NCBI GenBank assembly: GCA_025353725.1
Contig: JANXOF010000087.1
Coordinates: forward strand, 1 to 64,000
Source: Polyangiaceae bacterium
GTDB lineage: Bacteria > Myxococcota_A > Polyangia > Polyangiales > Polyangiaceae
DNA length: 64,000 bases
Direction: 5' to 3'
The position numbers and the translations under genes are program-made. The notes under the pieces are model-generated. The model worked only from the letters and a program-made list of their open reading frames with translations. It was not told where the DNA came from and made no database searches. Shown one piece after another: positions 1 through 64,000 of this stretch; the stretch's first letter is position 1; the number at the start of each line of letters is the position of its first letter.

Positions 1-2
1 GC

Positions 3-200
3 CTCGTCTACGTGCTCTCGGGCGCGCCGGTGATGACTGCGGCGATCGTCTTCGGCGTCTTCGCTGTCGCGCGGATCGCGCACGCGTTCGCGTACCTCGG
101 TGGCAAGCAGCCGTGGCGCACGCTCTCGTTCGTCGCCGGCGCGGGTGCGACGGTCGTGCTGATGGGGTTGATCGTGCGAACGCTCGTCGCCGCGGCGTAG
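3..200 (+). CDS. MAPEG family membrane protein, C-terminal part
   Basis: The gene runs in from the left edge, so only the last ~65 residues are visible. They hold two hydrophobic helices around the segment ARIAHAFAYLGGKQPWRTL. This RxxH...Y...PxR arrangement is typical of the third and fourth helices of MAPEG proteins (microsomal glutathione S-transferase/prostaglandin synthase-like, usually about 130 residues in bacteria). Family members are integral membrane proteins that conjugate or detoxify lipophilic electrophiles; the substrate here cannot be told. The gene converges on the PLD-like gene, with 4 bp between the two stop codons. Assignment rests on a short segment. Confidence 0.6.
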   Translation, partial: LVYVLSGAPVMTAAIVFGVFAVARIAHAFAYLGGKQPWRTLSFVAGAGATVVLMGLIVRTLVAAA

Positions 201-204
201 CGCG

Positions 205-807
205 CTATCGCTTGCCGCCGTCGAGCGGCTTCGGGCACACGTGCCGCAGCTTGCACGCGCCGCACTCTTTGCCCGACCAGATGCGCTCGAAGCGCGCCTG
301 CGTCGCGTCGAGGAGGATCTCGTCGTCGGTGAGGATCCCCATCTCGAAATTGCGTCGGCCGTCGCCCTTCGCGCCGAGTCCCGCGCCCGTGAAGTTCGCG
401 CTGCCGAGGTAGAGCGCGTCGCCGTCGACCGCGATGACCTTCAAGTGGACGCGCGGGCACTGGCGCATCGCGAACGCGCGCGTGCGCAGGCCGTCTTGTG
501 CGGCGAGCGCGGCGCGGAACGGACGCGACGGGGTCGCCGCGTGAAGCAGACGAATCTCGACGCCGCGCTTCGCCAGCGACGAGAACGTCTCGAGGATCGA
601 TGCGTACTTTCCGCGCGCGCGCGCCGTCGATCCGATCGGCGCTTCGATCCGCATCTCCTTCACGTTCGCCGTCGCGATCCAAATCGACGTCTTCGCCTTC
701 GCGATGACGCCCATCACGAGATCGTCGTAGTGCGCCGCGTCGACGACGAGCGACACCTTCGCCGCGCGCTGCGCGAGCGGGGCGACGGGAAGACGCAGCT
801 TGGCCAC
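205..807 (-). CDS. Phospholipase D-like (single HKD motif) protein
   Basis: 200 residues forming one PLD-like half-domain. The catalytic signature is visible as H121-x-K123-x4-D128 followed by LYLGSANFTGAG, the usual HKD context. With one HKD motif, activity in this superfamily needs a homodimer, as in Nuc-type endonucleases. The C-terminus carries a CxxC-x5-C cluster (C182, C185, C191), which may bind a metal or Fe-S cluster and resembles nuclease-associated cysteine motifs. No signal peptide is visible, so a cytoplasmic enzyme acting on nucleic acid or phospholipid is likely. It starts 3 bp after the moxR-like stop, so the two are probably co-transcribed. Substrate unknown. Confidence 0.75.
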   Translation of the reverse strand: MAKLRLPVAPLAQRAAKVSLVVDAAHYDDLVMGVIAKAKTSIWIATANVKEMRIEAPIGSTARARGKYASILETFSSLAKRGVEIRLLHAATPSRPFRAALAAQDGLRTRAFAMRQCPRVHLKVIAVDGDALYLGSANFTGAGLGAKGDGRRNFEMGILTDDEILLDATQARFERIWSGKECGACKLRHVCPKPLDGGKR

Positions 808-810
808 GGG

Positions 811-1791
811 TCACGCCATCCGGGGGACCGGCGCGGCGCGGACGATCTCGAGGATGCGATCGTCGGGCGTCACGCCTTGCAGCTGCGCGTCCGGATGCAG
901 CATGACGCGGTGGCGGAGCACCGGCGCGAACATCGGCTTCACGTCGTCAGGCGTGACGAACGCGCGGCCCTGGCTCGCCGCGAACACTTGCGCCGTCTTC
1001 ATCAGCGCGATCGACGCACGCGGTGACGCGCCGAGCTCGATCGCGCGATCGTCGCGTGTGCGCCGCACGACGTCGACGATGTACGCGATGATCGCGTCGT
1101 CGCATCGCACCGACTGTGCGTGCGCTTGCATCTCGGCGATCTCCGCGGGGGACACCGCAGCCTGGAGCGCGGACAGATCGCTCGGATCGAACCCGTCAGC
1201 GTGACGCCGCACGATCGTCTGCTCGACGTCGCGCGGCGGATCCTCGACCGTCAGCTTGACGAGAAAGCGATCGAGCTGCGCTTCAGGCAGCGGATACGTG
1301 CCCTGCGACTCGACGGGGTTCTGTGTCGCGACGACGACGAACGGCGACGGAAGCGGGCGCGATGTGCCGTCGACGGTGACCTGCCGATCCTGCATCGCCT
1401 CGAGCAACGCGGACTGCGTCTTCGCCGGCGCTCGGTTGATCTCGTCGGCGAGGACGAGGTTCGCGAAAATCGGCCCCAGCTTGGACGTAAATTCGCCCTT
1501 TTGTTGGTTGTAGATGACCGTTCCGATGACGTCGGCAGGGAGCAGGTCCGGCGTGAACTGCACCCTCGCAAACTTCGCGCTAATCGCCTCGCAAAGTGTC
1601 CTTACGGTGAGCGTCTTCGCAAGACCTGGGACGCCTTCGAGCAGCACGTGCCCGCCGGTCAGAAGACCGATGAGAATCCGCTCGATCATGTACGTCTGGC
1701 CGACGATGACCTTGCCGACCTCCGACTCGATGCGGTCGATGAAAGCGCTTTCTCGCGCGACGATCTCGTTCAATTCACGGGCGTCTTGCAT
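811..1791 (-). CDS. MoxR-family AAA+ ATPase
   Basis: 326 residues, the usual MoxR length. Walker A is GVPGLAKT (residues 53-60) and Walker B is LVLADEINRA (112-121), followed by the conserved KTQSALLEAMQDRQVT and the sensor-1 segment VVATQNPVE. MoxR ATPases act as chaperones that mature or activate partner proteins, often VWA-domain proteins. No VWA gene is adjacent; downstream is a PLD-like gene only 3 bp away. The ATG start at 1791 precedes a typical MoxR N-terminal helix. A 178-bp non-coding gap lies upstream, where its promoter should be. The specific client is not predictable from this window. Confidence 0.93.
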   Translation of the reverse strand: MQDARELNEIVARESAFIDRIESEVGKVIVGQTYMIERILIGLLTGGHVLLEGVPGLAKTLTVRTLCEAISAKFARVQFTPDLLPADVIGTVIYNQQKGEFTSKLGPIFANLVLADEINRAPAKTQSALLEAMQDRQVTVDGTSRPLPSPFVVVATQNPVESQGTYPLPEAQLDRFLVKLTVEDPPRDVEQTIVRRHADGFDPSDLSALQAAVSPAEIAEMQAHAQSVRCDDAIIAYIVDVVRRTRDDRAIELGASPRASIALMKTAQVFAASQGRAFVTPDDVKPMFAPVLRHRVMLHPDAQLQGVTPDDRILEIVRAAPVPRMA

Positions 1792-1969
1792 AATGCTCTA
1801 GACGCGGTCCTACCACGACCACGTGCTTCGCCCCAAGACCCGACGTGCATGCTGTCGCTTGCAGGTTTTTCCTCACCCCTTCACCCGGTCGCGTACCCTA
1901 ACCGAGAGCTGCTGAGCTAGGTTAAAATCCTCATGGGCACGTTGCAACTGCTCGGGCGCGCCAGCCGCA

Positions 1970-2170
1970 TTAGACGCGGGCGCGGAGCGACACCGAGATG
2001 CCGCCGTGGCAGCCGACGATGCCACCAAGCGCGACGAGCGCCCAAAACGCGTTCATGTCGGTCAGCTTGAGGCCAAGAATCCCGATTAGGATGAGACCAA
2101 TGGCGAGAAAAATCTCCGCGGAGCCACGCTGCATGCACCAGACATAGTGCAGGCGGCCGAGCGATTCCAC
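1970..2170 (-). CDS. Possible small membrane protein
   Basis: An open frame of up to 66 residues with two strongly hydrophobic stretches, AEIFLAIGLILIGILGL and FWALVALGGIVG. GTG at 2170 gives the longest form; ATG at 2134 gives a 54-residue form that starts just before the first helix and is the more natural membrane protein. No convincing Shine-Dalgarno site precedes either. It sits directly downstream of the propeller lipoprotein gene on the same strand, so co-transcription is possible. I do not recognise a family. It could be a chance open frame, though hydrophobic helices of this quality are uncommon in shadows of high-GC sequence. Confidence 0.4.
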   Translation of the reverse strand: MESLGRLHYVWCMQRGSAEIFLAIGLILIGILGLKLTDMNAFWALVALGGIVGCHGGISVSLRARV

Positions 2171-2172
2171 CG

Positions 2173-3414
2173 TCAGTAGGAGAAAATGTTCGTCAGGCTC
2201 CTGTCGGCGTCATAGATGTAAAGCGCATTTTTAGAGGCGAAGAGAACCTTCCGCGTTTGGCCCGGGAGCGCGAACACGGCAGTGAGGTAGTCGCGCGGGC
2301 CTTCCGCGTTCGTTTTGATCCCGGTGCGTTGGCCGGTTGTCGGGTCGACCGCGACAATCGGCGGGTACGTGGAGGCGGCGCAGTCGTCACCCGTCGAGGG
2401 GTCGGTGTTGAACGTCCAAAAAATACTGGCGTTCGCGGACACGCCGTTCGTACCGAGGCAGCTATCGCCCGAGCCTGGCTCTCCACGCTGCGCCGTCACT
2501 TTGAGTCCGGCGCCGGTTGCAGGGTCGACGGTAAAGAGCGCACCGCCCAGCCGGTCGGGTGTCCACACCTTCCCCGCGAAGAAGAACGGTGCCAGCGGGT
2601 CTTGAGGCTTCGCGCCGCTTCCGGCGCCGTTGGTCTTGTTGTTGGTTACCTCACGGCAGGTCGGCGTGGATCCGGGCGTGATTTCAACCACTCCGTCGCC
2701 GATGTTGTGAAATACGCGATACATCTTCCCGCTCGGCGCGATAGTCAGTCCGCCTGCGGAACACACGCCCGTATTGAAAGGCGGAACCTTCAAATTCACG
2801 GCAAGCGTTCTCTTTCCGTTCGCGGGATCAATCTTGAAGATGCCGTCGTCGGTGGCGGCGTACCAACCGTCGGGACCTGCCGCGATGCTCATGTAGTTGC
2901 CCGTCAATTCGGGACCTTCACCGATGGTTTTGGGGCCCTCGGCGGGGTCGACGATTTCGCCTGAAATCACGGTGCGGTTGCCGGTCGCCAGGTCGACCGT
3001 GAACACCGCCGCGAGCTTCTTTCCCGGCGTGAAAATTCCTGACACCGCGATGACGACGCGCTTGTTTGCTTCGTCGACGAAGCCTCCTTGAATGGTCTCG
3101 GGGAAGGAATTCCCGGTTCCAACCGAGCGCTTCTTGTCTGTTGCGCCGCACTTGGGATCGGCGGACGGAGGGAATGCAGGGCATGGAACGAGGCCTGCGG
3201 GGTCGAGCGGAACGGCCGGTAACGTCGGAACGCCCGGCGCACCGCTCGAGCCACCCGCTCCCGTTTCCGCACCGCCTTCGGCGCTGAGCTCCATTCCCGC
3301 CGGGGCGCCCGCTTCCGTGCCCCCGCTAGAGCTGCAGTGCAAGGCCCCTGCGAGGAGGACGAGCGACGCGAAAGGCACAGTGGTGGTTCTGTCGAAGCCG
3401 TGACGGACGCTCAT
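2173..3414 (-). CDS. Secreted lipoprotein, beta-propeller-like
   Basis: Start taken at ATG 3414, which has GGGAG about 10 bp upstream; an upstream in-frame start would add seven residues. The N-terminus has a signal sequence ending in LLAGALHC followed by SSSGG, a lipoprotein cleavage site with a Ser/Gly linker. The rest has repeated units such as VDLATGNRTV, IDPANGKRTL, VDPATGAGLK and VDPTTGQRTG, spaced as in SMP-30/NHL-type beta-propellers. This suggests a periplasmic or surface-anchored propeller. No catalytic residues were recognised. Function unknown; this class of lipoprotein is common in myxobacteria. Confidence 0.75.
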   Translation of the reverse strand: MSVRHGFDRTTTVPFASLVLLAGALHCSSSGGTEAGAPAGMELSAEGGAETGAGGSSGAPGVPTLPAVPLDPAGLVPCPAFPPSADPKCGATDKKRSVGTGNSFPETIQGGFVDEANKRVVIAVSGIFTPGKKLAAVFTVDLATGNRTVISGEIVDPAEGPKTIGEGPELTGNYMSIAAGPDGWYAATDDGIFKIDPANGKRTLAVNLKVPPFNTGVCSAGGLTIAPSGKMYRVFHNIGDGVVEITPGSTPTCREVTNNKTNGAGSGAKPQDPLAPFFFAGKVWTPDRLGGALFTVDPATGAGLKVTAQRGEPGSGDSCLGTNGVSANASIFWTFNTDPSTGDDCAASTYPPIVAVDPTTGQRTGIKTNAEGPRDYLTAVFALPGQTRKVLFASKNALYIYDADRSLTNIFSY

Positions 3415-3611
3415 TCGTTGCAATCTCCCTGGCAAGTCGCGGGCTGTATCGGCACCACGGCTCGATGATCGTAGAATTCGAAACGAAGAGTCGCAAGTTA
3501 GGAATCGATAGCGTTCGTTCTACGCCTCTCGCGCGCGCTCAGATGTCGGCAGAACGCGCAAGTGGGCGGTGAACGTAAGTCTTCGCTACGCGATGCTTTT
3601 CCCCGAGAAAA

Positions 3612-4655
3612 CTAATCGACCTCGAGGACAAGTTTGCCGAATACGTTGCGCGCCTCAAGGAGCTTGTGGCCCTCCACGGCACTCCAAAGTGGTAGTACCC
3701 GATCGACGACCGGCTTGAGCTTCCCGGCCTCAATGAGCCGAAGAATGCCGAAGAGATCACCTTTCGGCCCCATCGTTGAGCCGATGATTTCGACCTGCCT
3801 GAAAAAGATATGGCGAAGGTCAAGGGTCGCCGCGAAGCCGGTCGTGGCACCGCACGTAACGACGCGTCCGCCCCACGCGGTGGCGAGCACTGACTTTGAG
3901 AGCACGTCGCCGCCCACGTGCTCGATGACGACATCGACGCCCTTCTTGTCCGTCAAACGCTTGCACTCTGCAACAAAGTCGTGCGTCGTGTAATTAATGG
4001 TTTCATCCGCGCCGAGGAGTCGCGCGCGCTCTGCCTTTGCGTCCGTGCTCGTCGTTGTGATAACGCGCGCGCCGAGCATCTTTGCTAGCTGAATCGCCGC
4101 GCTCGAGACCCCGCTACCCGCGGCTTGCACGAGTACCGTTTGCCCAGGCTTTACGCAGCCTTTGCGCACGACCATTTGCCACGCGGTGAGAAAGCAGAGT
4201 GGGACGGCCGCGGCGAGTGTGAAGGAAAGGCACGCGGGCATAGCGACGAGATTCGCGTCGGGCACGACGATATGCCGCGCGTAGCCTCCCTGGATGTTTT
4301 CGCCAAGAATTCCGTAGCTGCGACAGAACGTATCTTCGCCGAGCAGGCACCGCTCGCACGTGCCGCACGATACGCCAGGGTTGATGACGACGGCGTCGCC
4401 GACCTTGAACTTCGCTGTCGTCACCCCAGGACCAAGTGCCTCGACTTCGCCCGCCACGTCCGCCCCGAGCCGATGCGGGAACTCGTACTTGACGTGCGGA
4501 AGTCCTTTGCGCGCCCAAATGTCGAGATGGTTGACGCCGACCGCGCGGACGCGGACGCGGACCTGTCGGGGGCCGGGTACGGGCAACGCGAGGGTCGCGC
4601 GTTCGAGCACCTCGGGGCCTCCGGTCGCGCGCATGACCATCGCTTCGGTTTGCAT
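3612..4655 (-). CDS. Zinc-type alcohol dehydrogenase/quinone reductase family oxidoreductase
   Basis: 347 residues of the medium-chain dehydrogenase/reductase superfamily. The GroES-like N-domain contains GADVAGEVEALGPGV and the structural-zinc cluster CGTCERCLLGEDTFC; four cysteines are kept. The Rossmann domain follows with VLVQAAGSGVSSAAIQLAKM, where the usual GxGxxG is AAGSGVS, and a nucleotide-discriminating TTTSTDAKAERA. It should use NAD(P)H to reduce or oxidise a small carbonyl, alcohol or quinone; the substrate cannot be inferred. The gene stands alone on the minus strand, with a 45-bp gap to the downstream unknown gene. Confidence 0.9.
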   Translation of the reverse strand: MQTEAMVMRATGGPEVLERATLALPVPGPRQVRVRVRAVGVNHLDIWARKGLPHVKYEFPHRLGADVAGEVEALGPGVTTAKFKVGDAVVINPGVSCGTCERCLLGEDTFCRSYGILGENIQGGYARHIVVPDANLVAMPACLSFTLAAAVPLCFLTAWQMVVRKGCVKPGQTVLVQAAGSGVSSAAIQLAKMLGARVITTTSTDAKAERARLLGADETINYTTHDFVAECKRLTDKKGVDVVIEHVGGDVLSKSVLATAWGGRVVTCGATTGFAATLDLRHIFFRQVEIIGSTMGPKGDLFGILRLIEAGKLKPVVDRVLPLWSAVEGHKLLEARNVFGKLVLEVD

Positions 4656-4700
4656 GGGCGAAAGTTAGCTTAGTCGTCGCGTTGAGTTCTCAAAGAAGCG

Positions 4701-5309
4701 TCACGCGAGCATCTCGCGAGGGCGCGTGCCCGAGACGGGCGAAACGGCGTGCGACAACGCCAGCGTGAGCACGAGGATCATTCGGTAAACGGTGTGCACG
4801 TCGTCCACGTCGACCTCGCGCAGAGCACCTTCGTTCGGGTGGTTCCCGTCGATCTCAGCGGGTTCCAACGCGGCCTCGACGTGCTCATTGACGAACGCGA
4901 GGACGCCAGGCTGCTCGATAGCCATCACGTCTTCGAGTTCCAGGGGCTCTTCGGAGTGGCTTGCGCGCAGCTCTTCTTCTAAGTCGAGGGCACTCCGCGC
5001 AGCTTCGAACGCTTGGTCCGTGACGGCGCCGAGGCGCGCCCCGAAGGCGCGTTCGAAGCCGAGCCACACGGCGACGGTGAGAAAGTGACCTAAAGCCAGA
5101 GCCGTTTCGTCCAACGGATCCACAAGCACGCGCTCGGATTCGCGCGAAAGTGCAACTTGGGTCGCCTCGAAGCGGCTAAACGCACCGACCAAGTCCGAGC
5201 GCGGGTCAGGGGAGTCAGAAGCGAGCTCTTGCTCGACGCGGTCAAGGTGCTCACGACTCACCACCGCGTAGGACGGAACGGGTCGTATGGCGGCGCCGCG
5301 AACCCACAT
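4701..5309 (-). CDS. Hypothetical protein
   Basis: The open frame extends to 5639, but residues upstream of ATG 5309 are arginine/serine-rich and overlap the divergent lectin gene, so I take ATG 5309 (202 residues). The protein is acidic and helical, with LALGHFLTVAVWLGFERAFGARLG as a possible amphipathic or membrane helix and RMILVLTLALSHAV near the C-terminus. No family recognised. It may form an operon with the downstream dehydrogenase gene (45 bp apart, same strand). Codon use is like that of its neighbours. Confidence 0.65.
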   Translation of the reverse strand: MWVRGAAIRPVPSYAVVSREHLDRVEQELASDSPDPRSDLVGAFSRFEATQVALSRESERVLVDPLDETALALGHFLTVAVWLGFERAFGARLGAVTDQAFEAARSALDLEEELRASHSEEPLELEDVMAIEQPGVLAFVNEHVEAALEPAEIDGNHPNEGALREVDVDDVHTVYRMILVLTLALSHAVSPVSGTRPREMLA

Positions 5310-5480
5310 AGGTTTACGAGCGTAACATGCCCGCGCACGACTCCGCGGCGTTCGTTCGCGTAAGCGGCGCGTTCGTGTCGATGCTCGCGCATCTTTTCGT
5401 GAGACGGCAATGAACCGCGGGGCGTCACCTCCTCGAAGACGGGGCAGAGTCGCCCCGCTTCCTTCAAAAGGAAACCATCG

Positions 5481-5969
5481 ATGCGATCCTTCCGTTTTTG
5501 CCTTTCGCGAGTCGCTCTTGTCGTCGCGGTCGCTACGGCCACTTCGGGCTGCGCTGCGCCCGTGGCTGAAGATTCGGACGGCTCGGGTTCGGCGCTCAGT
5601 GCTCCGCCTGGCCCATGCGGGAGGATCAACCCCGGACAATCCATTGACCGCGGTGGTGCCGTTCAGTCTTGCAACGGGTGGTTTGCCCTACGCGTCAACG
5701 GTGACGGTTCAGTTCATATGTTCCCGACGTGGGCTCCACACCAGGTGCTTTGGGCAATTCCAGCCCACCCCGCAACGCGGCATCTCGCCATGTACGGCGA
5801 CGGGAACCTTGTACTTGGCGATGACCAGTGGCGTGCCGTCCCGAAGCAGGATGGAACTCCGATGTTCGTGACCGGCGCGTTCGGTGCCGGCAGCTTTGCG
5901 ACGGTGACCGACGACGGAAATTTGTTCGTGCAGTCCGCCGACGGGGTGGGTCGCTGGCGCCACCACTGA
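5481..5969 (+). CDS. B-lectin (bulb-type lectin) domain lipoprotein
   Basis: 162 residues. A signal peptide ends in TATSGC, a good lipobox, followed by an acidic linker. The mature part carries the beta-prism lectin pattern: ALRVNGDGSVHMF, then HLAMYGDGNLVLGDDQWRA and FATVTDDGNLFVQSADG. Members of this family bind mannose through QxDxNxVxY motifs; here the three motifs read NGDGSVHMF, YGDGNLVLG and TDDGNLFVQ, so the aspartate-asparagine core is partly kept and the leading Gln is not. It is predicted to be a membrane-anchored carbohydrate-binding protein, perhaps for cell-surface or prey polysaccharide. It is divergent from the unknown gene at 4701-5309. Confidence 0.78.
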   Translation: MRSFRFCLSRVALVVAVATATSGCAAPVAEDSDGSGSALSAPPGPCGRINPGQSIDRGGAVQSCNGWFALRVNGDGSVHMFPTWAPHQVLWAIPAHPATRHLAMYGDGNLVLGDDQWRAVPKQDGTPMFVTGAFGAGSFATVTDDGNLFVQSADGVGRWRHH

Positions 5970-6050
5970 CTGACGGCGTGCGTGCGAGCGCGTCGCTATA
6001 GCGCACGCAGCCTGCCCTCGCGTTGGAGGCGCGTCGCAGAAGAGGTCACT

Positions 6051-6614
6051 TTAGCGCGCGCGAAGTGGCCTCAAGACGTGGATGCTCCACGCAAAGGCGA
6101 GCGAAAGTGCAAGCCAGCTCAAGAGGATACCGCGGCCGAGTGGACTTCGGCTGACGGGCGCGGTGCCGAAAGCGCCGTGATACTGCGCGTACGAGCCGCT
6201 TACTTCGAGGCGCCGCGCGCAGATGGCGAACGCGATCGCGAGGAGCGCTAGCAGCGCGCCGCTCACCTGCGCGAAGAGAGTGCCGCGTTTCGCGATGGCC
6301 CAAGGCGCCGCGAGAGCGAATCCGAGGGGCACTTGCAAGCCCGCGAAAAACACGAGAATCACATCGACCGCGGAAGGCACTCGGCCCCAGCGCAGGAGGT
6401 AGAGATAGGACCAGTCGCCGTGAAGTGCGGCGAAGTACCCCACGACCGGAGCGAACACGAGCGCTCCAAAACCAAGCGCCACGAGGAAGGGACGTGCGAA
6501 GAGTAGCGGCGCATCCGCTCGCGTGAGCTCGACGCGTGACAGCCAGGCGAGCGTGATGCCCAGCAGCAAGCCGACGGGAAGGGCGAAAGGCAACGGCATT
6601 CGGTCGCGGCACAC
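6051..6614 (-). CDS. Multi-pass membrane protein, unknown function
   Basis: 187 residues with about five hydrophobic segments: FALPVGLLLGITLAWLS, FLVALGFGALVFAPVVGYFA, VDVILVFFAGLQVPLGFALA, VSGALLALLAIAFAICA and GILLSWLALSLAFAWSI. ATG at 6614 or 6599 are both possible; the second removes five residues. No family was recognised. It is oriented opposite to larB and separated from it by 65 bp, so the two promoters share that gap. It ends 81 bp from the convergent lectin gene. Confidence 0.7.
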   Translation of the reverse strand: MCRDRMPLPFALPVGLLLGITLAWLSRVELTRADAPLLFARPFLVALGFGALVFAPVVGYFAALHGDWSYLYLLRWGRVPSAVDVILVFFAGLQVPLGFALAAPWAIAKRGTLFAQVSGALLALLAIAFAICARRLEVSGSYAQYHGAFGTAPVSRSPLGRGILLSWLALSLAFAWSIHVLRPLRAR

Positions 6615-6679
6615 TAGTCAGATTTGAGCTCCCTAGGCCAAGCGGTGTGTTTCGCTTCCGAATAGGGTAGAAAGCGCGC

Positions 6680-7462
6680 GTGGATGAGACTCGACTTTTA
6701 GACTTGCTGGGTCGCGTGCGCGTGGGCGATGTACCAGTCGACGTAGCCCTGGCCGAGCTTCGGCAGCTCCCTTTCGCGGATCTCGGTTTCGCGATGGTGG
6801 ACCATCACCGCGCCATTCGACAGGGCGTTCCGGAGGTGATCCTCGGCGAGGGAAAGACGTCCGTGCAAATCGAGGCTATCGCGCGTGAGCTGGTACGGCG
6901 GGGCCAAAACGTGTTGATTACACGCATTGACCCGTCCAGTGCGTCCGCTCTGATCCAAACCTTGCCGGGCTTGCACCATTCGCCTGTCGCCCGCACGTGC
7001 ACGTTAGAGGTGACACCCATCCCATGGCTGTCCGACGCGAAGGTCGCTCTTATGACGGCGGGCACGAGCGATTTGCCTGTCGCCGAAGAGTGCGCCGAAA
7101 CGATGCGAATGCTCGGCGTCCGATACGAGCGCGTCGTTGACGTGGGCGTTTCGGGAATTCACCGCTTGCTCCACAAGCGACCTCTCCTCGAGCAAGCCGC
7201 CGTCGTTATCGTGGTTGCGGGCATGGAGGGCGCGCTCGCGAGCGTGGTGGGAGGGCTGGTCGACGTGCCCGTCATCGCCGTGCCTACCTCTGTCGGGTAC
7301 GGCGCTGCGTTCCAAGGCGTCGCGGCGTTGCTCGGAATGCTCACGAGCTGCGCGTCGGGGGTGACCGTTTGCAATATCGATAACGGTTTCGGAGCGGCCT
7401 TCGCGGCCGCACGTATGTTGCGATCGAAAGCCCGGGCGGAGAAGGTCCCAGAGACGCCATGA
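6680..7462 (+). CDS. larB: Nickel-pincer cofactor carboxylase/hydrolase LarB
   Basis: 260 residues, full LarB length (AIR carboxylase-like fold). Diagnostic stretches are FGxAxVDxHR-like LGFAMVDHHRAIRQGVPEVI, EVILGEGKTSVQIEAIA, the central VALMTAGTSDLPVAEECAET and VVVAGMEGALASVVGGLV, ending in VPTSVGYGAAFQGVAAL. LarB carboxylates nicotinic acid adenine dinucleotide and hydrolyses its phosphoanhydride, giving the first intermediate of the Ni-pincer nucleotide used by lactate racemase-type (LarA) enzymes. The start is GTG at 6680. It overlaps larC by 4 bp (ATGA), so the two are translationally coupled. larE and larA are not in this window. Confidence 0.95.
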   Translation: MDETRLLDLLGRVRVGDVPVDVALAELRQLPFADLGFAMVDHHRAIRQGVPEVILGEGKTSVQIEAIARELVRRGQNVLITRIDPSSASALIQTLPGLHHSPVARTCTLEVTPIPWLSDAKVALMTAGTSDLPVAEECAETMRMLGVRYERVVDVGVSGIHRLLHKRPLLEQAAVVIVVAGMEGALASVVGGLVDVPVIAVPTSVGYGAAFQGVAALLGMLTSCASGVTVCNIDNGFGAAFAAARMLRSKARAEKVPETP

Positions 7463-8826
7463 AGAATCCACCGCAGGCGGTAACCCTAGCCCACGATCAC
7501 GCAGACGGCGATCACGGGCATCACGGTGATCACGGTGATCACGGGCATCACGACCGCGCGCACCACGCGCACCACGCGCACCACGCGCACGAGATGTCGG
7601 GACCTTTTCAGAAAGCGAGCCGCGACGATCTCCCACGCGGCGCTGGAAGCGGAAAACTTCTGTTTCTCGATGCTCCGAGCGGATTGGCGGGCGACATGAT
7701 CATCGCGACGCTCGTGGACCTCGGAGTGCCCGAACAGGCCCTCAGCGACGTCTTCACGAAGCTCCCGCTCGAGGGGTTTCATGTGCATTTCGGCGCCCGC
7801 GTTCGTAGTGGCATTGTCGCGACGTCGTTCGACGTTCATGTTTCTGGCACGCAGCCCGAACGCACGTACCGCGCCATTCGGGCCTTGCTCGACGCTTCGG
7901 CGTTACCGGAAGGCGTTCACGCGCGTGCGAGCGCGTCGTTTCGGCGTCTCGCGGAGTCCGAAGCGAAGGTCCACCGAATGCCGATCGACGACGTTCACTT
8001 TCATGAAGTTGGGGGGGTCGACGCGATCGTCGATATTGTCGGAAGTGCCGCCGCTCTCGACTACCTCGGGGCTAAGCTCGTCGTTTCGCCACTTCCGATG
8101 GGCCACGGTCACGTCCACGCGCGGCATGGAATTTTGCCTCTTCCAGCGCCCGCGACCGTGGAGTGCTTGCGCGGACTTTCTACGTATGATGGCGGCCTCG
8201 CGTTCGAGTTTGTTACGCCGACGGGAGCCGCGATCGTCGGCGCGCACGCCGAGGGTTCGGTACGCTGGCCGTCGCTCGTTCCCGAGAGAACGGGGTGGGG
8301 CGCGGGCACGAAAGACCTTGCCGACCGGCCGAATCTCCTTCGCGCCGTTCTCGGGCAAGAGGTTCTCGCGGCGCCGCTCGGCACGCACGTCCTGCTCGAG
8401 ACCAACGTAGACGACGCCACGGGCGAATTGCTTGCGGCATGCATTGATGGGCTTCTCGCCGCCGGTGCGCTCGACGCTTGGGCTACGCCGATGACCATGA
8501 AAAAGGGCAGACCTGCCTATGCGCTCGCGGCCCTCGCCCCACGCGGGCTCGAAGACGTTGTGGCCTCCGCCATGCTCCGCGAGAGCACGTCGCTTGGCGT
8601 TCGGCGCATGGAGGTGTCGAGGCTCGAGCGCCCTCGCCGCATGGTGAGCGTCGACACGCCGTTCGGTGTCCTACCTGTAAAAGTCGCCGAAGGTCCGTTC
8701 GGTCCGCCTCAGTACAAACCGGAGTTTGACGCGTGCCTCGCGGCGGCGCGCGCCCACGGTGTACCCGTGCGGGCGGTGCTTCAGGCCGCGTTGGTCGCAA
8801 GTTACGTCGAAAAAAGTCCAATCTAA
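7459..8826 (+). CDS. larC: Nickel insertion protein LarC with His-rich N-terminus
   Basis: 455 residues in one frame. LarC is the CTP-dependent cyclometallase that inserts nickel into the pincer cofactor. Residues 65 onward match: LLFLDAPSGLAGDMIIATLVDLG, VHFHEVGGVDAIVDIVGSAA, LPMGHGHVHARHGILPLPAPAT and TPTGAAI, then the C-terminal LarC2-type half with ETNVDDATGELLA. Residues 12-45 are extraordinarily His/Asp-rich (16 histidines), which suggests a metal store or chaperone arm like that of HypB or UreE. In lactobacilli LarC is made from two frames by programmed frameshift; here it is a single frame. It is coupled to larB and followed by a strong terminator. Confidence 0.95.
   Translation: MKNPPQAVTLAHDHADGDHGHHGDHGDHGHHDRAHHAHHAHHAHEMSGPFQKASRDDLPRGAGSGKLLFLDAPSGLAGDMIIATLVDLGVPEQALSDVFTKLPLEGFHVHFGARVRSGIVATSFDVHVSGTQPERTYRAIRALLDASALPEGVHARASASFRRLAESEAKVHRMPIDDVHFHEVGGVDAIVDIVGSAAALDYLGAKLVVSPLPMGHGHVHARHGILPLPAPATVECLRGLSTYDGGLAFEFVTPTGAAIVGAHAEGSVRWPSLVPERTGWGAGTKDLADRPNLLRAVLGQEVLAAPLGTHVLLETNVDDATGELLAACIDGLLAAGALDAWATPMTMKKGRPAYALAALAPRGLEDVVASAMLRESTSLGVRRMEVSRLERPRRMVSVDTPFGVLPVKVAEGPFGPPQYKPEFDACLAAARAHGVPVRAVLQAALVASYVEKSPI
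7561..7590 (+). repeat. 9-bp tandem repeat encoding His-rich arm of LarC
   Basis: Three near-perfect 9-bp units (caccacgcg) encode His-His-Ala repeats. Just upstream is a looser 9-bp unit around ggtgatcac encoding Gly-Asp-His. Both keep frame, so slippage would lengthen or shorten the metal-binding arm without destroying LarC. Confidence 0.85.
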
Positions 8827-8834
8827 AGCGCAAG

Positions 8835-8885
8835 GCCGAGCGGTTCGTAGGCCGCCTCCGCACGCTCGGCATTTTCTTTTTTCTC
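8835..8885 (+). terminator. Rho-independent terminator after larC
   Basis: A perfect 8-bp stem, GCCGAGCG (8835-8842) and CGCTCGGC (8863-8870), encloses a 20-nt loop that can itself pair, and is followed by a T-rich tract (attttcttttttctcc). It lies 9 bp after the larC stop and separates the lar pair from the FHA cluster. Confidence 0.75.
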
Positions 8886-8943
8886 CGTTAGGATGGTAAG
8901 CGCGCGCCCGGACGAGCCGGCTACGCCTGGAGATGACAGACCG

Positions 8944-10011
8944 ATGAATCCCTGTCCGCAATGCGGCGCAATCCCTCAAATGACGGACAGGTTCTGCAAC
9001 ATCTGCGGAACACCGGTCGTGGCGGCTGGTTTTGGTGCGCCCGCACAAGGTGGGTTTCCGGCGCCGCCGCCCGCGCACAGCGGCTTCGTGCCGGCGCCTC
9101 CAGGACCGTACCATGCGCATGCGCCCGCGCCGCCGCTGACCCGGTGTCAAGCTGGGCACGATATTGCTCCCGGCCAGAGTTACTGCGCGCAAGGTCACCC
9201 CCTCGCTATGGACGCGTTGCCGTTCGCAGGCGATCCCTACGCCGCGTACGCACCCGCGCCTGGATACGGCGCGGCGCCGCCGAACCAAGGTGGAGGCTTC
9301 GCGCAGCCCATGGCTCCTCAGCCGCACCAGGGAGTCGGATTCGGCGGAACCGAGGCCCCTCCGGGGTATGGCGCTGCGATGCCAGATCCGAATGCTCAAT
9401 TCGGGGGTGGCTACGGCCCGCAGCCCGGCGGCTTCGGTGGCGGCCAGCCTCAGCAGGGGTTCGGAGGCCAGCAGGGTTACGCGCCGCCGCAGCATGCGGG
9501 CTACGGGCCCGCCGTGCCGAACCACCAAGGCTACGGCGGAGCTCCGCCGCCCCCATACCCGGGAGTCCCGCATGGTCAGCCAGCGGCACCTCCTCCAGCC
9601 GCGGCACTGGCCGGACAGGGCGCTTTGTCGCCGAATTCGCCTCAAGGCCAGCCAGCTCTACTGGCTATCCCCCTCCCGCCCAACGCGCTGCGTGGTTTCC
9701 TCCTTTCCTATCAAACGAATACTCAAGGGGAGTTTTGGCCGCTTCACGGCGGACGCAAAACCGTAGGCCGTGCCAACTCGGGGGAGCAAGTCGACATTCC
9801 GCTCTCCGACGCCACGATCTCGTCTCGCCATGCGGCGTTCGTTGTCGATGCGGTCTCCGGGGCGGTCGTCGTCGAGGACACGGGGTCTACGAATGGCACG
9901 TTCGTGAACGAGGAGCATCTCGGCTCCAATGGCAGGCGTGAGCTCCGTGACGGCGACAGGCTTCGCTTTGGTGGCTTCTCCGCGATAGTAAAGGTCATTA
10001 GCCGCATCTAG
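8944..10011 (+). CDS. Zinc-ribbon and FHA domain protein
   Basis: ATG 8944 is chosen because it starts MNPCPQCGA and has GGAG about 11 bp upstream; a start at 8893 would add 17 residues. Three parts are visible. First, an N-terminal zinc ribbon, CPQCG...CNICG (residues 4-25), and a second partial one, CQAGHDIAPGQSYCAQGH. Second, a long Gly/Pro/Gln-rich disordered linker (about residues 90-240). Third, a C-terminal FHA domain with VGRANSGEQVDIPLSDATISSRHA and DTGSTNGTFVN, so the Gly-Arg, Ser-x-x-His and Asn-Gly phosphothreonine-binding residues are all kept. It probably acts as a cytoplasmic phospho-dependent adaptor. It opens the four-gene FHA cluster. Confidence 0.88.
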   Translation: MNPCPQCGAIPQMTDRFCNICGTPVVAAGFGAPAQGGFPAPPPAHSGFVPAPPGPYHAHAPAPPLTRCQAGHDIAPGQSYCAQGHPLAMDALPFAGDPYAAYAPAPGYGAAPPNQGGGFAQPMAPQPHQGVGFGGTEAPPGYGAAMPDPNAQFGGGYGPQPGGFGGGQPQQGFGGQQGYAPPQHAGYGPAVPNHQGYGGAPPPPYPGVPHGQPAAPPPAAALAGQGALSPNSPQGQPALLAIPLPPNALRGFLLSYQTNTQGEFWPLHGGRKTVGRANSGEQVDIPLSDATISSRHAAFVVDAVSGAVVVEDTGSTNGTFVNEEHLGSNGRRELRDGDRLRFGGFSAIVKVISRI

Positions 10012-10031
10012 TCGCCTCGCGTTCCTCTTCT

Positions 10032-10077
10032 AAAAGAGCCTCGCGACCGCAGAGTCGGCGCTGCGGCGCGCTCTTTT
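10032..10077 (+). terminator. Possible hairpin terminator or attenuator between FHA genes
   Basis: AAAAGAGC (10032-10039) pairs perfectly with GCTCTTTT (10070-10077), and inside lies a second stem, CCGCAG/CTGCGG. The A- and T-rich arms would give a run of T on either strand. It sits 20 bp after the first FHA gene and about 45 bp before the start of the VWA/FHA gene, so it may reduce read-through rather than end the operon. Confidence 0.5.
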
Positions 10078-10122
10078 GATCCGGGCGAGCGCGTGGCTTG
10101 TAGTAGGCTCGCGCGGGTGAGA

Positions 10123-12669
10123 ATGCGTGCTTTCGTCTCTGTCGTTACAGCGCTCGTCACCGCTCGGGCGCTGTCGATAGCGCTGTTTTTGTCGCTGTTC
10201 GTGGCGCGGCCGGCGCTCGCCGCGCCCGAGGCCCACATTCTGCGCATCGACCCGCGTGCGGGTGTCCAAGATGGGCAGCCGGTCTTAACGAGCGTGGTCG
10301 AGCTGGTGCAGTTCAACTCGCTTAGCGAGGTGGTGACAGCCAAGGGGTGCGGCGCCGTCCGAGGCGATGCGCTGCTCGATTGCATTTCGACTGCGGTGGA
10401 GGAGAAGGGAGCGCTCTTCAAAGCGCTAACGTTTCCCGAAGGCAATGCGAACCTCCTCGTGCGCGTCGATGCCGGTGAAAACCCTGCCAAGTTTGTGAGT
10501 CGGGCGAGTTGGGGGACGTCGGGAAAAGACCCGCTTGTCGGCATTGCGTGGCTTATTGCCCTTGATGCCTCGAGCGCCATGGGTGCGCGCTACAACGACG
10601 CGCGCGAGGTCGCGAATCAGTTTATTGGTGCCCTCGCGCCAAACGATCTCGCCAAGCTGATTATCTTCGACGATCGGCTCAATACGTATACGGCGGCCTC
10701 GCCGTGGGTTCCCGCTGCGCAGAAGCAACAGCTCGTCACGATCCTCAACAACAACGGACGTACAGCTCCCTCCAGCGGAGGCGGCAGACCGTTTGGCGGT
10801 CAGGTCAAAGGTTTCCCGAAGGCTTTTTCTGACTTAGGAAATACGGGCCAGACGCAAACCATCCCGATGATGCAAGCGATGGTCGTGCTCTCCAACGGTG
10901 CGGGCAGGCAAGACGCCGGAAGCGCCGCCGTCGGCGCTGACGTCATGCACCAATTCTTCGTCAAGGGGCGCTTTCCGGAAGACAATACCGCCGCGCCGAA
11001 AACGCCGCTCCCCGTGATTTCGATCTTCTTTCCAAACCAAGGTGGTCTGCAAAATCAGCTTCTTGCCTCGAACGATTTGCAGTTTATGCAAGATCTCGCC
11101 ACACCCGAAATTGGCGGTTTCTTCGACATCGTCAAGGCGGGTCAGGGGTTCGAAAAATCGAAAACGATCCTTTCTTTGGTGAAGCAGCGCTTTAACCAAA
11201 TGTGGGTCGTGAAATGGAGGCTTGCGTGCCTCGCTCCGACGGTCGAGCAGTCGTTTCGGCTTGTCGTGCGTAACGTGTCGCCCCCGATTACCCCAGACGC
11301 CTCGTTTAAAGACGTGCCCATTGGCGTCGACCCAACTTCGTGGCCGCTCGACATCAACGTCGCGCAGACCAAAGCGGAGGCCGACGCGAACCCGCTTCAC
11401 CCGGGCGGCACGTTTCGCGTCTACGGCGACTTTTGTTGGGGAGGCGAGAAAAACCGCGCCGAGGCGTACTTCGTTCCGGCGGGCACGAATCCGAATGCGA
11501 ACGTCAATCGCAACGACCCAGAGATCGCCAAAAAAGCGATGCAAAACCTCATTGCCCAAAACATGCGCGGCGGCGCTGTCGAGTCGGCGGACGCTTTCGT
11601 GACGCTCAACGTGCCTGACGAGGAGAAAATCCTCGAAGGCGCGGGTGAGGCCATGGTTGCGCGCGTCGTGCTCTTCGACAACAAGGCGAAGCGGGCAAGC
11701 GGCGTTACTGCGGAGACCGTGCTGTCGCTCAAGGCGACGAAAAAGCCCTTCAACCTCCCCATCATCTTGGGTGTGGCCGGGATTCTCGTGGTGATCTTGT
11801 TGCTGGTCGTCGTGCTTTTGCGTGGCGGTGGAGGAGGCGGGAAGGGCAAGCGTAGTCCTCCGCCACCCGCCGGTCCGATCGGTCCCGGCGGCGGCGTTCC
11901 CCCGCAGTATCAAGGCGGTGGCGGTGGCTATCCGCCTCCCGGTGGCGGCTATCCGCCCGGTGGCGGCTACAGCGCTTCAGCGTTCGCCGGCGGTGTGAAT
12001 GCCCCAAACGTCGCCGGCCCGGTCGCGCTTCCTGCCCCTCCGCCCGCTCTAGCCCCGGTGCAAGCGCCCCTTGCCGCCGTCGACATGCCGCCGCCGCACA
12101 GACCACCTCTCGACCCGAGAGGAGGTGACTACCCTTTTGTCTTAGCGGGGGGCGCACCAGTTGTTCAGGTGCGCTGCCCCGCTTGCCACACGCTTACGAT
12201 GACCGCGCAAGGTCAGGCCTCAATCTGCTTTTCGTGCGGTCAGCCGCTCGCTCGGGATCTGCCACCTGAGTCGGACCTCGAAGCTCCCGCGCACCTTCAC
12301 CGGCTTGCAGGGCCCGTTGACTCGCCCTTCGGCGCGCATCAGTCACTACCTAGCCCTTATGCGCCAGAGTCCGCCTATCGCAGTGCCTCGCTGGTCGGGG
12401 CTTCTGGAGAGTTTGCCATCCTGGCCGATGTGGACGTGCGCGTCGGGCGCGATCCGGTGCAGTGCCCAATCACACTTGCGGAGCCTCGCGTGAGCGGCGT
12501 CCACGCGACCTTGAGGTTTGAGCATGGGCAACTGCTCGTGCGCGACGAGCAATCGAACAACGGTACCTATGTGAACGGCGTTCGGGTGCACGCCGGCTCG
12601 TTCGCGCCGGTCGCGGCGGGGGCGCAGCTTCGCTTCGGGCCGGTCGAGTTCACGGTTCGGCTCGCGTAA
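10123..12669 (+). CDS. VWA-like membrane protein with zinc ribbon and C-terminal FHA
   Basis: About 848 residues from ATG 10123 (GTG at 10117 is an alternative). A signal peptide ends in ARPALAAPEA. A von Willebrand A-like domain follows, beginning WLIALDASSAMGARYNDA; its MIDAS reads D-A-S-S-A rather than DxSxS, so the last serine is lost. A single membrane helix lies near residues 545-568 (LPIILGVAGILVVILLLVVV), then a Gly/Pro-rich linker, a CPAC...CFSC zinc ribbon (about 685-705) and an FHA domain with VGRDP, RVSGVHA and SNNGTYVNG intact. Topology would put the VWA part in the periplasm and the FHA part in the cytoplasm. This makes it a candidate transmembrane phospho-signalling scaffold. 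The gene ends 8 bp before the PP2C gene. Confidence 0.85.
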   Translation: MRAFVSVVTALVTARALSIALFLSLFVARPALAAPEAHILRIDPRAGVQDGQPVLTSVVELVQFNSLSEVVTAKGCGAVRGDALLDCISTAVEEKGALFKALTFPEGNANLLVRVDAGENPAKFVSRASWGTSGKDPLVGIAWLIALDASSAMGARYNDAREVANQFIGALAPNDLAKLIIFDDRLNTYTAASPWVPAAQKQQLVTILNNNGRTAPSSGGGRPFGGQVKGFPKAFSDLGNTGQTQTIPMMQAMVVLSNGAGRQDAGSAAVGADVMHQFFVKGRFPEDNTAAPKTPLPVISIFFPNQGGLQNQLLASNDLQFMQDLATPEIGGFFDIVKAGQGFEKSKTILSLVKQRFNQMWVVKWRLACLAPTVEQSFRLVVRNVSPPITPDASFKDVPIGVDPTSWPLDINVAQTKAEADANPLHPGGTFRVYGDFCWGGEKNRAEAYFVPAGTNPNANVNRNDPEIAKKAMQNLIAQNMRGGAVESADAFVTLNVPDEEKILEGAGEAMVARVVLFDNKAKRASGVTAETVLSLKATKKPFNLPIILGVAGILVVILLLVVVLLRGGGGGGKGKRSPPPPAGPIGPGGGVPPQYQGGGGGYPPPGGGYPPGGGYSASAFAGGVNAPNVAGPVALPAPPPALAPVQAPLAAVDMPPPHRPPLDPRGGDYPFVLAGGAPVVQVRCPACHTLTMTAQGQASICFSCGQPLARDLPPESDLEAPAHLHRLAGPVDSPFGAHQSLPSPYAPESAYRSASLVGASGEFAILADVDVRVGRDPVQCPITLAEPRVSGVHATLRFEHGQLLVRDEQSNNGTYVNGVRVHAGSFAPVAAGAQLRFGPVEFTVRLA

Positions 12670-12677
12670 GCAGCGCG

Positions 12678-13997
12678 ATGGTGTCGACCCCACGGAACAT
12701 GCCGATTGTCGAGACTGCGGTCCGCACCGATCCGGGCCGTGATCCCGAAAAGCAGATCAACGAAGACGGCTCGGCCTACGCCGAAACGGCCCTCGGCCTT
12801 TTGGCCGTGGTGTGTGACGGCATGGGCGGTCACGCCGGCGGCAAAGAGGCTTCCGAGCTCGCCGTCCGGACGATCCTCGAACTCGTTCAGGCCGCTCCAG
12901 AGACGGCTTCGCCTCGCGTCGTGCTCGGGGCTTCTATCGAGGAAGCGAATCGACGCGTCTGGGCGATGTCGACGCAGGAAGGCGGACACCGACCCGGCTC
13001 CACGGTGGTCGCCGTGTTGGTGCATCATGCAGGCGCCGAGGTCGCTCACGTCGGCGATAGCCGCGTCTACCTGGTGCATTCGGGCGCCATTACGCAGCTC
13101 ACGCGGGATCACTCGATGGTCCAAGAAATGGTCGATAGGCGACTCATCAAAGCCGAAGACGCCTCGAGCCACCCTGAGGCCAACAAGATCATGCGCGCAC
13201 TCGGCATCGCGAAAGCCGTGGAGGTCGACCTTCGACCGGAGCCCTTGTCGTATGTGGCAGGCGACGTCCTTGTACTCTGCACGGATGGGCTGAGCGATCT
13301 TGTGAGCGCGAGTGACATTCTCGCGGTGGCCGGCTCGAAACCGCCGGCGCAAGCTGCGGGTCAGCTTGTCGACCTCGCGAATGCACGCGGTGGTCACGAC
13401 AACATTACGTCGATGGTCCTTCGGTTGAAGTCGTCGGCGAGCGCGCACGATGCGTTGCCAATCACAAAGACCATTGCCCTTACCGAGGTTTTCTCCCCGC
13501 GCGTCGCTCCCACGGCTCGTGGCTCACGAACGTTGCTCGAAGCCCCGGTCGCTCCGGTGGCTCCGATGGCCGGCGCTGAACGAAACCATCTTTTCCATTC
13601 TGACTCGCGTTCTCACGGGTCGCCCATGCTTCGGCTGGCGGCCGGCGTTGTCGTTGCTGTCCTCGCGCTCGCCGCGGCTGCCGCAGTGGTTTACCTCGAG
13701 CAGCGCTCGCGGCATCATACTGTTACGGTGGTCGAGCAAGAGGCCGCGGCGCCCTCCCGTGCGGACGAGGCGGATGCCGCACCCGCCGGAATAACGACGC
13801 CCGAAATCACGGCGTCGCCCGCGCTCGCCCCGCCAAGTGGTGTGAGAGTTCCTTGGTGGCATGACGCCGATGCGCCTTCGCCGGCGAGTGACAACAAGGA
13901 CTGCACGGCCGCGCGCGTGCAAAAAGAGCAAGGGAAACCGGCTTCGAGCTACGCGACTCTCGAGGCGAAGTGCCGTGCCGCAGGCGGCCGGCCCTGA
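12678..13997 (+). CDS. PP2C-family Ser/Thr phosphatase with membrane anchor
   Basis: 439 residues. The N-terminal ~255 residues form a PP2C catalytic domain: NEDG, VVCDGMGGHAGGKEAS, GSTVVAVL, VAHVGDSRVYLV, LVLCTDGLSDLV and GGHDNIT, so the metal-binding aspartates are all present. A variable linker, one membrane helix (about residues 316-340, LRLAAGVVVAVLALAAAAAV) and a short Pro/Ala-rich tail with two cysteines follow. ATG 12678 and ATG 12699 are both possible starts. It should remove phosphate from Ser/Thr on partner proteins, here probably ligands of the neighbouring FHA domains. The matching kinase is not in the window. It is 8 bp downstream of the VWA/FHA gene. Confidence 0.93.
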   Translation: MVSTPRNMPIVETAVRTDPGRDPEKQINEDGSAYAETALGLLAVVCDGMGGHAGGKEASELAVRTILELVQAAPETASPRVVLGASIEEANRRVWAMSTQEGGHRPGSTVVAVLVHHAGAEVAHVGDSRVYLVHSGAITQLTRDHSMVQEMVDRRLIKAEDASSHPEANKIMRALGIAKAVEVDLRPEPLSYVAGDVLVLCTDGLSDLVSASDILAVAGSKPPAQAAGQLVDLANARGGHDNITSMVLRLKSSASAHDALPITKTIALTEVFSPRVAPTARGSRTLLEAPVAPVAPMAGAERNHLFHSDSRSHGSPMLRLAAGVVVAVLALAAAAAVVYLEQRSRHHTVTVVEQEAAAPSRADEADAAPAGITTPEITASPALAPPSGVRVPWWHDADAPSPASDNKDCTAARVQKEQGKPASSYATLEAKCRAAGGRP

Positions 13998-14028
13998 AGC
14001 GACGCGCTTGGGTTAGGATGCCGACCCA

Positions 14029-16971
14029 ATGATTCCCGGTTTCGGAAAAGAGCAAATCTCTATCGGCAGCGCGCCGGACAACGACGTCGTCCTTCAAGGG
14101 CCCGGGATCGCACCGCGGCATGCGTGCATCGTCAAACAGGGAGGGGGACTCGCGTTCGTGGATCTCGGGGCGGGCGCGTCGCTCGCAAACCACGTTCCGC
14201 TCACGCCGAACCAGCCTGTCCCGTTCGACTTTCGTACGCCGTTTAGTGTGGGGCAGGGCACGCCGGTGCCTCTCTCGCATCCCGCAATCGTCTTAATGAT
14301 CATGTCGCGTGGCACGCTTGTCGCGCCGCCCGGCCATTTGATCCTTGGTCGTGAAGCCTCGGTGTCGTCCCTCGTGTTAGCGAGTCCTGCGGTGAGTGCG
14401 ACGCACGCGACCGTGATGATGAACCGCATGATGGTCCAAGACGCCGGATCGACGAGCGGGACCTACGTGGGAGGCCAGCGCATTCCACCGAATCAGCCGA
14501 CGCCGCTCGACCCGAATGGCATCGTCGCCTTTGGTCCGATTCCCGTTCCAGTCGGGCTTCTCGCGTCGCTCGCACAGGGATTGGCGGAGCCACCGGTGGC
14601 AGGCGCCGGCGCGAACGGTTCGCCGCGGAAGCACCGTACGGTGATCGGCGAGCTGAATCTCGACAAGCTCCAGGGAGCTGTGATCACGATTGGCCGCACG
14701 CCGGACAATCAGATTGTCGTGCCGCATCCCCAAGTAAGCGCAAGGCACGCGCAGATCGAAAATCAGGGCGGCCAACTCTTTCTCGAGGATCTCGGAAGCG
14801 GAAACGGGACGTTTGTTCGTGGGCAACGCCTCACCCGCGGGCAGAAGGTCCCGGTCGCGAACGGGGAGAAGGTCTACATCGGGCCGATGCCCGTGCTGAT
14901 CCAAATCGCGGGTCAGCAGGTCAACGTCGTGGTCGAAGACCAACAGGCGTCTTGGGCCGGTAAACCGCTCTACGAGATTGAAGCGTGGGACCTTTATCTC
15001 GAAGTCCCCGATCGCGACAACAAAGCCGAGATGAAGGTCTTGCTCGACCACGTGTCGTTCAAAGCGCTTCCGGGCGACATGATAGCCCTCATGGGGCCCT
15101 CCGGCGCGGGCAAGACGACGCTTCTCCTTACGCTGAATGGCTATCTCCCGCCGAGTAGCGGCCAGGTTCGAATCAATGGTGACGATCTCTATGCCGTCTA
15201 CGACGCCCTTCGTGGCGTCATTGGGTACGTTCCCCAAGACGACATTGTTCACCCCGAGCTGACGGTCTTCGAGGCCGTAAAGTATTCCGCGAGATTCCGA
15301 CTGCCAAACGACTATTCGGAGGAAGAAATCAACGCGCGGGTCGAACAGACGCTCCGCGATCTCGGCCTCGAGGCCGTGCAGAATCTTCAAATTGGAAAGC
15401 CCGAGAAGAAAGTACTTTCGGGGGGTCAACGAAAGCGCGTGAACATCGCTCTCGAGCTTGTTACCGACCCAGTCATTCTGTTTTTGGACGAGCCGACCTC
15501 GGGACTCGCAGCCGACGACACGACGGCGCTCATCAATCTCTTGCACGATCTCACGAAGAAGACGGGCAAGACGATTATCATGACGATTCATCAGCCGGCC
15601 AAAGACGAATACGAGAAATTCAATCTCGCGTTCATTATGGGTTACGGCGGTATTCCCACCTACTTTGGCCCGACAGGCGAGCCGAGCTATCGCTTTTTCA
15701 GGAGTATTCTCGACAACCCGCAAAGTCCCTTTCGCACGATGTCGATAGCGAAGGGGCGGAGTGTCGACAACCCTCGCGACATGTTCGACATGCTCAACAT
15801 TCGCGAGCGAGGCGTGCACGAGGCGATGAAGCGGGTCGACCCCAACACGTCGCGCAATACGGCGAGGCTTGCGGCCGCGCGCGAGTGGCGCGGCGAGTTC
15901 ATGGCGAACGCGAACCCCGTCTTTCAGCAAATGTATTCGGGCCGGCGTGCAGTGGGTACCGAGCCCGCGGCGCGAGGTGTCCCGCATCGAGCCAGCGTCG
16001 CGCTATTCAATCAGCTCAAGCTTCTGATGTCTCGTTACTGGAAGATCAAAACCCGCGACACGGCAGGCGCCGCGATCATGTTCCTTCAGGCTCCGGTCAT
16101 CGGCTTGATGCTCGCGTTCGTCTTCGCGGGGCAAAAAGAGGCCGTGCCGTTTTGGTGCCTGGGCGCTCTGCAAGAGCTCGGACGCAAAGTGCAGAGCGCG
16201 CAAGGCTCGACCGACCTCCTCGCGCGCATGCTGGCCACCAAAGACAATACGGCGGCGATGTTCTTTGTGGTCGTGTCGGCCGTGTGGTTCGGAACTTCCA
16301 ATTCCGCCCGCGAGATCGTGACCGAGCGAGCGATTTATCTCCGCGAGCGGATGGTGAATCTCTCGATCGTGAATTACGTTTTTTCTAAATACATCATCCT
16401 CAGTCTTATCTGCGTATTCCAGTGCACGATGCTGCTCGGCATTGTCTTCTTTGCACTCGGGTTCCATGGCGGCGCCGGTGCGTTTCTCCTTGAACTCGCC
16501 GTCATGGTCGCTGTGGCGATGAACGCGTGCGCGCTCGGGATGCTCCTATCGACGATCGTGTCGTCCGCCGAGGCCGCGATGGCGCTCACGCCGATTGCGC
16601 TCATCCCGCAGGTCGTGCTTGGTGGCCTCATGGTGCCGATGACGACCAATCCGATGCTCAAGCCGCTGATGTACGTCATGCCGGCCCGCTGGGGATTCGA
16701 GGGGTCCATTGCCTACGAACGAACCGCCATTGCCAAAGAGCCCGCCTGGTTTATCGACCTCCAAAACCCATCGCTCAACAGCCCACCCGATTACGTATTC
16801 GGAGGCCACTTTCAATGCGCGGTGGCGCAGATGGGCTCCGACACGCTTAAGGGCGCGTGGGGGTTCACCATGTACGACCAGGTATGGCTCCCGATTACGG
16901 CACTTCTCGGAATGACCGTCGTGATGCTGGCGCTCCTCCTCGTGTTGCTCAAGCGGCGCGACCCCGTTTGA
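14029..16971 (+). CDS. ABCG-like ABC transporter with three N-terminal FHA domains
   Basis: 980 residues, a full half-transporter with a regulatory head. Three FHA units: residues 1-85 (IGSAPDND...IAPRHA, lacking the usual Arg and Ser), about 95-175 (LGREASVSS...VSATHA) and about 215-300 (IGRTPDNQ...VSARHA, GSGNGTFVRG). The ATPase domain has Walker A GPSGAGKTT (about 357-365), signature LSGGQRKRVNIA (about 463-474) and Walker B VILFLDEPTSGLA. The C-terminal part is an ABC-2/ABCG-type domain with about six helices. Dimerised, it would export a substrate across the inner membrane, with activity likely gated by phosphothreonine binding. Substrate unknown. It follows the PP2C gene by 31 bp. Confidence 0.93.
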   Translation: MIPGFGKEQISIGSAPDNDVVLQGPGIAPRHACIVKQGGGLAFVDLGAGASLANHVPLTPNQPVPFDFRTPFSVGQGTPVPLSHPAIVLMIMSRGTLVAPPGHLILGREASVSSLVLASPAVSATHATVMMNRMMVQDAGSTSGTYVGGQRIPPNQPTPLDPNGIVAFGPIPVPVGLLASLAQGLAEPPVAGAGANGSPRKHRTVIGELNLDKLQGAVITIGRTPDNQIVVPHPQVSARHAQIENQGGQLFLEDLGSGNGTFVRGQRLTRGQKVPVANGEKVYIGPMPVLIQIAGQQVNVVVEDQQASWAGKPLYEIEAWDLYLEVPDRDNKAEMKVLLDHVSFKALPGDMIALMGPSGAGKTTLLLTLNGYLPPSSGQVRINGDDLYAVYDALRGVIGYVPQDDIVHPELTVFEAVKYSARFRLPNDYSEEEINARVEQTLRDLGLEAVQNLQIGKPEKKVLSGGQRKRVNIALELVTDPVILFLDEPTSGLAADDTTALINLLHDLTKKTGKTIIMTIHQPAKDEYEKFNLAFIMGYGGIPTYFGPTGEPSYRFFRSILDNPQSPFRTMSIAKGRSVDNPRDMFDMLNIRERGVHEAMKRVDPNTSRNTARLAAAREWRGEFMANANPVFQQMYSGRRAVGTEPAARGVPHRASVALFNQLKLLMSRYWKIKTRDTAGAAIMFLQAPVIGLMLAFVFAGQKEAVPFWCLGALQELGRKVQSAQGSTDLLARMLATKDNTAAMFFVVVSAVWFGTSNSAREIVTERAIYLRERMVNLSIVNYVFSKYIILSLICVFQCTMLLGIVFFALGFHGGAGAFLLELAVMVAVAMNACALGMLLSTIVSSAEAAMALTPIALIPQVVLGGLMVPMTTNPMLKPLMYVMPARWGFEGSIAYERTAIAKEPAWFIDLQNPSLNSPPDYVFGGHFQCAVAQMGSDTLKGAWGFTMYDQVWLPITALLGMTVVMLALLLVLLKRRDPV

Positions 16972-16978
16972 GGTCCGC

Positions 16979-17325
16979 TCTCAGTAGAATGCACGTTCTC
17001 CACGTCATGATTCCGTAGGCAAAGCGCAGCATTGCCACATAGGCACCGGCCGACTCCTCCCATGGTACGAAGACCATTCAAGTCGATTCATCCAACGATG
17101 TGAGCACTCGACGATCCAACGCCGCGCTCGAACACGAGAAATTTCCTTGAGTGCGCGGTCTTCTTCTTCATGGCTTCGAATGTGCGCGGTGAGTCGCGCT
17201 CCTTGCCGAGCGGTTCGCCATTCTCGGATTGTGTCGATCCATTTCGATTTTTTACAAAACTCGTCATCCATGAAAACACTATTGACGTGCTGCATAGTTT
17301 TTGGCCGTCCATCGGCCGGTCGCAT
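16979..17325 (-). pseudogene. IS5-family transposase remnant
   Basis: The minus strand reads ALKEISRVRARRWIVECSH then RWMNRL, the well-known ARRWVVERTHSWLNRF tail motif of IS5-family DDE transposases, with the catalytic Glu position preserved in WIVE. Continuing in another frame it gives PWEESAGAYVAMLRFAYG and IMTWR, matching the family's usual C-terminus (WEK...YLA.LHFACA). At least one frameshift separates the two pieces, and the catalytic aspartate region is absent. It is a dead 3' fragment. The upstream 100 residues in the same frame are not clearly alignable. Confidence 0.7.
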
Positions 17326-18325
17326 GTGAATAAATACGACGGCTCGGAAATGCGCGGTTTACGACGAATAACCGTGCAACCCATACGCAGGGCTCGGCAC
17401 GCGCTTGCGCTTGCTCATAGCTGGTCGACAAACCAAGCGAACTCTGGGATTAGTCTAGCGCGGAAGTCGCGTATCTACGCGTGGGCGATCCAATCCGTCG
17501 CGGGAAGCGTTGCGGGCCGAGATTCGGCGATCATTGGATTGCGCAAGGTCAGCGCAATTACTTGTAGCGCCGACAAGCCCTCCACCCGCGCGAGCCGTGG
17601 TCAGCTCATGCAAGCCCCGAGCGGTCATCGTAGCTATAGGCGGAACCGTTCACCCTCCCCGGACCTCTCGGACTTTAGGTCGGCCTGAACGGGGCGCACG
17701 GATTCCCACATGCGCTCGATTGTAAGTGTTGCGGTCGAGATTGAATGTCTGATGTTGCCGACCGCGCAAAAGTTACGGGCAGACCATAACGGGATGCATT
17801 GCGGGTCTCGGCTCGTCGCCCTTGGTGATAGCAAGGCATAAATCCAGCTTAAGTGGGGCGCCCCCTGGTGCCGGGATGCCCGCATCGAACCACGCGCTTC
17901 GGGTCACTACGTCGCGGTCGACGAATGGATGTTCAGCCAGAGGCGGGGGACGCTTCTCCGCGTACTCACGTTTGAAAGTGGCCTTCTTAGCTTCCTGCGC
18001 GTGGGCGCGTACGTGGAGTACGTGCGCAGAACCCTAAACCTCGGATCCTTCACCGCGCCGGACCGAATCGCTTGGAGCAGGGAAGGCTGTTGCCGACTGT
18101 GCCATATGCTTTTTTGTGCGTCGCTCCTCATTGTACTCTGCGTTCATCGTATTCACCACTTGCAAGTGGGGCCTGCCCCACGACGGACACGGCGACGAAC
18201 GTCGGTGCTTTATTTAGTAATCAGCAGGTCAGGCTTCGCTTACTTGTTTCTCACGGCGCCAGGCTCAGACGCCGAATCGCAGGCCTACTATCAGCGGATT
18301 CTGGGCGGCTTATTGCCTGAAACGT
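17326..18325. other. About 1 kb without a recognisable gene
   Basis: Open frames here (for example 17929-18396 on plus) have no family resemblance, no good ribosome binding site and skewed composition. GC content looks lower and codon phase is absent, in contrast with the flanking genes. With a transposase remnant on the left and a TetR pseudogene on the right it reads as decayed sequence. Confidence 0.5.
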
Positions 18326-18760
18326 TCACGCTAAATCGGCGATGCGCGGGCCACGGAACTCGAAAGGATAATTCGCTACGGCGCCGGACAGCATGAGCAC
18401 CTTTCCGACACCTCGCGGTTGCATGAGATTGACTGCGCGCGCCGCCCTGATGCGCACGAGCCCACTTTCGCCAGCCGACCTACTTTTTCGGTCAAGACCT
18501 CGAGGCCGAACGCGTTGCCCATGACAAATGGCCGGGTCGCAGGTCGGCACTGACGAGCGCGGATATCGCTGGGTGAGCGAGGCCGAAGGCGACGTTCATA
18601 TCCCAGCCCATCCTGAGGTCGTCGATCGGATCGGGCAGCGTGCGCGCCTCCTTGACGTGCGCGAAGTTTTGCAGGACGTGCTCGGCAGCGGCTTGGAACA
18701 AACCGTCTTTGTCGCCGAAGATCCGATAGATTTCGTCCTCTTCAACTTCAACGGCAAATC
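18326..18760 (-). pseudogene. TetR/AcrR family repressor, broken
   Basis: Minus-strand pieces match a TetR regulator in order. Near 18750-18690 the frame reads EDEIYRIFGDKDGLFQAAA, the end of the HTH and start of helix 4. Then come DPIDDLRMGWDMNVAFGLAHP and ALVSADLRPGH, after which that frame ends at 18492. A second frame continues with SGLVRIRAARAVNLMQPRG and VGKVLML, the typical C-terminal helices. The first ~30 residues, including most of the HTH, are missing: an in-frame TGA precedes FAVEVEEDE. The gene is therefore 5'-truncated and frameshifted. It lies divergent to the NmrA/QorB-like gene, the usual arrangement for a repressor of that gene. Confidence 0.75.
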
Positions 18761-18779
18761 AAAAAAGTAGGCGTTCATC

Positions 18780-19643
18780 ATGATCATCGTCACCGGGGGC
18801 TCAGGCCAGCTTGGACGCGACATTGTCGAGCGGCTTCTCAAGCGCGTCGACAGCGCGCGCGTCGCCGTCAGTGTGCGCGATCCGAGAAAGGTCGACGACC
18901 TTTCGAAGCGCGGTGTGCGCGTCCGTAAAGCCGACTTCAACGACGCGAGCAGCCTGCGCGCCGCGTTCGAGGGCGCCTCGCAGGTCCTCCTCGTTTCCTC
19001 CAATGCGCGAGCCTTCGGAGGCGACCCTGTCGCGCAGCACCGAACGGCAATCGACGCAGCGCGTGATGCCGGCGCACGCCGCATCCTCTACACAAGTCAC
19101 CAGGCTGCGAGCCCGACGTCCGCGTTCGGTCCCGCGCGCGACCACGCGACGACCGAGGGTCTGCTCGCGGCCTCGAACCTACCGTTCACCTCGCTTCGAA
19201 ACGGCTTCTATGCAAACACGGTAAGCCGGCTGCTCGGCGACGCGGCGAAGACTGGCGAGCTCAAGGCGCCCGCGGACGGCAAGGTATCTTGGACGGCGCA
19301 CGCAGACCTCGCCGAGGCGGCCGCTTTGATCCTCGCGAACGAAGGCAGCTTCGACGGGCGCGTCACACTGACCGCCTCGGAGGCGATCGACCTCGCGGAG
19401 GTCGCCGCCATAGCGTCGGAGCTGGCCGGGCGCGCCATCAAGCGCGTAACGATATCCGACGAGGAATATGCCGCGGCGATGGCGGCCCGCGGCATGGCGG
19501 AGGGGGCCGCGAGGGTGTCGCTCGCGATCTTTACCGCAAGCCGAGCAGGCGAGTTCGCGAAGGTCGACCCGCCGCTCGAGAAGCTCCTCGGGCGCAAACC
19601 GAAATCCGTCCGCGAGCTGCTTGCGAGCGCCAAAAGCACCTGA
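18780..19643 (+). CDS. NmrA/QorB-like NAD(P)-binding reductase
   Basis: 287 residues. The N-terminal Rossmann motif is VTGGSGQLGRDIVERLL, followed by VAVSVRDPRKVDDL and RKADFNDASSLRAAFEGA. The central YTSHQAASPTSAFGPARDHATTE and SLRNGFYAN match the atypical SDR subgroup containing quinone oxidoreductase QorB and NmrA. These proteins lack the standard SDR Tyr-x3-Lys and either reduce quinones with NADPH or sense the redox state of NAD(P). Length fits QorB. The ATG at 18780 follows sequence that once held the divergent tetR promoter, so expression is probably no longer repressed by its own regulator. Confidence 0.88.
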   Translation: MIIVTGGSGQLGRDIVERLLKRVDSARVAVSVRDPRKVDDLSKRGVRVRKADFNDASSLRAAFEGASQVLLVSSNARAFGGDPVAQHRTAIDAARDAGARRILYTSHQAASPTSAFGPARDHATTEGLLAASNLPFTSLRNGFYANTVSRLLGDAAKTGELKAPADGKVSWTAHADLAEAAALILANEGSFDGRVTLTASEAIDLAEVAAIASELAGRAIKRVTISDEEYAAAMAARGMAEGAARVSLAIFTASRAGEFAKVDPPLEKLLGRKPKSVRELLASAKST

Positions 19644-19649
19644 AACGCT

Positions 19650-20091
19650 TCACGACGTGCCGCTCTTCGCCCAACTTCGAGAGCCGAGGTGCGTCGCGCC
19701 GAAGGCAGTCGCGTATTTGAGGCCGTAGTCGAGCATGCGGTCAAAGCCAACGTGCCCGAACCAGATGCAAGCGCCAAGAAGCAAGGCATTGGCGCGGAGC
19801 GAGGCGCCGACCAACACGACAAGCGTTGGGCCGAGGTAGCTGTGCGCAACTGTGCGCAACGTTGTACGCGATGGCTCCGACGCGAGCACCGCACAGGTAA
19901 CCAAGCATCGCGACGTCTGGCACCAAGAACAAGGCGGCGAACCAGCCCCACGAGCCGGCGAGCGAGGCAAACGCGACGCACGCAGCGCCCAGGAAAATAG
20001 CGCCCTCGAGTCGGAGGACGGCGAGGGGGCCGCCCGCTACGGCGGCGAGAGGGGCACCGCCTTGCGGGGCGGGAGTGACGGCCGTGATCAT
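19650..20091 (-). pseudogene. DUF4260 membrane protein, frameshifted by a 10-bp duplication
   Basis: From ATG 20091 the frame reads LRLEGAIFLGAACVAFASLA, LFLVPDVAMLGYL and ARVGAIAYNVAHS, classic DUF4260. It then shifts to CAQLPRPNA and leaves the family. The neighbouring frame resumes exactly with AHSYLGPTLVVLVGA, IWFGHVGFDRMLDYGLKYAT and TAFGATHLG, the family's C-terminus. The break coincides with a perfect 10-bp tandem duplication at 19841-19860; removing one copy restores a single ~146-residue reading frame. DUF4260 proteins are small integral membrane proteins of unknown role. It could be reversible by slippage or simply recent decay. Confidence 0.85.
19841..19860. repeat. 10-bp perfect tandem duplication inside DUF4260 gene
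   Basis: The unit tgtgcgcaac occurs twice back to back (19841-19850, 19851-19860). Because 10 is not a multiple of three, it moves the DUF4260 frame by one base. The reading frame is clean on both sides. Confidence 0.95.
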
Positions 20092-20312
20092 GAGGTTCTG
20101 CTTTCCGGTTGCGACTTCCGTTGTCGCACGCCGAAGATGCATCGCAGCGCGGCTCATTACGAATGTCGAATGTCGTCCATTCGTTCATACAAGATGAATA
20201 CGTACTAAGCCGGACCGCGAACCACTTCTTGTCCGACCCGCGGGCCTGCTCTCCTGGGACATCGTCGCTGCTTTCCTCGCGGCTCGAGCCTCGCTATCCC
20301 GTTCAACGCTGG

Positions 20313-21656
20313 CTAAGGCGAAGTCAGTGCCTCGACCTTCGCTCGAAAGTCGGACGCCAAGTCCAGGCCCGTACTCGTCGTAAACGTGTAATCTCCAGGA
20401 AAGTTCGCGCGCACTTTTTCTCGCCCGTGAGCGGGGAAGCGCGCACCGTCCGCGAGAACCGACGCCGTCGATTCGCCCGTACCGCCGTGTTGATGACAGC
20501 CGATACAGCTCGTTTTCGCGGCACCCGCTCCCTGCTCGAGGTACGGATTGCTGCACCACGAAGCGGGGTCAGCCGAGTCGACGCGCGCGGAACGGTCTTT
20601 CTCGTCGAAGGCCGTCACGACACACATTTTGTAGTGGTCCCAAGGTCCTCCGAGCGCACGGAGACTCGCCGGACGGTCACGCCCGAAGTCTGTTTCCGGC
20701 TCGTTCGACCACCAAATCGTAATCCACGCCCAATCGCGCAGCTCCTTCGTCATGATATGCAGCGCCGCGAGGCGCATGGACGTCTCCGGCGTGAGCTGCA
20801 TCGTGTAGATGGCGGATTCGTCCGGCGTTGCCAGTCCGTCGCCCGGGCCGAAGTCGCCCGCCTCGAGCTTTTTGCTCAACGCCCCCTGCGACGTATCGTA
20901 GGTTGGCAGTGGTTCTGACGCGGGCATCCAGCGCATCTTCACGGCGGCTGCGTCGGCAGGGAACTCGCCGTCGAGGCACGGCGCAAAGTTTACGTCGCTC
21001 GTCGGCGCCGCATCTTTGCCAGGTATAGTGCACGCGATGATCTCCGGATAACTTCGAAGGAGGTGACCGACGAACGCGGGGCTCATCAGCGTGCGCGCGT
21101 CTTTGCCCAACGAATGCAGACCTGCCGGGTTGCCTATTTCGTGCAAGCGATCGGTGCGCCTCGTTTCTGTGAAGCTGGTGAGTGATCGCGCCATCGTGGC
21201 ATTCCAAGCGAACGCGCGCGTAATCTCTGCGTCGTCGAACCGCGCGCGCGTCTGCTGTTGTGAGGCTCGAAGCGCACGAAACAATTGGTCGAACATCGGC
21301 AAGACGTCGTCCCGCGAATACCATGTTTGAAAGCGTGGAAGGCGAGGATGCGGACCCGAACCGGCGCGCGCCGCGAGCGGCACGGGAGCGACGACCTTCT
21401 CAACCACGGCCCACGCCATCTTGCGGCGCTCGGCTATGCTCGCGTCGAGCTGTGGGAGTCGCGCGCGCAAGCTGCTATCCGCCGGATAAGCTGAGGCTTT
21501 TCCCATCAAAAGGCGATCGATAGGTTGCGCATCTTGCTCGAGCGCGCCGAACGATTCACCCCCGCGCGTCCCACATCCGAAGCCATGGGCGGCCAAGGCT
21601 GCGGCGACAATTCCGCCTGCGAGAGCGCGTGCCGTCTCGCCATTAAGCCGTGTCAA
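20313..21656 (-). CDS. Secreted lipoprotein with one CxxCH haem-like motif
   Basis: 447 residues. The N-terminus (RALAGGIVAAALAAHGFGC) is a lipoprotein signal. One CIGCH motif near residue 390, followed by QHGGTGEST, suggests a covalently bound haem c; an axial Met is not obvious. The long middle part contains paired Trp and Asp-rich segments such as WAWITIWWSNEPETDFG and WDHYKMCVV. No enzyme family recognised. The gene overlaps the upstream CxxCH lipoprotein gene by 4 bp (ATGA), so both are made from one transcript and may interact. A periplasmic or surface electron-transfer or oxidase-partner role is an inference. Confidence 0.72.
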   Translation of the reverse strand: MTRLNGETARALAGGIVAAALAAHGFGCGTRGGESFGALEQDAQPIDRLLMGKASAYPADSSLRARLPQLDASIAERRKMAWAVVEKVVAPVPLAARAGSGPHPRLPRFQTWYSRDDVLPMFDQLFRALRASQQQTRARFDDAEITRAFAWNATMARSLTSFTETRRTDRLHEIGNPAGLHSLGKDARTLMSPAFVGHLLRSYPEIIACTIPGKDAAPTSDVNFAPCLDGEFPADAAAVKMRWMPASEPLPTYDTSQGALSKKLEAGDFGPGDGLATPDESAIYTMQLTPETSMRLAALHIMTKELRDWAWITIWWSNEPETDFGRDRPASLRALGGPWDHYKMCVVTAFDEKDRSARVDSADPASWCSNPYLEQGAGAAKTSCIGCHQHGGTGESTASVLADGARFPAHGREKVRANFPGDYTFTTSTGLDLASDFRAKVEALTSP

Positions 21657-23446
21657 GGCGCGCCTAAGCGCACGGCGACGTCCGTAGCGGCGACGTATTC
21701 GACGCGCGTGTTCATGTCGCGCACGAGGAAGTAGAGCCAGCCATCGGCGCGAAAGTGCGGGTAGAGTGCATATTGCCCTGCGTTCATCTTCGTTAGTCGG
21801 ACCTTTTTGCCCGTGACAAGATCGGCGACGACGATATTGGAAGACCCTTGTGGAAGAGCGGCTTGGTCTGACTCGCTGCGGTCGACGTATTGGTGTGTGG
21901 CGAGAAATCGCTCATCGAACGAGAACGTGGCTTTCGCGCCCTTCAGGCACACTTGCGCGCGGAGAGGCGTCTCCACCGCCGTCGCGCCATTGGCCGCTAC
22001 CGCGCGGACGGCTCGAACGCGATACCCGCCTTGCTTTGCGCCGCCCGAGAAACGGTCGACGAGTAGCTTCGTGGAAGGCGAGAGCACGACATCGCCTTCG
22101 CCGGGCATCGATTGCTGCACGGGAGTCTCGGCCCGGTAGGCCGCGCCGTCATTCACCATTGGAATAAACGTGGTCCGAGCTCCCGCGCCGAAGTTCGCGG
22201 GAAGGGGCGCTTTGACGTCATGGCCTCCGTCGTCGTTCTCGTGGTCGCCGAACGTGACGAAGTACCGCGCGCCGTCGAGAGCGCTCCCGATGCTTTGATA
22301 AACCGCGCGCCCAACGACACTGCACTTCGGTTCGAGCAGCGAGACGGCAGGCGCGGTTTGCCCCGCGATATCTCCGAGCAAGCTTTGGCGACAGAGCCGA
22401 ATCGTGTTGTCCGAAGCGGCGCCCGCGAACGCAAAACCGTCATTGCTAGGCAGAAAAAACGGGTCATACTTGGCGGCAACCTTAATGAGGGGTGCCGTCG
22501 CCGGTTTCGTGAGGTCTTTGATGATCGACGCCGTGTTCAACCCGAATCCCACGTAGCGCCCGTCGGCGGAACTCCGAACCCAGTAGTGGGAGGCAAGCGG
22601 CTGCTCGTGCAGCTTTCGCACCGTCTGCACGACGCCCGCCGCCGTGACTTGCGCCGTGATGTCGGTTTGGGCGGTGAGACATGCCAGCGGACTCGCCGCC
22701 GCGCCGCAGCCAAACATCGGCGTACTCTGATCGTTGAGCCTCGCCGCCCACCCTTGCGTGCGCATCGCAGTCAGGTGTGCCGCGAGTTCCGGCGTCGTCG
22801 ATTCGACGCAGCTATCGGCGGTCCCACCGTCGGCCGTGCTTCGCCCGCCTATAGCTTGGTCGAGCTGGGGCATGCCGCGTAGCATCCAGCCCTTCACTTT
22901 CGTGAATGCGGCTTCATCCATCGGCGTACCGCCTTGCGGCATGCCGACTTGGTTTTGAAAATCGGTCCAGCGGGCGTTCCACTGGGCTGCGGGGAAGGCG
23001 GCCTTAAAGAGATCTCGCGTCTGCGCGAACGAGGCGCCTGCGGCGTAAAACCCTAGCTTTCGAGGCGAAAAGTCGCTCGCCGAGTCGGACGGCGTAATGC
23101 GCAAACAATCGACTCGCTGCTTCGGCGAGAGAGTCGTGGTCGCGAAGCACGCGGCATCGACGACCTGCATCGCCTTACCCCACGCGCGAATATTCTCCGG
23201 CGTCGCCGTGTGACAGCCACGGCACGTGCCGCCTTCGCCGCCAAGTTGGGCGAGCGCCTGCTTCGCTAACGCGAGATCGTCTGCTGTCGCGCCTTGTTCG
23301 AGAGCCGCCGCTCGGTCGTCTTCCTGGCTGATTGAAGACCCGACACATCCGAGTCCGGAGCTCGCCATGACGAGCGCAAGAGCGGGCGGTACGGCAACGA
23401 CGAAGGGCACGAGGGAGACGACGGAGGCCATAGGCGAGAGACGCAT
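21653..23446 (-). CDS. Large secreted lipoprotein with N-terminal CxxCH motif
   Basis: 597 residues. The signal sequence ends near MASSGLGC followed by VGSSIS, a lipobox. CRGCHTATPENIRAW around residue 81 is a cytochrome c-type haem site. The rest looks like a beta-rich, WD/propeller-like extracellular domain (repeats such as YFVTFGDHENDDGG, VVLSPSTKLLVDRFSG, ATFSFDERFLATHQY and LYPHFRADGWLYFLVRD), similar in pattern to TolB-type propellers. It is translationally coupled to the downstream CxxCH lipoprotein gene. A haem-propeller pair at the cell surface is the simplest reading. No characterised relative was recognised. Confidence 0.75.
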   Translation of the reverse strand: MRLSPMASVVSLVPFVVAVPPALALVMASSGLGCVGSSISQEDDRAAALEQGATADDLALAKQALAQLGGEGGTCRGCHTATPENIRAWGKAMQVVDAACFATTTLSPKQRVDCLRITPSDSASDFSPRKLGFYAAGASFAQTRDLFKAAFPAAQWNARWTDFQNQVGMPQGGTPMDEAAFTKVKGWMLRGMPQLDQAIGGRSTADGGTADSCVESTTPELAAHLTAMRTQGWAARLNDQSTPMFGCGAAASPLACLTAQTDITAQVTAAGVVQTVRKLHEQPLASHYWVRSSADGRYVGFGLNTASIIKDLTKPATAPLIKVAAKYDPFFLPSNDGFAFAGAASDNTIRLCRQSLLGDIAGQTAPAVSLLEPKCSVVGRAVYQSIGSALDGARYFVTFGDHENDDGGHDVKAPLPANFGAGARTTFIPMVNDGAAYRAETPVQQSMPGEGDVVLSPSTKLLVDRFSGGAKQGGYRVRAVRAVAANGATAVETPLRAQVCLKGAKATFSFDERFLATHQYVDRSESDQAALPQGSSNIVVADLVTGKKVRLTKMNAGQYALYPHFRADGWLYFLVRDMNTRVEYVAATDVAVRLGAP

Positions 23447-23541
23447 GGCCAGCCTCTTACCGCGAAAGGGGAATCGAGCAAGGCGCGTCTTCGCTTCGCG
23501 GCATTTCCAAAATGGAACCGCGCGCTCAACCTAAGCTCGAG

Positions 23542-23934
23542 CTACCTTGCGACGTTTACCGCAGGGTGTACGTTTGGAGGCCCTGAGTGGGTGACCCACC
23601 AGAGCGACAAGAACGCGAGCAGCACGGCGGTCAACGCGAAGAGAATCCGTGATGCGGGATCGGGGCGTATCCGCGCGCGGAGGTCGAGCGCGGCACGCTT
23701 GACGTCGTCGCGTGGCGTCGCCTCGGCGAGCGCGTCGGCGCCGACTCGCACGGCGAGGTAGTCGCCGGTCGCAAACGCCATCACGAGTTTCGTGAGCTGC
23801 GCGTCGCGCGGGAAGTCGCGCGCGAACGCCGGAAACCCCCACGAGCGCTCGACCAAAGCCCACGCGTCGTTCACGCTGCCGTCTGCCTCGGTTTCGCGGT
23901 CGTCGGTCGCTTTCGAATCGAGGGCGCTCTTCAT
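23542..23934 (-). CDS. Small C-terminally anchored membrane protein
   Basis: ATG 23934 is chosen because it overlaps the stop of the upstream gene (ATGA) and removes an arginine-rich, non-protein-like extension. The 130 residues are acidic at the N-terminus (SKATDDRETEADGSV), helical in the middle (LVERSWGFPAFARDFP) and end in one membrane helix, RILFALTAVLLAFLSLWWVT. This is a tail-anchored topology with the bulk in the cytoplasm. Residues 40-95 resemble a TPR-like helical hairpin. No family recognised. It is coupled to the metallo-beta-lactamase-like gene. Confidence 0.65.
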   Translation of the reverse strand: MKSALDSKATDDRETEADGSVNDAWALVERSWGFPAFARDFPRDAQLTKLVMAFATGDYLAVRVGADALAEATPRDDVKRAALDLRARIRPDPASRILFALTAVLLAFLSLWWVTHSGPPNVHPAVNVAR

Positions 23935-25055
23935 CCTGCGCTCACGTGGGCGTCCAGAGGCGGCTCGGCGGCGCTGGGCAAAGGTTGGGTTACCCGACCG
24001 GGCTTTCGGGCGACCTCGCCGTGGGTAATCGCACGATGCAGAAGCGACGGCGTCAACCCCGGAGCCATGAGGCTTGGCGTAACTTCGCTCGCCGGAAACA
24101 CTTGAACAAACGCGGGCGCGCGTCGGACGCGGCAAGCGACCGTGCGCTCGAGTACCATCGATGTATAGTGCAGCGCGGTATATTCAGGTGTATCGGCGTT
24201 AGGAATGACGTCTAACTCCTGCTTCTTGCACATAAACGAGAGACCTTTGATGTGACTTTCGAGCGGCGACCAACTATCGGCGCACGGTCCATTTTCACTG
24301 ATTCCCCAAATGCCGGAGTCGCTGAGGAGAAAGAGCGTTTGATTGCCGGAGGTATGACCCGGCGTGCGAACGAGCATGACGCCGTCGCCAAGCGCCAGGT
24401 CGCCAGTCGTCAGCGTAAGCTGATTCGTGCGCGCGCCCGATTTCCCGTCGCGGACGTACCACGCGCGCTGGAGCGGATGGAGATCGTCCCAATCCTCCCA
24501 TTCGGCCTTCGGTGCGAGGAGCGTCGCGTTTGGAAACCGCGGCGCGTGGAGGCCGTCTTCCGTGCCCAGGAGCCCGCGCAGATCTTGTGCGTGGCAGTTG
24601 TTGAAGGCGAGATAGTCGATCTCCTCTGCCCTCACGCCAAGGCGCAAAAGCTGAGCCTCGAGAGGGTCGAAGGTCCGCGCGACGGCGTGCGCGACCCGCG
24701 CTCCCAGAGTCTCCGTCATGCGTGCAAAGAACGGAGTGGCTTTGGTTCCCTCGAAGTCGCTCGGACTGAAGAGAAGGTTCTTCAGGTTTCCATTTTGCAG
24801 AAACTGCACGAACACGCACCGATGCGTCAGCAACACGAAAGGAGCTGGCGTGATCGCGGCGGCCCCAAACGCATACCTCGAAGGGAAGGCCAGCGTAAAA
24901 AGCGAAAACGTTCGAACGGAGACGCACCGCGGCCCGATCAAGAATCGTTCGCGCAGTCGCTCGCCCGCGCGCCGTACGGCACGAAGTTGGGCGCCGTGCT
25001 TGGCTACGATCCATGCCTCATCGAGATCGTTGATGGGCAAAATCCCCTGCATCAT
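23931..25055 (-). CDS. Metallo-beta-lactamase-like protein
   Basis: 374 residues. The metal-binding motif of the fold appears as FNNCHAQDLRGL, where HxHxDH has become CHAQD (two of the usual ligands kept), preceded by a typical beta strand (EIDYLAFNN). Downstream are LVRTPGHTSGNQTLFLLSDSG, the second histidine motif PGHTxG, and GISENGP. It is a plausible but atypical hydrolase with a reduced metal site; activity is uncertain. It starts divergently from the DNA methylase gene, with about 100 bp between them. The downstream small membrane protein gene overlaps its stop by 4 bp. Confidence 0.7.
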   Translation of the reverse strand: MMQGILPINDLDEAWIVAKHGAQLRAVRRAGERLRERFLIGPRCVSVRTFSLFTLAFPSRYAFGAAAITPAPFVLLTHRCVFVQFLQNGNLKNLLFSPSDFEGTKATPFFARMTETLGARVAHAVARTFDPLEAQLLRLGVRAEEIDYLAFNNCHAQDLRGLLGTEDGLHAPRFPNATLLAPKAEWEDWDDLHPLQRAWYVRDGKSGARTNQLTLTTGDLALGDGVMLVRTPGHTSGNQTLFLLSDSGIWGISENGPCADSWSPLESHIKGLSFMCKKQELDVIPNADTPEYTALHYTSMVLERTVACRVRRAPAFVQVFPASEVTPSLMAPGLTPSLLHRAITHGEVARKPGRVTQPLPSAAEPPLDAHVSAG

Positions 25056-25157
25056 CGAGTGAGCCTAGCGCGATTCGCGTGCGGCTGGATCTGCGAGGCT
25101 TGCCCTCGGTTCGGGATTCGAAGCCGCACCCAGGGAAAGTCGGACTACGTTACCTCG

Positions 25158-26246
25158 ATGTCCCGACGTCACCGACCAGGCGTTAGCGCGTTGAGTCTTG
25201 TGGCGCACATCGAGGAGATCGTCATCGCCACGAGCGGAGAGGACGCGTTCGAACTCGTGTTCGGCGTGGCCGTGGCGCGCGTCGTCGGGAAGGTTCGCGC
25301 CACTGGGGAGTCTATCCGAAAGGTGGCGCTCGCCCATCCGGAGCTCGCTGTGGTTGACCTTGATGCCTCGAACGAGGCGCTCATCGATCGCGTTGATTCG
25401 CTTCTTGCGGATGCGCTCGAGGCGGGAGACGAACGCTTGCAAGCTCTCGACGCGATTTTCGAGTCGCTTACGCCGCGCGTCGCGAAAGGCGATAAAGGTC
25501 AGTTTTTTACGCCGCGTCACGTCGTCGACTTTGTCGTCACGGCCCTCGCCCCCACCGCGCGTGAGGTCGTGGTCGACCCCGCGTGCGGTTCCGGCGCCTT
25601 TCTCGCGCACGCTCGCGCGGCAGGCGGGGGCGTCAGTTACGGTTCGGACATCGACCCGCGCGCGGTGCGCGTCGCCCGCCTGGTGGCGCTTTCGCAGGGC
25701 CGCAGTCCACTCAGCGTCGTTCGCGCCGACGGGTTGCGCGGAAGCACACTTCCGACAGCACACGTGGTTGCGACCAATCCCCCTTTCGCGGGTCGCGCGG
25801 ACGCGACGGGCTTCGAGGTCGCGACGTTGGTGCGTACACCGGAGCGTGACACTCTCTTTCTCGAGCGGTCGGTCGACCTGCTTCGGCCGGGGGGCCGACT
25901 CGGTATCGTACTTCCTTATAACAAGGCAGCAGGAGCGTCGTTCGCGGCGTTGCGCCGCTGGCTCATTCATCGCGTGCGCGTCTTGGCGATTATCGGTCTC
26001 CCTCGCGAGACTTTTTTGCCGTACACGTCGCAGCGCACGTTCGTACTCTTTGCCAAAAAGCGGGGAGCAAAAGCTAGCCTAAGTCACGATGAGAAGGTCT
26101 TTTTCGCCGTGAGTGAGCGGGCAGGGAAGGACAGCTCGGGACGAGCGCTCGTGCCTGCTGACGGTCACGAGGGTCTTTCTCACGATTTGGATGACGTCCT
26201 CGCGGAGCTCGTACCGTTTCTGAACGCGGAGGGCTTCGCGTCGTGA
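25158..26246 (+). CDS. N6-adenine DNA methyltransferase (type I HsdM-like)
   Basis: The open frame extends to 24252, but that part lies over the opposite-strand gene and is arginine-rich; ATG 25158 begins the conserved region (362 residues). A short helical N-domain ends in GDKGQFFTPRHVVDFVV, typical of type I and IIG methylases. Motif I is VVDPACGSGAFL, motif IV is ATNPPFAGR, and a later GGRLGIVLPYNKAAG matches motif VI. It transfers methyl from SAM to adenine N6. It overlaps the next gene by 4 bp. No HsdR or other nuclease is present in the window, so it may methylate without restriction. Confidence 0.9.
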   Translation: MSRRHRPGVSALSLVAHIEEIVIATSGEDAFELVFGVAVARVVGKVRATGESIRKVALAHPELAVVDLDASNEALIDRVDSLLADALEAGDERLQALDAIFESLTPRVAKGDKGQFFTPRHVVDFVVTALAPTAREVVVDPACGSGAFLAHARAAGGGVSYGSDIDPRAVRVARLVALSQGRSPLSVVRADGLRGSTLPTAHVVATNPPFAGRADATGFEVATLVRTPERDTLFLERSVDLLRPGGRLGIVLPYNKAAGASFAALRRWLIHRVRVLAIIGLPRETFLPYTSQRTFVLFAKKRGAKASLSHDEKVFFAVSERAGKDSSGRALVPADGHEGLSHDLDDVLAELVPFLNAEGFAS

Positions 26247-26881
26247 AGTTCGCCATCCGAACGCTCGCGGAGATTGCCCCCGACTACGTCCTCGCACCGG
26301 AGCGGCATCTCCTCGCCGTGCGGGCGGCCCGTGATTCGGCGGGCCTTCCCCTTGGCGACCTCGTGGTCGAGCGCCGCGAGCGGATCGTCGCGCGTGCGAC
26401 GGGCGTAACCGTGGTGCTCGATACGAGCCACGCCCGCGACGGCTTACTCGACGTAACGGGGGCCTCGCGCGAGGAAAACGGCGCAAAAAGTGCCAAAAAG
26501 CGCGCAGAATTAGGCGACATTGTCGTGTCGCGCTTGCGCCCGTATCTTCGGCAAGTGGCTTTCTTGCACCCGTCCGCTCTCCTCGCGGCGGGCGGCAAAG
26601 CGCTTTCCTTCTCTACTGAATTTTACGTGCTTGCTCCTCGCGACCCCGAGGTCGACCTTGCGTTTCTCCTTCCGTTTTTTCTCTCCAAAGCGGTGCAGGC
26701 TTCGCTGGCGGAGGCGCAAGAGGGGGGGCATCATCCGCGCGTTCCTCGGGCGTCACTTTTTGCGCTGCGCGTTCCCCGCGCGCTCGTTAAAAGCCGTGCA
26801 AACGCGTCGCGGACCATGAACGCGGCGCTCGCTGATTCTTACCGCGCCTCAGAGCGCTTGCGCGAGCTCCTCGCGACGTAA
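26243..26881 (+). CDS. Half-size specificity-subunit-like protein
   Basis: 212 residues. Segments LGDIVVSRLRPYLRQVAFLH, STEFYVLAPRD and AQEGGHHPRVPRASLFALRV match the target-recognition domain and central conserved helix region of type I HsdS proteins. Full HsdS has two such units (~400 residues); here there is one, so it would need to dimerise to recognise a bipartite palindromic site. It is coupled to the methylase through a 4-bp overlap (ATGA), which supports a working M-S pair. Its DNA target cannot be predicted. Confidence 0.8.
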   Translation: MKFAIRTLAEIAPDYVLAPERHLLAVRAARDSAGLPLGDLVVERRERIVARATGVTVVLDTSHARDGLLDVTGASREENGAKSAKKRAELGDIVVSRLRPYLRQVAFLHPSALLAAGGKALSFSTEFYVLAPRDPEVDLAFLLPFFLSKAVQASLAEAQEGGHHPRVPRASLFALRVPRALVKSRANASRTMNAALADSYRASERLRELLAT

Positions 26882-27120
26882 GTCGCTCGCGAGACACGTC
26901 ACGGACCGCGCATTCTCTTTCGAGCTGCGCAGACTGCGCACGGACAAAGCTGATGGAGATGATCCATCTCGATCGCGCTGGGTAGTGGTCGTCGGTATTC
27001 GATATGGGCTCTACAGCATGGTTTCAATGTGCGGCAAAAGCGCTTGTTTCCTCTTGTGTAGGTGCTCGTTCGGCGGCTTCTCTTGGAGTTCTCGTGGGTT
27101 AGCAAGCTCGCGCGTGGAGC

Positions 27121-29370
27121 GTGACGGTTATCGTTCGTCGTCTGCTTGGCCGTACGGCTGCCAGCCTGGTAGGCGCTCAAGGCATGGAGGTTCTCGTCCG
27201 CGCGTCTCTTTTCGCTCGGCGGATGACCCGTACGGCGTACGGGCTGGTCTTGACGTTCGCTCTTGCGGCGTTGATCGTCACGGGCTCGGCCACAGCGCCT
27301 GTCGGCATCGTCTCGCTCGGTGCCATCCTCGTTTGGACCGTCCTCCTCGCAAGGAGACTCCGCGCGAAGTTGCGCTTGACCGGCGACGCTTCGTTCCTCC
27401 TCGATTTCGAGCTCGGTGCGCTTCTTGCCGTGGGTCTCGACGCGGCACTTCTTCGTTTCGACGGGACACTTTCGGGTCGCTTCTCGCCCGCTATTTACGT
27501 GCTTGTCGCGCTCGTGGCGTCGTTCGGGCGCCCTGGTCCCGGCCTCGCCGTCGTGGCGTGGGTGGTGGGTCTCGACGCGCTGATTCGTCACTTCACGCTT
27601 GGCGAGACAAGCTGGGAAGCGCTCGCGACGCAGGCGGGGTTTGCGCTCGCGTTCGCACTCCTCAACTTCGTTCTCTTACGCGCGGAGGTGTCGCGGATAC
27701 GCGTCAATGCCCGCGCGGGCGTCGCTCGAGAGCTCGAGCGACTCCGTGACGACGCGCGCAGCTATCGCCTGCTTGGGGCGGGCGAAGCCTCTGCCCAACC
27801 GCAACCCCAAAACCAACGAGGTGTGGCAGTTTCGAACGGTTCGCCGGGCTCGCTTGGGTCTACCGAAGAACGGCTCGCGCGGTCAAGCGTCGAGGAAATT
27901 CATCAGTCCGTGCATTATGCACTTGAGTTGCTGCGGCGTACCCTTGACCTTCACACCGCCGTACTTCTTTGGCGGACAGACGCAGGAACTCACCTTCGCA
28001 TCAGCGAGCTGTCGACGGGCTCCGAGGCGATTCACGACGCGCCGTTCTCGCTTGGCGACGGTGTGCTCGCGGCGGTCCTCGCGAAAAAAGAGGCCGTGCT
28101 CCTCGAGAACCTGCGCCCGTCGTACAAGGTGCCGTACTACGAGGGGCCATGCCCCGTGCGTGCGCTGGCTGCGCTTCCGGTGCTCGACGACGGCGTCGTG
28201 CGCGGAGTGCTCGCGATCGACCGCGTCGAGAACAGGCCCTTTACGCCGCACGAGCACGAAATCGTCGCGCAGGCCGCACGTTACTGCCTTCGCGCCATTC
28301 AAAACGAGCGCGTGTTCGTTCAACTCGAGCGAGCGAAAGTAGAGCAAGGAAAGCTCTATCGTGCGGCTCAGGCGCTCGGTGCCGCGATGTCCGAGAAAGA
28401 CGTCGTTGAGGCGGGAGTTCGGGCCGCGAGAGAGATCGCGAGCTTCGACTTGGCGGCCGTGACCACGTGGGACGAATCCGCCAAAGTGCACGAGATCTCC
28501 GCCGCGCGAAGCGAGGCCGGCGAGATCGAGCGGCTCGTCGGTCAACGGTTTCGGAACAATACTGGGCTCGTTTCGATGGTCGTGACCAACCGGTTTCCGC
28601 TTCCTTACAAGGGCGAGTTCGACCCCGCGCACCAGGTCGTGCTCTCCAAGCGTCTTCCCTGGCCGTCGATTCCGTCGCTGCTCGTGTTGCCTTTACTGCA
28701 CCACGGTCGCCCGCTCGGTACGCTCATTCTGGGCGCGAAGCGGCGCCACGCGTTCGGTGACTCTGTCCGGCCCACCCTCGAGGTGCTCGCGAGCCACTTG
28801 GCGGTCAGTCTCTCCAACGCCCGGATGGTTCAAAAGCTCGAGACGATGGCCACCACCGACGGCATGACCGGCCTTCTCAACAAGCGCGCCATGCTCGACC
28901 AAGCGGTGCAAAAAGTGGCCGCAGCCCAACGTTTTGGCCGCAAGCTCTCGGTCCTTATTGTTGATATCGATTTTTTCAAGAACGTCAACGACACGTTCGG
29001 TCACGACGTGGGAGACGTCGTTATCAAAGGTCTAGGCGAGATTCTCAAACGGCAAAAACGCACGACCGACGTTGTCGCGAGATTTGGTGGCGAGGAGTTC
29101 GTCGTTCTTTGTGAGCAGACCGATGAAGCCGGGGCGTTGCTCCTCGGCGAGCGCATCCGCGAGGAGCTCGAACGGGCCGTGTTCACGACGGCGATGGGAG
29201 CGGTAAAGGTCACGTGTTCCGTGGGTAGCGCGACCTTTCCCGAGGGCGGGGCAAAGTGGGAGGACCTCTTCAAAGGCGCGGATGAGTCGCTTTACGTATC
29301 GAAACGTACGGGGCGCAATCGAGTCACGGCCTGGCAGCCGCCCAACGCGGCGCGCAGCAAGGCGGGCTGA
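27121..29370 (+). CDS. Membrane GAF-GAF-GGDEF diguanylate cyclase
   Basis: 749 residues from GTG 27121 with GGAG 3-6 bp upstream. Order: a membrane region of about five helices (residues 36-215), a short coiled coil, GAF 1 (about 260-400), GAF 2 (about 410-560) and GGDEF (about 585-735). The active site reads ARFGGEEFVVL (GGEEF at 656-660), with DIDFFKNVNDTFGHD upstream, so it should make c-di-GMP from two GTP. The inhibitory site is intact: RTTD at 647-650, exactly five residues before GGEEF. Two tandem GAF domains suggest control by a small ligand. The gene has no obvious operon partner. Confidence 0.94.
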   Translation: MTVIVRRLLGRTAASLVGAQGMEVLVRASLFARRMTRTAYGLVLTFALAALIVTGSATAPVGIVSLGAILVWTVLLARRLRAKLRLTGDASFLLDFELGALLAVGLDAALLRFDGTLSGRFSPAIYVLVALVASFGRPGPGLAVVAWVVGLDALIRHFTLGETSWEALATQAGFALAFALLNFVLLRAEVSRIRVNARAGVARELERLRDDARSYRLLGAGEASAQPQPQNQRGVAVSNGSPGSLGSTEERLARSSVEEIHQSVHYALELLRRTLDLHTAVLLWRTDAGTHLRISELSTGSEAIHDAPFSLGDGVLAAVLAKKEAVLLENLRPSYKVPYYEGPCPVRALAALPVLDDGVVRGVLAIDRVENRPFTPHEHEIVAQAARYCLRAIQNERVFVQLERAKVEQGKLYRAAQALGAAMSEKDVVEAGVRAAREIASFDLAAVTTWDESAKVHEISAARSEAGEIERLVGQRFRNNTGLVSMVVTNRFPLPYKGEFDPAHQVVLSKRLPWPSIPSLLVLPLLHHGRPLGTLILGAKRRHAFGDSVRPTLEVLASHLAVSLSNARMVQKLETMATTDGMTGLLNKRAMLDQAVQKVAAAQRFGRKLSVLIVDIDFFKNVNDTFGHDVGDVVIKGLGEILKRQKRTTDVVARFGGEEFVVLCEQTDEAGALLLGERIREELERAVFTTAMGAVKVTCSVGSATFPEGGAKWEDLFKGADESLYVSKRTGRNRVTAWQPPNAARSKAG

Positions 29371-29444
29371 AACGCGCGCGGGAAGTGCCTCTCGCGTCGT
29401 TCGAGCCTGGACAGCCCCGTCGTGTGTGGTCATCATCGACGCCC

Positions 29445-29804
29445 ATGAGCGACGAGAAACCGAAGCCGGTGGACGATTTCAAGCAGGGCCTCGGCTTGCT
29501 CTTCCGAGCCGCAAAAGGCGTGGTCGATAAGCTTCCGACGGGCGCTATCGAAGACGCCGTCAAAGACGGCGCGAAGGAGGTCGGTCGCGCGTTTGAAACG
29601 GTCGCGAGCGAGCTCGACAAAGCCTTCGCGAGCGTGAGCCGCGGGACGGCCTCTGCCCCTTCGCCACCCGAGTCTCCAAAGGCAGCCTCGGCGCCGGCGC
29701 CAGCCGAGGGCCCCGCGAGCCAGGGCACTGAGCCGAAAGCCAGCGCGCCGCCCTTCGACGACGCGTCTGCGCACGAGCCCCCAAAAGGCCCGCGCATCGG
29801 CTAA
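29445..29804 (+). CDS. Small Pro/Ala-rich hypothetical protein
   Basis: 119 residues from ATG 29445. The N-terminal ~65 residues are a helical, amphipathic domain (DDFKQGLGLLFRAAKGVVDK, ELDKAFASV) and the rest is a disordered Pro/Ala/Ser tail. No signal peptide. The helical part resembles small apolipoprotein-like or phasin-like proteins only in composition. It lies 74 bp after the diguanylate cyclase gene on the same strand. Function unknown. Confidence 0.65.
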   Translation: MSDEKPKPVDDFKQGLGLLFRAAKGVVDKLPTGAIEDAVKDGAKEVGRAFETVASELDKAFASVSRGTASAPSPPESPKAASAPAPAEGPASQGTEPKASAPPFDDASAHEPPKGPRIG

Positions 29805-29861
29805 TTGCGGCGGGTCGGCGAGTCTCAGCCGGGCGGCTTGATCGACCTATCCTTCAGAGTT

Positions 29862-30509
29862 CTAAAACGTTCGGCCGGCCGCGCAGATATCTTCAGGACC
29901 TTTGGCGTAGTTATCCTTCGCAAACTGCGTAATCGTTGGGATATCGAGGCAATCGGCTTTGTAGGTGAATCCCCACGCGGCGGCCGCGACAGGCACGTCG
30001 AGCTTCGGCGAAGGCGCGAGAATCACGCGGACGCGGATGTCGCTCGAGCACGCAGGGTCGGTCGCGAGGGAGTCTCGGACGCTGCGTAAGGCTTCTATGG
30101 TAGGCGCGCACGCCGCGTTGGTCGGGTCGCATTTGTAGAGAAGTGCGATGGCACCGTGTTCGAGGCTGTGGACAAGGTATCCCTCCTCGAGTGGCGCGCT
30201 GTATTCCTTGAAGTTTGCCCACACCGGGTAGTGCTGCCCGCTTGATGGCGGATTCGAGTTGTACGTAAGGGCGGTCCCCTCTGGAACATGCCGTTGCCCG
30301 TTCACGACCTCGGGGGATTCAATCACGACCGGGCACGACGCCTGCGGCCGTTGAGGCTCTTTGAGCCTCCGGTCGGTGCCGCCATCTCCAGCAGCGCCGG
30401 CGGGTGGGTCGCTTCCGCCACCACACGCCATGCTGCAAATAGGCAACGCTATCGCAAGCGTCGCAAAGAGAAATAAGCTCGTGAACGAGGACCTCACGCC
30501 CAAGACCAT
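29862..30509 (-). CDS. DUF3105 lipoprotein
   Basis: ATG 30509 gives 215 residues; longer in-frame forms overlap the divergent yihY-like gene. The signal peptide ends ICSMAC, a lipobox-like site, followed by GGGSDPPAG. The mature part has the DUF3105 core: HVPEGTALTYNSNPPSSGQHYP, then VHSLEHGAIALLYKCD. The HY/H and EHG residues are conserved in the family and may coordinate a metal. DUF3105 proteins are exported and of unknown function. Five cysteines in the mature protein could form disulphides. Confidence 0.85.
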   Translation of the reverse strand: MVLGVRSSFTSLFLFATLAIALPICSMACGGGSDPPAGAAGDGGTDRRLKEPQRPQASCPVVIESPEVVNGQRHVPEGTALTYNSNPPSSGQHYPVWANFKEYSAPLEEGYLVHSLEHGAIALLYKCDPTNAACAPTIEALRSVRDSLATDPACSSDIRVRVILAPSPKLDVPVAAAAWGFTYKADCLDIPTITQFAKDNYAKGPEDICAAGRTF

Positions 30510-30611
30510 ACGTTGAAACGGAGCGAGCGCCACGCGTCTGTTTCCGCGCGTGCTCCCGACGAAAGCGTGTTCGGATAGATAACGGCGGCGTTGCTTTTGA
30601 CTGCCGCCGCG

Positions 30612-31778
30612 ATGAAGTCCGTCACCCCTTTGCCCCGGCCGCTTGCTCCTCAGCGCCTTGCCCAGCACCTTGTGGGGTCGAGCTCTGCCTCCGTGATGCT
30701 CCGCCATCCACGTGGTCGCCTCGCACCGCCGCTGATGACCGGCGCGCCACGCGTCAAGCGGCTCGTCCGCGCGGTGCACCGTTTGGCGCATGGCCTAGCG
30801 CTTCACGACGTGCTGGTGGCGGCTCCGGCCATGGCGTTCCATTTCTTCCTGAGTCTGCTGCCGCTCCTGGTCTTTGTCGGCTACGTCGTTGGCCTTATCG
30901 CGCGGCGCCGCGGCGTCGACGCCGTCCTCGCACCTTTGCTTGAAAGTTTGCCCGCAGGTGCGGAGGCCGTCGTTAAAAAAGAGGTGGAACGCCTCGCGGG
31001 TGCAGGCGGATCCGCGCTCGGTCCTGTCGCCGCGATCTCGTTTCTATGGATTGCGTCGGGCGGGATACACGGGTTGATGATCGCACTCGAGAACGTCGTC
31101 GGCGTTCTTCGAAGACCCTGGTGGAAAAAGCGTGTCCTCGCGCTGCTGTCGGTGGTCGCGCTCCTGTCCGCGTTTGCTCTCGCGTCGCTCGCCCTGCTTC
31201 AGTGGGACGCCGTCGTGCATCCCCACCCCGTGGACCGAGCGACAGCCACGGAATTTTCTCGTTCCGTAGCGCCTTTGCTCACCCAGCTACCCCCCAGTGC
31301 CAGTGCCAGTGCCAGCGCGAGCCGACGGATCCACGGCGGCCGCGGCACGGCGACCGCGGAAGGCGCCGAGGCGCCACCGACGGCGGCTATCTCGTTTCCC
31401 TCCACCTCCGTTCCCGCTTCCACGGAGTCGGAACGACATCGTCGCCCGCGGATTTTTCGGAGCCGCTTCGAGCACGCGCTCGCGCTCGCGCTTTCCATCC
31501 TCGCGGCAATAAGCTGCCTCGCAGGGTTCTATCGGCTTTCCATCACCTTCACACCGCGAATCAAGCGCCGCCTCTTCCCGGGTTCGGCACTTGCGGTTGC
31601 GGTGTGGGTCAGTGTTTCGTGGGCCTTTGGACTCTACGTGAGCACGCTGGCGGAATATGCCGTTTTCTACGGAAGTCTCGCCGCCGTAGCCGTGTTGCTC
31701 GTGTGGCTTTGGCTCACGAGCTTCGCGATCCTCGTTGGAGCAGAGTTCAACGCGCAGCTCGAAGGATTGCGCGACTGA
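30612..31778 (+). CDS. YihY/BrkB-family membrane protein
   Basis: About 388 residues; the start could be ATG 30612 or a later ATG (residues 29 or 42 of this form). Six membrane helices of the YihY fold are visible, beginning MAFHFFLSLLPLLVFVGYVVG and ISFLWIASGGIHGLMIALENV, and ending VSWAFGLYVSTLAEY and VWLWLTSFAILVGAEFNAQL. It carries an unusual insertion of about 85 residues between helices 3 and 4, rich in Ser/Ala/Pro and built on a (cagtgc)n microsatellite. YihY proteins are of uncertain function, not the RNase BN they were once named. Confidence 0.85.
   Translation: MKSVTPLPRPLAPQRLAQHLVGSSSASVMLRHPRGRLAPPLMTGAPRVKRLVRAVHRLAHGLALHDVLVAAPAMAFHFFLSLLPLLVFVGYVVGLIARRRGVDAVLAPLLESLPAGAEAVVKKEVERLAGAGGSALGPVAAISFLWIASGGIHGLMIALENVVGVLRRPWWKKRVLALLSVVALLSAFALASLALLQWDAVVHPHPVDRATATEFSRSVAPLLTQLPPSASASASASRRIHGGRGTATAEGAEAPPTAAISFPSTSVPASTESERHRRPRIFRSRFEHALALALSILAAISCLAGFYRLSITFTPRIKRRLFPGSALAVAVWVSVSWAFGLYVSTLAEYAVFYGSLAAVAVLLVWLWLTSFAILVGAEFNAQLEGLRD
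31294..31319 (+). repeat. Hexanucleotide microsatellite in the yihY-like gene
   Basis: Three and a half copies of cagtgc encode an alternating Ser-Ala run inside the non-conserved insertion of the YihY-like protein. Unit length is a multiple of three, so changes in copy number stay in frame. Confidence 0.85.
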
Positions 31779-31976
31779 GGCCGCGCCGCGGGCCATTTCC
31801 TAGCTAAGCGAAAAACGCACACATCTTGATTCGGTGGAGATAGGTGCCAACTGCACACATTAGGCTGTCCGAGGGATGACTATTCGTCATCGAAGCGCTC
31901 GCGCATCTTCGCTCGATCGTGCACATTGAATAAGGCGAGAGGCAGTGCGACTGCCGGAAGTTCTCGCGAGATTGAT

Positions 31977-32933
31977 ATGACCCAGAAGCCCCCTCGACGA
32001 TTTGCGTTCTCACGATGCTCGATGCCACGGCCACGGCCACGGACAGGGACACGGATTGAGGTTGCGGCGTTCAGTATCGCGCTCTTGGCCGTTGTCGGCG
32101 CAGGTTGTGTGAAAAGGCAGCAGATTCCTGATATCGCCAGCCTCCACGCCGTAGCCCAGGAGTCCTCCTCCGGCGTCGTGGCAATTGCGACGACGATTGC
32201 CGACAATCCTTCGCATATCACGCTTTGCAGTGGGGCTTTGGTCGCTCCCAATTTGATTTTGACGGCTCGCCATTGTGTTTCGCGTGCCGTCACGGCGACG
32301 CCATCGTGCGACGCGCGCGGTCGGTCCCATAACGGAGATCATCTCGCGGAAGACGTCGATCCGGCTTCGATTGCTATCTATACGGGCGCTCATGTTCGCC
32401 CGGACGTCGACGTTCCGGTGGCTCGGGCTGTTCGAACCCTTCACCCCACGGGCCAGGTATTGTGCGACGCGGACGTGGCGTTCCTCGTCCTCGACAGGCC
32501 TATTGTCGGCGCTTCGGTGTTGACGATGCGTTTGCACAGTCCAGTAGAGACGGGCGACATCATCATGCCCGTTGGCTTCGGCGGTGGTTTGCAAAACGTG
32601 GTGGGCTTGAAGGTCGCGCGGGCAAGGAGCATCGTCCTCGCGACGGGACCCAGCGCGAACGCGCTGACAGGGGCGGTCCTTGGGCCGCGCGAGTTCGAGG
32701 TCGATCGCGCCACCTGTCGCGGGGACTCGGGAGGACCCGCGATTGACGTCGTGAGTGGCGAGATCGTAGGTATTGTCTCGCGCGGCGGCAGTTGCTCGGC
32801 GAATGGCAATCACGTTTACACGCGTGTCGACGCCTACAAGCGCCTCGCGCAAGCCGCGTTTACGGCAGCGCAGCGGGAACCAAACGTGGCCGCGCGCGAA
32901 GTGCCGTCCGTCGACGTAAATCCGTCGCGCTAG
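31977..32933 (+). CDS. Trypsin-like (S1) serine protease lipoprotein
   Basis: About 318 residues from ATG 31977. A signal sequence ends LLAVVGAGC, a lipobox. The chymotrypsin-fold triad is complete: His in ILTARHCVSR, Asp in CDADVAFLVLD and Ser in CRGDSGGPAIDV. Cysteine spacing fits S1 disulphides. It is predicted to be a membrane-anchored, extracytoplasmic protease with trypsin-like geometry; the S1 pocket residue is not clear from sequence alone. Its short N-terminal part before the lipobox contains repeats of ccacgg. It may contribute to nutrition or predation, which is inference. Confidence 0.9.
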   Translation: MTQKPPRRFAFSRCSMPRPRPRTGTRIEVAAFSIALLAVVGAGCVKRQQIPDIASLHAVAQESSSGVVAIATTIADNPSHITLCSGALVAPNLILTARHCVSRAVTATPSCDARGRSHNGDHLAEDVDPASIAIYTGAHVRPDVDVPVARAVRTLHPTGQVLCDADVAFLVLDRPIVGASVLTMRLHSPVETGDIIMPVGFGGGLQNVVGLKVARARSIVLATGPSANALTGAVLGPREFEVDRATCRGDSGGPAIDVVSGEIVGIVSRGGSCSANGNHVYTRVDAYKRLAQAAFTAAQREPNVAAREVPSVDVNPSR

Positions 32934-32954
32934 CGTGAGAACGTAACGGCGTCG

Positions 32955-33791
32955 CTACGACGTCTTTCGCGGAAGTCCGAGCTCTTTCATGACGGCTTGG
33001 AGGTCATCCCATGCCTGCTTTTTCGACTCGGCCTGTTGCGGGCTCGGTTGGAGCAAGGACATAGGATGGTGCGTCGGCATGACGGGAATCCTGCCTTTGT
33101 AAAGCTTCCAATGACCGCGCATTTTCGTAATGCCTAGTTTCGTTCCGAGCAGCCCCGCCACTGCCGTGTGGCCGAGGGCGACAATCACCTTCGGCGCCAC
33201 CAACGCCAGCTGTTCATGGAGGTACGGGAGGCACGTCTCGATTTCAAGCGCTTCAGGCGTGCGATCGTCTGGCGGTCGGCACTTTACAATCGTGCATACG
33301 TAAACGTCCTTCGCGCTGTCGAGGCCCATCGCTCCTATCATCTTGTCCAGCAGCTGACCCGCGGGGCCCGCGAACGGAATTCCTATGGCTTCCTCTTCCG
33401 CGCTTGGGGCTTCGCCGACGAAACACACGGAGGCCTTGGGATTGCCACGCGAAAAAACGACCTTCGAGCGAGCTACGGCCAAGGTGCACTTCGTACAGGT
33501 TTGGGCTTCAGCCTCGACCATTCCGATGCTTCGTCGCGCAACCGGGGAGACCACACTTATGGCATTCAGCGCGGTAGCGTCAGCTTCGTCTTTGTTCTGG
33601 GGTGCGGGGAGCTCTGCGCTCCAGTTCGCGGAGGCCGCGGGCAGCTCGGCCGCCGCGTACGTGACCGGATCACGCGGTTTGCGTGGGATCCCCATCGCCC
33701 CGGTGTCTTGCTGCCATTCGAGATAGGCACGTAACGAGGCTGCGATTTCGGCCAGCTCTTCGCGCGCGGACATGTCGTCGGCGTGAACCAT
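32955..33791 (-). CDS. Uracil-DNA glycosylase, family 4
   Basis: 278 residues: ~90 residues of variable N-terminus, then the family 4 (UDGa/Fe-S) core. Motif A is VGEAPSAEEEAIGIPFAGPA, the motif B region reads PTHHPMSLL and the central VKCRPPDDRTP is conserved. The four Fe-S ligands can be placed at C99, C102, C171 and C187. It removes uracil from DNA in base excision repair. The alternative start ATG 33773 removes six residues. It is 7 bp from the downstream TonB-like gene on the same strand, so it may share a transcript with the motor operon. Confidence 0.93.
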   Translation of the reverse strand: MVHADDMSAREELAEIAASLRAYLEWQQDTGAMGIPRKPRDPVTYAAAELPAASANWSAELPAPQNKDEADATALNAISVVSPVARRSIGMVEAEAQTCTKCTLAVARSKVVFSRGNPKASVCFVGEAPSAEEEAIGIPFAGPAGQLLDKMIGAMGLDSAKDVYVCTIVKCRPPDDRTPEALEIETCLPYLHEQLALVAPKVIVALGHTAVAGLLGTKLGITKMRGHWKLYKGRIPVMPTHHPMSLLQPSPQQAESKKQAWDDLQAVMKELGLPRKTS

Positions 33792-33798
33792 CGGCGTT

Positions 33799-34686
33799 TT
33801 AGCGGCTAAAGCGGAAGTTTACGCGGTAGACGCCTGGCATCGCGACGCCATCGACGTTGAGCGCGGGCGAGTATGCCTCGCGAAGTGCGCACTTCCGTGC
33901 CTCTCGGCCGAATCCGTGTCCCGGATCTCGGGTCACCGTGACGGCTTCGGCCCGCCCTTCGACACTGATTTTGACCTCGATGCCGACAGCCGCTTCGTCG
34001 ACCTGTTCCGAGTCGGCCTCCGCCGGGAAGGGACACCGTTCGAGATTCGCCTTGTTGACGATTTGCGCGGGCCGTGATCGGTCGACGCGAGGCACGCCTG
34101 GACCCGTTCCGGTGCCGCCCTGAACGCCAGTCGCGACGGCCGCCGCATTGTTGGTGGCGACTTTGCCTGTACCGCCGATTTGGGTAACACCGCCCACCGC
34201 CGTTTCTGCATTACCGCTTAAAAACGTATTCCCGGTCAGGTCGACCGGCTCGTTCTTCGCCGGCTCGGCCGTGAGGACCCGGGCCGCGTCCGCGGCTGCG
34301 GGGGGCTGAGGCGGTGGCGGCTCCTTCAAAGGCTCTTTCACGAGAGCCTTTGGCGGCTCTTTCTCCTCGGGCGGGGGAGGGGGGGGCTCTTCGGGCTTTT
34401 CGGCCGGCTTGATAAAGTCGACTTCGTACGTCTGCGCGAGCCGCGTGGCGACAGCCCCGTGAACGTCGCGAGCCCACGACGCAAACGCATGAAGCACCGC
34501 GGCTTGTACAGCTCCTACGGCAGCCCCGGCGTGCAGAGACACGGCCAGCACTGCGGCGGCCGCCATCACGGCCACGGGAAGTCGCGGACCGAGGGCGAGC
34601 ACGCCTTGGAACGGATCGGCGCCGAGAGCGCGCTTTCGTCTTGCGCTTCGAGGAGTTGTCTCCGTTCCGGTGGTCGTTGTGCTCAT
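33799..34686 (-). CDS. TonB-like energy-transducer protein
   Basis: 295 residues from ATG 34686; the frame runs further upstream but without a plausible start. An N-terminal membrane helix (PRLPVAVMAAAAVLAVSLHAG) precedes a Pro/Glu/Lys-rich periplasmic stretch (KPEEPPPPPPEEKEPPKALV), the usual TonB spacer. A C-terminal domain with ERCPFPAEADS, VEVKISVEGRAEAV and VYRVNFRF has the TonB/TolA-like two-helix three-strand pattern. It should couple the ExbB-ExbD motor to an outer-membrane partner. Gly-rich repeats (GGVTQIGGTGKV) lie between. It follows exbD by 112 bp. Confidence 0.82.
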   Translation of the reverse strand: MSTTTTGTETTPRSARRKRALGADPFQGVLALGPRLPVAVMAAAAVLAVSLHAGAAVGAVQAAVLHAFASWARDVHGAVATRLAQTYEVDFIKPAEKPEEPPPPPPEEKEPPKALVKEPLKEPPPPQPPAAADAARVLTAEPAKNEPVDLTGNTFLSGNAETAVGGVTQIGGTGKVATNNAAAVATGVQGGTGTGPGVPRVDRSRPAQIVNKANLERCPFPAEADSEQVDEAAVGIEVKISVEGRAEAVTVTRDPGHGFGREARKCALREAYSPALNVDGVAMPGVYRVNFRFSR

Positions 34687-34798
34687 AACCCGTGGCTGCC
34701 TTTGCGGTTCTGCTTTATCGTATCGCGACTTCGTTCGTAGGCGCGGTTTCGGGGGGTGGATGAGACCGCCCCTTCGAGAAGACGCGGCCGAGGGCGTT

Positions 34799-35263
34799 TC
34801 AAGGCCTTGCGGGGACGCTCGGTGCCGATGGCTGAGACAGAGGCGCGGGCACGCCGGGAGAGACGGGCGAAACGCCGAACGCAATCTTCGCGACCTGGGC
34901 CTGCTTCAACAAATCCAAAACATGAATCACGCGCCCGTGTGTGACAGAGCTGTCGGCTTTGATGATCGCTCGAAGTTCGGGATTTTTCTCACGTGCGGAT
35001 CTCGCCGACGCCAAAATAGCGTCATCCGAAGGCACGGTTTTCGAGTCGATCTGGGTCGTGCCGTCCGCCGCGAGCACGATGCTGAACACCGTCTGGATGT
35101 CTGACCCGGAAGCAGCTTTTGGCAAGTCGAGGGGAACCGATTTCGACACGATGAGCTTCGCCGTCACCATAAAAATGATGAGAAGCACGAGGACGATGTC
35201 GACGAGTGGGGTGACGTTAATCCCCGTGATTTCGTCTCCACTGTCGCTTGACCCGCCCGCCAT
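34799..35263 (-). CDS. ExbD/TolR-family motor protein
   Basis: 154 residues. The single membrane helix carries the proton-path aspartate, D22 in VTPLVDIVLVLLIIFMVTA. The periplasmic domain follows (IDSKTVPSDDAILASA, IIKADSSVTHGRVIHVLDLL), and a Pro/Ser-rich tail of about 20 residues is extra. It forms the D subunit of a proton-driven complex with the preceding ExbB-like protein. The start ATG at 35263 shares its A with the exbB stop. Confidence 0.93.
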   Translation of the reverse strand: MAGGSSDSGDEITGINVTPLVDIVLVLLIIFMVTAKLIVSKSVPLDLPKAASGSDIQTVFSIVLAADGTTQIDSKTVPSDDAILASARSAREKNPELRAIIKADSSVTHGRVIHVLDLLKQAQVAKIAFGVSPVSPGVPAPLSQPSAPSVPARP

Positions 35264-36012
35264 TAGTTACCGTCCGTGTCTTTCGCGATGCGTGGCGCTT
35301 TGCTCGGGCGGTCGCCGCGTGCCGCGGCCGTCTCCATCAACGCTTCGACATCGGGGCCCCCCGCCGCCGTGGCCTTGAGATGAGCGAGCAAAACGTGACT
35401 GAGAGCGTCGGTGTTGGCCAACGTCGCTTTCACGACGCGCTGGAACCAGTTGAATGCCGCGACAGCCGGAATGGCGACGATGAGTCCAACTGCCGTCGCG
35501 ACGAGCGCTTCGGAGATGTTGGTCATGACGGCTTCGGGCGCGAGCTGTGAGGCCGCCGCACCCGCCGTCGCGCTCTTCTGTTTTCCAAGCTCGTCAAACG
35601 CGCCGACGATGCCGATGACGGTTCCGAGCAAGCCGATGAAGGGCGCGTTATTTCCGAGCGTTCCTAAGAACGTAAGTCGCTTCTCAAGCTTTAGCTTTTG
35701 AAGCGCACTCGCGCCAAGCATGGCCTCCTCGGCGGATTCCGCGCCCATCGGTGCCTCGACGATGCCCGCGATGACCACGGCGGCTTCGGCGCTCGGCGAC
35801 GCCTCAAGGCGCTTTTTTGCGGCCTCTAGGTCGCCGCTTCGCAGCAAGCGGCCCAGGTCGCGCATCAACACGGGGACGTCGTCGCGAAGCGACCAATAAA
35901 GCCACGCGCGCTCGAGCATGACCGCAAGCGAGACCACACTGAGCACCAACATCAGAATGAGGACCCAGCCGGCTCCCAGGCCGACCATCGCGCTCTTCAA
36001 TCGCTCAATCAT
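35263..36012 (-). CDS. ExbB/TolQ/MotA-family proton channel
   Basis: 249 residues with three membrane helices: GAGWVLILMLVLSVVSLAVML, then LTFLGTLGNNAPFIGLLGTVIGIVGAFDEL and LVATAVGLIVAIPAVAAFNWF, the classic MotA/TolQ/ExbB signature. It pairs with ExbD to use the proton gradient to drive the TonB-like protein. It overlaps truD by 4 bp (ATGA) and exbD by 1 bp, so all are translationally linked. Confidence 0.94.
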   Translation of the reverse strand: MIERLKSAMVGLGAGWVLILMLVLSVVSLAVMLERAWLYWSLRDDVPVLMRDLGRLLRSGDLEAAKKRLEASPSAEAAVVIAGIVEAPMGAESAEEAMLGASALQKLKLEKRLTFLGTLGNNAPFIGLLGTVIGIVGAFDELGKQKSATAGAAASQLAPEAVMTNISEALVATAVGLIVAIPAVAAFNWFQRVVKATLANTDALSHVLLAHLKATAAGGPDVEALMETAAARGDRPSKAPRIAKDTDGN

Positions 36013-37202
36013 TCTTCCTCTGACTTGCTCGCGGAAAGGTCATTTTCGGTACCGTTTTCAGAACCCGCGTCCCCCGCACCTGACGACTCTTGGCCGTCAG
36101 CCTCGGACTCTCCGCTCGATTCCGAGTCTTTGCTCTTGCGCGGGCTGCCGTCGATCAAGTCGAAGGCGTTGGCAAGAACGGTAGTCGCGTACGACCCTTT
36201 GGGTAGCACGAAACCGATGCGCAGGGCGCTAACGGCAGGTCGTTCGTCACTTTCGCTACCTGCGAGACCCTCTGCACTATTCATCACTTGTGCGATTGTG
36301 CACCCGGTCATGCGGAGCCGGAGCGCGCGTCTTGTGCCTTCGCCGAGTGCGCGCGCCCGCTCGAGGTCAACGCCCTCGATGAATGTCGCCGCGATTCGCT
36401 CCTCGAGCTCCTTGACCGCCCCCTCCGCAGACCTCATGCGCGCTCCGACGATGGGGCCGGTCGGGCACACCTCGCCTCGACTTGCGCGCTCGCGGTCGGC
36501 CTGAACGTCGGCACATACGAAGAGGCCACCCGTATCCTCCTTTTTCAGGAGATCGCCCAGCACGGGCTTGTTCCACGTGCCGTCCGCGACTCGCGCTTCG
36601 AGCAACGCATTAAAGACGGCCGACTGTAACGCCGAGAAGTGAAATCGGCGAAGGCGCGGATCGTTCGGTGCACGCTCCTTGCCCGTGAGCCACGCGCGGG
36701 CGCGGTCGGCGTTGTCACCCTCACGTCCAAAGCGCTGCGTGCCAAACGCGTTGGGAACGCCCTCACGTCCGAAGCGCTCCATGGCTTCGAGTACGCCCGC
36801 GATGGCGTCGTTCGCGATATCGCGAATGACGATATCGAAGCGATTGCCGCGAAGGTGTCCGGTCTTCAACTTGTTGACGTGTCGCTTGGCGTCGAGCACG
36901 CGGATGTTGTCGAGCGTCAGGGCCTTCGCACGCTCCTCGAGGCCGACCGCTTTCGGTGGCGCAGGTACAGAGACCCACTGCGTCGTGACCGCGACCTTGT
37001 CTTTCATGCCCGCGATGCCGACGTCACGCATCTCGATTCCGAGCGCCTTCGTGATCAAGCGAACGGCCGCGTCGGTCGTCAGCCCGCGCTTTTCAAACTT
37101 GAGAAAGAGGTGGGTTCCCTCGCCACTCGGCTCGTACGCGGGGATCTCCTCGACGACGAAATCTTCAGGAGTAGTCTTAATCCGACCGGACGGCAGCGTC
37201 AT
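36009..37202 (-). CDS. truD: tRNA pseudouridine synthase TruD
   Basis: 397 residues. The catalytic motif GIAGMKDKVAVTTQ contains Asp68, equivalent to Asp80 of the E. coli enzyme. Upstream is TPEDFVVEEIP; downstream are LKTGHLRGNRFDIVIRD and VPNAFGTQRFGREGDN, the family signature. TruD makes pseudouridine 13 in tRNA-Glu. The last ~45 residues are an extra acidic Ser/Glu tail (KDSESSGESEADGQESSG) not part of the enzyme. The 4-bp overlap with exbB is unusual and couples tRNA modification to a membrane motor operon; this is probably chance of gene order. Confidence 0.95.
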   Translation of the reverse strand: MTLPSGRIKTTPEDFVVEEIPAYEPSGEGTHLFLKFEKRGLTTDAAVRLITKALGIEMRDVGIAGMKDKVAVTTQWVSVPAPPKAVGLEERAKALTLDNIRVLDAKRHVNKLKTGHLRGNRFDIVIRDIANDAIAGVLEAMERFGREGVPNAFGTQRFGREGDNADRARAWLTGKERAPNDPRLRRFHFSALQSAVFNALLEARVADGTWNKPVLGDLLKKEDTGGLFVCADVQADRERASRGEVCPTGPIVGARMRSAEGAVKELEERIAATFIEGVDLERARALGEGTRRALRLRMTGCTIAQVMNSAEGLAGSESDERPAVSALRIGFVLPKGSYATTVLANAFDLIDGSPRKSKDSESSGESEADGQESSGAGDAGSENGTENDLSASKSEEE

Positions 37203-37215
37203 GCCACCGGACGTA

Positions 37216-38823
37216 CTACATCCCGATCTCGTGGGCCATCACGTCGCGGGGACTTCGGAACGTCTGCTGCGGGGAGTAGGCCAGAAAGTTCGACACCCTC
37301 GACGTGTAGAGGCAGGCGTAGTCGTCGACTTGCTTCCCAAAGCTCGACTGTTCGTTGCTCTCCTTTAGCAACGACCCCCAGTAGGGATGGAACCGGAGGT
37401 CGATTCGCCTCTCCATCGAGGTAGCCTCGGCGTCGATTTGCCTTAGTTTCGCGCGGATACGCTCGACGGCTCGCTTGAAGCGCATGCGGTCGGCCGCGAG
37501 TTCGGCGCCCGAAGCCGTCGGTGGCCGCGGTTCTGACGAAGGGCCACTCGAGACAAGCAGCGCGGCGACGTCTCGCGTGCTTCCGTCTTTCCTTATCCCC
37601 GTGGCGTACTCGATTTGTCGGGTCAGTTCTTTAATTCGTGCTTGGTAGTACCGCAGGTCGTCTTCGAGGTGCTCGCGCTGGTCGTCGAGCGACTCGAGGG
37701 CCGTGAAGTCTTCTTTGCACGACTCGGAAGCCGCGAGCTCCGTTTCCAGTTCTTGGATAATCATTACGGTTCGCCACGCGCTGTCTTTCTTAGACCGCAA
37801 GATGTCACCGTAGATGTGATCGCCGACATAAAGCACTTCGTCGCCGGTCGCGCCGAGCGCTTGCTCGACGTCCTCGATGTTCCCTCCTTCGTAGACTTTT
37901 CCTCGCTCGAGCGGCAAGTGCGCCGGCTTTGTCGTGTCGCCGTCACGCTCCAAGAGCGGTCGCCGCTCCGCGAAGAAAGCCGGCTTCGTCGCCGCCACGA
38001 TAACGACATCGAAGAAGTTTTGCCATCTCGGGTATTCGCCCATCACGCCCCCGAGAAGGTAAGTCATCATCTTTTCCGTGTAGGCTGCACGGGAGTTGGT
38101 AAGTAGAAAAAGCTTCTTTCCTGCGCTTCGGAGTTTGTGAAGCGTTGGAGCAAGGTGCGGGTCGCGGTGGACGAAGTGGGGAAGGTTGTTCATGACCTCG
38201 TCGAGGATCGTGCCATCCCGATGAGCCTCGTCGATGCATTCTCGGATATCGCTGAAGAGTTTTGCGTAGTCGACGGCATAGCCCTTCTTCTCCATGGCAT
38301 CGACAAGCGCGGCGTAGGTGGCTACCTCACTCAGCGCGTAGAGCGTGTCTATCCAATGGTAGCGCGGCGTGGCCGGGCGTATTTTTTTGGAGTGATAAAG
38401 CGCGCGCAGCTCCTCTTTCGTAAGCTCGCGGAATCCGTGATAGCCCTTGTGGACGTGCTTGTAACGGTCCATTTTCAGGACATGTCCGAAGCGTTTGTCG
38501 ATGAGCAGCCCGCGCACGGGGAACTGCGTCGAGACCGGAACGGCCTTGATAAACTCGGGGTACCCGCGTTTGATCAACTTGTCGATCGTCGCGCGGATCG
38601 AGAGATCATCCATCGCCGGCTGATCGTAGATCGCAAGCGTGTAGTCCATATCAAACCCGATCCAGGCGATTTGGCTGAACTTGAGATTCCTATTGCAGAA
38701 CACACGCGCTTGCCGGCGGATACGCGGCCCCTTCGCGCGCGACATGAAGTCGTCGAGCGGGAGGGGGAGCTGATGGGTGTTCAAAGGTGGTTCGCTCTGC
38801 GATGCAGCCAAGACTCTCAGCAT
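37216..38823 (-). CDS. HAD-superfamily 5'-nucleotidase (cN-II-like)
   Basis: About 535 residues from ATG 38823 (the frame reaches TTG 38850). The HAD catalytic motif is WIGFDMDYTLA; motif II is LFLLTNSRAAYTEKMM; motif III/IV is LYVGDHIYGDILRSKK. The fold corresponds to the IMP/GMP-specific 5'-nucleotidase family, which dephosphorylates purine monophosphates. A coiled-coil region (about residues 390-425, EHLEDDLRYYQARIKELTRQ) and RTVMIIQELETEL precede the C-terminal part, typical for this family. It lies 13 bp upstream of truD on the same strand and so may be in the same operon. Confidence 0.9.
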   Translation of the reverse strand: MLRVLAASQSEPPLNTHQLPLPLDDFMSRAKGPRIRRQARVFCNRNLKFSQIAWIGFDMDYTLAIYDQPAMDDLSIRATIDKLIKRGYPEFIKAVPVSTQFPVRGLLIDKRFGHVLKMDRYKHVHKGYHGFRELTKEELRALYHSKKIRPATPRYHWIDTLYALSEVATYAALVDAMEKKGYAVDYAKLFSDIRECIDEAHRDGTILDEVMNNLPHFVHRDPHLAPTLHKLRSAGKKLFLLTNSRAAYTEKMMTYLLGGVMGEYPRWQNFFDVVIVAATKPAFFAERRPLLERDGDTTKPAHLPLERGKVYEGGNIEDVEQALGATGDEVLYVGDHIYGDILRSKKDSAWRTVMIIQELETELAASESCKEDFTALESLDDQREHLEDDLRYYQARIKELTRQIEYATGIRKDGSTRDVAALLVSSGPSSEPRPPTASGAELAADRMRFKRAVERIRAKLRQIDAEATSMERRIDLRFHPYWGSLLKESNEQSSFGKQVDDYACLYTSRVSNFLAYSPQQTFRSPRDVMAHEIGM

Positions 38824-38860
38824 ATCATCGCTCAACGCGTGCACGCGCAACGTAATGAAG

Positions 38861-40873
38861 TCAGGGGCGAGCCGCTTCTGGGGGCAGCCCGCGGAGCTCC
38901 ATCGTCAGCGTTTTGCGCTCATTCGCTGAGCCACGCACGATCACCGTAGGCAGTTTTGTGCCGAGAGGTCGCTGTTGCAGGGCATAAAGCGGCGCCACGT
39001 CGAATGTGGTGGGCTTGCCGTCGATCGAAAGAATTCGGTCGTCGACGCGCAGTCCGGCGCGCTCTGCTGAGCCGCCGGGCCAAAGCGCGCCAATCACCCA
39101 AGGTCGGTCGGGAAACGCAGGATTGACGCTCTGTTTTAACCTCCAACCGAAACGCCGCTCGGGGACTGGGCCGTCACACGCACCCTCAAGCCAAAGTGTG
39201 CGCTTGGCTACGTCAACGACGACCGCCTCGCATCGCGCCAGGACGTCGTTGCCCACAAGCCCCGCCATCGTTCCTGACCCTGGTGAATCCGACATCTGCG
39301 CGAGTTCATTGTCGAAGGCGATAGGGCCGACCGAGGCCTTCGCGAGCCGGAAAAAGCTCGACACGGTTTCCGCCGTTCCGGCTCCGAAACGCCCTCGAAG
39401 GTCGACGACCGCGCGTGTGCCTGGCAATCCGTTCGCGGAAGCCCACGCCTTGGAAAAGTCTAAGCCGCCGGCGTTCCCGGTGTCGAGTTGGAACGACGCG
39501 GCGATTCCTTCAACCATTCCCTCAATGACGATTTTGCCATCAAAAATGCGCAACGGAACCGCGTGGGCATGACTGCGCTTGTCGCTTTCGCTGGGGGTCA
39601 ATAGGTCACCAGACTTCGCAAAGACGAGCTCACCTTTTTTGAAGTCGATGCGCACGGCCGTTTTTGCAAAAAACGAGTAGCCAAGAACAATTTCGGGGCG
39701 CTTGTCTCCAAAGGCTTCGAGCGCGGGGACCGGTACGCTGACCGTGGGAACATGCGTTGCTCCTAAGTCCGCGAGGTCAAGGCTTGGCAACTCGCCGAAA
39801 CCGGCGCGCACTTTTTGGGTGGCGCCTGCACCTTCGATTTCGATCGTCGAGCGAAACGCAGCTCCAGCGGGCATCGTGGCGTCGACGGCTGTGGCTCCTG
39901 CTCCAGAGTCGAGAAAGGCATAGACGTCTCGGCCGCCCGCCTTTACGCGAACCAGCAATTCGCCGCCGAAGTACGTGAACGGTATGCGAACCCGCGGATG
40001 GTCACCGGGCGGCCAAGATAGCGAAAATCGGTCTGCCGGAGGCGCCGTGCACGATTCCGCCCGGGCCGGCGCGGTGAATCCTTTCGCGTCGAGATTTGAG
40101 CACGCAAGTCCTGCTACGGCGGGGGCGTACTCCGACGTCGAGACGCTTCCGAGGGAGGGATGGTCCGTCGTCCGACGAGGCCATCGAACGCCGCGATCGG
40201 CGTCGAACCACGCGTCATACGTCGTGCGTGTCGTTTGGCCGTCGGGCTGCGCGTAGGTGACCGACACGAGAGCGTGGCTCGCGAGATCGAACGTTAGCTT
40301 CGGAAACCCAAGCTCCGGCCTCTGGAACGCGACCTCCACCTGGTCACCATCGCTCGAAGCGGATCCCGGCGCCGAAGGGAGGCATCGCGCGACGTCACGA
40401 GTGGCATCGAAGGAAGTCATATACGTTCGGCGCAGCAGCCACGCTTCGAGGGTCGTCGAAACGCCTTCGACAGGCGTGAGACGCTCGACTATGCCGCTCG
40501 CGCCACTCATCGACCACGCGCCTTCGCTGTCGCTCCCTGCCGCCGCCGAAATGCCCGCAATGAACGCCTGGGTGCGGTGTGCGCCGGGGGCAACTACGAC
40601 CTCGAGCTTCCCAGTCTGTGCTTCCATCGTTAGGACTCCCGCGACGACCACCGGCAGACGTGCCGCGATGGCGTCGGGCGTTCCGTACGCGAGAGCATGG
40701 CGGCCGAGGAGAGAGGCGACGTCGATGGGCGACTCACACCGTACGCTGGCTGCGCGTTTTGAAGCCGTTCGAGGATGCGGCGCGGACGACGCGGAGGGCG
40801 CGACCCCTCCAACACACGAAACCGCGCCACAGATGAGCAGGAGTGCGCCCATGAGCCGTTGCGTACGCTTCAT
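38861..40873 (-). CDS. Secreted retropepsin-like aspartyl protease with PDZ domain
   Basis: 670 residues with a signal sequence (GALLLICGAVSC), so probably a lipoprotein. After an N-terminal region of about 290 residues with the DUF-like repeats VAFQRPELGFPKLTFDLASH, there are two aspartyl-protease half-sites: VYAFLDSGAGATAVDA and ASFQLDTGNAGGLDFS, both with DSG/DTG. This is the pattern of retropepsin-like bacterial proteins in which one chain holds both catalytic aspartates. The C-terminus is a PDZ domain (GGSAERAGLRVDDRILSIDG). A periplasmic or surface protease is likely; the substrate is unknown. Confidence 0.85.
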   Translation of the reverse strand: MKRTQRLMGALLLICGAVSCVGGVAPSASSAPHPRTASKRAASVRCESPIDVASLLGRHALAYGTPDAIAARLPVVVAGVLTMEAQTGKLEVVVAPGAHRTQAFIAGISAAAGSDSEGAWSMSGASGIVERLTPVEGVSTTLEAWLLRRTYMTSFDATRDVARCLPSAPGSASSDGDQVEVAFQRPELGFPKLTFDLASHALVSVTYAQPDGQTTRTTYDAWFDADRGVRWPRRTTDHPSLGSVSTSEYAPAVAGLACSNLDAKGFTAPARAESCTAPPADRFSLSWPPGDHPRVRIPFTYFGGELLVRVKAGGRDVYAFLDSGAGATAVDATMPAGAAFRSTIEIEGAGATQKVRAGFGELPSLDLADLGATHVPTVSVPVPALEAFGDKRPEIVLGYSFFAKTAVRIDFKKGELVFAKSGDLLTPSESDKRSHAHAVPLRIFDGKIVIEGMVEGIAASFQLDTGNAGGLDFSKAWASANGLPGTRAVVDLRGRFGAGTAETVSSFFRLAKASVGPIAFDNELAQMSDSPGSGTMAGLVGNDVLARCEAVVVDVAKRTLWLEGACDGPVPERRFGWRLKQSVNPAFPDRPWVIGALWPGGSAERAGLRVDDRILSIDGKPTTFDVAPLYALQQRPLGTKLPTVIVRGSANERKTLTMELRGLPPEAARP

Positions 40874-40925
40874 GGCTCATGACTTACCCGATTTTCGGTC
40901 GACCGTACGTCGCGTTCCGAGTTCG

Positions 40926-41798
40926 CTAGAGAGCGTGGACGCTTCGTGAGCGATCGGCGGCGACCTCCGCGGCCTCGGTGGAGAGAAGCTCGGCGTGACC
41001 AAGGAGGTCGGAGCGACGAAGGCCGACCGTCGCAAGCAAGAGCCGAGAGGGCGTAAGTCCCAAGTCATCGGCCTGCACGAAAAGCTTGCCGAGGTGCTCG
41101 GCGTAGGCGCGTGCGAGTGCCTTGAATGGGATATTGTCGAAGCGTTGCGTCCGGCGTCGACTCGCATACGCGGACGCCATAAGGGCCGCGGTAAGCGCAT
41201 GATAGACGGGTCGCAACCTGTGCAGCGCGCCGGGGGGTTCTCGCTCCAAAAGCCGCCTCAAAAAATGCACATTGAGCGGAACGTGAAACGACTCGTCGCG
41301 CGTAAGAATCGTAAGCATTTGCCGAATCGCCGGGTGTGATTTTGCGGTGCGTAGCGCGAGCCTATAGGTCGTCGCTCCAATGGTCTCGAACATCAAGTTC
41401 GTAAGGATAAGAGTCTCGTGCTTACGCGCGTGGGCGTAAAGCTTGTAGAACGTGCTTGTGGTGGGCCCCATCGGCCGAATGGTTCCGCCGAGGTACGCGA
41501 TGAAGTGAGTGAGCAAGTCGCGGTGCCATCCCTCTTCTTCCCCATAGAGTCGAAGCGTCTCCGCGAGCTCCGGGTCCCACGTGCTTATCGCGTCGGCCAT
41601 CTCAGAAGCTTGGCGCAATCCGGACTCCTCCGCGCGAAACGCCGCATTGAAGAATCGAATGGCGCCTTCTTGCTCCTGCGCGCACGCCCACTCGATAGGA
41701 ACCGAAAGGTCGAGCGTCTCTTCGTGCATCCTCGCGCGCCGCTGCTTTAGGAGACGAAGCCAAAACGCGGTCGGTCGGTCACGGGTAGACAAGGCCAC
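40926..41798 (-). CDS. Ferritin-like di-iron protein
   Basis: 290 residues if GTG 41798 is used; ATG 41729 is the alternative, and a longer form would overlap the divergent lipase gene. The four-helix bundle carries E...EESG, LYGEEEGWHRD, LMFETIGATTYRLA and LTRDESFHVPLNVH, which supply Glu/His ligands in the order ExxH...ExxH of ferritin-like oxygenases and rubrerythrin-related proteins. It may be a di-iron oxygenase or reductase acting on a small molecule. No partner reductase is adjacent. The function is inferred from the metal motif only. Confidence 0.75.
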   Translation of the reverse strand: MALSTRDRPTAFWLRLLKQRRARMHEETLDLSVPIEWACAQEQEGAIRFFNAAFRAEESGLRQASEMADAISTWDPELAETLRLYGEEEGWHRDLLTHFIAYLGGTIRPMGPTTSTFYKLYAHARKHETLILTNLMFETIGATTYRLALRTAKSHPAIRQMLTILTRDESFHVPLNVHFLRRLLEREPPGALHRLRPVYHALTAALMASAYASRRRTQRFDNIPFKALARAYAEHLGKLFVQADDLGLTPSRLLLATVGLRRSDLLGHAELLSTEAAEVAADRSRSVHAL

Positions 41799-41902
41799 GA
41801 CAGTACACGAAGCGAATAACCATGGGAGCGCATACCTACCTCCGAGCGGCAAAGCGTCGGTTGCGGCTTGACGTGTGCTGAATCCGAGCAACCCCGCGGT
41901 CG

Positions 41903-43237
41903 ATGGTGATGCGCGGTACGCTCCTCGTGGTTTTTGCAATCGGTTGCGCGGGTACGTCGCAGGACGCTGCCGTGCTCGTGGCTTCGAGCTCAGACGGAGG
42001 CGCGCACGACAAGACCCACGAGGTCGGCCCTCGCGACGCTGGTGCAGACGGCTCGCAGTGCTCGGTATCGGCTCGTTGTGTTGGTCCCGGCGAGTTCATC
42101 GACCTCACGCCGCCTCCCTCACTAACGAAGGAAGGGTGTGCGGCGCGTGGCGTTCTTTCAGGTGGGAGCGCCGACGCTGCGTATCCCTTGAACCAATGGA
42201 AGGTTCGGTATCGCTCTCGGGACGCGAGCGGGGCACTCGGCATTGCATCGGGGCTTCTCGTGGTGCCCTCTCGGCTCGGCGCCCAAGCACCCGTCATTGT
42301 CTATCAACATGGCACGGTCCTTTCGCGCGAACCCGTTCCGTCGCGAGCCGATGGCGAGGGACAGGTCGCGGCGTGCAGCTTTGCGACGCTAGGAGCCGCG
42401 ATGCTTGCTCCAGACTATATTGGAAAGGGAGACAGTGAGGGATTTCACCCTTACCTTCATGCCGACACGGGGGCGTCTTCGGCGGGCGATTTGCTGGCCG
42501 CGACGCGGTCTTCGATTCTTGGGTCGGCGGTCCCGAGCAGCGTCGAGAAAAGGTCGGTTAGCTTGGAGATACCGGTCCTCATTACCGGGTACTCGCAGGG
42601 TGGCCACGCGGCGTTGGCCCTTCACAGAGCAATCGAGGCAAAGGCAACGGCCCTTTCGGCGGACGGTACGCCAACGTTTGTCGTGCGAGCGTCTGCATCT
42701 ATGGCTGGCCCGTACGACCTTTCAGGCGCGAGCCTCGAAGCGAGGCTAGAAGACCCAAAACCTTATGATTCGTCCATCTACGCGGGATATACATTGACGA
42801 GTTATCAGCATATCTACGGAGGAATGTGGGCTCAACTGTCGGACGTATTCTTGCCAAAATACGAAACCTTGCCAGCTTTCTTCGACGCTGGTTCTGTCCA
42901 AGACATTTACAAGCATCTTGCTGCTCGTCCTGTCGACATGTTGCAACCTCGTTGGCTTTCAGCCATGCGCGACACGCCGAGCCATCCTTTTCGACAAGCG
43001 CTTACCCGCAACGAACTGACGTTGTTCGTGCCGAAGGCGAAAGTTCTGTTCGTTTATTCGGGCGCCGACAAGGTTGTCAGCACTAAAAGCGCGCTTGCGG
43101 CACGGGATGCGATGCGGAAGGCCGGTGCGGACGTAACCGTACTCAACGTCGGAGATAGCTTGGACCACGCAACGGGATTTCGGCCGTCCTGCGGCGCTGC
43201 GCGCACGTTTTTTGCAGAGCTGATGAGTTCTCCGTAG
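41903..43237 (+). CDS. Secreted alpha/beta-hydrolase (lipase-like) lipoprotein
   Basis: 444 residues. The signal ends LLVVFAIGC, a lipobox. The nucleophile elbow is GYSQGGHAAL (Ser in GxSxG), the oxyanion region HGTVLS is upstream, an Asp is near LFVYSGADKVV and a His near DSLDHATG, so a triad is plausible. The size and the NQWKVRYRSRDASGALG pattern are close to secretory lipases of the LIP family. It is predicted to be anchored outside the cytoplasmic membrane and to hydrolyse esters. It is divergent to the ferritin-like gene. Confidence 0.85.
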   Translation: MVMRGTLLVVFAIGCAGTSQDAAVLVASSSDGGAHDKTHEVGPRDAGADGSQCSVSARCVGPGEFIDLTPPPSLTKEGCAARGVLSGGSADAAYPLNQWKVRYRSRDASGALGIASGLLVVPSRLGAQAPVIVYQHGTVLSREPVPSRADGEGQVAACSFATLGAAMLAPDYIGKGDSEGFHPYLHADTGASSAGDLLAATRSSILGSAVPSSVEKRSVSLEIPVLITGYSQGGHAALALHRAIEAKATALSADGTPTFVVRASASMAGPYDLSGASLEARLEDPKPYDSSIYAGYTLTSYQHIYGGMWAQLSDVFLPKYETLPAFFDAGSVQDIYKHLAARPVDMLQPRWLSAMRDTPSHPFRQALTRNELTLFVPKAKVLFVYSGADKVVSTKSALAARDAMRKAGADVTVLNVGDSLDHATGFRPSCGAARTFFAELMSSP

Positions 43238-43352
43238 CCCCCAAGCGGAGCGCGTGGCGGGTGCGTGGGCCGGAACGTCTCACAAGAGGCACGCCTCGAA
43301 CCGTTGGATTTGACCGGTGGCCATTGGGTTGACCGATAGGAGGGCTGAAGCT

Positions 43353-44324
43353 ATGTCCCGGCCCATGGAGAACGCTTGGTCCAGTTCGGTCGGTGGCCGC
43401 GCGCTGGTTACGGGTGCGACGGGAACGGTCGGCCGCGCGCTCGTGGCCGAGCTCGGTGGAAACGTGGTGGCGACGACCCGAAGTGCGGCGCGCGGGCTCC
43501 TCGCAGGCGTCTCGGATGTCGTGACTTGGGACGGAGTTTCAACGCTCGACCCTCGTACCTTTGAAAACGTCGACGTCGTGTTTCATCTCGCCGGCGAACC
43601 CGTGGCCGAAGGTCGTTGGACCGCCGAGAAAAAGCGTCGAATTTCGCAGAGCCGCGTCGAAGGCACGCGCGCCCTCGTTCGTTCGTTGGGGGCCGCGGCA
43701 AAGCGCCCGCGCGTGCTCGTCAGTGCGTCGGCCGTGGGTTTTTACGGGTCGCGCGGCGACGAGCCGCTCAACGAGGCGAGCGCTCCCGGCGAAGGCTTCC
43801 TCCCGGACGTCTGCAAAGCGTGGGAGGAGGAGGCCGCTCGCGCGCGCGACTTCGGCGTGCGCGTCGTGTCGCTTCGCATCGGCATTGTGCTGTCAACGCA
43901 GGGCGGCGCACTCGAGAAGATGGTGCCTCTCTTTCGCCTCGGTATCGCCGGTCGCCTGGGAGACGGAAAGCAGTTCATGCCTTGGATTCACTGCGACGAC
44001 GTGGTGGGCCTCCTACGATTTGCCGCCGCGCGTGACGACGTGAGCGGCCCCGTCGACGCGGTCTCGCCCGAGCTTGTCACGAACGCGGAATTCACGCGCG
44101 CGCTTGCCCATGCTCTGCACCGGCCGGCCGTCCTCGCCGCTCCCGCGTTCGCGCTTCGCCTTGCGTTGGGCGAATCGGCGGCTGTGATCCTCGCGTCGCA
44201 GCGGGTCACGCCGAGGGTTGCTCTTGAAAAGGGGTATACGTATCGTTACCCTCGGCTCGCGGACGCGTTTGCCAAACTCTTCCCATCGAACGTGTCTGCG
44301 GCAGAGCACAAGGTGGCCTCGTGA
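43353..44324 (+). CDS. TIGR01777-family NAD-dependent epimerase
   Basis: 323 residues from ATG 43353 (a longer frame starts at 43317). The Rossmann motif is ALVTGATGTVGRALVAEL; VVFHLAGEPVAEGRWTAEKK, then VSASAVGFYGSRGDE and PWIHCDDVVGLL, identify the YfcH/TIGR01777 family. Members are NAD(P)-binding proteins often linked to cell division or sugar metabolism, with no proven reaction. It overlaps the next gene through GTGA and is probably translated with it. Confidence 0.9.
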   Translation: MSRPMENAWSSSVGGRALVTGATGTVGRALVAELGGNVVATTRSAARGLLAGVSDVVTWDGVSTLDPRTFENVDVVFHLAGEPVAEGRWTAEKKRRISQSRVEGTRALVRSLGAAAKRPRVLVSASAVGFYGSRGDEPLNEASAPGEGFLPDVCKAWEEEAARARDFGVRVVSLRIGIVLSTQGGALEKMVPLFRLGIAGRLGDGKQFMPWIHCDDVVGLLRFAAARDDVSGPVDAVSPELVTNAEFTRALAHALHRPAVLAAPAFALRLALGESAAVILASQRVTPRVALEKGYTYRYPRLADAFAKLFPSNVSAAEHKVAS

Positions 44325-44773
44325 AGGTCTACGAGCTCTCGCGCGAGCAGTTCGTGCCACGCCCGCTCTCTGAGGTGTTTGCTTTTTTCGCCGATGCCGC
44401 CAACCTCGAACGGATCACTCCTACCTTCCTTCGCTTTCGAATCGTTACGAAAGCGCCTATTGTGATTGAGCCCGGTACGCTCATCGATTACCGACTAAGT
44501 CTCTTCGGGGTTCCTTTTGGCTGGCGGACGCGCATCGAGCGGTTCGAGCCAGAGACCTCGTTTGTCGACACTCAGCTCCGCGGCCCTTACCGACTTTGGC
44601 GACACACCCACGAGTTTGTCGAAGTGAGCGGCGGTACACGGATGCTCGATCGCGTCGAGTATGCCCTTCCCTTGGGGCCGCTCGGGCGAATCGCCCGCAC
44701 GCTCTTCGTCCGCGCCATGCTGGAACGAATCTTCGACTACCGCTTCAAATCCGTCGCCGAAATCTTTACCTAA
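44321..44773 (+). CDS. SRPBCC (START-like) family protein
   Basis: 150 residues. The START/polyketide-cyclase-like pattern is FVPRPLSEVFAFFADAANLE, ITPTFLRFRIVTKAP, YRLSLFGVPFGWRTRIERF and RLWRHTHEFVEVSGGT. The fold binds a hydrophobic ligand. Pairing with a TIGR01777 epimerase (GTGA overlap) is the known context for this family. It ends 180 bp before an IS3-type element. Confidence 0.88.
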   Translation: MKVYELSREQFVPRPLSEVFAFFADAANLERITPTFLRFRIVTKAPIVIEPGTLIDYRLSLFGVPFGWRTRIERFEPETSFVDTQLRGPYRLWRHTHEFVEVSGGTRMLDRVEYALPLGPLGRIARTLFVRAMLERIFDYRFKSVAEIFT

Positions 44774-44954
44774 GAAACGTGTAAACCGCACGCGCACCAG
44801 TCCTACCCGTTGCCGGGAGTCGTTGCGTCGTTGCGTCTTTGCATCGAGGCACCGGCCGAGGAGGCAAGCCGTCGTCGGAGCCGTTGTTCGTACCAGTCTC
44901 CTTACAATGTCGCGATCGTTGCCCGCTTCCGACCCGTGCACGTCGGGTACCTGC

Positions 44955-46360
44955 TAAAGTGAGCTGAATCTCACTCTTCGGACCAAAATGGTGGCAGGTC
45001 AAGGTGGAGCCTGCGGGTTCTGTCTTGTTCGGGTCGTAAACCATTGTAAATCTGTCAGCGTCAGACGACGGCGTGCGAACCCAAGCGGAACGTCACCTTG
45101 CGCGAAGCGTAGGTCGCGGCCGGCCGCTCGAAAGTTACGTAGCTCCGCGGCTCATGCTGCTCGCTTGCTTTGCAACGTCGTGTTCGTAGAAGGCCTCGGG
45201 CGTCATGCAGCCAAGTGCCTGGTGCGGTCTGTCGTCGTTGTAGAATTTGAGATAGCGGCCGATACCAGCGCGGGCATCTTTCGGGTCGCCGTACGCGTGC
45301 AGGTAGACTTCTTCGTACTTCACGGAGCGCCAAAGTCTCTCGACGAAGATGTTGTCGAGAAATCAGCCTTTGCCGTCCATGCTGATGGCGACGCCGTGCT
45401 TTCGAAAGCATGCTGGTGAGCACGTCGCTTGTGAATTGAACGCCTTGGTCGGTGTTGAAAATGTCGGCTGACCCATAGCGCTGCAAAGCCTCACGGAGCG
45501 CATCAATGCAGAACTCGGTATCCATCGTCGTCGACAGACGCCACGACAAGATGCGCCTCGAGAACCAGCCCGTCACGCAGACGAGGTCGACGAAGCCAGC
45601 CTTCATTGGGATGTACGTGAGGTCGGTTGCCCACACTTGATTGGCCTTGCAAATGGGTAGGCCTCGAACGAAATAAGTGTACGTTGCACGCTCTGGATGA
45701 GGCTTGCTCGTGGTGGGTTTTGGGGCTGTCGATTCGATTCCCAGGACCAGCATAAGTCGCTGAACGCGCATTCGATTGGCCTGCCGGCCTTCGCGGCGAC
45801 GCGTGAACGAAAGCATCCGGAAGCCGTAGAACGTGTGCTTGAAGTGAAGCTCGTCGATCCAGCGCATCAGGGCCAACTCCTTCGCATCGGCCGCGACGGG
45901 CGTGTACGTAAGACCTGAACGCGACACGCGCAGAAGCTCGTACTGTCGACGAAGCGATGCCGCCGACGTCGCTTTCTCGACCATTGAGCGGCGCGACTTC
46001 AAGCAAGACGCCCGAGCCCCCCTGATAAAAATCGCGCGTCGCGGTCAACTCGAAGATCTGCTTCACCAGGTCGCCTTCTCGGTCTGACGCATCGGAACGC
46101 GCAGCCTTCCCTGAGAACGCGAGCGCCGCGTTGGCGATAGACTCCTTTTTCCACTTGTAGATCTGATTTGGACACACCCCGAATCGACGCGCCTGTTCCG
46201 CGGTGGTCCCCTCTTCGGCGATCGAAGTCAGGGCGACTTTTGCTTTGAATTCCGGTGTCAGCTTTTTGCGTGTATTCCTCATCTGTCCCGCTTTCTTCCT
46301 CAGCGAAGGAGGCTCTCTCTTACACATTAATCGTTGGTCCGAAATTCAAGGTCCACTTTA
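44955..46360 (-). mobile_element. IS3-family insertion sequence, decayed
   Basis: About 1.4 kb. The ends are related inverted repeats: on the left TAAAGTGAGCTGAATCTCAC followed by TCTTCGGACCAA, on the right (read inward) TAAAGTGGACCTTGAATTTC followed by GGACCAACG. The ends align after small gaps. It carries orfA and orfB on the minus strand. orfB has a one-base insertion and a TGA. No clear target duplication was seen. A second fragment of a related element lies at 49524-49700. Confidence 0.8.
45135..46282 (-). pseudogene. IS3-family transposase orfA/orfB, broken
   Basis: orfA begins [20 protein letters not shown] at 46282 and has the HTH/leucine-zipper layout ([18 protein letters not shown]). 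orfB resumes in another frame with [18 protein letters not shown] and the DDE domain: [18 protein letters not shown] (D1) and IFNTDQGVQFTSDVL (D2). It then goes out of frame near 45408 because of one extra base, and further on a TGA occurs between GKG and FLDNIFVERLWRSVKYE, which holds the catalytic Glu. The family's C-terminus (YLKFYNDDRPHQALG) survives in a downstream open frame. Two lesions make it inactive unless read-through occurs. The orfA to orfB switch itself is normal programmed frameshifting. Confidence 0.88.
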
Positions 46361-46598
46361 CAGCGTCACCGGCGCCGCATAGTCGATCTTCCCCTGGTTA
46401 GAGAGGAAGCCCGTGGACAGGAGCGCCACGTACGGTCGAACCTGCAGTCTCCAAAGTCGCAGCGATGAGCAAGTGCCGTTGCGCAGCTCTTCTCACCCCG
46501 CCCGAGTCCGTGTCGGCGACAAATTAGCAATGCCTATTACGAAAATTAGCACACGTCGAGCCTTGACCGGCTCTAGACGCCGTGTCAGCCAGTGTCGG

Positions 46599-48320
46599 AT
46601 GAAACGTTATCGCATGAGGCACCGAAAGCCGCCCATCAAATACCCAGTAGCGTGGGGCGTGGCGAGTATCCTTTTGAGTGCCCTCTGCGGCGGGGTGGCT
46701 TGTTCCGACCGACCCACCGAGACGACTGCCCGTGTACAGCAAGCCGTAGCGGTCGACGCAAGTGCGGTGGAAACCTTGCTTAGTCGTTATTGCTCGCGCT
46801 GCCACGGCCCCGAGAGCGCGGGGTCCGGCGGCATCGATTATATTACCAACCTCGGAGCCCTTGTCGCGAGGGGGCAAGTCAAGCCCGGGCGTCCCGATGA
46901 ATCGCGTCTTCTGCAGCGCATCGAGCGCGGAGAGATGCCGCCCTCTGGACGGAGACCGAGCGAAGAGGAAACAGCGGTCCTTCGCCGGTGGATCGCCGAA
47001 GGGGCTACTCCTGCAGCGGTGGGTGTCGTCTCATATCGCGCGGTCGAAGCTGCGGTCCTCGCGGACCTCTCCTCAATGCCTCCAGAGCGTGCTAGCGCGG
47101 CGAGGTATCTCAGCGCGCACCATCTCGTTGGCGCGGGCGCCTCCGAACTCTCGCGGGCGGGGCGCTCGCTCGCGTGGATTGCGAACAGCCTTTCCACGCA
47201 GCGCCGTCTGGTTGCGCCTGTCCTCGTGCGGCCCGACCTGGGCCTCTACCGCGTATTTCTCGACGACTTCGGATGGGCACGGCAGTCGTGGGAGCTCCTC
47301 AACGAGGTATACCCCTACGTTCGGATTCAGGGAAGGGCGGGGCGCGCACCGCGACCGGCGCCGCTCGACGAGTCGGCGGAAGGGCGTGCGATTGCAAGCA
47401 AGACGGGCTCGCGATTGGCCATCATGCGAGCGGATTGGTTTGCAAAGCGCGCGGCCACTCCGCCTTTGTATTACGACTTTCTGAATATTCCGTCGAGGTT
47501 GCCCGACCTTGAGAGGAAGCTGGGTATTTCGTTAGTGGGGGACATTCAAAACGGCCGCGTCGTTCGAGCCGGCTTCTCCGAGTCGGGCGTTTCCTTTCAC
47601 AATCGAGTGATTGAGAGACACGACCTCTCGACGGGTGCGTTCTGGATCAGCTACGACTTTCGCTCGGACGAGGATCGGAGCAATATTTTCGCGAATCCAC
47701 TCGGCCCGGGTGGAGCGTTTGGATTTGAGCAGGCGGGCGGAGAGGTCATTTTTAGCCTGCCAAACGGACTGCAGGCGTACATGTTGGTCAATAACGTGGG
47801 GCGACGTCTCGATGTTGGGCCGCTCGATATCGTGGCCGACCCAAACCGGCTTCCCTCGGACATTGTGAATGGCTTTTCCTGCATGGGTTGTCACCGTTCG
47901 GGGATCCTTCAAAAGACCAATCAAGTGACTCGGGATTCGGCGCCGAGGGTTCCAGCGGAGTATCGAAATCAGATCGACCAGCTCTACGCCCCGCAAGACC
48001 GCCTCGATGCCGTGTACAGAGGTGACTCCGCCCGCGTGCAAAGCGCACTCGCAACGCTTGATCAGATGATGGGCGCGGGGACAGGCGAAGCGCAAAATCC
48101 GTTTCAGACGATGGCCGACCGATACGACTCCGCACTCGACTCCGCGAGTCTAGCGGCCGAGTTTGGAATGACGGGTGCCGAATGGTCGACTTTTGCTCGA
48201 CAGGTTCCGGATGTGACGCTTCGCGAAGTCGTGTTGCCAACGGTGACAAACGGAGTGTCCATCAAGCGAGAAGTCGTCGAGAAGCTCTTTCCTGACCTGC
48301 TCCGATTCACTGCGCCGTGA
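46599..48320 (+). CDS. Cytochrome c-like secreted lipoprotein (CxxCH, two sites)
   Basis: About 573 residues from ATG 46599. The signal ends LSALCGGVAC, a lipobox. The N-terminal SRYCSRCHGPESAGSGGIDY, then RGEMPPSGRRP, has the arrangement of planctomycete-type PSCyt1/cytochrome c domains, where the Met axial ligand sits in GEMPP. A second FSCMGCHRSG occurs at about residue 428. Between them are beta-rich segments (FHNRVIERHDLSTGAFWISY, FEQAGGEVIFSLPNGLQ). A di-haem extracytoplasmic protein is likely. It lies inside the IS-bounded island and has slightly different codon habits, so it may be imported. Confidence 0.8.
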   Translation: MKRYRMRHRKPPIKYPVAWGVASILLSALCGGVACSDRPTETTARVQQAVAVDASAVETLLSRYCSRCHGPESAGSGGIDYITNLGALVARGQVKPGRPDESRLLQRIERGEMPPSGRRPSEEETAVLRRWIAEGATPAAVGVVSYRAVEAAVLADLSSMPPERASAARYLSAHHLVGAGASELSRAGRSLAWIANSLSTQRRLVAPVLVRPDLGLYRVFLDDFGWARQSWELLNEVYPYVRIQGRAGRAPRPAPLDESAEGRAIASKTGSRLAIMRADWFAKRAATPPLYYDFLNIPSRLPDLERKLGISLVGDIQNGRVVRAGFSESGVSFHNRVIERHDLSTGAFWISYDFRSDEDRSNIFANPLGPGGAFGFEQAGGEVIFSLPNGLQAYMLVNNVGRRLDVGPLDIVADPNRLPSDIVNGFSCMGCHRSGILQKTNQVTRDSAPRVPAEYRNQIDQLYAPQDRLDAVYRGDSARVQSALATLDQMMGAGTGEAQNPFQTMADRYDSALDSASLAAEFGMTGAEWSTFARQVPDVTLREVVLPTVTNGVSIKREVVEKLFPDLLRFTAP

Positions 48321-48386
48321 AGACCGGCTGAATTGAGTCTCAGCGTAGCCCTATCAAGTTTTCTACATTTTTCTGGAAGGTATGTC

Positions 48387-49511
48387 ATGAAAGTTGCTGC
48401 AATTTCAGTTGTGCTTGGCTCGCTCGTGGCCTGTTCGGCAGACTCGACAAGAGCCGACGAGGATATCGGCCTTGCGACGTCCGCAGCCAGCGTCGAAGAC
48501 CACGTCGACATTGATCGGATCGCGATGGGCAACGGGCACATCTGCGCGTTGCTTCGAGAGGGGAACGTTCGCTGCTGGGGCGGCAGTCGCCTCGCCTACG
48601 GAGTCTGTTCTGGTACGGCGGGGCGGGGCGCCTTTGGCTTCGATGGCAGCGGGCAATCGATTCGAGGCCTCGACGGGGTCGTTGACATCGTTGCGGCGGA
48701 AACGCACACGTGCGCCGTCATTCGAGATGGCTCCGTTCGCTGCTGGGGCGGCGACGAATCTCAGTTCTCGACGGGTTCCAACAGCCCTATCGAGCCGGTT
48801 CCCGGCGTGCGGGATGTCGTTTCCGTGGGGACCGAGCTTGGGCGCACCTGCGCGCTTCTTGGCACGGGTGAGGTCACGTGCTGGGGGGTCGGCGTGGCGC
48901 CCCCGGGGCGGCGCCTTGCGGGTCTGTTCTCGGTCAAGGAGCTGAGTCGTCGGGATGCATGCGTGCGCGCGGGGGAGGAAGTCTCGTGCGTTCCCTCATC
49001 TCTTCGAGCGTGCGTGCCTGGTGCGCGAAACGTTTCGCTTCCTACGCTCCGCGGCGCTACGAGCACTGTGTTGTCAAAGCTCGGTGCGTGCGGCGTTCGC
49101 GAGGGTCGAGCCGTCTGCGTGGGGCTGCCGCGGGAAGACCGGGACCAAGAAATCCGGAGTGCGCCAACGGACTTGGGGCCTGCTGCGCAGGTCGCATTCC
49201 TGGAGTCTGATGTTTATTGCCTGGTCAAGCCAGATGGGGGCGTATCGTGCGCACCTCAACGCTCTCCGGCTGGAGACGACGGGGTGCCCGAGTTTCGGGT
49301 GCCCCTGCAGCCGTTGACTGGACTCACAGATGTCGTATCCATCGTTCCCGGAAGCCTGTTGTCTGGAGAGGTTGAACCTCGCTCCCTCCTCATCGATGCG
49401 TGTGCACTCCGCAGGGATAGCGGAATCCAGTGTTTTGGTCTTCGCACGGAAGGAGACAGCCTGATCGCGAAGGTCTTGCCTGTCATGTACCTCCCACGCG
49501 AAAGCAGGTAG
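48387..49511 (+). CDS. RCC1-like propeller lipoprotein
   Basis: 374 residues from ATG 48387, with GGAAGG six bases upstream. The signal ends VVLGSLVAC, a lipobox. Repeats of the RCC1/BNR kind follow: HICALLREGNVRCWGG, HTCAVIRDGSVRCWGG, RTCALLGTGEVTCWG, then weaker copies near DVYCLVKPDGGVSC and DACALRRDSGIQCFG. The Cys-Ala-Leu...Gly-x-Val-x-Cys-Trp-Gly pattern is typical of myxobacterial RCC1-repeat lipoproteins. It forms a beta-propeller outside the membrane; the ligand is unknown. It follows the cytochrome-like gene by 66 bp on the same strand and ends next to an IS3 fragment. Confidence 0.85.
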   Translation: MKVAAISVVLGSLVACSADSTRADEDIGLATSAASVEDHVDIDRIAMGNGHICALLREGNVRCWGGSRLAYGVCSGTAGRGAFGFDGSGQSIRGLDGVVDIVAAETHTCAVIRDGSVRCWGGDESQFSTGSNSPIEPVPGVRDVVSVGTELGRTCALLGTGEVTCWGVGVAPPGRRLAGLFSVKELSRRDACVRAGEEVSCVPSSLRACVPGARNVSLPTLRGATSTVLSKLGACGVREGRAVCVGLPREDRDQEIRSAPTDLGPAAQVAFLESDVYCLVKPDGGVSCAPQRSPAGDDGVPEFRVPLQPLTGLTDVVSIVPGSLLSGEVEPRSLLIDACALRRDSGIQCFGLRTEGDSLIAKVLPVMYLPRESR

Positions 49512-49523
49512 CGAGGCTCTGAA

Positions 49524-49700
49524 GTGACGCGCCTGTTCTGCGGTGGTCCCCTCCTCGGCGATCGCAGCCATCGCGACTTTTGCTTTGAATTCCGGTGTCA
49601 GCTTCTTGCGTGTATTCTTCATCTGTCCCGCTTTTTTCCTTAGAAAAGCAGGCTCACTTTTACACCTTCACCGCTGGTCCGAAATTCGGGATCCACTTCA
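49524..49700 (-). mobile_element. Fragment of an IS3-family element
   Basis: The minus strand reads [20 protein letters not shown] followed by [12 protein letters not shown], matching orfA of the element at 45-46 kb, and the outer segment (ggtccgaaattcgggatcca) matches its right end. Only the first ~30 codons and terminal repeat remain. Sequence identity between the two is high but not perfect, so this is a related but separate insertion. Confidence 0.85.
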
Positions 49701-50509
49701 GAGGAAGCCTCTACGACAACGACAGGTGCGCTACGAGCTGCGAAGGAAAGCGATGGGTAAGTGTAATTGACTTCGGGCAAATCTCGGTTCTCTTGCCTGC
49801 TGAGCGAGGGGCTATGGGTCCGCCGATGAAGAGCAATCGGGTCATGGTCGACGCGATACTTTGGGTTGTTCGTACGGGCGCGCCTTGGCGCCACCTTCCG
49901 GAGTGCTTCGGACCGTGGAAGTCGCTGCATACGCGATTCTCTCGTTGGCAACACCGTGGCGTCTGGCAACGCGTCTTCGAGGCGAGAGCAAGCGACCAAG
50001 ATGGCGAGACCTACATGATCGACGCCACGTTCGTAAGAGCCCATCAGGATTGTGCTGGCGCTCAGAAAAAGTGGCGAGCAAGCCATCGGACGTTCGCGCG
50101 GAGGACTCACCACGAAGATTCACGCGCGTGTGGACGCCCTCGGAAACCCTGTCCAGTTCGCACTCACCGAGGGGCAACGGCACGACTACCTCCTGGCCGA
50201 AACGCTCACGAAGGACGTGAGCGGAGCCGACCCGCTCGCCGATCGCGGCTACGACGGTGACAGCCTCCTCGAGAGCCTCCGCGCTCGGAATTGCGTTGCG
50301 GTGATTCCGTCGAAGAAGAGCCGAAAAATCCCGTGTTTGCCCGAGAAACACCTCGACACCGAGCGACACCTTGTGGAGTGCTTCTTTCAGAAGCTCAAAC
50401 GAAATCGGCGCGTCGCCACGCGCTACGAGAAGCTCGCGACGAACTTTCTTGCGATGGTGCTACTGGCTGGGATCACGATCTGGCTCGCATGACTCCGAAG
50501 ACACGCCCC
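49701..50509 (+). mobile_element. IS5-family (IS427-like) insertion sequence
   Basis: Bounded on the left by the IS3 fragment and on the right by one copy of the 274-bp direct repeat. It holds a two-frame transposase on the plus strand. Terminal inverted repeats were not recognised with confidence, so the borders are inferred from what lies on either side. Confidence 0.65.
49726..50492 (+). pseudogene. IS5-family transposase, two-frame and possibly N-terminally damaged
   Basis: The N-terminal part reads VRYELRRKAMGK, then changes frame into LLPAERGAMGPPMKSNRVMV, AILWVVRTGAPWRHLPECFG and YMIDATFVRAHQDCAGAQKK (D1). A second frame continues with GLTTKIHARVDALGNPV, ADPLADRGYDGDSLLE (D2) and ERHLVECFFQKLKRNRRVAT (E). 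The DDE triad is complete. In IS427-type elements the second switch is programmed and a run of A (gaaaaagtgg) lies at that point; the first change of frame near residue 12 is more likely a lesion. So a full-length functional protein is doubtful. Confidence 0.72.
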
Positions 50510-50782
50510 AGTGAAAAGGCGGCGACTGAAGTCGAGAAAATCAAGAAGTGACTCGGTCCTCTCGCGCGGGCCGAACGTCTCTCGCAGTGGCCGGAAGGTT
50601 TGGGTCTCGTCGCACTCAACCGATTCAGCAACGGCGAACGAATTCGTGAAGGGCGACGCGCATGAAGTTAGTGGTTTCAGTCGCTCCGAGACAAAGACGA
50701 ATGGTTGCCGGCACGGTCGCGATTCCGACGGTGGGCTCGATTCAGTAGAAGCCTGTCCCGACGTACCCGGGCCCGCGAATCC
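50510..50782 (+). repeat. ~274-bp dispersed direct repeat, copy 1
   Basis: About 95 percent identical by eye to 63345-63618. It begins with the codons for the last dozen residues (KAATEVEKIKK, stop) of the coiled-coil lipoprotein seen complete at 62833-63387. It includes the spacer and the TSP3-like segment DSDGGLDSVEACPDVPGPAN. Here the 5' part of the lipoprotein gene is absent and replaced by the IS5-type element. Confidence 0.9.
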
Positions 50783-51471
50783 GGAGGGCAGGGGTCCCTT
50801 CGTCTTCATCGGCCGGTGACCACACTCCAGCGCGCGTCGAGGAAAACGAAGTCTCGCGGCAATTTCTGCGGTGACCATCCGCGAAGGGCGAAAATGCGTG
50901 CGAACGCAGCGTTCGAGGTGCGAACGCCAGTTCGCCGCGAACTTGCCCAAACGGGAGACGCCATTGACGAATCGGGTCCGTCGCCAGTACCGCCCATGCG
51001 GGCTGGGCTCCCAAACTCACGTGACCACTACGAACGCAGCGAACCGACCGACATCGTCGGCCAAGAAGCCGTGCGAACGTTGATCGCACTTATGTCTTCG
51101 CGTCGATGACTGGCCAGCGCGGCCCACCGTCACATTGAAAAAGCTACTCAACAAGTCGCGGCAACTGGCTAGTGTAAACTAAGTGCTGTCGGTCGCGACC
51201 TCGTTCGCGCGGCCCCCCCCCTTGCAGGCGGGGACCTCCCAACAGCGCCAAAGAACCAAACCAACCCTGCGATGAGTTATTACTATCTTGCCGTGAAGAC
51301 ACGTAGAGCGCGCACGTTTCTCGCGGGCGATAGCTTTCCCATGACCATCGACCGGAGGCCTCCGGCAACGCCACGAATGCCATGGCAGAAGCGGGGTCTC
51401 GTCTTTCTCGACGGTCTCACACCGCCGCATGCGTGCCCTTGCGCCAACCGTATCTACGACGGCGGGCAACC
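50783..51471. other. About 0.7 kb without a recognisable gene
   Basis: The stretch downstream of the repeat copy has only shadow-like open frames. The plus frame reads with moderate protein likeness (ESGPSPVPPMRAGLPNSRDH) but no family match, and a C-rich run occurs near 51215. The promoter of the MCE operon should lie just before 51472. Confidence 0.5.
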
Positions 51472-52632
51472 GTGACCGAGACACGTATCCGTCCCGAAGC
51501 CCTCTTGCCGACGGCAGAAGTGGAGCTCTCGGACGCTAAGGGCGAGGCTCGTCAGGTGTCACTGCGAGGCACACTGACGTTCGCGGGCGCCGCCGACATT
51601 TGGTCGCGCATTCGCACGGGAACAGCCACTTTGAAGGAGGGAGACGAAATCGACTTCGACGTGTCGCAAGCCGGAGCGATTGACGGCGGTACGATGGCGC
51701 TCCTCGTTCACCTTCGCGGAGAGCTCGCGGCGCGGGGCGTTCGCGCGGAGTTCACGGGTGCCGCCGAGCCTATTCAAGCGCTCATTCACCTCTACAAAGG
51801 TGACATCGACGCGACCAAGCGAAAGAAGCGTAAAGCAGAGTCGTTGCTTGCCCACGTCGGCCGAGCGACCGTCCAGTTTTTTGAAGAGGTGCAAGGCGTC
51901 CTAGGTTTCTTCGGAAGTGCCGTGCTCGCCGCTTTCGGGCTCCTGCGAGAGCCGAGAACAGGGAATTGGAAGGCCATTCTCCCAACGATGGAGCGTTCGG
52001 GAGCAGACGCCGTGCCCATCGTCGTGCTCATCAATTTTTTGGTCGGATTCGTGATGGGCTTTCAAGGCGCGACGCAGCTGAAGCAGTTCGGCGCAAATCT
52101 TTACGTCGCCGACCTCGTGGGGCTCTCGGTCACGCGAGAGCTCGGGCCACTCATGACCGCGATCATTCTCTGCGGTCGCTCCGGCGCGGCCTTCGCAGCG
52201 GAACTAGGTTCGATGTGCGTCTCCGAAGAAATCGACGCGCTGCGCACTATGGGATTTGGTCCGATTCGGTACCTCGTACTCCCACGCATGGTGGCCCTCA
52301 TGTTGGTGCTCCCACTTCTCACGTTGCTCGGAGACCTGATGGGCATGCTCGGAGGCCTGGTCGTCGGAATATCCAGTCTTGGGCTAACTTTTGGCGGTTA
52401 TCTCTTCGAGACACAGAAGGCAGTCTCGATGTGGGACGTTTTCTCAGGGCTTATTAAGAGCGTGGTTTTCGCTATGGCGATTTCGCTCATCTCTTGTCAA
52501 CAGGGCTTCGCGACGACGGGCGGAGCCGAAGGCGTAGGGCGTCGCACGACAGCGTCCGTCGTTTCTATCTTGTTCGCCCTTATCATCCTCGACGCGGGGT
52601 TCACCATGTTTTTCCACGCGTTCAACCTTTGA
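51472..52632 (+). CDS. MlaE-family permease with N-terminal STAS domain
   Basis: GTG 51472 (VTETRIRPE) is chosen; ATG 51382 would add a Ser/Arg-rich stretch. 386 residues. The first ~115 form a STAS domain (VSLRGTLTFAGAADIWSRI, DFDVSQAGAIDGGTMALLVH), as found in MlaB but here fused to the permease. The remainder is an MlaE permease with GATQLKQFGANLYVADLVG, LGPLMTAIILCGRSGAAFAA and EEIDALRTMGFGPIRYLV. MlaE-type permeases form the inner-membrane part of MCE lipid transporters. It shares one base with the mlaF-like gene and starts the seven-gene operon. Confidence 0.94.
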   Translation: MTETRIRPEALLPTAEVELSDAKGEARQVSLRGTLTFAGAADIWSRIRTGTATLKEGDEIDFDVSQAGAIDGGTMALLVHLRGELAARGVRAEFTGAAEPIQALIHLYKGDIDATKRKKRKAESLLAHVGRATVQFFEEVQGVLGFFGSAVLAAFGLLREPRTGNWKAILPTMERSGADAVPIVVLINFLVGFVMGFQGATQLKQFGANLYVADLVGLSVTRELGPLMTAIILCGRSGAAFAAELGSMCVSEEIDALRTMGFGPIRYLVLPRMVALMLVLPLLTLLGDLMGMLGGLVVGISSLGLTFGGYLFETQKAVSMWDVFSGLIKSVVFAMAISLISCQQGFATTGGAEGVGRRTTASVVSILFALIILDAGFTMFFHAFNL

Positions 52633-53369
52633 TGCCGCCCTTCATCCGAGTCAGCAACCTCACCATGGGTTGGGGCGACGTCATTTTGCAAAGGAACCTG
52701 ACCTTTCAGGTCGACCGCGGCGACGTGTTTGCCATTCTCGGTGGCAGCGGTTGCGGTAAGTCCACCCTTTTGCGGTATCTCATTGGATTAGAGACGCCGC
52801 TCTCTGGCGAGATTGTCATTGACGGTTTAGGACGTCCGAATCTCGAGGTCGGGCGGCCCCCCTTCGGTGTCATGTTCCAGTCGGGCGCCCTTTTCGGGTC
52901 GCTCACGGTCGGTGAGAACATCGGGCTCTCGCTCGAACAGTGGACCCCACTGTCGCATGACGCGATTGGCGCTATCGTTCGCGCAAAATTGAGGCTTGTG
53001 GGCCTCGATGGCGCAGAAAACAAGCTGCCGAGCGAGCTGTCCGGTGGGATGAAAAAGCGCGCCGCCATCGCCCGGGCCCTCGCGCTGGAGCCTCCGCTCG
53101 TGTTCCTCGACGAGCCCTCCGCCGGGCTTGACCCGGTGAGCGCAGTTGAGCTGGACGAATTGATTCTGACCCTAAACCAAGTGCTCGGTCTGACCGTGGT
53201 GCTCGTGACGCACGAACTCCCGAGCATCTTCAAGATCGCAAGGCGGTGCATCATGCTCGACAAGCAAACCAAAAGCATTCTTGCGGAGGGCGACCCCTGC
53301 GACCTTCGGGACAACAGCGCGGAACCACGCGTTCGCGAGTTTTTCAATCGCCTAGCCAAGAGGGCCTAA
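52632..53369 (+). CDS. MlaF-family lipid transport ATPase
   Basis: 245 residues from ATG 52632, overlapping the previous stop. Walker A is LGGSGCGKSTLLRYL, the signature is LSGGMKKRAAIARALA and Walker B is LVFLDEPSAGLDPVS; the switch His lies in VLVTHELPSIFKIA. These are the residues expected of MlaF. It drives lipid movement through the MlaE-MCE assembly. It is joined to the next gene by a TAATG junction. Confidence 0.95.
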   Translation: MPPFIRVSNLTMGWGDVILQRNLTFQVDRGDVFAILGGSGCGKSTLLRYLIGLETPLSGEIVIDGLGRPNLEVGRPPFGVMFQSGALFGSLTVGENIGLSLEQWTPLSHDAIGAIVRAKLRLVGLDGAENKLPSELSGGMKKRAAIARALALEPPLVFLDEPSAGLDPVSAVELDELILTLNQVLGLTVVLVTHELPSIFKIARRCIMLDKQTKSILAEGDPCDLRDNSAEPRVREFFNRLAKRA

Positions 53370-54328
53370 TGTCAACGCCCACTAATCACTGGAAGCTCGG
53401 ATTATTCGTTGTCACGTCCGTCGTTCTGGCCGCCTGCACGGTTGTCTTCCTCGGCGCACAGAGTCTGAAGAAGCAGTCGGTGAGCTACAAAACTTATTTC
53501 GACGAATCCGTCCAGGGGCTCGAGGTTGAATCGCCCATCAAATTTCGTGGCGTGACCATCGGCAACGTGAGCTCCATCGACGTCGCACCCGACCATAGGC
53601 ACGTGGCAGTGACGAGTGCGCTGACCGTCAAGGACCTCAAAGAGCTCGGGCTAAGCGACGGTGTAGGAACTAAAACGAAAATTCTAATTCCGGCCGACTT
53701 ACGTGTCCAGCTGGCGTCGCAAGGAATCACGGGGGTAAAATTCCTACAAATCGATTTTTTTGATATCAAAGATAATCCTGCGCCTGTTTTGCCTTTTCCC
53801 GTTCCAGACAACACTATTCCTGCAGCTTTATCGACCATGAAAAATTTGGAAGATGCCATCGTGCGCGCAGTAAACCGCCTTCCCGAATTGGCGGATGGCA
53901 TATTAAGGGTCACTGTCAAAACGGGTCGGATGCTCGACGATATCGAGAGCAAGAAGCTTCCGCAAGGCGCCGCAAACTCGCTTCTTGGGATCAATCAACT
54001 GGTGGGAACGCTGCAGGGGACCCTCAACCAGATTAGCGCGGGGAAGCTTTCTGCAGAAGCGGAGGAGGCACTTGCCAATCTCAATACCACGCTCAAGCGC
54101 GCCAACGCCTTGCTCGCTCGGGTCGACGGGGAGAAGGGAATTTTGGCGAGCGCGACGCGTGCGACCAATGCCGTGGGCGATATGGCATCGAATACGCGCG
54201 AACTGAGCCAAGAGCTGCAGGAGACACTGCGCGATATCCAAGGAGTGACGGCGGCCGTTCAACGGGTGGCTGACGCCCTCGAGCGCGATCCGGACATGCT
54301 GCTTAAAGGCCGAGGCAAAATTAAATGA
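53369..54328 (+). CDS. MCE-domain (MlaD-like) periplasmic lipid-binding protein
   Basis: 319 residues. One N-terminal membrane helix (WKLGLFVVTSVVLAACTVVF) is followed by an MCE domain: DESVQGLEVESPIKFRGVTI, GNVSSIDV and VQLASQGITGVKFLQIDFF. The C-terminal ~140 residues are a long helical or coiled-coil part (SAEAEEALANLNTTLKRANA), as in the larger MCE proteins that make needles or tubes rather than in short MlaD. It probably forms a hexameric lipid channel above the permease. It overlaps the next gene by 4 bp. Confidence 0.93.
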   Translation: MSTPTNHWKLGLFVVTSVVLAACTVVFLGAQSLKKQSVSYKTYFDESVQGLEVESPIKFRGVTIGNVSSIDVAPDHRHVAVTSALTVKDLKELGLSDGVGTKTKILIPADLRVQLASQGITGVKFLQIDFFDIKDNPAPVLPFPVPDNTIPAALSTMKNLEDAIVRAVNRLPELADGILRVTVKTGRMLDDIESKKLPQGAANSLLGINQLVGTLQGTLNQISAGKLSAEAEEALANLNTTLKRANALLARVDGEKGILASATRATNAVGDMASNTRELSQELQETLRDIQGVTAAVQRVADALERDPDMLLKGRGKIK

Positions 54329-54993
54329 CCGCTTGCTCACGTCTTGCTACGGCGACCCTCGTTGCCTTTTCGTCCGTGGGCTGCGCGCTCACATCCAAGA
54401 GCGACTCGGTTATTCTCCACTATTTCACGCCCGAACGCGTGATGTCGCGTGCCGTTGCGGCTGCAGCGCCTCCAGCTAGCGCGTCCAACCTCAGCCTTCG
54501 TTTAGGTAGAGTGAGCGCGGCTACTTACCTTCGGGAACGGATTGCGTTTCGCGATTCCGACTACGAAGTTGGCTACTATGATGATTTGCGCTGGACTGAA
54601 AGGCCTGACGCCTACGTAAGGCGCGCTATGGTTCGCGGCCTTTTCGAGGATCAGCCCATCAGGCAGGTGATCTCAGGACCCGGGCCTACCCTCGACATCG
54701 AGCTTAACGCATTCGAAGAGCTTCGTATTCCTCGGCACGCAGCACGCGTCGAGATCACTTGGATACTTCACGACGACCAGGCCGTTGTCCTTCAAAAAAC
54801 GCGCCTCGTCGAGCGCACCATCAGCGCCGAGAAGTCCAGCACGAGCGCTGGGGCGGTGGCGACCGCGATGTCGGAGGCATTGGGTGAAGCGGTGAAGACT
54901 GCAGTCACTGATATTGTGGTTGTACTTTCGAACGCGCCAGCGGCTCAGGGCGAGTTGCCGACTGCTAAACTGCGCGAGATACGGCAACCCTGA
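54325..54993 (+). CDS. PqiC-like ABC-transport auxiliary lipoprotein
   Basis: 222 residues. The signal ends VAFSSVGC, a lipobox. The central part has the ABC_trans_aux/DUF330 pattern: LHYFTPERVM, LSLRLGRVSAATYLRERIAF, YEVGYYDDLRWTERPDAYVR and RRAMVRGLFEDQ. PqiC homologues are outer-membrane lipoproteins that connect MCE needles to the outer membrane. It shares a 4-bp overlap with the MCE gene and one base with the next. Confidence 0.9.
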   Translation: MTACSRLATATLVAFSSVGCALTSKSDSVILHYFTPERVMSRAVAAAAPPASASNLSLRLGRVSAATYLRERIAFRDSDYEVGYYDDLRWTERPDAYVRRAMVRGLFEDQPIRQVISGPGPTLDIELNAFEELRIPRHAARVEITWILHDDQAVVLQKTRLVERTISAEKSSTSAGAVATAMSEALGEAVKTAVTDIVVVLSNAPAAQGELPTAKLREIRQP

Positions 54994-55349
54994 TGAAAGC
55001 TGGACTTTTCTGCGCCGTCGTTGCCCTTTCCGCTACGGCCATGAATTGCGTGAGTTACGCGCCACCGACGCTGCATCTCGCGTCGGCTATGTCTTCGGCC
55101 CAAGCCGCAGCGCATCTTGGCGCGGCTCAACTGCCTCTCGCAGCACTACACCTGACGCTGGCACAGGAAGAACTTTCCCGCGCCAACGACCTTGTGCGTG
55201 AGGGCGAGAATGAAAAAGCTGACTACATGACGCTCCGCGCGTACAACGATGCTGAGCTCTCGATCGCCCTCACGCGCGAGGCCGCCGCACAAAGGAAGGC
55301 CGCCGATGCCTCCGAAAAAGAGCGCAACGTTGGGAGTGCCAATCCATGA
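54993..55349 (+). CDS. DUF4398-type lipoprotein
   Basis: 118 residues. The signal ends SATAMNC, a lipobox. The mature part is an alanine-rich helical hairpin: AMSSAQAAAHLGAAQLPLAA, LTLAQEELSRANDLV and EKADYMTLRAYNDAELSIAL, matching DUF4398. These lipoproteins often stand before OmpA-like domains and are thought to lie in the periplasm. It overlaps the next gene by 4 bp. Its presence in an MCE operon is not usual in well-studied species. Confidence 0.82.
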   Translation: MKAGLFCAVVALSATAMNCVSYAPPTLHLASAMSSAQAAAHLGAAQLPLAALHLTLAQEELSRANDLVREGENEKADYMTLRAYNDAELSIALTREAAAQRKAADASEKERNVGSANP

Positions 55350-55756
55350 ACGCGAAGTGGGCCCTTGCCGCAATCCTCGTCGGCGCATGTGGCGGGCCGC
55401 CTCCTCAGGAACTCGTCGACGCGCGCGCTGCTTTCAAACGCGCCTCTCGCGGTCCCGCAGCAGAGTTCAATGCCGTTGGACTTCATGTCGCGAAGACAGC
55501 TCTTGATATCGCTGAGCAAACGTACGAATCCGACGGAAATTGCGACAAGACGCGGGATCGCGGGTACGTCGCGATTCGAAAGGTTGAACGCGCTGAGGTG
55601 CTCGCACGCACGAAGCGGTTTGATGCCACGGCCGAGGCGGCAGAACGCCGGGCTCGTCTAAAGCAGTCCGAGCTGAACGCGCGGAACCGGCGCGAGCTCG
55701 CCCGGACCAAGTCAGAGCTTATCGAAGTCGCTGTTCCTCCGAGCGCGCCGAAATGA
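55346..55756 (+). CDS. DUF4398-like lipoprotein, second copy
   Basis: 136 residues. The short signal ends AILVGAC, a lipobox. The helical hairpin ELVDARAAFKRASRGPAAEF, HVAKTALDIAEQTYES and RGYVAIRKVERAEVLARTKR corresponds to the N-terminal part of myxobacterial DUF4398/OmpA fusion proteins; the OmpA part is absent. It overlaps both neighbours by 4 bp. It may dimerise with the preceding lipoprotein. Confidence 0.78.
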   Translation: MNAKWALAAILVGACGGPPPQELVDARAAFKRASRGPAAEFNAVGLHVAKTALDIAEQTYESDGNCDKTRDRGYVAIRKVERAEVLARTKRFDATAEAAERRARLKQSELNARNRRELARTKSELIEVAVPPSAPK

Positions 55757-56994
55757 AAAGGCTCTCATGGTCCCTCGCGCTCTTGCTCGTGACCGCGCAC
55801 GACGCGCGGGCAGACGACGAAGTTGAAATCCCCATGGTGCCCGACCAGAAGACAGAGGTTACCGTCCTCCCACTTGTCGGCGGCGATAGCGATATCGGAT
55901 TCGGTGGCGGTGCGCTGAGTTCCGTCGCGCGTCTGGACAAGGCCTACAGACCATACCTCTGGCGCGTGGAATCGATTGCCGTCATTACCTTCAAAAGCTC
56001 TCCGACCGGCGGTCTGGACATTCCGTATCAAGAATACTTTATGAAGGTGACGTTACCGCACCTTGTGAAGCGCCGGCTCCGATTCGAGCTTCGGCCGTCT
56101 TTCAATTGGTTAGCGACTATCAAGTACTACGGACTTGGCAATGATTCCAAGTTTGAACCCCAGCCGTCAGACCTGCAGGCGCCTCGCTACTACGAATACG
56201 GGCGAATTAACCCAGCCCTGCGTTCATCGTTGCGCGTTGCAATGAACCACGGCGTTTCGTTTCTCGTGGGCGCGGCATACACGCAGAACTGGCTCGAAGT
56301 TCCTGCGGAAAGTAAGCTCGCTGAAGACATGCGGAACGGAAGCGCAGACGTAAAGTCGATCCTCGGCAATGCGCGGCCGCACGGGGTGCTGCAGTTCGAA
56401 TACGGCGTCATTTACGACCGAAGAGACAATGAAACGTCCACCAAGCGAGGGATGTTTCACCAAGCCACCGTGCGACTTTCACCGGGCGGGGGCGGACTCT
56501 TCCTTCCGTATCAATTTGGCGAAGCCAACGTCACAATTCGATTTTTCTTACCCCTCGGCACGCCACGCGTAGTCTTCGCGGCGCGCGGAGTGGTGGACCT
56601 TCTGGTGGGCAACGTCCCCTTCTACGAGCTCGCGCGCTTTGAGGACTCGAACGCCATTGGAGGCGTCAACGGAGTGCGCGGTGTTCCCGCGCAGCGCTAC
56701 TACGGTAAGGCAAAAGTGTTTGGAAATCTCGAGCTCCGGGCAGAGGTCTTCGAATTCCCGGTCTGGAACAAAGCCTATAAATTTGGGGTAGTCGGTTTTT
56801 TCGACGGAGGCAGGCTTTGGGCAGATTATAAGCGGCGCCCCGAGCTCGACGGGACGGGGATCGGCCTCAAGTACGGCGTGGGAGGTGGCCTTCGGATCCA
56901 GAGCGGCGATAGCTTTGTCCTTCGCGCTGACGTCGCGTGGTCGCCGGACGCGCGCCCCATCGGCGCCTACTTCGGCGCCGGCCAGATGTTTTGA
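55753..56994 (+). CDS. Omp85-superfamily outer-membrane barrel
   Basis: 413 residues with a signal peptide (LALLLVTAHDARAD). The rest is amphipathic beta-strands: LPLVGGDSDIGFGGGALSSV, RFELRPSFNWLATIKYYGLG, LQFEYGVIYDRRDNETSTKR, then the Omp85 signature near NAIGGVNGVRGVPAQRYYGK and GNLELRAEVFEFP, ending in an aromatic residue (GQMF). This is the bacterial surface antigen (BamA/TamA C-terminal) barrel, without POTRA domains. The VRG motif of strand 6 is kept. It is the last gene of the MCE operon, 4 bp overlapped, and is a candidate outer-membrane port. Confidence 0.88.
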   Translation: MKRLSWSLALLLVTAHDARADDEVEIPMVPDQKTEVTVLPLVGGDSDIGFGGGALSSVARLDKAYRPYLWRVESIAVITFKSSPTGGLDIPYQEYFMKVTLPHLVKRRLRFELRPSFNWLATIKYYGLGNDSKFEPQPSDLQAPRYYEYGRINPALRSSLRVAMNHGVSFLVGAAYTQNWLEVPAESKLAEDMRNGSADVKSILGNARPHGVLQFEYGVIYDRRDNETSTKRGMFHQATVRLSPGGGGLFLPYQFGEANVTIRFFLPLGTPRVVFAARGVVDLLVGNVPFYELARFEDSNAIGGVNGVRGVPAQRYYGKAKVFGNLELRAEVFEFPVWNKAYKFGVVGFFDGGRLWADYKRRPELDGTGIGLKYGVGGGLRIQSGDSFVLRADVAWSPDARPIGAYFGAGQMF

Positions 56995-57043
56995 GTAGAC
57001 GTGAACTCCTGACTCCAAACGTTACTCAAAAAGGCCCACTCCC

Positions 57044-58102
57044 GTGTTGAACAGTACGTCCCCAGGATCGCCACGCGAAATGAAGGCGCTCGGCTTTTTG
57101 GCACTCGCGGCTCTGACCGCTCTCCTTCGAATTGCGCTTCCTGTCGGCGTCGGCCTGTTTCTGGGCGCGCTCTTGGCGTTCACGCTACAACCGCTCTATG
57201 GGCGTTTGCGCGCACATCGTTGGCGCGCGGGTACCGCGGCGCTGACTTGCACGTTAGGGGCGACGACGATCATAGCTGCCGTGGTCGCGGCCCTGATTGC
57301 GCTCTTCATCACACGGAGCATGTCGATGGTTCTGACTCTTTCGGACCTGCTCGGCCCCCACGGCGCGTTGCGCGAGGCCGGCGAGCGCCACCTGAAATCG
57401 CTGTCGGTCATTCACCTTCAGCCTGCCTCATTCGCCGCCAAGCTTCAGGAGGGAGCGATGGCGCTCGGATCACGCGCCGCGAGTTTCACCGCCGACGCGG
57501 CGAACGCGACCTTCGGAGCACTGCTCACGCTTCTTTTCATGGCGCTAGCCACCTACTTTGTGTTGCTCCACTGGAACGAAATGGTCAGTAGGGCCGAGGG
57601 GATGCTTCCCTTTGAGCCACGTCACACCCACGCTCTCCTCGACCAGTTCCGAAAAGTCGGACGGCAAGTATTGAAGGGAACGGTCGTGACCGGACTGTTG
57701 CAAGGAGCCCTCGCGGCCATTGGATACGCCTTCACGGGCCTTGCCGACCCCATGTTTTTTGGCGCGCTGACGGCCGTAGCGTCTCTCGTTCCGGCGGTGG
57801 GAACGTTGCTCGTTTGGGTACCTATCGGCTTGTACTTATTGGTCACAGGCCATGTCGGCGCAGGTGCCTGCGAACTCATTTACGGAGTCTTAGTCGTTGG
57901 AATTATTCCTGATTACGTCATTCGACCAAAGCTCGTCGGAAGCGAAAAGGGCGTCCCTGCGGTTTTCACGTTTGTATCGCTCTTCGGCGGCGTGGAGGTT
58001 TTCGGTCTCATTGGCCTTGTTTTGGGGCCAGTGATTGTGACTCTGGCAATCGCCATTCTGCGCACGTACGACGCCGAATTACACGCCGCCCGCAGGACGT
58101 GA
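57044..58102 (+). CDS. AI-2E family permease
   Basis: 352 residues from GTG 57044; ATG 57080 is an alternative. About eight helices, with the family signature VVTGLLQGALAAIGYAFTGL, AVASLVPAVGTLLVWVPIGL and FGLIGLVLGPVIVTLAIA. Members include TqsA/PerM-like proteins, some of which act as Na+/H+ antiporters. It is 49 bp after the Omp85 gene, so co-transcription is possible. It ends with a 24-bp tail-to-tail overlap with the convergent gene. The substrate is not evident. Confidence 0.9.
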   Translation: MLNSTSPGSPREMKALGFLALAALTALLRIALPVGVGLFLGALLAFTLQPLYGRLRAHRWRAGTAALTCTLGATTIIAAVVAALIALFITRSMSMVLTLSDLLGPHGALREAGERHLKSLSVIHLQPASFAAKLQEGAMALGSRAASFTADAANATFGALLTLLFMALATYFVLLHWNEMVSRAEGMLPFEPRHTHALLDQFRKVGRQVLKGTVVTGLLQGALAAIGYAFTGLADPMFFGALTAVASLVPAVGTLLVWVPIGLYLLVTGHVGAGACELIYGVLVVGIIPDYVIRPKLVGSEKGVPAVFTFVSLFGGVEVFGLIGLVLGPVIVTLAIAILRTYDAELHAARRT

Positions 58103-58684
58103 CGAGGCCGTTTTTTTCGAATCGCCGGGCGGGGTCGACGCTGCAGTGTGGCGGGTCACGGTGGAGTGAAACGATACTGCGAACACCAAGGCGTCCGGGG
58201 TGACTTTCACTTTCCCCCATGCGACGCGCAGATCGAACGCCTCAAGCGGCTCCAACAGAGCGGGCAAAGGGAACGCGTGACTTAGCGTCTCGGAAAATTT
58301 CCAAATAAGAGGGGCATTCTTCTCTGCTAGCTCTTTGTTCACCCTCTCTGTGATGTGATTATCAATCATTGCCGGAACTCCTGCGATATCGGCATGCTCA
58401 AGCTCCATTTTGAAAGCCAGTTCGTCGAGCCCGTGCCCCTTCACTATCTCAGGTCGCATAAGGACCGTGAGCGAATGCAGCGCAATAGGCACGCGAATGC
58501 CAAGGAACGGCCACGTTAAATTGGCCCTACACACCACGCGCACGCCAACATCGGGGACGAGTATGACGTCACTTGGTTCGCTCAGATAGATACTTCCGTC
58601 CTCGCCGAGTCGGATCGTAACCGGCGTGAACTTCTTGACGAGTGCGGTTAGGTCCCCGCGAGATAGAATTGCTTCAAGCCACAT
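58079..58684 (-). CDS. Hypothetical protein, possible lipid-binding fold
   Basis: 201 residues from ATG 58684 with GGAGG about 7 bp upstream. The beta-rich pattern (FTPVTIRLGEDGSIYL, VRVVCRANLTWPFLGIRVPI, DLRVAWGKVKVTPDALVFAV) resembles the strands of DUF4403/BPI-like lipid-binding proteins. No signal peptide was seen. The C-terminal 20 residues are Ser/Thr/Pro-rich and overlap the AI-2E gene. A tentative assignment. Confidence 0.65.
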   Translation of the reverse strand: MWLEAILSRGDLTALVKKFTPVTIRLGEDGSIYLSEPSDVILVPDVGVRVVCRANLTWPFLGIRVPIALHSLTVLMRPEIVKGHGLDELAFKMELEHADIAGVPAMIDNHITERVNKELAEKNAPLIWKFSETLSHAFPLPALLEPLEAFDLRVAWGKVKVTPDALVFAVSFHSTVTRHTAASTPPGDSKKTASSRPAGGV

Positions 58685-58941
58685 CGTACCTCCTTCTGGA
58701 GCAACTGTATCACGCGCGCCGGATGCGCGAATGCACGAGCGAGAGAACGAATGAGTCTCGCAGCGCGTCGTTGCGTCAGGCAGGCTAGCGGCGACCGCAG
58801 CCGTTCAGGGTCACGTGTCCGTCCCCTCCGCGTGGATGAAAATCAATCGAATACGCGCGGTTGGAGGCTGGCACAGCTGGGGCACACGCGCCTGACTGTC
58901 GCAAGCTCTGCGGTTTTCGTGGGCGTCAGGCAACAGGTTGA

Positions 58942-59304
58942 CGTAAGAAACGCCTGCTGAGGAAAACCCTTTTTTCGTTCCCACTCGCTGTCCCGGTCGC
59001 TGTCTCGGTCGCCTTTTTCGTCAACCTGGGATGTTCGTCCGCGGACTCTTCGCCTGCGACGTTCAAGTGCTGCCTCAATGGTTTGTATTACGATTGCCTG
59101 ATTCAAGAAGCGTTTTCGCATTGTAGCAAGTCCGATGTCGCGACCTTTTTTGCCCGCGTAAAGCAACCGGAGACTCTCAATGCAAATAGCTCGGAGCAGA
59201 GTGCCGTACTCGAGCAAAAAACCTTACCGGCCGCGAGCAAGCTTCCCTCTACATGCGCGCTCGTAGCGCATGTACTCTGGACATTTAGAACGATTCGCCG
59301 GTAA
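58942..59304 (+). pseudogene. Small Cys-rich lipoprotein gene lacking a start codon
   Basis: The frame opens right after a TGA (58939-58941) and reads a perfect lipoprotein signal: RKKRLLRKTLFS, then a hydrophobic core of Ala/Val ending FFVNLGC, then SSADSSPATFKCCLNGLYYD and CLIQEAFSHCSKSDV. No ATG, GTG or TTG lies between the TGA and the core; only CTG is available. The CCLNGLYYDC pattern is like that of small myxobacterial lipoproteins (CC-N-G-x-Y-x-C). It is 121 codons. Either the start has been lost by mutation or a rare CTG is used. Confidence 0.5.
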
Positions 59305-59541
59305 GGCTGTGGGCCCAGGTGAAAGGCGTTCAAAGGTTAGATTCGCTTAAAAGCCCGTCCTTCGCTCGCAATCGGCATGTTTTGCATTCTAGGGTTTCGA
59401 CGACTACCTCGCGCGAGCAGTCGGAGCATCGCCATGCTGACGGGCTCGGCGGGACTCGTCCGAAAGAGCAGCGCACTCTTTTGCGATGTCACGACGTAGG
59501 AGAGTAGTCCAAGGTAGCGAGCAATGGGTCGCTTGCGCAGC

Positions 59542-60395
59542 TCAGGCGACGACGAGTGCGGTCGCTTGCGAAGCTCGCGTGACGCTCTCGGCCTTCGCCT
59601 TGGAAGCCGCCTTCATGCTACCTGCATGCGATTCGGGCGGCCGGGGCACTCCGCGCGCTTCGCTTGCCGGGCGTGCCGCCAGCACCCCATGCAGCCGCAG
59701 CAGTGGGTAGCGCGGCGGAGGCACCATCGCCGCCAGGCGAGCGAGGCATTCGATGGGCGACATCACGCGTTGCTGGATGCGGTCGCGTCCAGCCTTCTTG
59801 ACGCGGTAAACGACGAGGCCCTCGCGACGCCGCGACAAGCGCGCCACCGAGAACGCTGGACGCGCGAGGTAGCGGCACAATCGCTCGCGCGTGGTCGTCG
59901 GGCGCCGGGACATTGAGGCTTGCCCCTGCGCGGTGCACGCCGGTCACCGCGCCTGTCTCCCCGCGTCGTGGCCAGCCCGGCGCGCTTGGCCGAGCGCAGG
60001 TAGCGCCGACGTAGCGCCTTCCAGAAGATGTGCGAAAGCGAGCGAAGGACATCGGGTCGGGTGGCCGCGAGACCGGACAGCTCGTACGGAAAGGCCAGCA
60101 GGTACTGCCGCACTGGCGCTGCCGGCAGGACGCAGTCCACCAGGTGCGCCGCCGTACCCGCCATGAGGCGCCCTGCGCAACTCGGGCACAGTCCTCGAAG
60201 TTTGCATGAGAACGCGACGGCCACCTCCTTTCGACACGCGGGACACTTGACGTGGACGAACCCGCGCGAAAAGTCGCCGCATTCCAGGTACTCCCGAAAG
60301 TCGTCGCGCACGTACGGCGGAAGCGGACCGTCGTACGCCTCGTGCGCGTGCTGGAGGAAGGCCTCGAGGTGCTGCTGCACGAGGCCAAAGAGCAC
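59542..60395 (-). pseudogene. IS91-family transposase, internally deleted
   Basis: The N-terminus is intact from 60395 and shows the zinc-binding part: CGDFSRGFVHVKCPACRKEV, FSCKLRGLCPSCAGRLM and the IS91-typical VDCVLPAAPVRQYLLAFPYE. After about 150 residues the frame is lost; a short piece GAVTGVHRAGASLN follows in another frame. The C-terminal IS91 section is in yet another frame: RLCRYLARPAFSVARLS, VVYRVKKAG and ECLARLAAMVPPPRYPLLRL. The catalytic HUH/Tyr region expected between them is absent, so a deletion plus frameshifts inactivated it. Confidence 0.82.
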
Positions 60396-60821
60396 GCCCT
60401 CCTGCCCACGCCGCGGGACCTACGGAGGCAGAAGGCGCGACACTCCCGCCCGCCACGCCTTCCGCGTGCCACCTCGCTCTCTTCTTGCCACAACGGCGTT
60501 TGGCACCACCGTCGCTGGCCGGGCCGGCTCTTTAGGTGGCCTGGGCCAACCGGCCCCGGACCGCTAACGACGAGCGACGCTTACGCTCAAGGACGGAGCC
60601 CGCGGCTCGAGCAGCGATTCCTAGTCGCACGTTCGCTGACTGACGCAACTCGGCACGCTCCAGCGCCGCCTCAAGGTGTGGCGGCAAGCAACGGCGCGGA
60701 AGCTCGTCTTTACTCTTTACATCGCGGGGTGGCGATAAGCTCGCGGCAGTGATGAATTGAGGATTGAGTTGAGTGCGAGGTCACACGAGGACAGCTGAGA
60801 GCATGCGTTTGCGAGGCAACA

Positions 60822-61700
60822 CTAGGGGTGGTTGTCATTGGCGTCGGGCAGCACCTCGAACGACTCGCAGCGACGCCAAACCTTACGCGCCTCATTGTCT
60901 CGCACGAAAAAATGTCGGTAGGCAGACGAGCGCAACTTGCGCTCGAAGAAGCGGCGCGGCTTCGCCCGCTGACGGTTCCGTTGGCGAAAGTGAACGGCCT
61001 GCTTCTTTCTATTAAAGGGCAGCGTGCCGACGAGGAGCTCGCCGGAGCGTTGAGGATCCTTCGCGCGCGTCGCGTTTCGCACGAGCAGACCATCGCCACA
61101 TCGACGAGTCGCATCCTCGTGCTTTGAAAAACCTGAGTCGTTCTTGATCGCACCGACGACGGTGAATTTGTGCTCCCAATTCCAGGGCTTCGTTTCCGCC
61201 ACCCGAACGCCGGACGGCGCTCGTCCGTACTCTGTGGCCATGGCGATGTTGCATGCTGAATCGTCGAAGGAGACAAGTCGGTCGGAGCCTATCAACCAGA
61301 ACTCGCGGAAAAATGCCTCGCGCTTTTGCTGGACATCGATGCGCTCCGCTCGCTGGCCGTGAAGTACTTTTTTTCGCGTGAGACCCGCGCGCGTGAGCGA
61401 ACGGCGGATGCTGGAGATGGAGCGGTTCGTGCCGTGGCGTTTAGTCCATGCCTTGCCGAGGTCGGCCCGTGTTCGGTCCGGCTTCTCCGCGACGCGCTTG
61501 GTCAAGAGCGGGAACTGCTCGTCGCCACTGCGAGGCGGGTAGCCGCCCCCTATCGAGTCGGGGCCAAGGGTCCCTCGCTCCCGCTCCGTCGTGAGGAGCC
61601 GGGAGGCCGAGGCCTCGCCCACGTTGAAGAGCTCAGCGACCTGTGCGTAGGTGAGTTCACGTTTCGCGTAGCGAGCTACGATGCATGTCCGGAAATCCAT
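60822..61700 (-). pseudogene. IS630-family transposase, decayed C-terminus
   Basis: From ATG 61700 the HTH is clear: MDFRTCIVARYAKRELTYAQ then VAELFNVGEASASRLL. The DDE-superfamily part follows with GSDRLVSFDDSACNIAMA (first Asp) and WNWEHKFTVVGAIKNDSG. After that the frame drifts: the family's DNLxAHK and PxYSPxLNPIE blocks cannot be found in one frame, although neighbouring frames keep partial traces. The protein is not expected to work. The region between this gene and the IS91 remnant (60396-60821) has no gene. Confidence 0.8.
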
Positions 61701-62832
61701 CGATAGCGGTGTCACAAACCCGATGGATGAGACCCCAGCGATCGACGCAAGCGGCAACCGCGATACACAATCATATTACGGGTGCAAACGACCGTTGCAT
61801 CAGTATTTCGTGCGAAGTGGAGTCGAACCGGCCTCGTGCGAAGCCGAACCCGAGCCATCGTTTTAAAACTCGGGCGAGCGCTTCGTCGCGTCACGAGGAA
61901 AGCGTGAAATCCTGAAACCAGGAGCTCATCATGAGTCGTGCGGGCCACACCGGGCGCGAGGCAACACCGAGGCTCGTCCGCGCGGTAAACAAGAAAGCGC
62001 GCCAGACTCGATGAGACATTGTCTCTCCTGCCCCGTCACCCTTTATTAAGTGCCGTCCTACTCTTGTGTAGGGAGAATGGAAGCTTGCGCTAATTATGCA
62101 AACGTCACCTCACGCTGGCCGGGCGGACGGGACGCGAACCCGCGGCCTCCGGCGTGATCAAGTCAACCGAAGTGACCCTACGCTCTCATTCAGCCCGGAC
62201 GCCGCGGTTGATCGGTAACAGTTTGGGCTACCAACTTATCGTAAGTGGGAGTCTGGGGCGAGCTGCTGGTTACCATTGCCTTCTCGTTCGTGGTCGGCGC
62301 TGTCGCCGGCGCCGGAGCGGGGATCAGACTGCGGCAGTCCGTTAGGTTGCTTCCGAGCGCCGCGGTGGCTTTCCTCGCGATGTGTTCGCTCGTTCAAGGC
62401 CGTAGCGACGAGCCCTCTGAGTAAGATAAGCCCCGAATCCCTCTGTCGCTCACTGAGTGCCGTACGGACTTGCGGATGCCGCACTTTTCCATCGAGGGTG
62501 AGCGAGCGTCTCGCTCACGGGTCGCGGATCATCCCTATGCGACCATATGTCGCGTCGACTGGACCATCGCTCAGCTCGCGTTTGGCAATTCGGGTCAGGT
62601 GTGGCGGTTTGGCGCTTGGGTGCGTCATCACTCGGGCGCTCGCAAATCGCGGAGTTATGCACATACGAGTGGTGGAGGATGGCGTGCAAGTTGCTTGTCG
62701 CGTCGTGCCGTCGTAAGCGTGCGAGGCTCTCCGAGACGGAAACCGGCGCTACGTAGTCTCGCTGACTATTCGGCCATGCGCTCACAAGCACCCCGTTCGT
62801 TAACAGCTTACCTATGGCGGCGAAGTTCAAAT
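61701..62832. other. About 1.1 kb without an intact gene, including a tRNA-like trace
   Basis: No coding frame in this stretch has family likeness. It includes the tRNA-like remnant at 62115-62198 described separately, and a tiny open frame near 61931-62014 (about 27 Arg-rich residues) without a ribosome binding site. Confidence 0.5.
62115..62198 (-). other. tRNA-like remnant (Asp-type features)
   Basis: Read on the minus strand, the 3' part looks like a tRNA: CGCCGGAGGCCGCGGGTTCG, then CGTCCCGTCCGCCCGGCCA, a T-arm with TTC and an acceptor end with CCA. The 5' acceptor CGGGCTG pairs with six of seven bases. The TTGATCAC stretch is like a GTC anticodon loop with one extra base. However, position 58 of the T-loop is C instead of A, the D-arm does not fold, and extra bases precede the anticodon. 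It is therefore a decayed tRNA or an integration-site leftover, not a functional tRNA. Confidence 0.35.
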
Positions 62833-63387
62833 ATGACGACTAAGAGACTTTTTCTTGCAGCAGCAGCTCTTTCTATTTCGGCCTGGGCGTGCGCGAGTGA
62901 CCCAAACAAGCAGGCGGAACACGCGCACGATGCCGAGCTCAAGTCGGAACGCAAGCAAACGCAGAGCAATGCGGATGAACGGAGTGATACGCGTGTCAAA
63001 GCCGCGGAAGCGCAGCGAGAGAACACAGAAGCCAACGCAACCGGGAGCTCAGCAGCGAAAGATCGTACTTCGGCCGATGCGAAGCTTACGGAGGCGCGCG
63101 ACGTCTACCGCGCGAAGGCGACTGAACGGCTTGAGAAGATCGACGCTCGAACCGTCGAACTGAAGGCGCTTGTCGACAAGGCCGGCGGGAAGGCACCGAC
63201 CACGTCGCGAGATTCGCTGCGGACGGTGGACACTCAGCGCTCGATGGTCACACGGGAGCTCGAACAAATCCCAAGGGTGGCGAACGACAATTGGCAACAA
63301 GCAAAAACGAGTCTAGACGGTCAGCTCGATAGCCTCGAAGGCCTAGTGAAGAAGGCGGCGACTGAAGTCGAGAAAATCAAGAAGTGA
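62833..63387 (+). CDS. Coiled-coil lipoprotein
   Basis: 184 residues from ATG 62833. The signal ends ALSISAWAC, a lipobox. The mature part is Ala/Glu/Lys/Arg-rich and almost entirely helical (DERSDTRVKAAEAQRENTEA, LTEARDVYRAKATERLEKID, DTQRSMVTRELEQIPRVAND), ending KKAATEVEKIKK. It resembles lipoproteins that sit before OmpA genes in myxobacteria. Its 3' end is inside the 274-bp direct repeat. It precedes the OmpA/TSP3 pseudogene. Function unknown; an envelope-linking role is an inference. Confidence 0.8.
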   Translation: MTTKRLFLAAAALSISAWACASDPNKQAEHAHDAELKSERKQTQSNADERSDTRVKAAEAQRENTEANATGSSAAKDRTSADAKLTEARDVYRAKATERLEKIDARTVELKALVDKAGGKAPTTSRDSLRTVDTQRSMVTRELEQIPRVANDNWQQAKTSLDGQLDSLEGLVKKAATEVEKIKK

Positions 63388-63618
63388 CTCGGTCCTCTAG
63401 CGCGGGCCGAACGTCCCTCGCAGTGGCCGGAAGGTTTGGGTCTCGTCGCACTCAACCGAGTCGGCAACGGCGAACGAATTCGTGAAGGGCGAGGCGCATG
63501 AAGTTAGTGATTTCAGTCGCTCCGAGACAAAGACGAATGGCTGCCGGCCCGGTCGCAATTCCGACGGTGGGCTCGATTCAGTAGAAGCCTGCCCCGACGT
63601 ACCCGGGCCCGCGAATCC
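63345..63618 (+). repeat. ~274-bp dispersed direct repeat, copy 2
   Basis: Nearly identical to 50510-50782. It begins within the last 14 codons of the coiled-coil lipoprotein gene and ends within the TSP3-like piece of the OmpA pseudogene. Differences are scattered single bases, with one 1-base gap. Confidence 0.9.
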
Positions 63619-64000
63619 AGACCCCAAGAGAACGGCTTTCCGATCGCCTCGCTGAAGGAAGCGCAGATTCAGATAACGAATGTCGTAAAGTTCGTGCTTG
63701 GCTCTTCGGAGTTCGACCCAACAAGCGATTCCGGCCTAGAGGCGGCGATGGAAGTCATCAACGCGCACATCGAAGTCCCATAGGTCACTATCGAGGGGCG
63801 CAGGGACAACGTCGGGACGCCCGAGCGCAACTTCGCCCTCAGCAAGCCCCTAGTTGGGGCTCTCGCCGCATGATTGGTGAAGCACGGACTGCAGAGGAGC
63901 CGCGTGGCGGACGACCGCCTTGGCCCCACGCGGCGGCTAGAGCCCAACGAGTCGGAGAACGGTCGCGCAGCCAATCACCGCGTTGAACTTCCCGTGGTCG
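63473..64000 (+). pseudogene. OmpA-family protein with thrombospondin-3-like repeat, broken
   Basis: The plus strand shows in order: SDGGLDSVEACPDVPGPANP (TSP3 repeat, about 63550-63618); after a one-base loss, NGFPIASLKEAQIQITNVVK and FVLGSSEFDP; then a TAG at 63781-63783; then VTIEGRRDNVGTPERNFALS, followed by a TGA; then LVKHGLQRSRVADDRLGP and NESENGRAANHRVEL. This is the full OmpA C-terminal peptidoglycan-binding domain (GHTDNxG...LSxxRA...NRRVE) with two stops and a frameshift. The gene runs off the right edge. No intact relative is in the window. Confidence 0.78.

Follow-up and report, generated by a model that had tools for sequence, protein, structure and literature searches.

We read seven overlapping genes in the window, the whole 64,000-nt stretch of DNA analysed here, as encoding, with a probability of about 0.5, an Mpc-type ATP-driven phospholipid transporter whose operon acquired a set of outer-membrane accessory proteins in this lineage. 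Judged by their domain families, the first four genes represent a system type that is already described (Mpc) and widespread; the novelty sits in the tail genes.

Layout of the operon

Seven intact reading frames, all on the plus strand, span positions 51472–56994 in the order STAS-MlaE, MlaF, single-MCE needle, PqiC-like lipoprotein, DUF4398, DUF4398 and Omp85 barrel (Pfam families STAS_2 + MlaE, ABC_tran, MlaD, ABC_trans_aux of the PqiC type, DUF4398 twice, and Omp85). The features are as follows.

50052–50492, + strand: DDE transposase remnant, upstream context only (Pfam DDE_Tnp_1, 3.1e-12)
51472–52632, + strand: fusion of STAS (MlaB-like) and MlaE permease, MpcE type (Pfam MlaE, 1.1e-76; STAS_2, 2.4e-8)
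52632–53369, + strand: MlaF-type ATPase, 1-bp overlap with MlaE (Pfam ABC_tran, 4.9e-28)
53369–54328, + strand: single-MCE needle, MpcD type (Pfam MlaD, 5.1e-16)
54325–54993, + strand: PqiC/MpcA-type lipoprotein (Pfam ABC_trans_aux, 4.3e-15; lipobox SVGC by eye)
54993–55349, + strand: LP1, DUF4398 protein and probable lipoprotein (Pfam DUF4398, 1.6e-6)
55346–55756, + strand: LP2, DUF4398 lipoprotein (Pfam DUF4398, 4.7e-10; lipobox VGAC by eye)
55753–56994, + strand: POTRA-less Omp85 barrel, signal peptide and 16 strands (Pfam Omp85, 5.4e-16)
57044–58102, + strand: AI-2E family membrane protein (Pfam AI-2E_transport, 8.1e-43)

The six junctions overlap by 1, 1, 4, 1, 4 and 4 bp (TGATG, TAATG, ATGA, TGATG, ATGA and ATGA), and the reading frames, Pfam, NCBIfam and the junctions confirm the overlapping seven-gene MCE operon ending in an Omp85 barrel that the first-pass annotation had proposed. 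Since promoter and terminator scans of the operon region scored no better than shuffles, the boundaries of the operon are drawn from the overlaps alone. For the first gene the GTG start at 51472 was chosen; an in-frame ATG also occurs at 51382. The AI-2E gene, a recurrent neighbour of MCE cores, starts 49 bp past the barrel gene and lies outside the seven.

An Mpc-type core

The permease carries STAS_2 at residues 29–108 and MlaE at 172–379 within one protein and passes the cut-off of the NCBIfam MlaE subfamily model TIGR00056, and the best NCBIfam match of the ATPase is MlaF, at a score below the MlaF cut-off. The MCE protein has a single TM helix, and its extended helical tail closes with the motif LERDPDMLLKGR; its AF2 model consists of a helix at residues 8–34, the MCE beta domain and helices at 157–314. 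There is no C-terminal barrel in this model, in which helices reach the C-terminus; since it is a monomer, the tails of six chains could still form a mini-barrel. A relative in PDB 13hr matches the MCE protein over its whole length (1–321 of profile A4). The MCE protein of that entry has 312 aa and is present as 8 chains, and 13hr and 13hs together contain 16 chains of a PqiC-type lipoprotein; the PqiC-type protein of the operon has PDB relatives in 13hr, 13hq and 2iqi (profile A8).

The Brucella abortus Mpc system, a Mla-Pqi chimera, is described as four genes only, MpcEFDA, with a PqiC-type outer-membrane dock (PMC12436622). The operon shares with it an N-terminal STAS domain fused to MlaE, together with MlaF, a single-MCE protein of about 330 aa (MpcD has 331 aa) with a helical extension and a PqiC-like lipoprotein, all in one operon. 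In Mpc the PqiC-like MpcA is the final gene, whereas here DUF4398 proteins and an Omp85 barrel follow, neither of which is named for Brucella Mpc in the excerpted text of PMC12436622. Such cores are common: 80 loci were retained from 370 confirmed stretches, and all four core genes were recognised in 68 of them.

Neither MlaA nor MlaC of the canonical Mla system was found by Pfam among the operon genes. A Pqi system was also ruled out by Pfam, since an ABC permease and an ATPase are present and there is only one MCE domain; E. coli PqiABC has PqiA without an ATPase, PqiB with three MCE rings and no barrel gene, and its likeness to the operon lies in the PqiC-type outer-membrane lipoprotein ring that receives the MCE coiled coil (PMC10897342, in the parts cited).

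The Omp85 barrel

The product of the last gene passes the cut-off of NCBIfam NF047779 (Omp85_fam). Its AlphaFold model (mean pLDDT 86) has 16 strands between residue 32 and the end, with 148–152 and 155–163 counted as a single strand. Residues 1–27 are of low confidence and nothing is folded ahead of the barrel, so that its description as 'POTRA-less' is supported by a model in which the first strand begins at precursor residue 32. Structure comparison gave BamA, TamA and Sam50 as best matches; with VIA-align the highest Z (27.9) was for Fusobacterium BamA, and TamA had a Z of 22.9. From the domain cut-offs and the predicted 16-strand, BamA-like fold, the protein is assigned to the Omp85 superfamily. 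It scores 28.7 of 297 bits with the BamA equivalog model, far under the cut-off, and TamA or BamA proper is ruled out by the missing N-terminal POTRA domains. It resembles the 'noNterm' Omp85 proteins (NF047779), barrels without an N-terminal domain, for which the cited portion of PMC4104836 mentions no association with MCE genes.

The DUF4398 pair

By eye, LP1 has an unusual lipobox (AMNC, in ..TAMNC), which leaves its lipidation in doubt; the protein is 34–37% identical to five aligned orthologues. In LP2, Pfam detects no OmpA domain, and alignment A7 stops ahead of an OmpA part carried by all five aligned orthologues, confirmed by Pfam in two of the five. By this alignment, LP2 has lost its C-terminal OmpA domain in this operon. 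No PDB relative of LP2 was found with phmmer at E <= 1.

Distribution among relatives

In 108 genomes of the family, with 32 MCE loci and linkage taken as within 5 kb, the barrel is linked to MCE at 1 of the 32 loci, the window itself, and 49 of the 50 strong barrel places (rows at E <= 1e-100, weaker rows dropped) lie outside 5 kb of orthologous MCE genes. The same is true of 132 of the 136 LP1-type DUF4398 places. A barrel is absent beside all seven other orthologous operons in the order, and an MCE core from all 32 barrel loci inspected (window excluded). Relatives such as G100 and G080 keep the core without a linked barrel, hence the core does not depend on it; the cultured Sorangium cellulosum So ce26 (L149) likewise has the core with no barrel linked to it. 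At the genome level, co-presence is not significant (barrel in 33 of 108, core in 29, both in 13; Fisher P 0.06). The first-pass annotation had named the occurrence of barrel and DUF4398 genes without MCE genes in most relatives as grounds for refutation, and both are indeed mostly found away from MCE genes. The data do not support them as conserved MCE partners, and a conserved seven-gene system is rejected, since none of the 32 MCE places in the 108 family genomes has another copy of it.

A profile scan of 122 overlapping MCE loci (8 + 80 + 34, own locus included) also gave no second seven-gene copy; of the 80 core loci in that set, 61 hold at least 2 kb downstream and 48 hold 5 kb, and a barrel past a contig end would be missed. 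An early pattern scan of genome contigs for the barrel returned 12 matches, none confirmed, and ORFs suspected of encoding outer-membrane proteins beside two MCE operons (L234 and L233) had no Pfam match. The only other Omp85-bearing locus of the 122, L185 with its copy L238, is an MCE operon of different make-up from a distant Kofleriaceae genome, encoding another Omp85 protein (502 aa) with a 4-bp overlap with the preceding gene; in G236, a genus-mate, the profile scan found no Omp85 barrel.

The tail genes are nevertheless not a random addition, as both modules recur near MCE or near a neighbour family, A5, above even-spacing expectation. Of the 32 family loci, 4 have LP1 no more than 5 kb from MCE against 0.058 expected (Poisson P 4e-7); this and the expectations below treat genes as evenly spread over 108 genomes of about 8.4 Mb and the genomes as independent. 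These four are the window, G109, G117 and G148, three when the window is excluded, and sequences from all four went into building the LP1 profile A6, so that the search may favour them; one more case, G007, lies outside the family. Of the 50 barrel places, 7 have A5 within 5 kb, against an expectation of 0.04; three of the seven come from one genus and three (G163, G161 and G076) helped build the A5 profile. LP1 is near A5 at 6 of 136 (0.11 expected); A5 gene pieces were merged to 61 places and the LP1 counts use all 136 rows. MCE genes were near A5 at none of the 32 family loci. In G114 a gap of 271 bp separates a barrel gene and an LP1-LP2(OmpA) pair.

Family A5 itself is weakly AsmA/TamB-like by sequence. 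Pfam AsmA matched one of four sequences only (E 0.045), and HHalign against four TamB/AsmA-like sequences gave a probability of 12% and E 0.0025, with three controls at E 0.37–0.88. A profile search of the PDB for an AsmA/TamB-like relative of A5 gave one irrelevant match. Since both the barrel and the lipoprotein pair adjoin A5 in relatives, they resemble exchangeable outer-membrane modules that serve bridge-type carriers.

Other barrels and bridges

The chloroplast TGD1/2/3 MCE transporter, an organelle system, is said to cooperate with the outer-envelope beta-barrel TGD4, which is not known to be an Omp85 protein. Among bacteria, the Veillonella parvula system lacks MlaA and MlaC, and its MlaD ends in a ten-stranded outer-membrane barrel (PMC10665443), so it went too far to say that Mla-type systems do without a barrel in the outer membrane. 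Veillonella MlaEFD resembles the present operon in its ATP-driven core, long MCE protein and outer-membrane barrel, but there the barrel is part of the MlaD chain, whereas here it is a separate 16-strand Omp85 gene; the available text of PMC10665443 uses neither the word 'PqiC' nor the word 'Omp85'. TamAB combines an Omp85 barrel with a bridge that spans the periplasm and has been implicated in the flow of phospholipids; in contrast to the operon, its bridge is AsmA-like rather than MCE, and TamA binds TamB through POTRA domains, which the barrel here lacks (PMC11014939, as excerpted). No paper joining MCE operons with Omp85 barrels was found among titles and abstract openings in open-licence PMC, preprints excluded, and the string 'Myxococc' is absent from the available text of the two closest MCE papers, PMC10665443 and PMC12436622.

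Function of the tail genes

In the proposed arrangement, six MCE chains would form a tube rising from the inner membrane, and their tails would dock in an octameric PqiC ring beneath the outer membrane, by analogy with known relatives. LP1 and the OmpA-less LP2 may act as helical adapters that keep the barrel beside the ring and substitute for POTRA domains, the domain lost by LP2 being presumably of the peptidoglycan-binding type. The barrel could then make it easier for lipids to pass between the ring and the outer membrane, through local membrane disturbance or a lateral seam. Since the MCE tail and PqiC are retained, so is the known dock, which counts against this reading.

A tentative, though quite possible, alternative is that the core works alone, as Mpc does, and that a rearrangement placed the DUF4398 pair and the barrel behind it, merely co-transcribed, with an unrelated job for the barrel. 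The lack of any further barrel-MCE link in the family agrees with this, as do the transposase remnants flanking the operon stretch on both sides, the 18 of 32 inspected barrel loci that have none of the recurring neighbours described here, and the three further LP1-LP2(OmpA) pairs and second barrel (adjoining a FadL gene) kept in the same genome. Such passengers would, however, hardly account for the tight PqiC-LP1 (TGATG) and LP2-barrel (ATGA) overlaps, unseen in relatives, for the loss from LP2 of precisely its OmpA part, for the repeated finding of the LP pair next to MCE genes, or for L185 as a second Omp85-bearing MCE operon.

It is improbable that the barrel is an assembly helper that, like the insertases BamA and TamA, would fold outer-membrane proteins or position the lipoproteins of the operon without itself handling lipids. 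Its top structural matches would fit, and Heinz and Lithgow suggested that 'noNterm' proteins might serve membrane protein biogenesis (PMC4104836, in the part cited), but BamA and TamA bind their partners via the POTRA domains that it lacks (PMC11014939, as excerpted), the operon contains no further barrel gene whose product could be a client, and the barrel family adjoins A5 more often than even spacing predicts. Least credible is a device of the Veillonella kind, in which a barrel once fused to MlaD became a split-off gene: the barrel end of Veillonella MlaD (PMC10665443, in the text available) makes the idea conceivable, but we reject it because ten strands in an MCE chain stand against a 16-strand Omp85 protein whose relatives lie away from MCE, and because PqiC is kept.

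As to the suggested trans-envelope route with its own gate, the trans-envelope MCE system and the coupling of barrel and lipoprotein genes by overlaps stand, while its status as a conserved system does not; the barrel as outer-membrane gate is plausible but unproven. The boldest version, a full ATP-driven conduit across both membranes made of MCE needle, PqiC ring, barrel gate and an OmpA-less DUF4398 pair replacing POTRA, and more generally a kit of barrel and lipoprotein pair that plugs into MCE or AsmA/TamB-like bridges, we consider rather unlikely. Under the preferred reading of a recruited accessory set, the same barrel family and lipoprotein pair would be swappable outer-membrane parts for bridge-type lipid carriers.

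Taken together, the barrel and the lipoproteins hint at a new outer-membrane end for MCE machines. How lipids pass between a periplasmic bridge and the outer membrane is an open question for both MCE and AsmA-like systems, and an overlapping operon that combines an MCE needle, a PqiC-type lipoprotein and an Omp85 barrel lacking POTRA domains offers a natural setting in which to test that passage. The occurrence of the same barrel and lipoprotein families beside the weakly AsmA-like A5 leads to the hypothesis of a common partner, which may be tested in cultured relatives.

Operon structure and genomic setting

The seven-gene operon with 1–4 bp overlaps described by the first-pass annotation is confirmed: all seven ORFs are present and uninterrupted, each has been assigned to a family, and the exact overlaps at the six successive junctions are 1, 1, 4, 1, 4 and 4 bp. 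The first four genes (STAS-MlaE, MlaF, the MCE needle protein and a PqiC-like lipoprotein) are called the core here, and the last three (the probable lipoproteins LP1 and LP2, and an Omp85 barrel) the tail.

Features of the operon and its surroundings in the window
48333-49511, RCC1-type repeat protein, upstream of the DDE transposase remnant
50052-50492, transposase remnant (DDE), on one side of the operon
51472-56994, + strand, operon; families in gene order STAS_2+MlaE, ABC_tran, MlaD, ABC_trans_aux, DUF4398, DUF4398, Omp85
57044-58102, gene for an AI-2E family membrane protein, 49 bp after the barrel gene
about 59766-60395, transposase remnant (IS91 zinc-binding domain), on the other side

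The genome itself comprises 6.6 Mb in 98 contigs, with the window on contig C41, and outside the operon it has three more MCE matches and six more to Omp85.

The core resembles the Mpc transporter

In the excerpted text of PMC12436622, the Brucella Mpc operon consists of four genes, MpcE (MlaE with an N-terminal STAS), MpcF, MpcD (331 aa, MCE plus a helical tail) and MpcA (a PqiC homologue), whose products co-precipitate; as described there, its content is the same as that of the first four genes in the window. On gene content, then, the core is of a type already known. A profile built from 49 relatives of the window MCE protein matched chain I of PDB 13hr (312 aa) along its whole length, the protein's tail LERDPDMLLKGR aligning to LEENPANYLLGR in that MCE chain, and the lipoprotein of the same entry was matched by the PqiC-like profile. 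From its chain names, counts and sequences, 13hr can be taken as a solved example of a needle and a PqiC-type lipoprotein together. Entries 13hr, 13hs and 13hq all contain a PqiC-type lipoprotein, one of them also a 312-aa single-MCE protein; an accompanying paper was not found in the literature searched. According to the excerpt of PMC10897342, PqiC of E. coli forms an octameric toroid that takes in the C-terminus of PqiB. The AlphaFold model of the window MCE protein has one N-terminal helix, the MCE domain and then helices to the end, and shows no barrel, the tail being of low confidence.

A contig scan with eight orthologues confirmed 370 stretches, and the best 80 loci were retained, with record titles including Myxococcales, Deltaproteobacteria, Planctomycetota and others. 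Profiles recognized all four core genes in 68 of these best 80; 11 lacked a PqiC match and one lacked MlaE, some of which is explained by contig ends. Within the order Polyangiales, 8 of 115 genomes, this one included, have an MCE orthologue that is full-length and at least 46% identical.

An AI-2E gene adjoins the core, or lies within ~2 kb of it, more often than the barrel does: by profile at 6 of the best 80 loci from the 370 stretches (L111, L120, L124, L125, L126 and L143), by Pfam in two more cases on the same stretch of genome (L116 via L105, L118 via L106), and also in the window and in genome G100; L103 and L109 are also among the loci concerned.

The barrel and its relatives

The AlphaFold model of the barrel (mean pLDDT 86; 16 strands by eye count) contains no POTRA, as had been claimed. 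Foldseek and VIA-align ranked BamA and TamA structures at the top, with Z 27.9 over 329 residues (rmsd 3.6) for Fusobacterium BamA. An invariant RG lies within GVRGVP across the family, in the loop joining strands 11 and 12, which we take to be the counterpart of the VRGF motif in L6 of Omp85 proteins. In a tree of 32 barrels (window in, L053 out), the barrel of the window belongs to a group of 11 with support of 99/99.

The tail does not travel with the core

The first-pass annotation had suggested a trans-envelope route with its own outer-membrane gate, and conservation of barrel and MCE genes as one system is contradicted by the relatives, since the barrel is rarely beside the core there; as regards conservation, this is the outcome that the annotation itself had named as refuting. 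It is absent from all seven other orthologous operons in the order, and no MCE gene is near any of 32 fully read barrel loci (the second barrel of this genome in, the window out). Among 108 Polyangiaceae genomes, a barrel homologue at E ⩽ 1e-100 (counted as strong) is present in 33, the core in 29 and both in 13; only in the window do the two lie ⩽5 kb apart.

Within the best 80 loci from the 370 stretches, 61 of which continue for 2 kb or more beyond the downstream end of the core, an Omp85 gene belongs to the operon once, in L185, a MAG titled Kofleriaceae bacterium. The order there is MlaEB-MlaF-MCE-PqiC, followed at L185:11452-14270 by an ATP/ADP-translocase/MFS-like gene and a gene for a 502-aa Omp85 protein, which overlaps the preceding gene by 4 bp; the sole Pfam match of this protein is Omp85, residues 331-460. 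By profiles, such an Omp85 gene is lacking in the genus-mate G236 (MCE orthologue 42%). A similar step thus seems to have been taken in two lineages, although, with seven Omp85 matches in the window's own genome, a single case of this kind among the loci carries little statistical weight.

The tail families recur near MCE genes or near the A5 family

Yet the make-up of the tail does not look random. In 70 of the 108 family genomes there are, in all, 136 places with an LP1-type DUF4398 gene, and four of these are ⩽5 kb from an MCE core (three without the window) against 0.058 expected under even gene density and independent genomes; G007, outside the family, gives one more case. Among the pairs read, the gene after LP1 codes for an LP2 that carries DUF4398 and OmpA (shown by Pfam for two and by profile or alignment for the others); the window LP2 stops just short of the OmpA part. 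In G148 (L124) the pair lies on the same strand downstream of PqiC, as in the window, but its LP2 keeps OmpA, and a small ORF and a gap separate PqiC from the pair. Three additional LP1-LP2 pairs are present in the genome. The one at contig position 64308, shortly after the window ends (L245:7243-8513, contig ~64242-65512), is complete, its LP2 having OmpA, and lies ~9 kb downstream of the operon's OmpA-less pair.

BLAST clustering over 32 barrel loci defined the recurring neighbours: a FadL-type gene in five (Pfam on two), A5, a large single-TM protein family, in four, and myo-inositol-phosphate synthase in three (Pfam on one). On contig C74 of this genome (L045:1-2918), a second POTRA-less barrel directly follows a FadL-type (Toluene_X) gene. 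The barrel homologues close to a myo-inositol-1-phosphate synthase gene are in L052, L053 and L209; L052 and L209 also have a GH3-family gene nearby, and L209 an LPG_synthase_TM gene too.

A5 ORFs (~580-930 aa) adjoining Omp85 barrels that lack POTRA, from several genomes within the order
L049:1617-3518
L050:10027-11283, cut by the contig end
L195:5711-8491
L200:11419-13164

Across the 108 family genomes A5 was found at 61 places. It lies ⩽5 kb from 7 of 50 strong barrels (54 to 2195 bp; five genera) against 0.04 expected, four cases being left once the three used in building the A5 profile are dropped, and near 6 of 136 LP1 genes against 0.11 expected, on the same assumptions; near MCE genes the count is 0 of 32. 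Its similarity to AsmA/TamB N-termini is weak (HHalign took four of five candidate sequences), and A5 with its barrel is possibly a POTRA-less counterpart of TamA/TamB. If A5 is AsmA-like, the barrel and the lipoprotein pair would serve two types of lipid bridge as common accessories.

Taken together, the operon is real and its core known in kind, while the tail is a lineage-specific addition drawn from families that recur near MCE genes or near a lipid-bridge-like family. We rate functional coupling of tail to core above its rivals, at roughly even odds; that the barrel acts as a lipid gate is rather unlikely.
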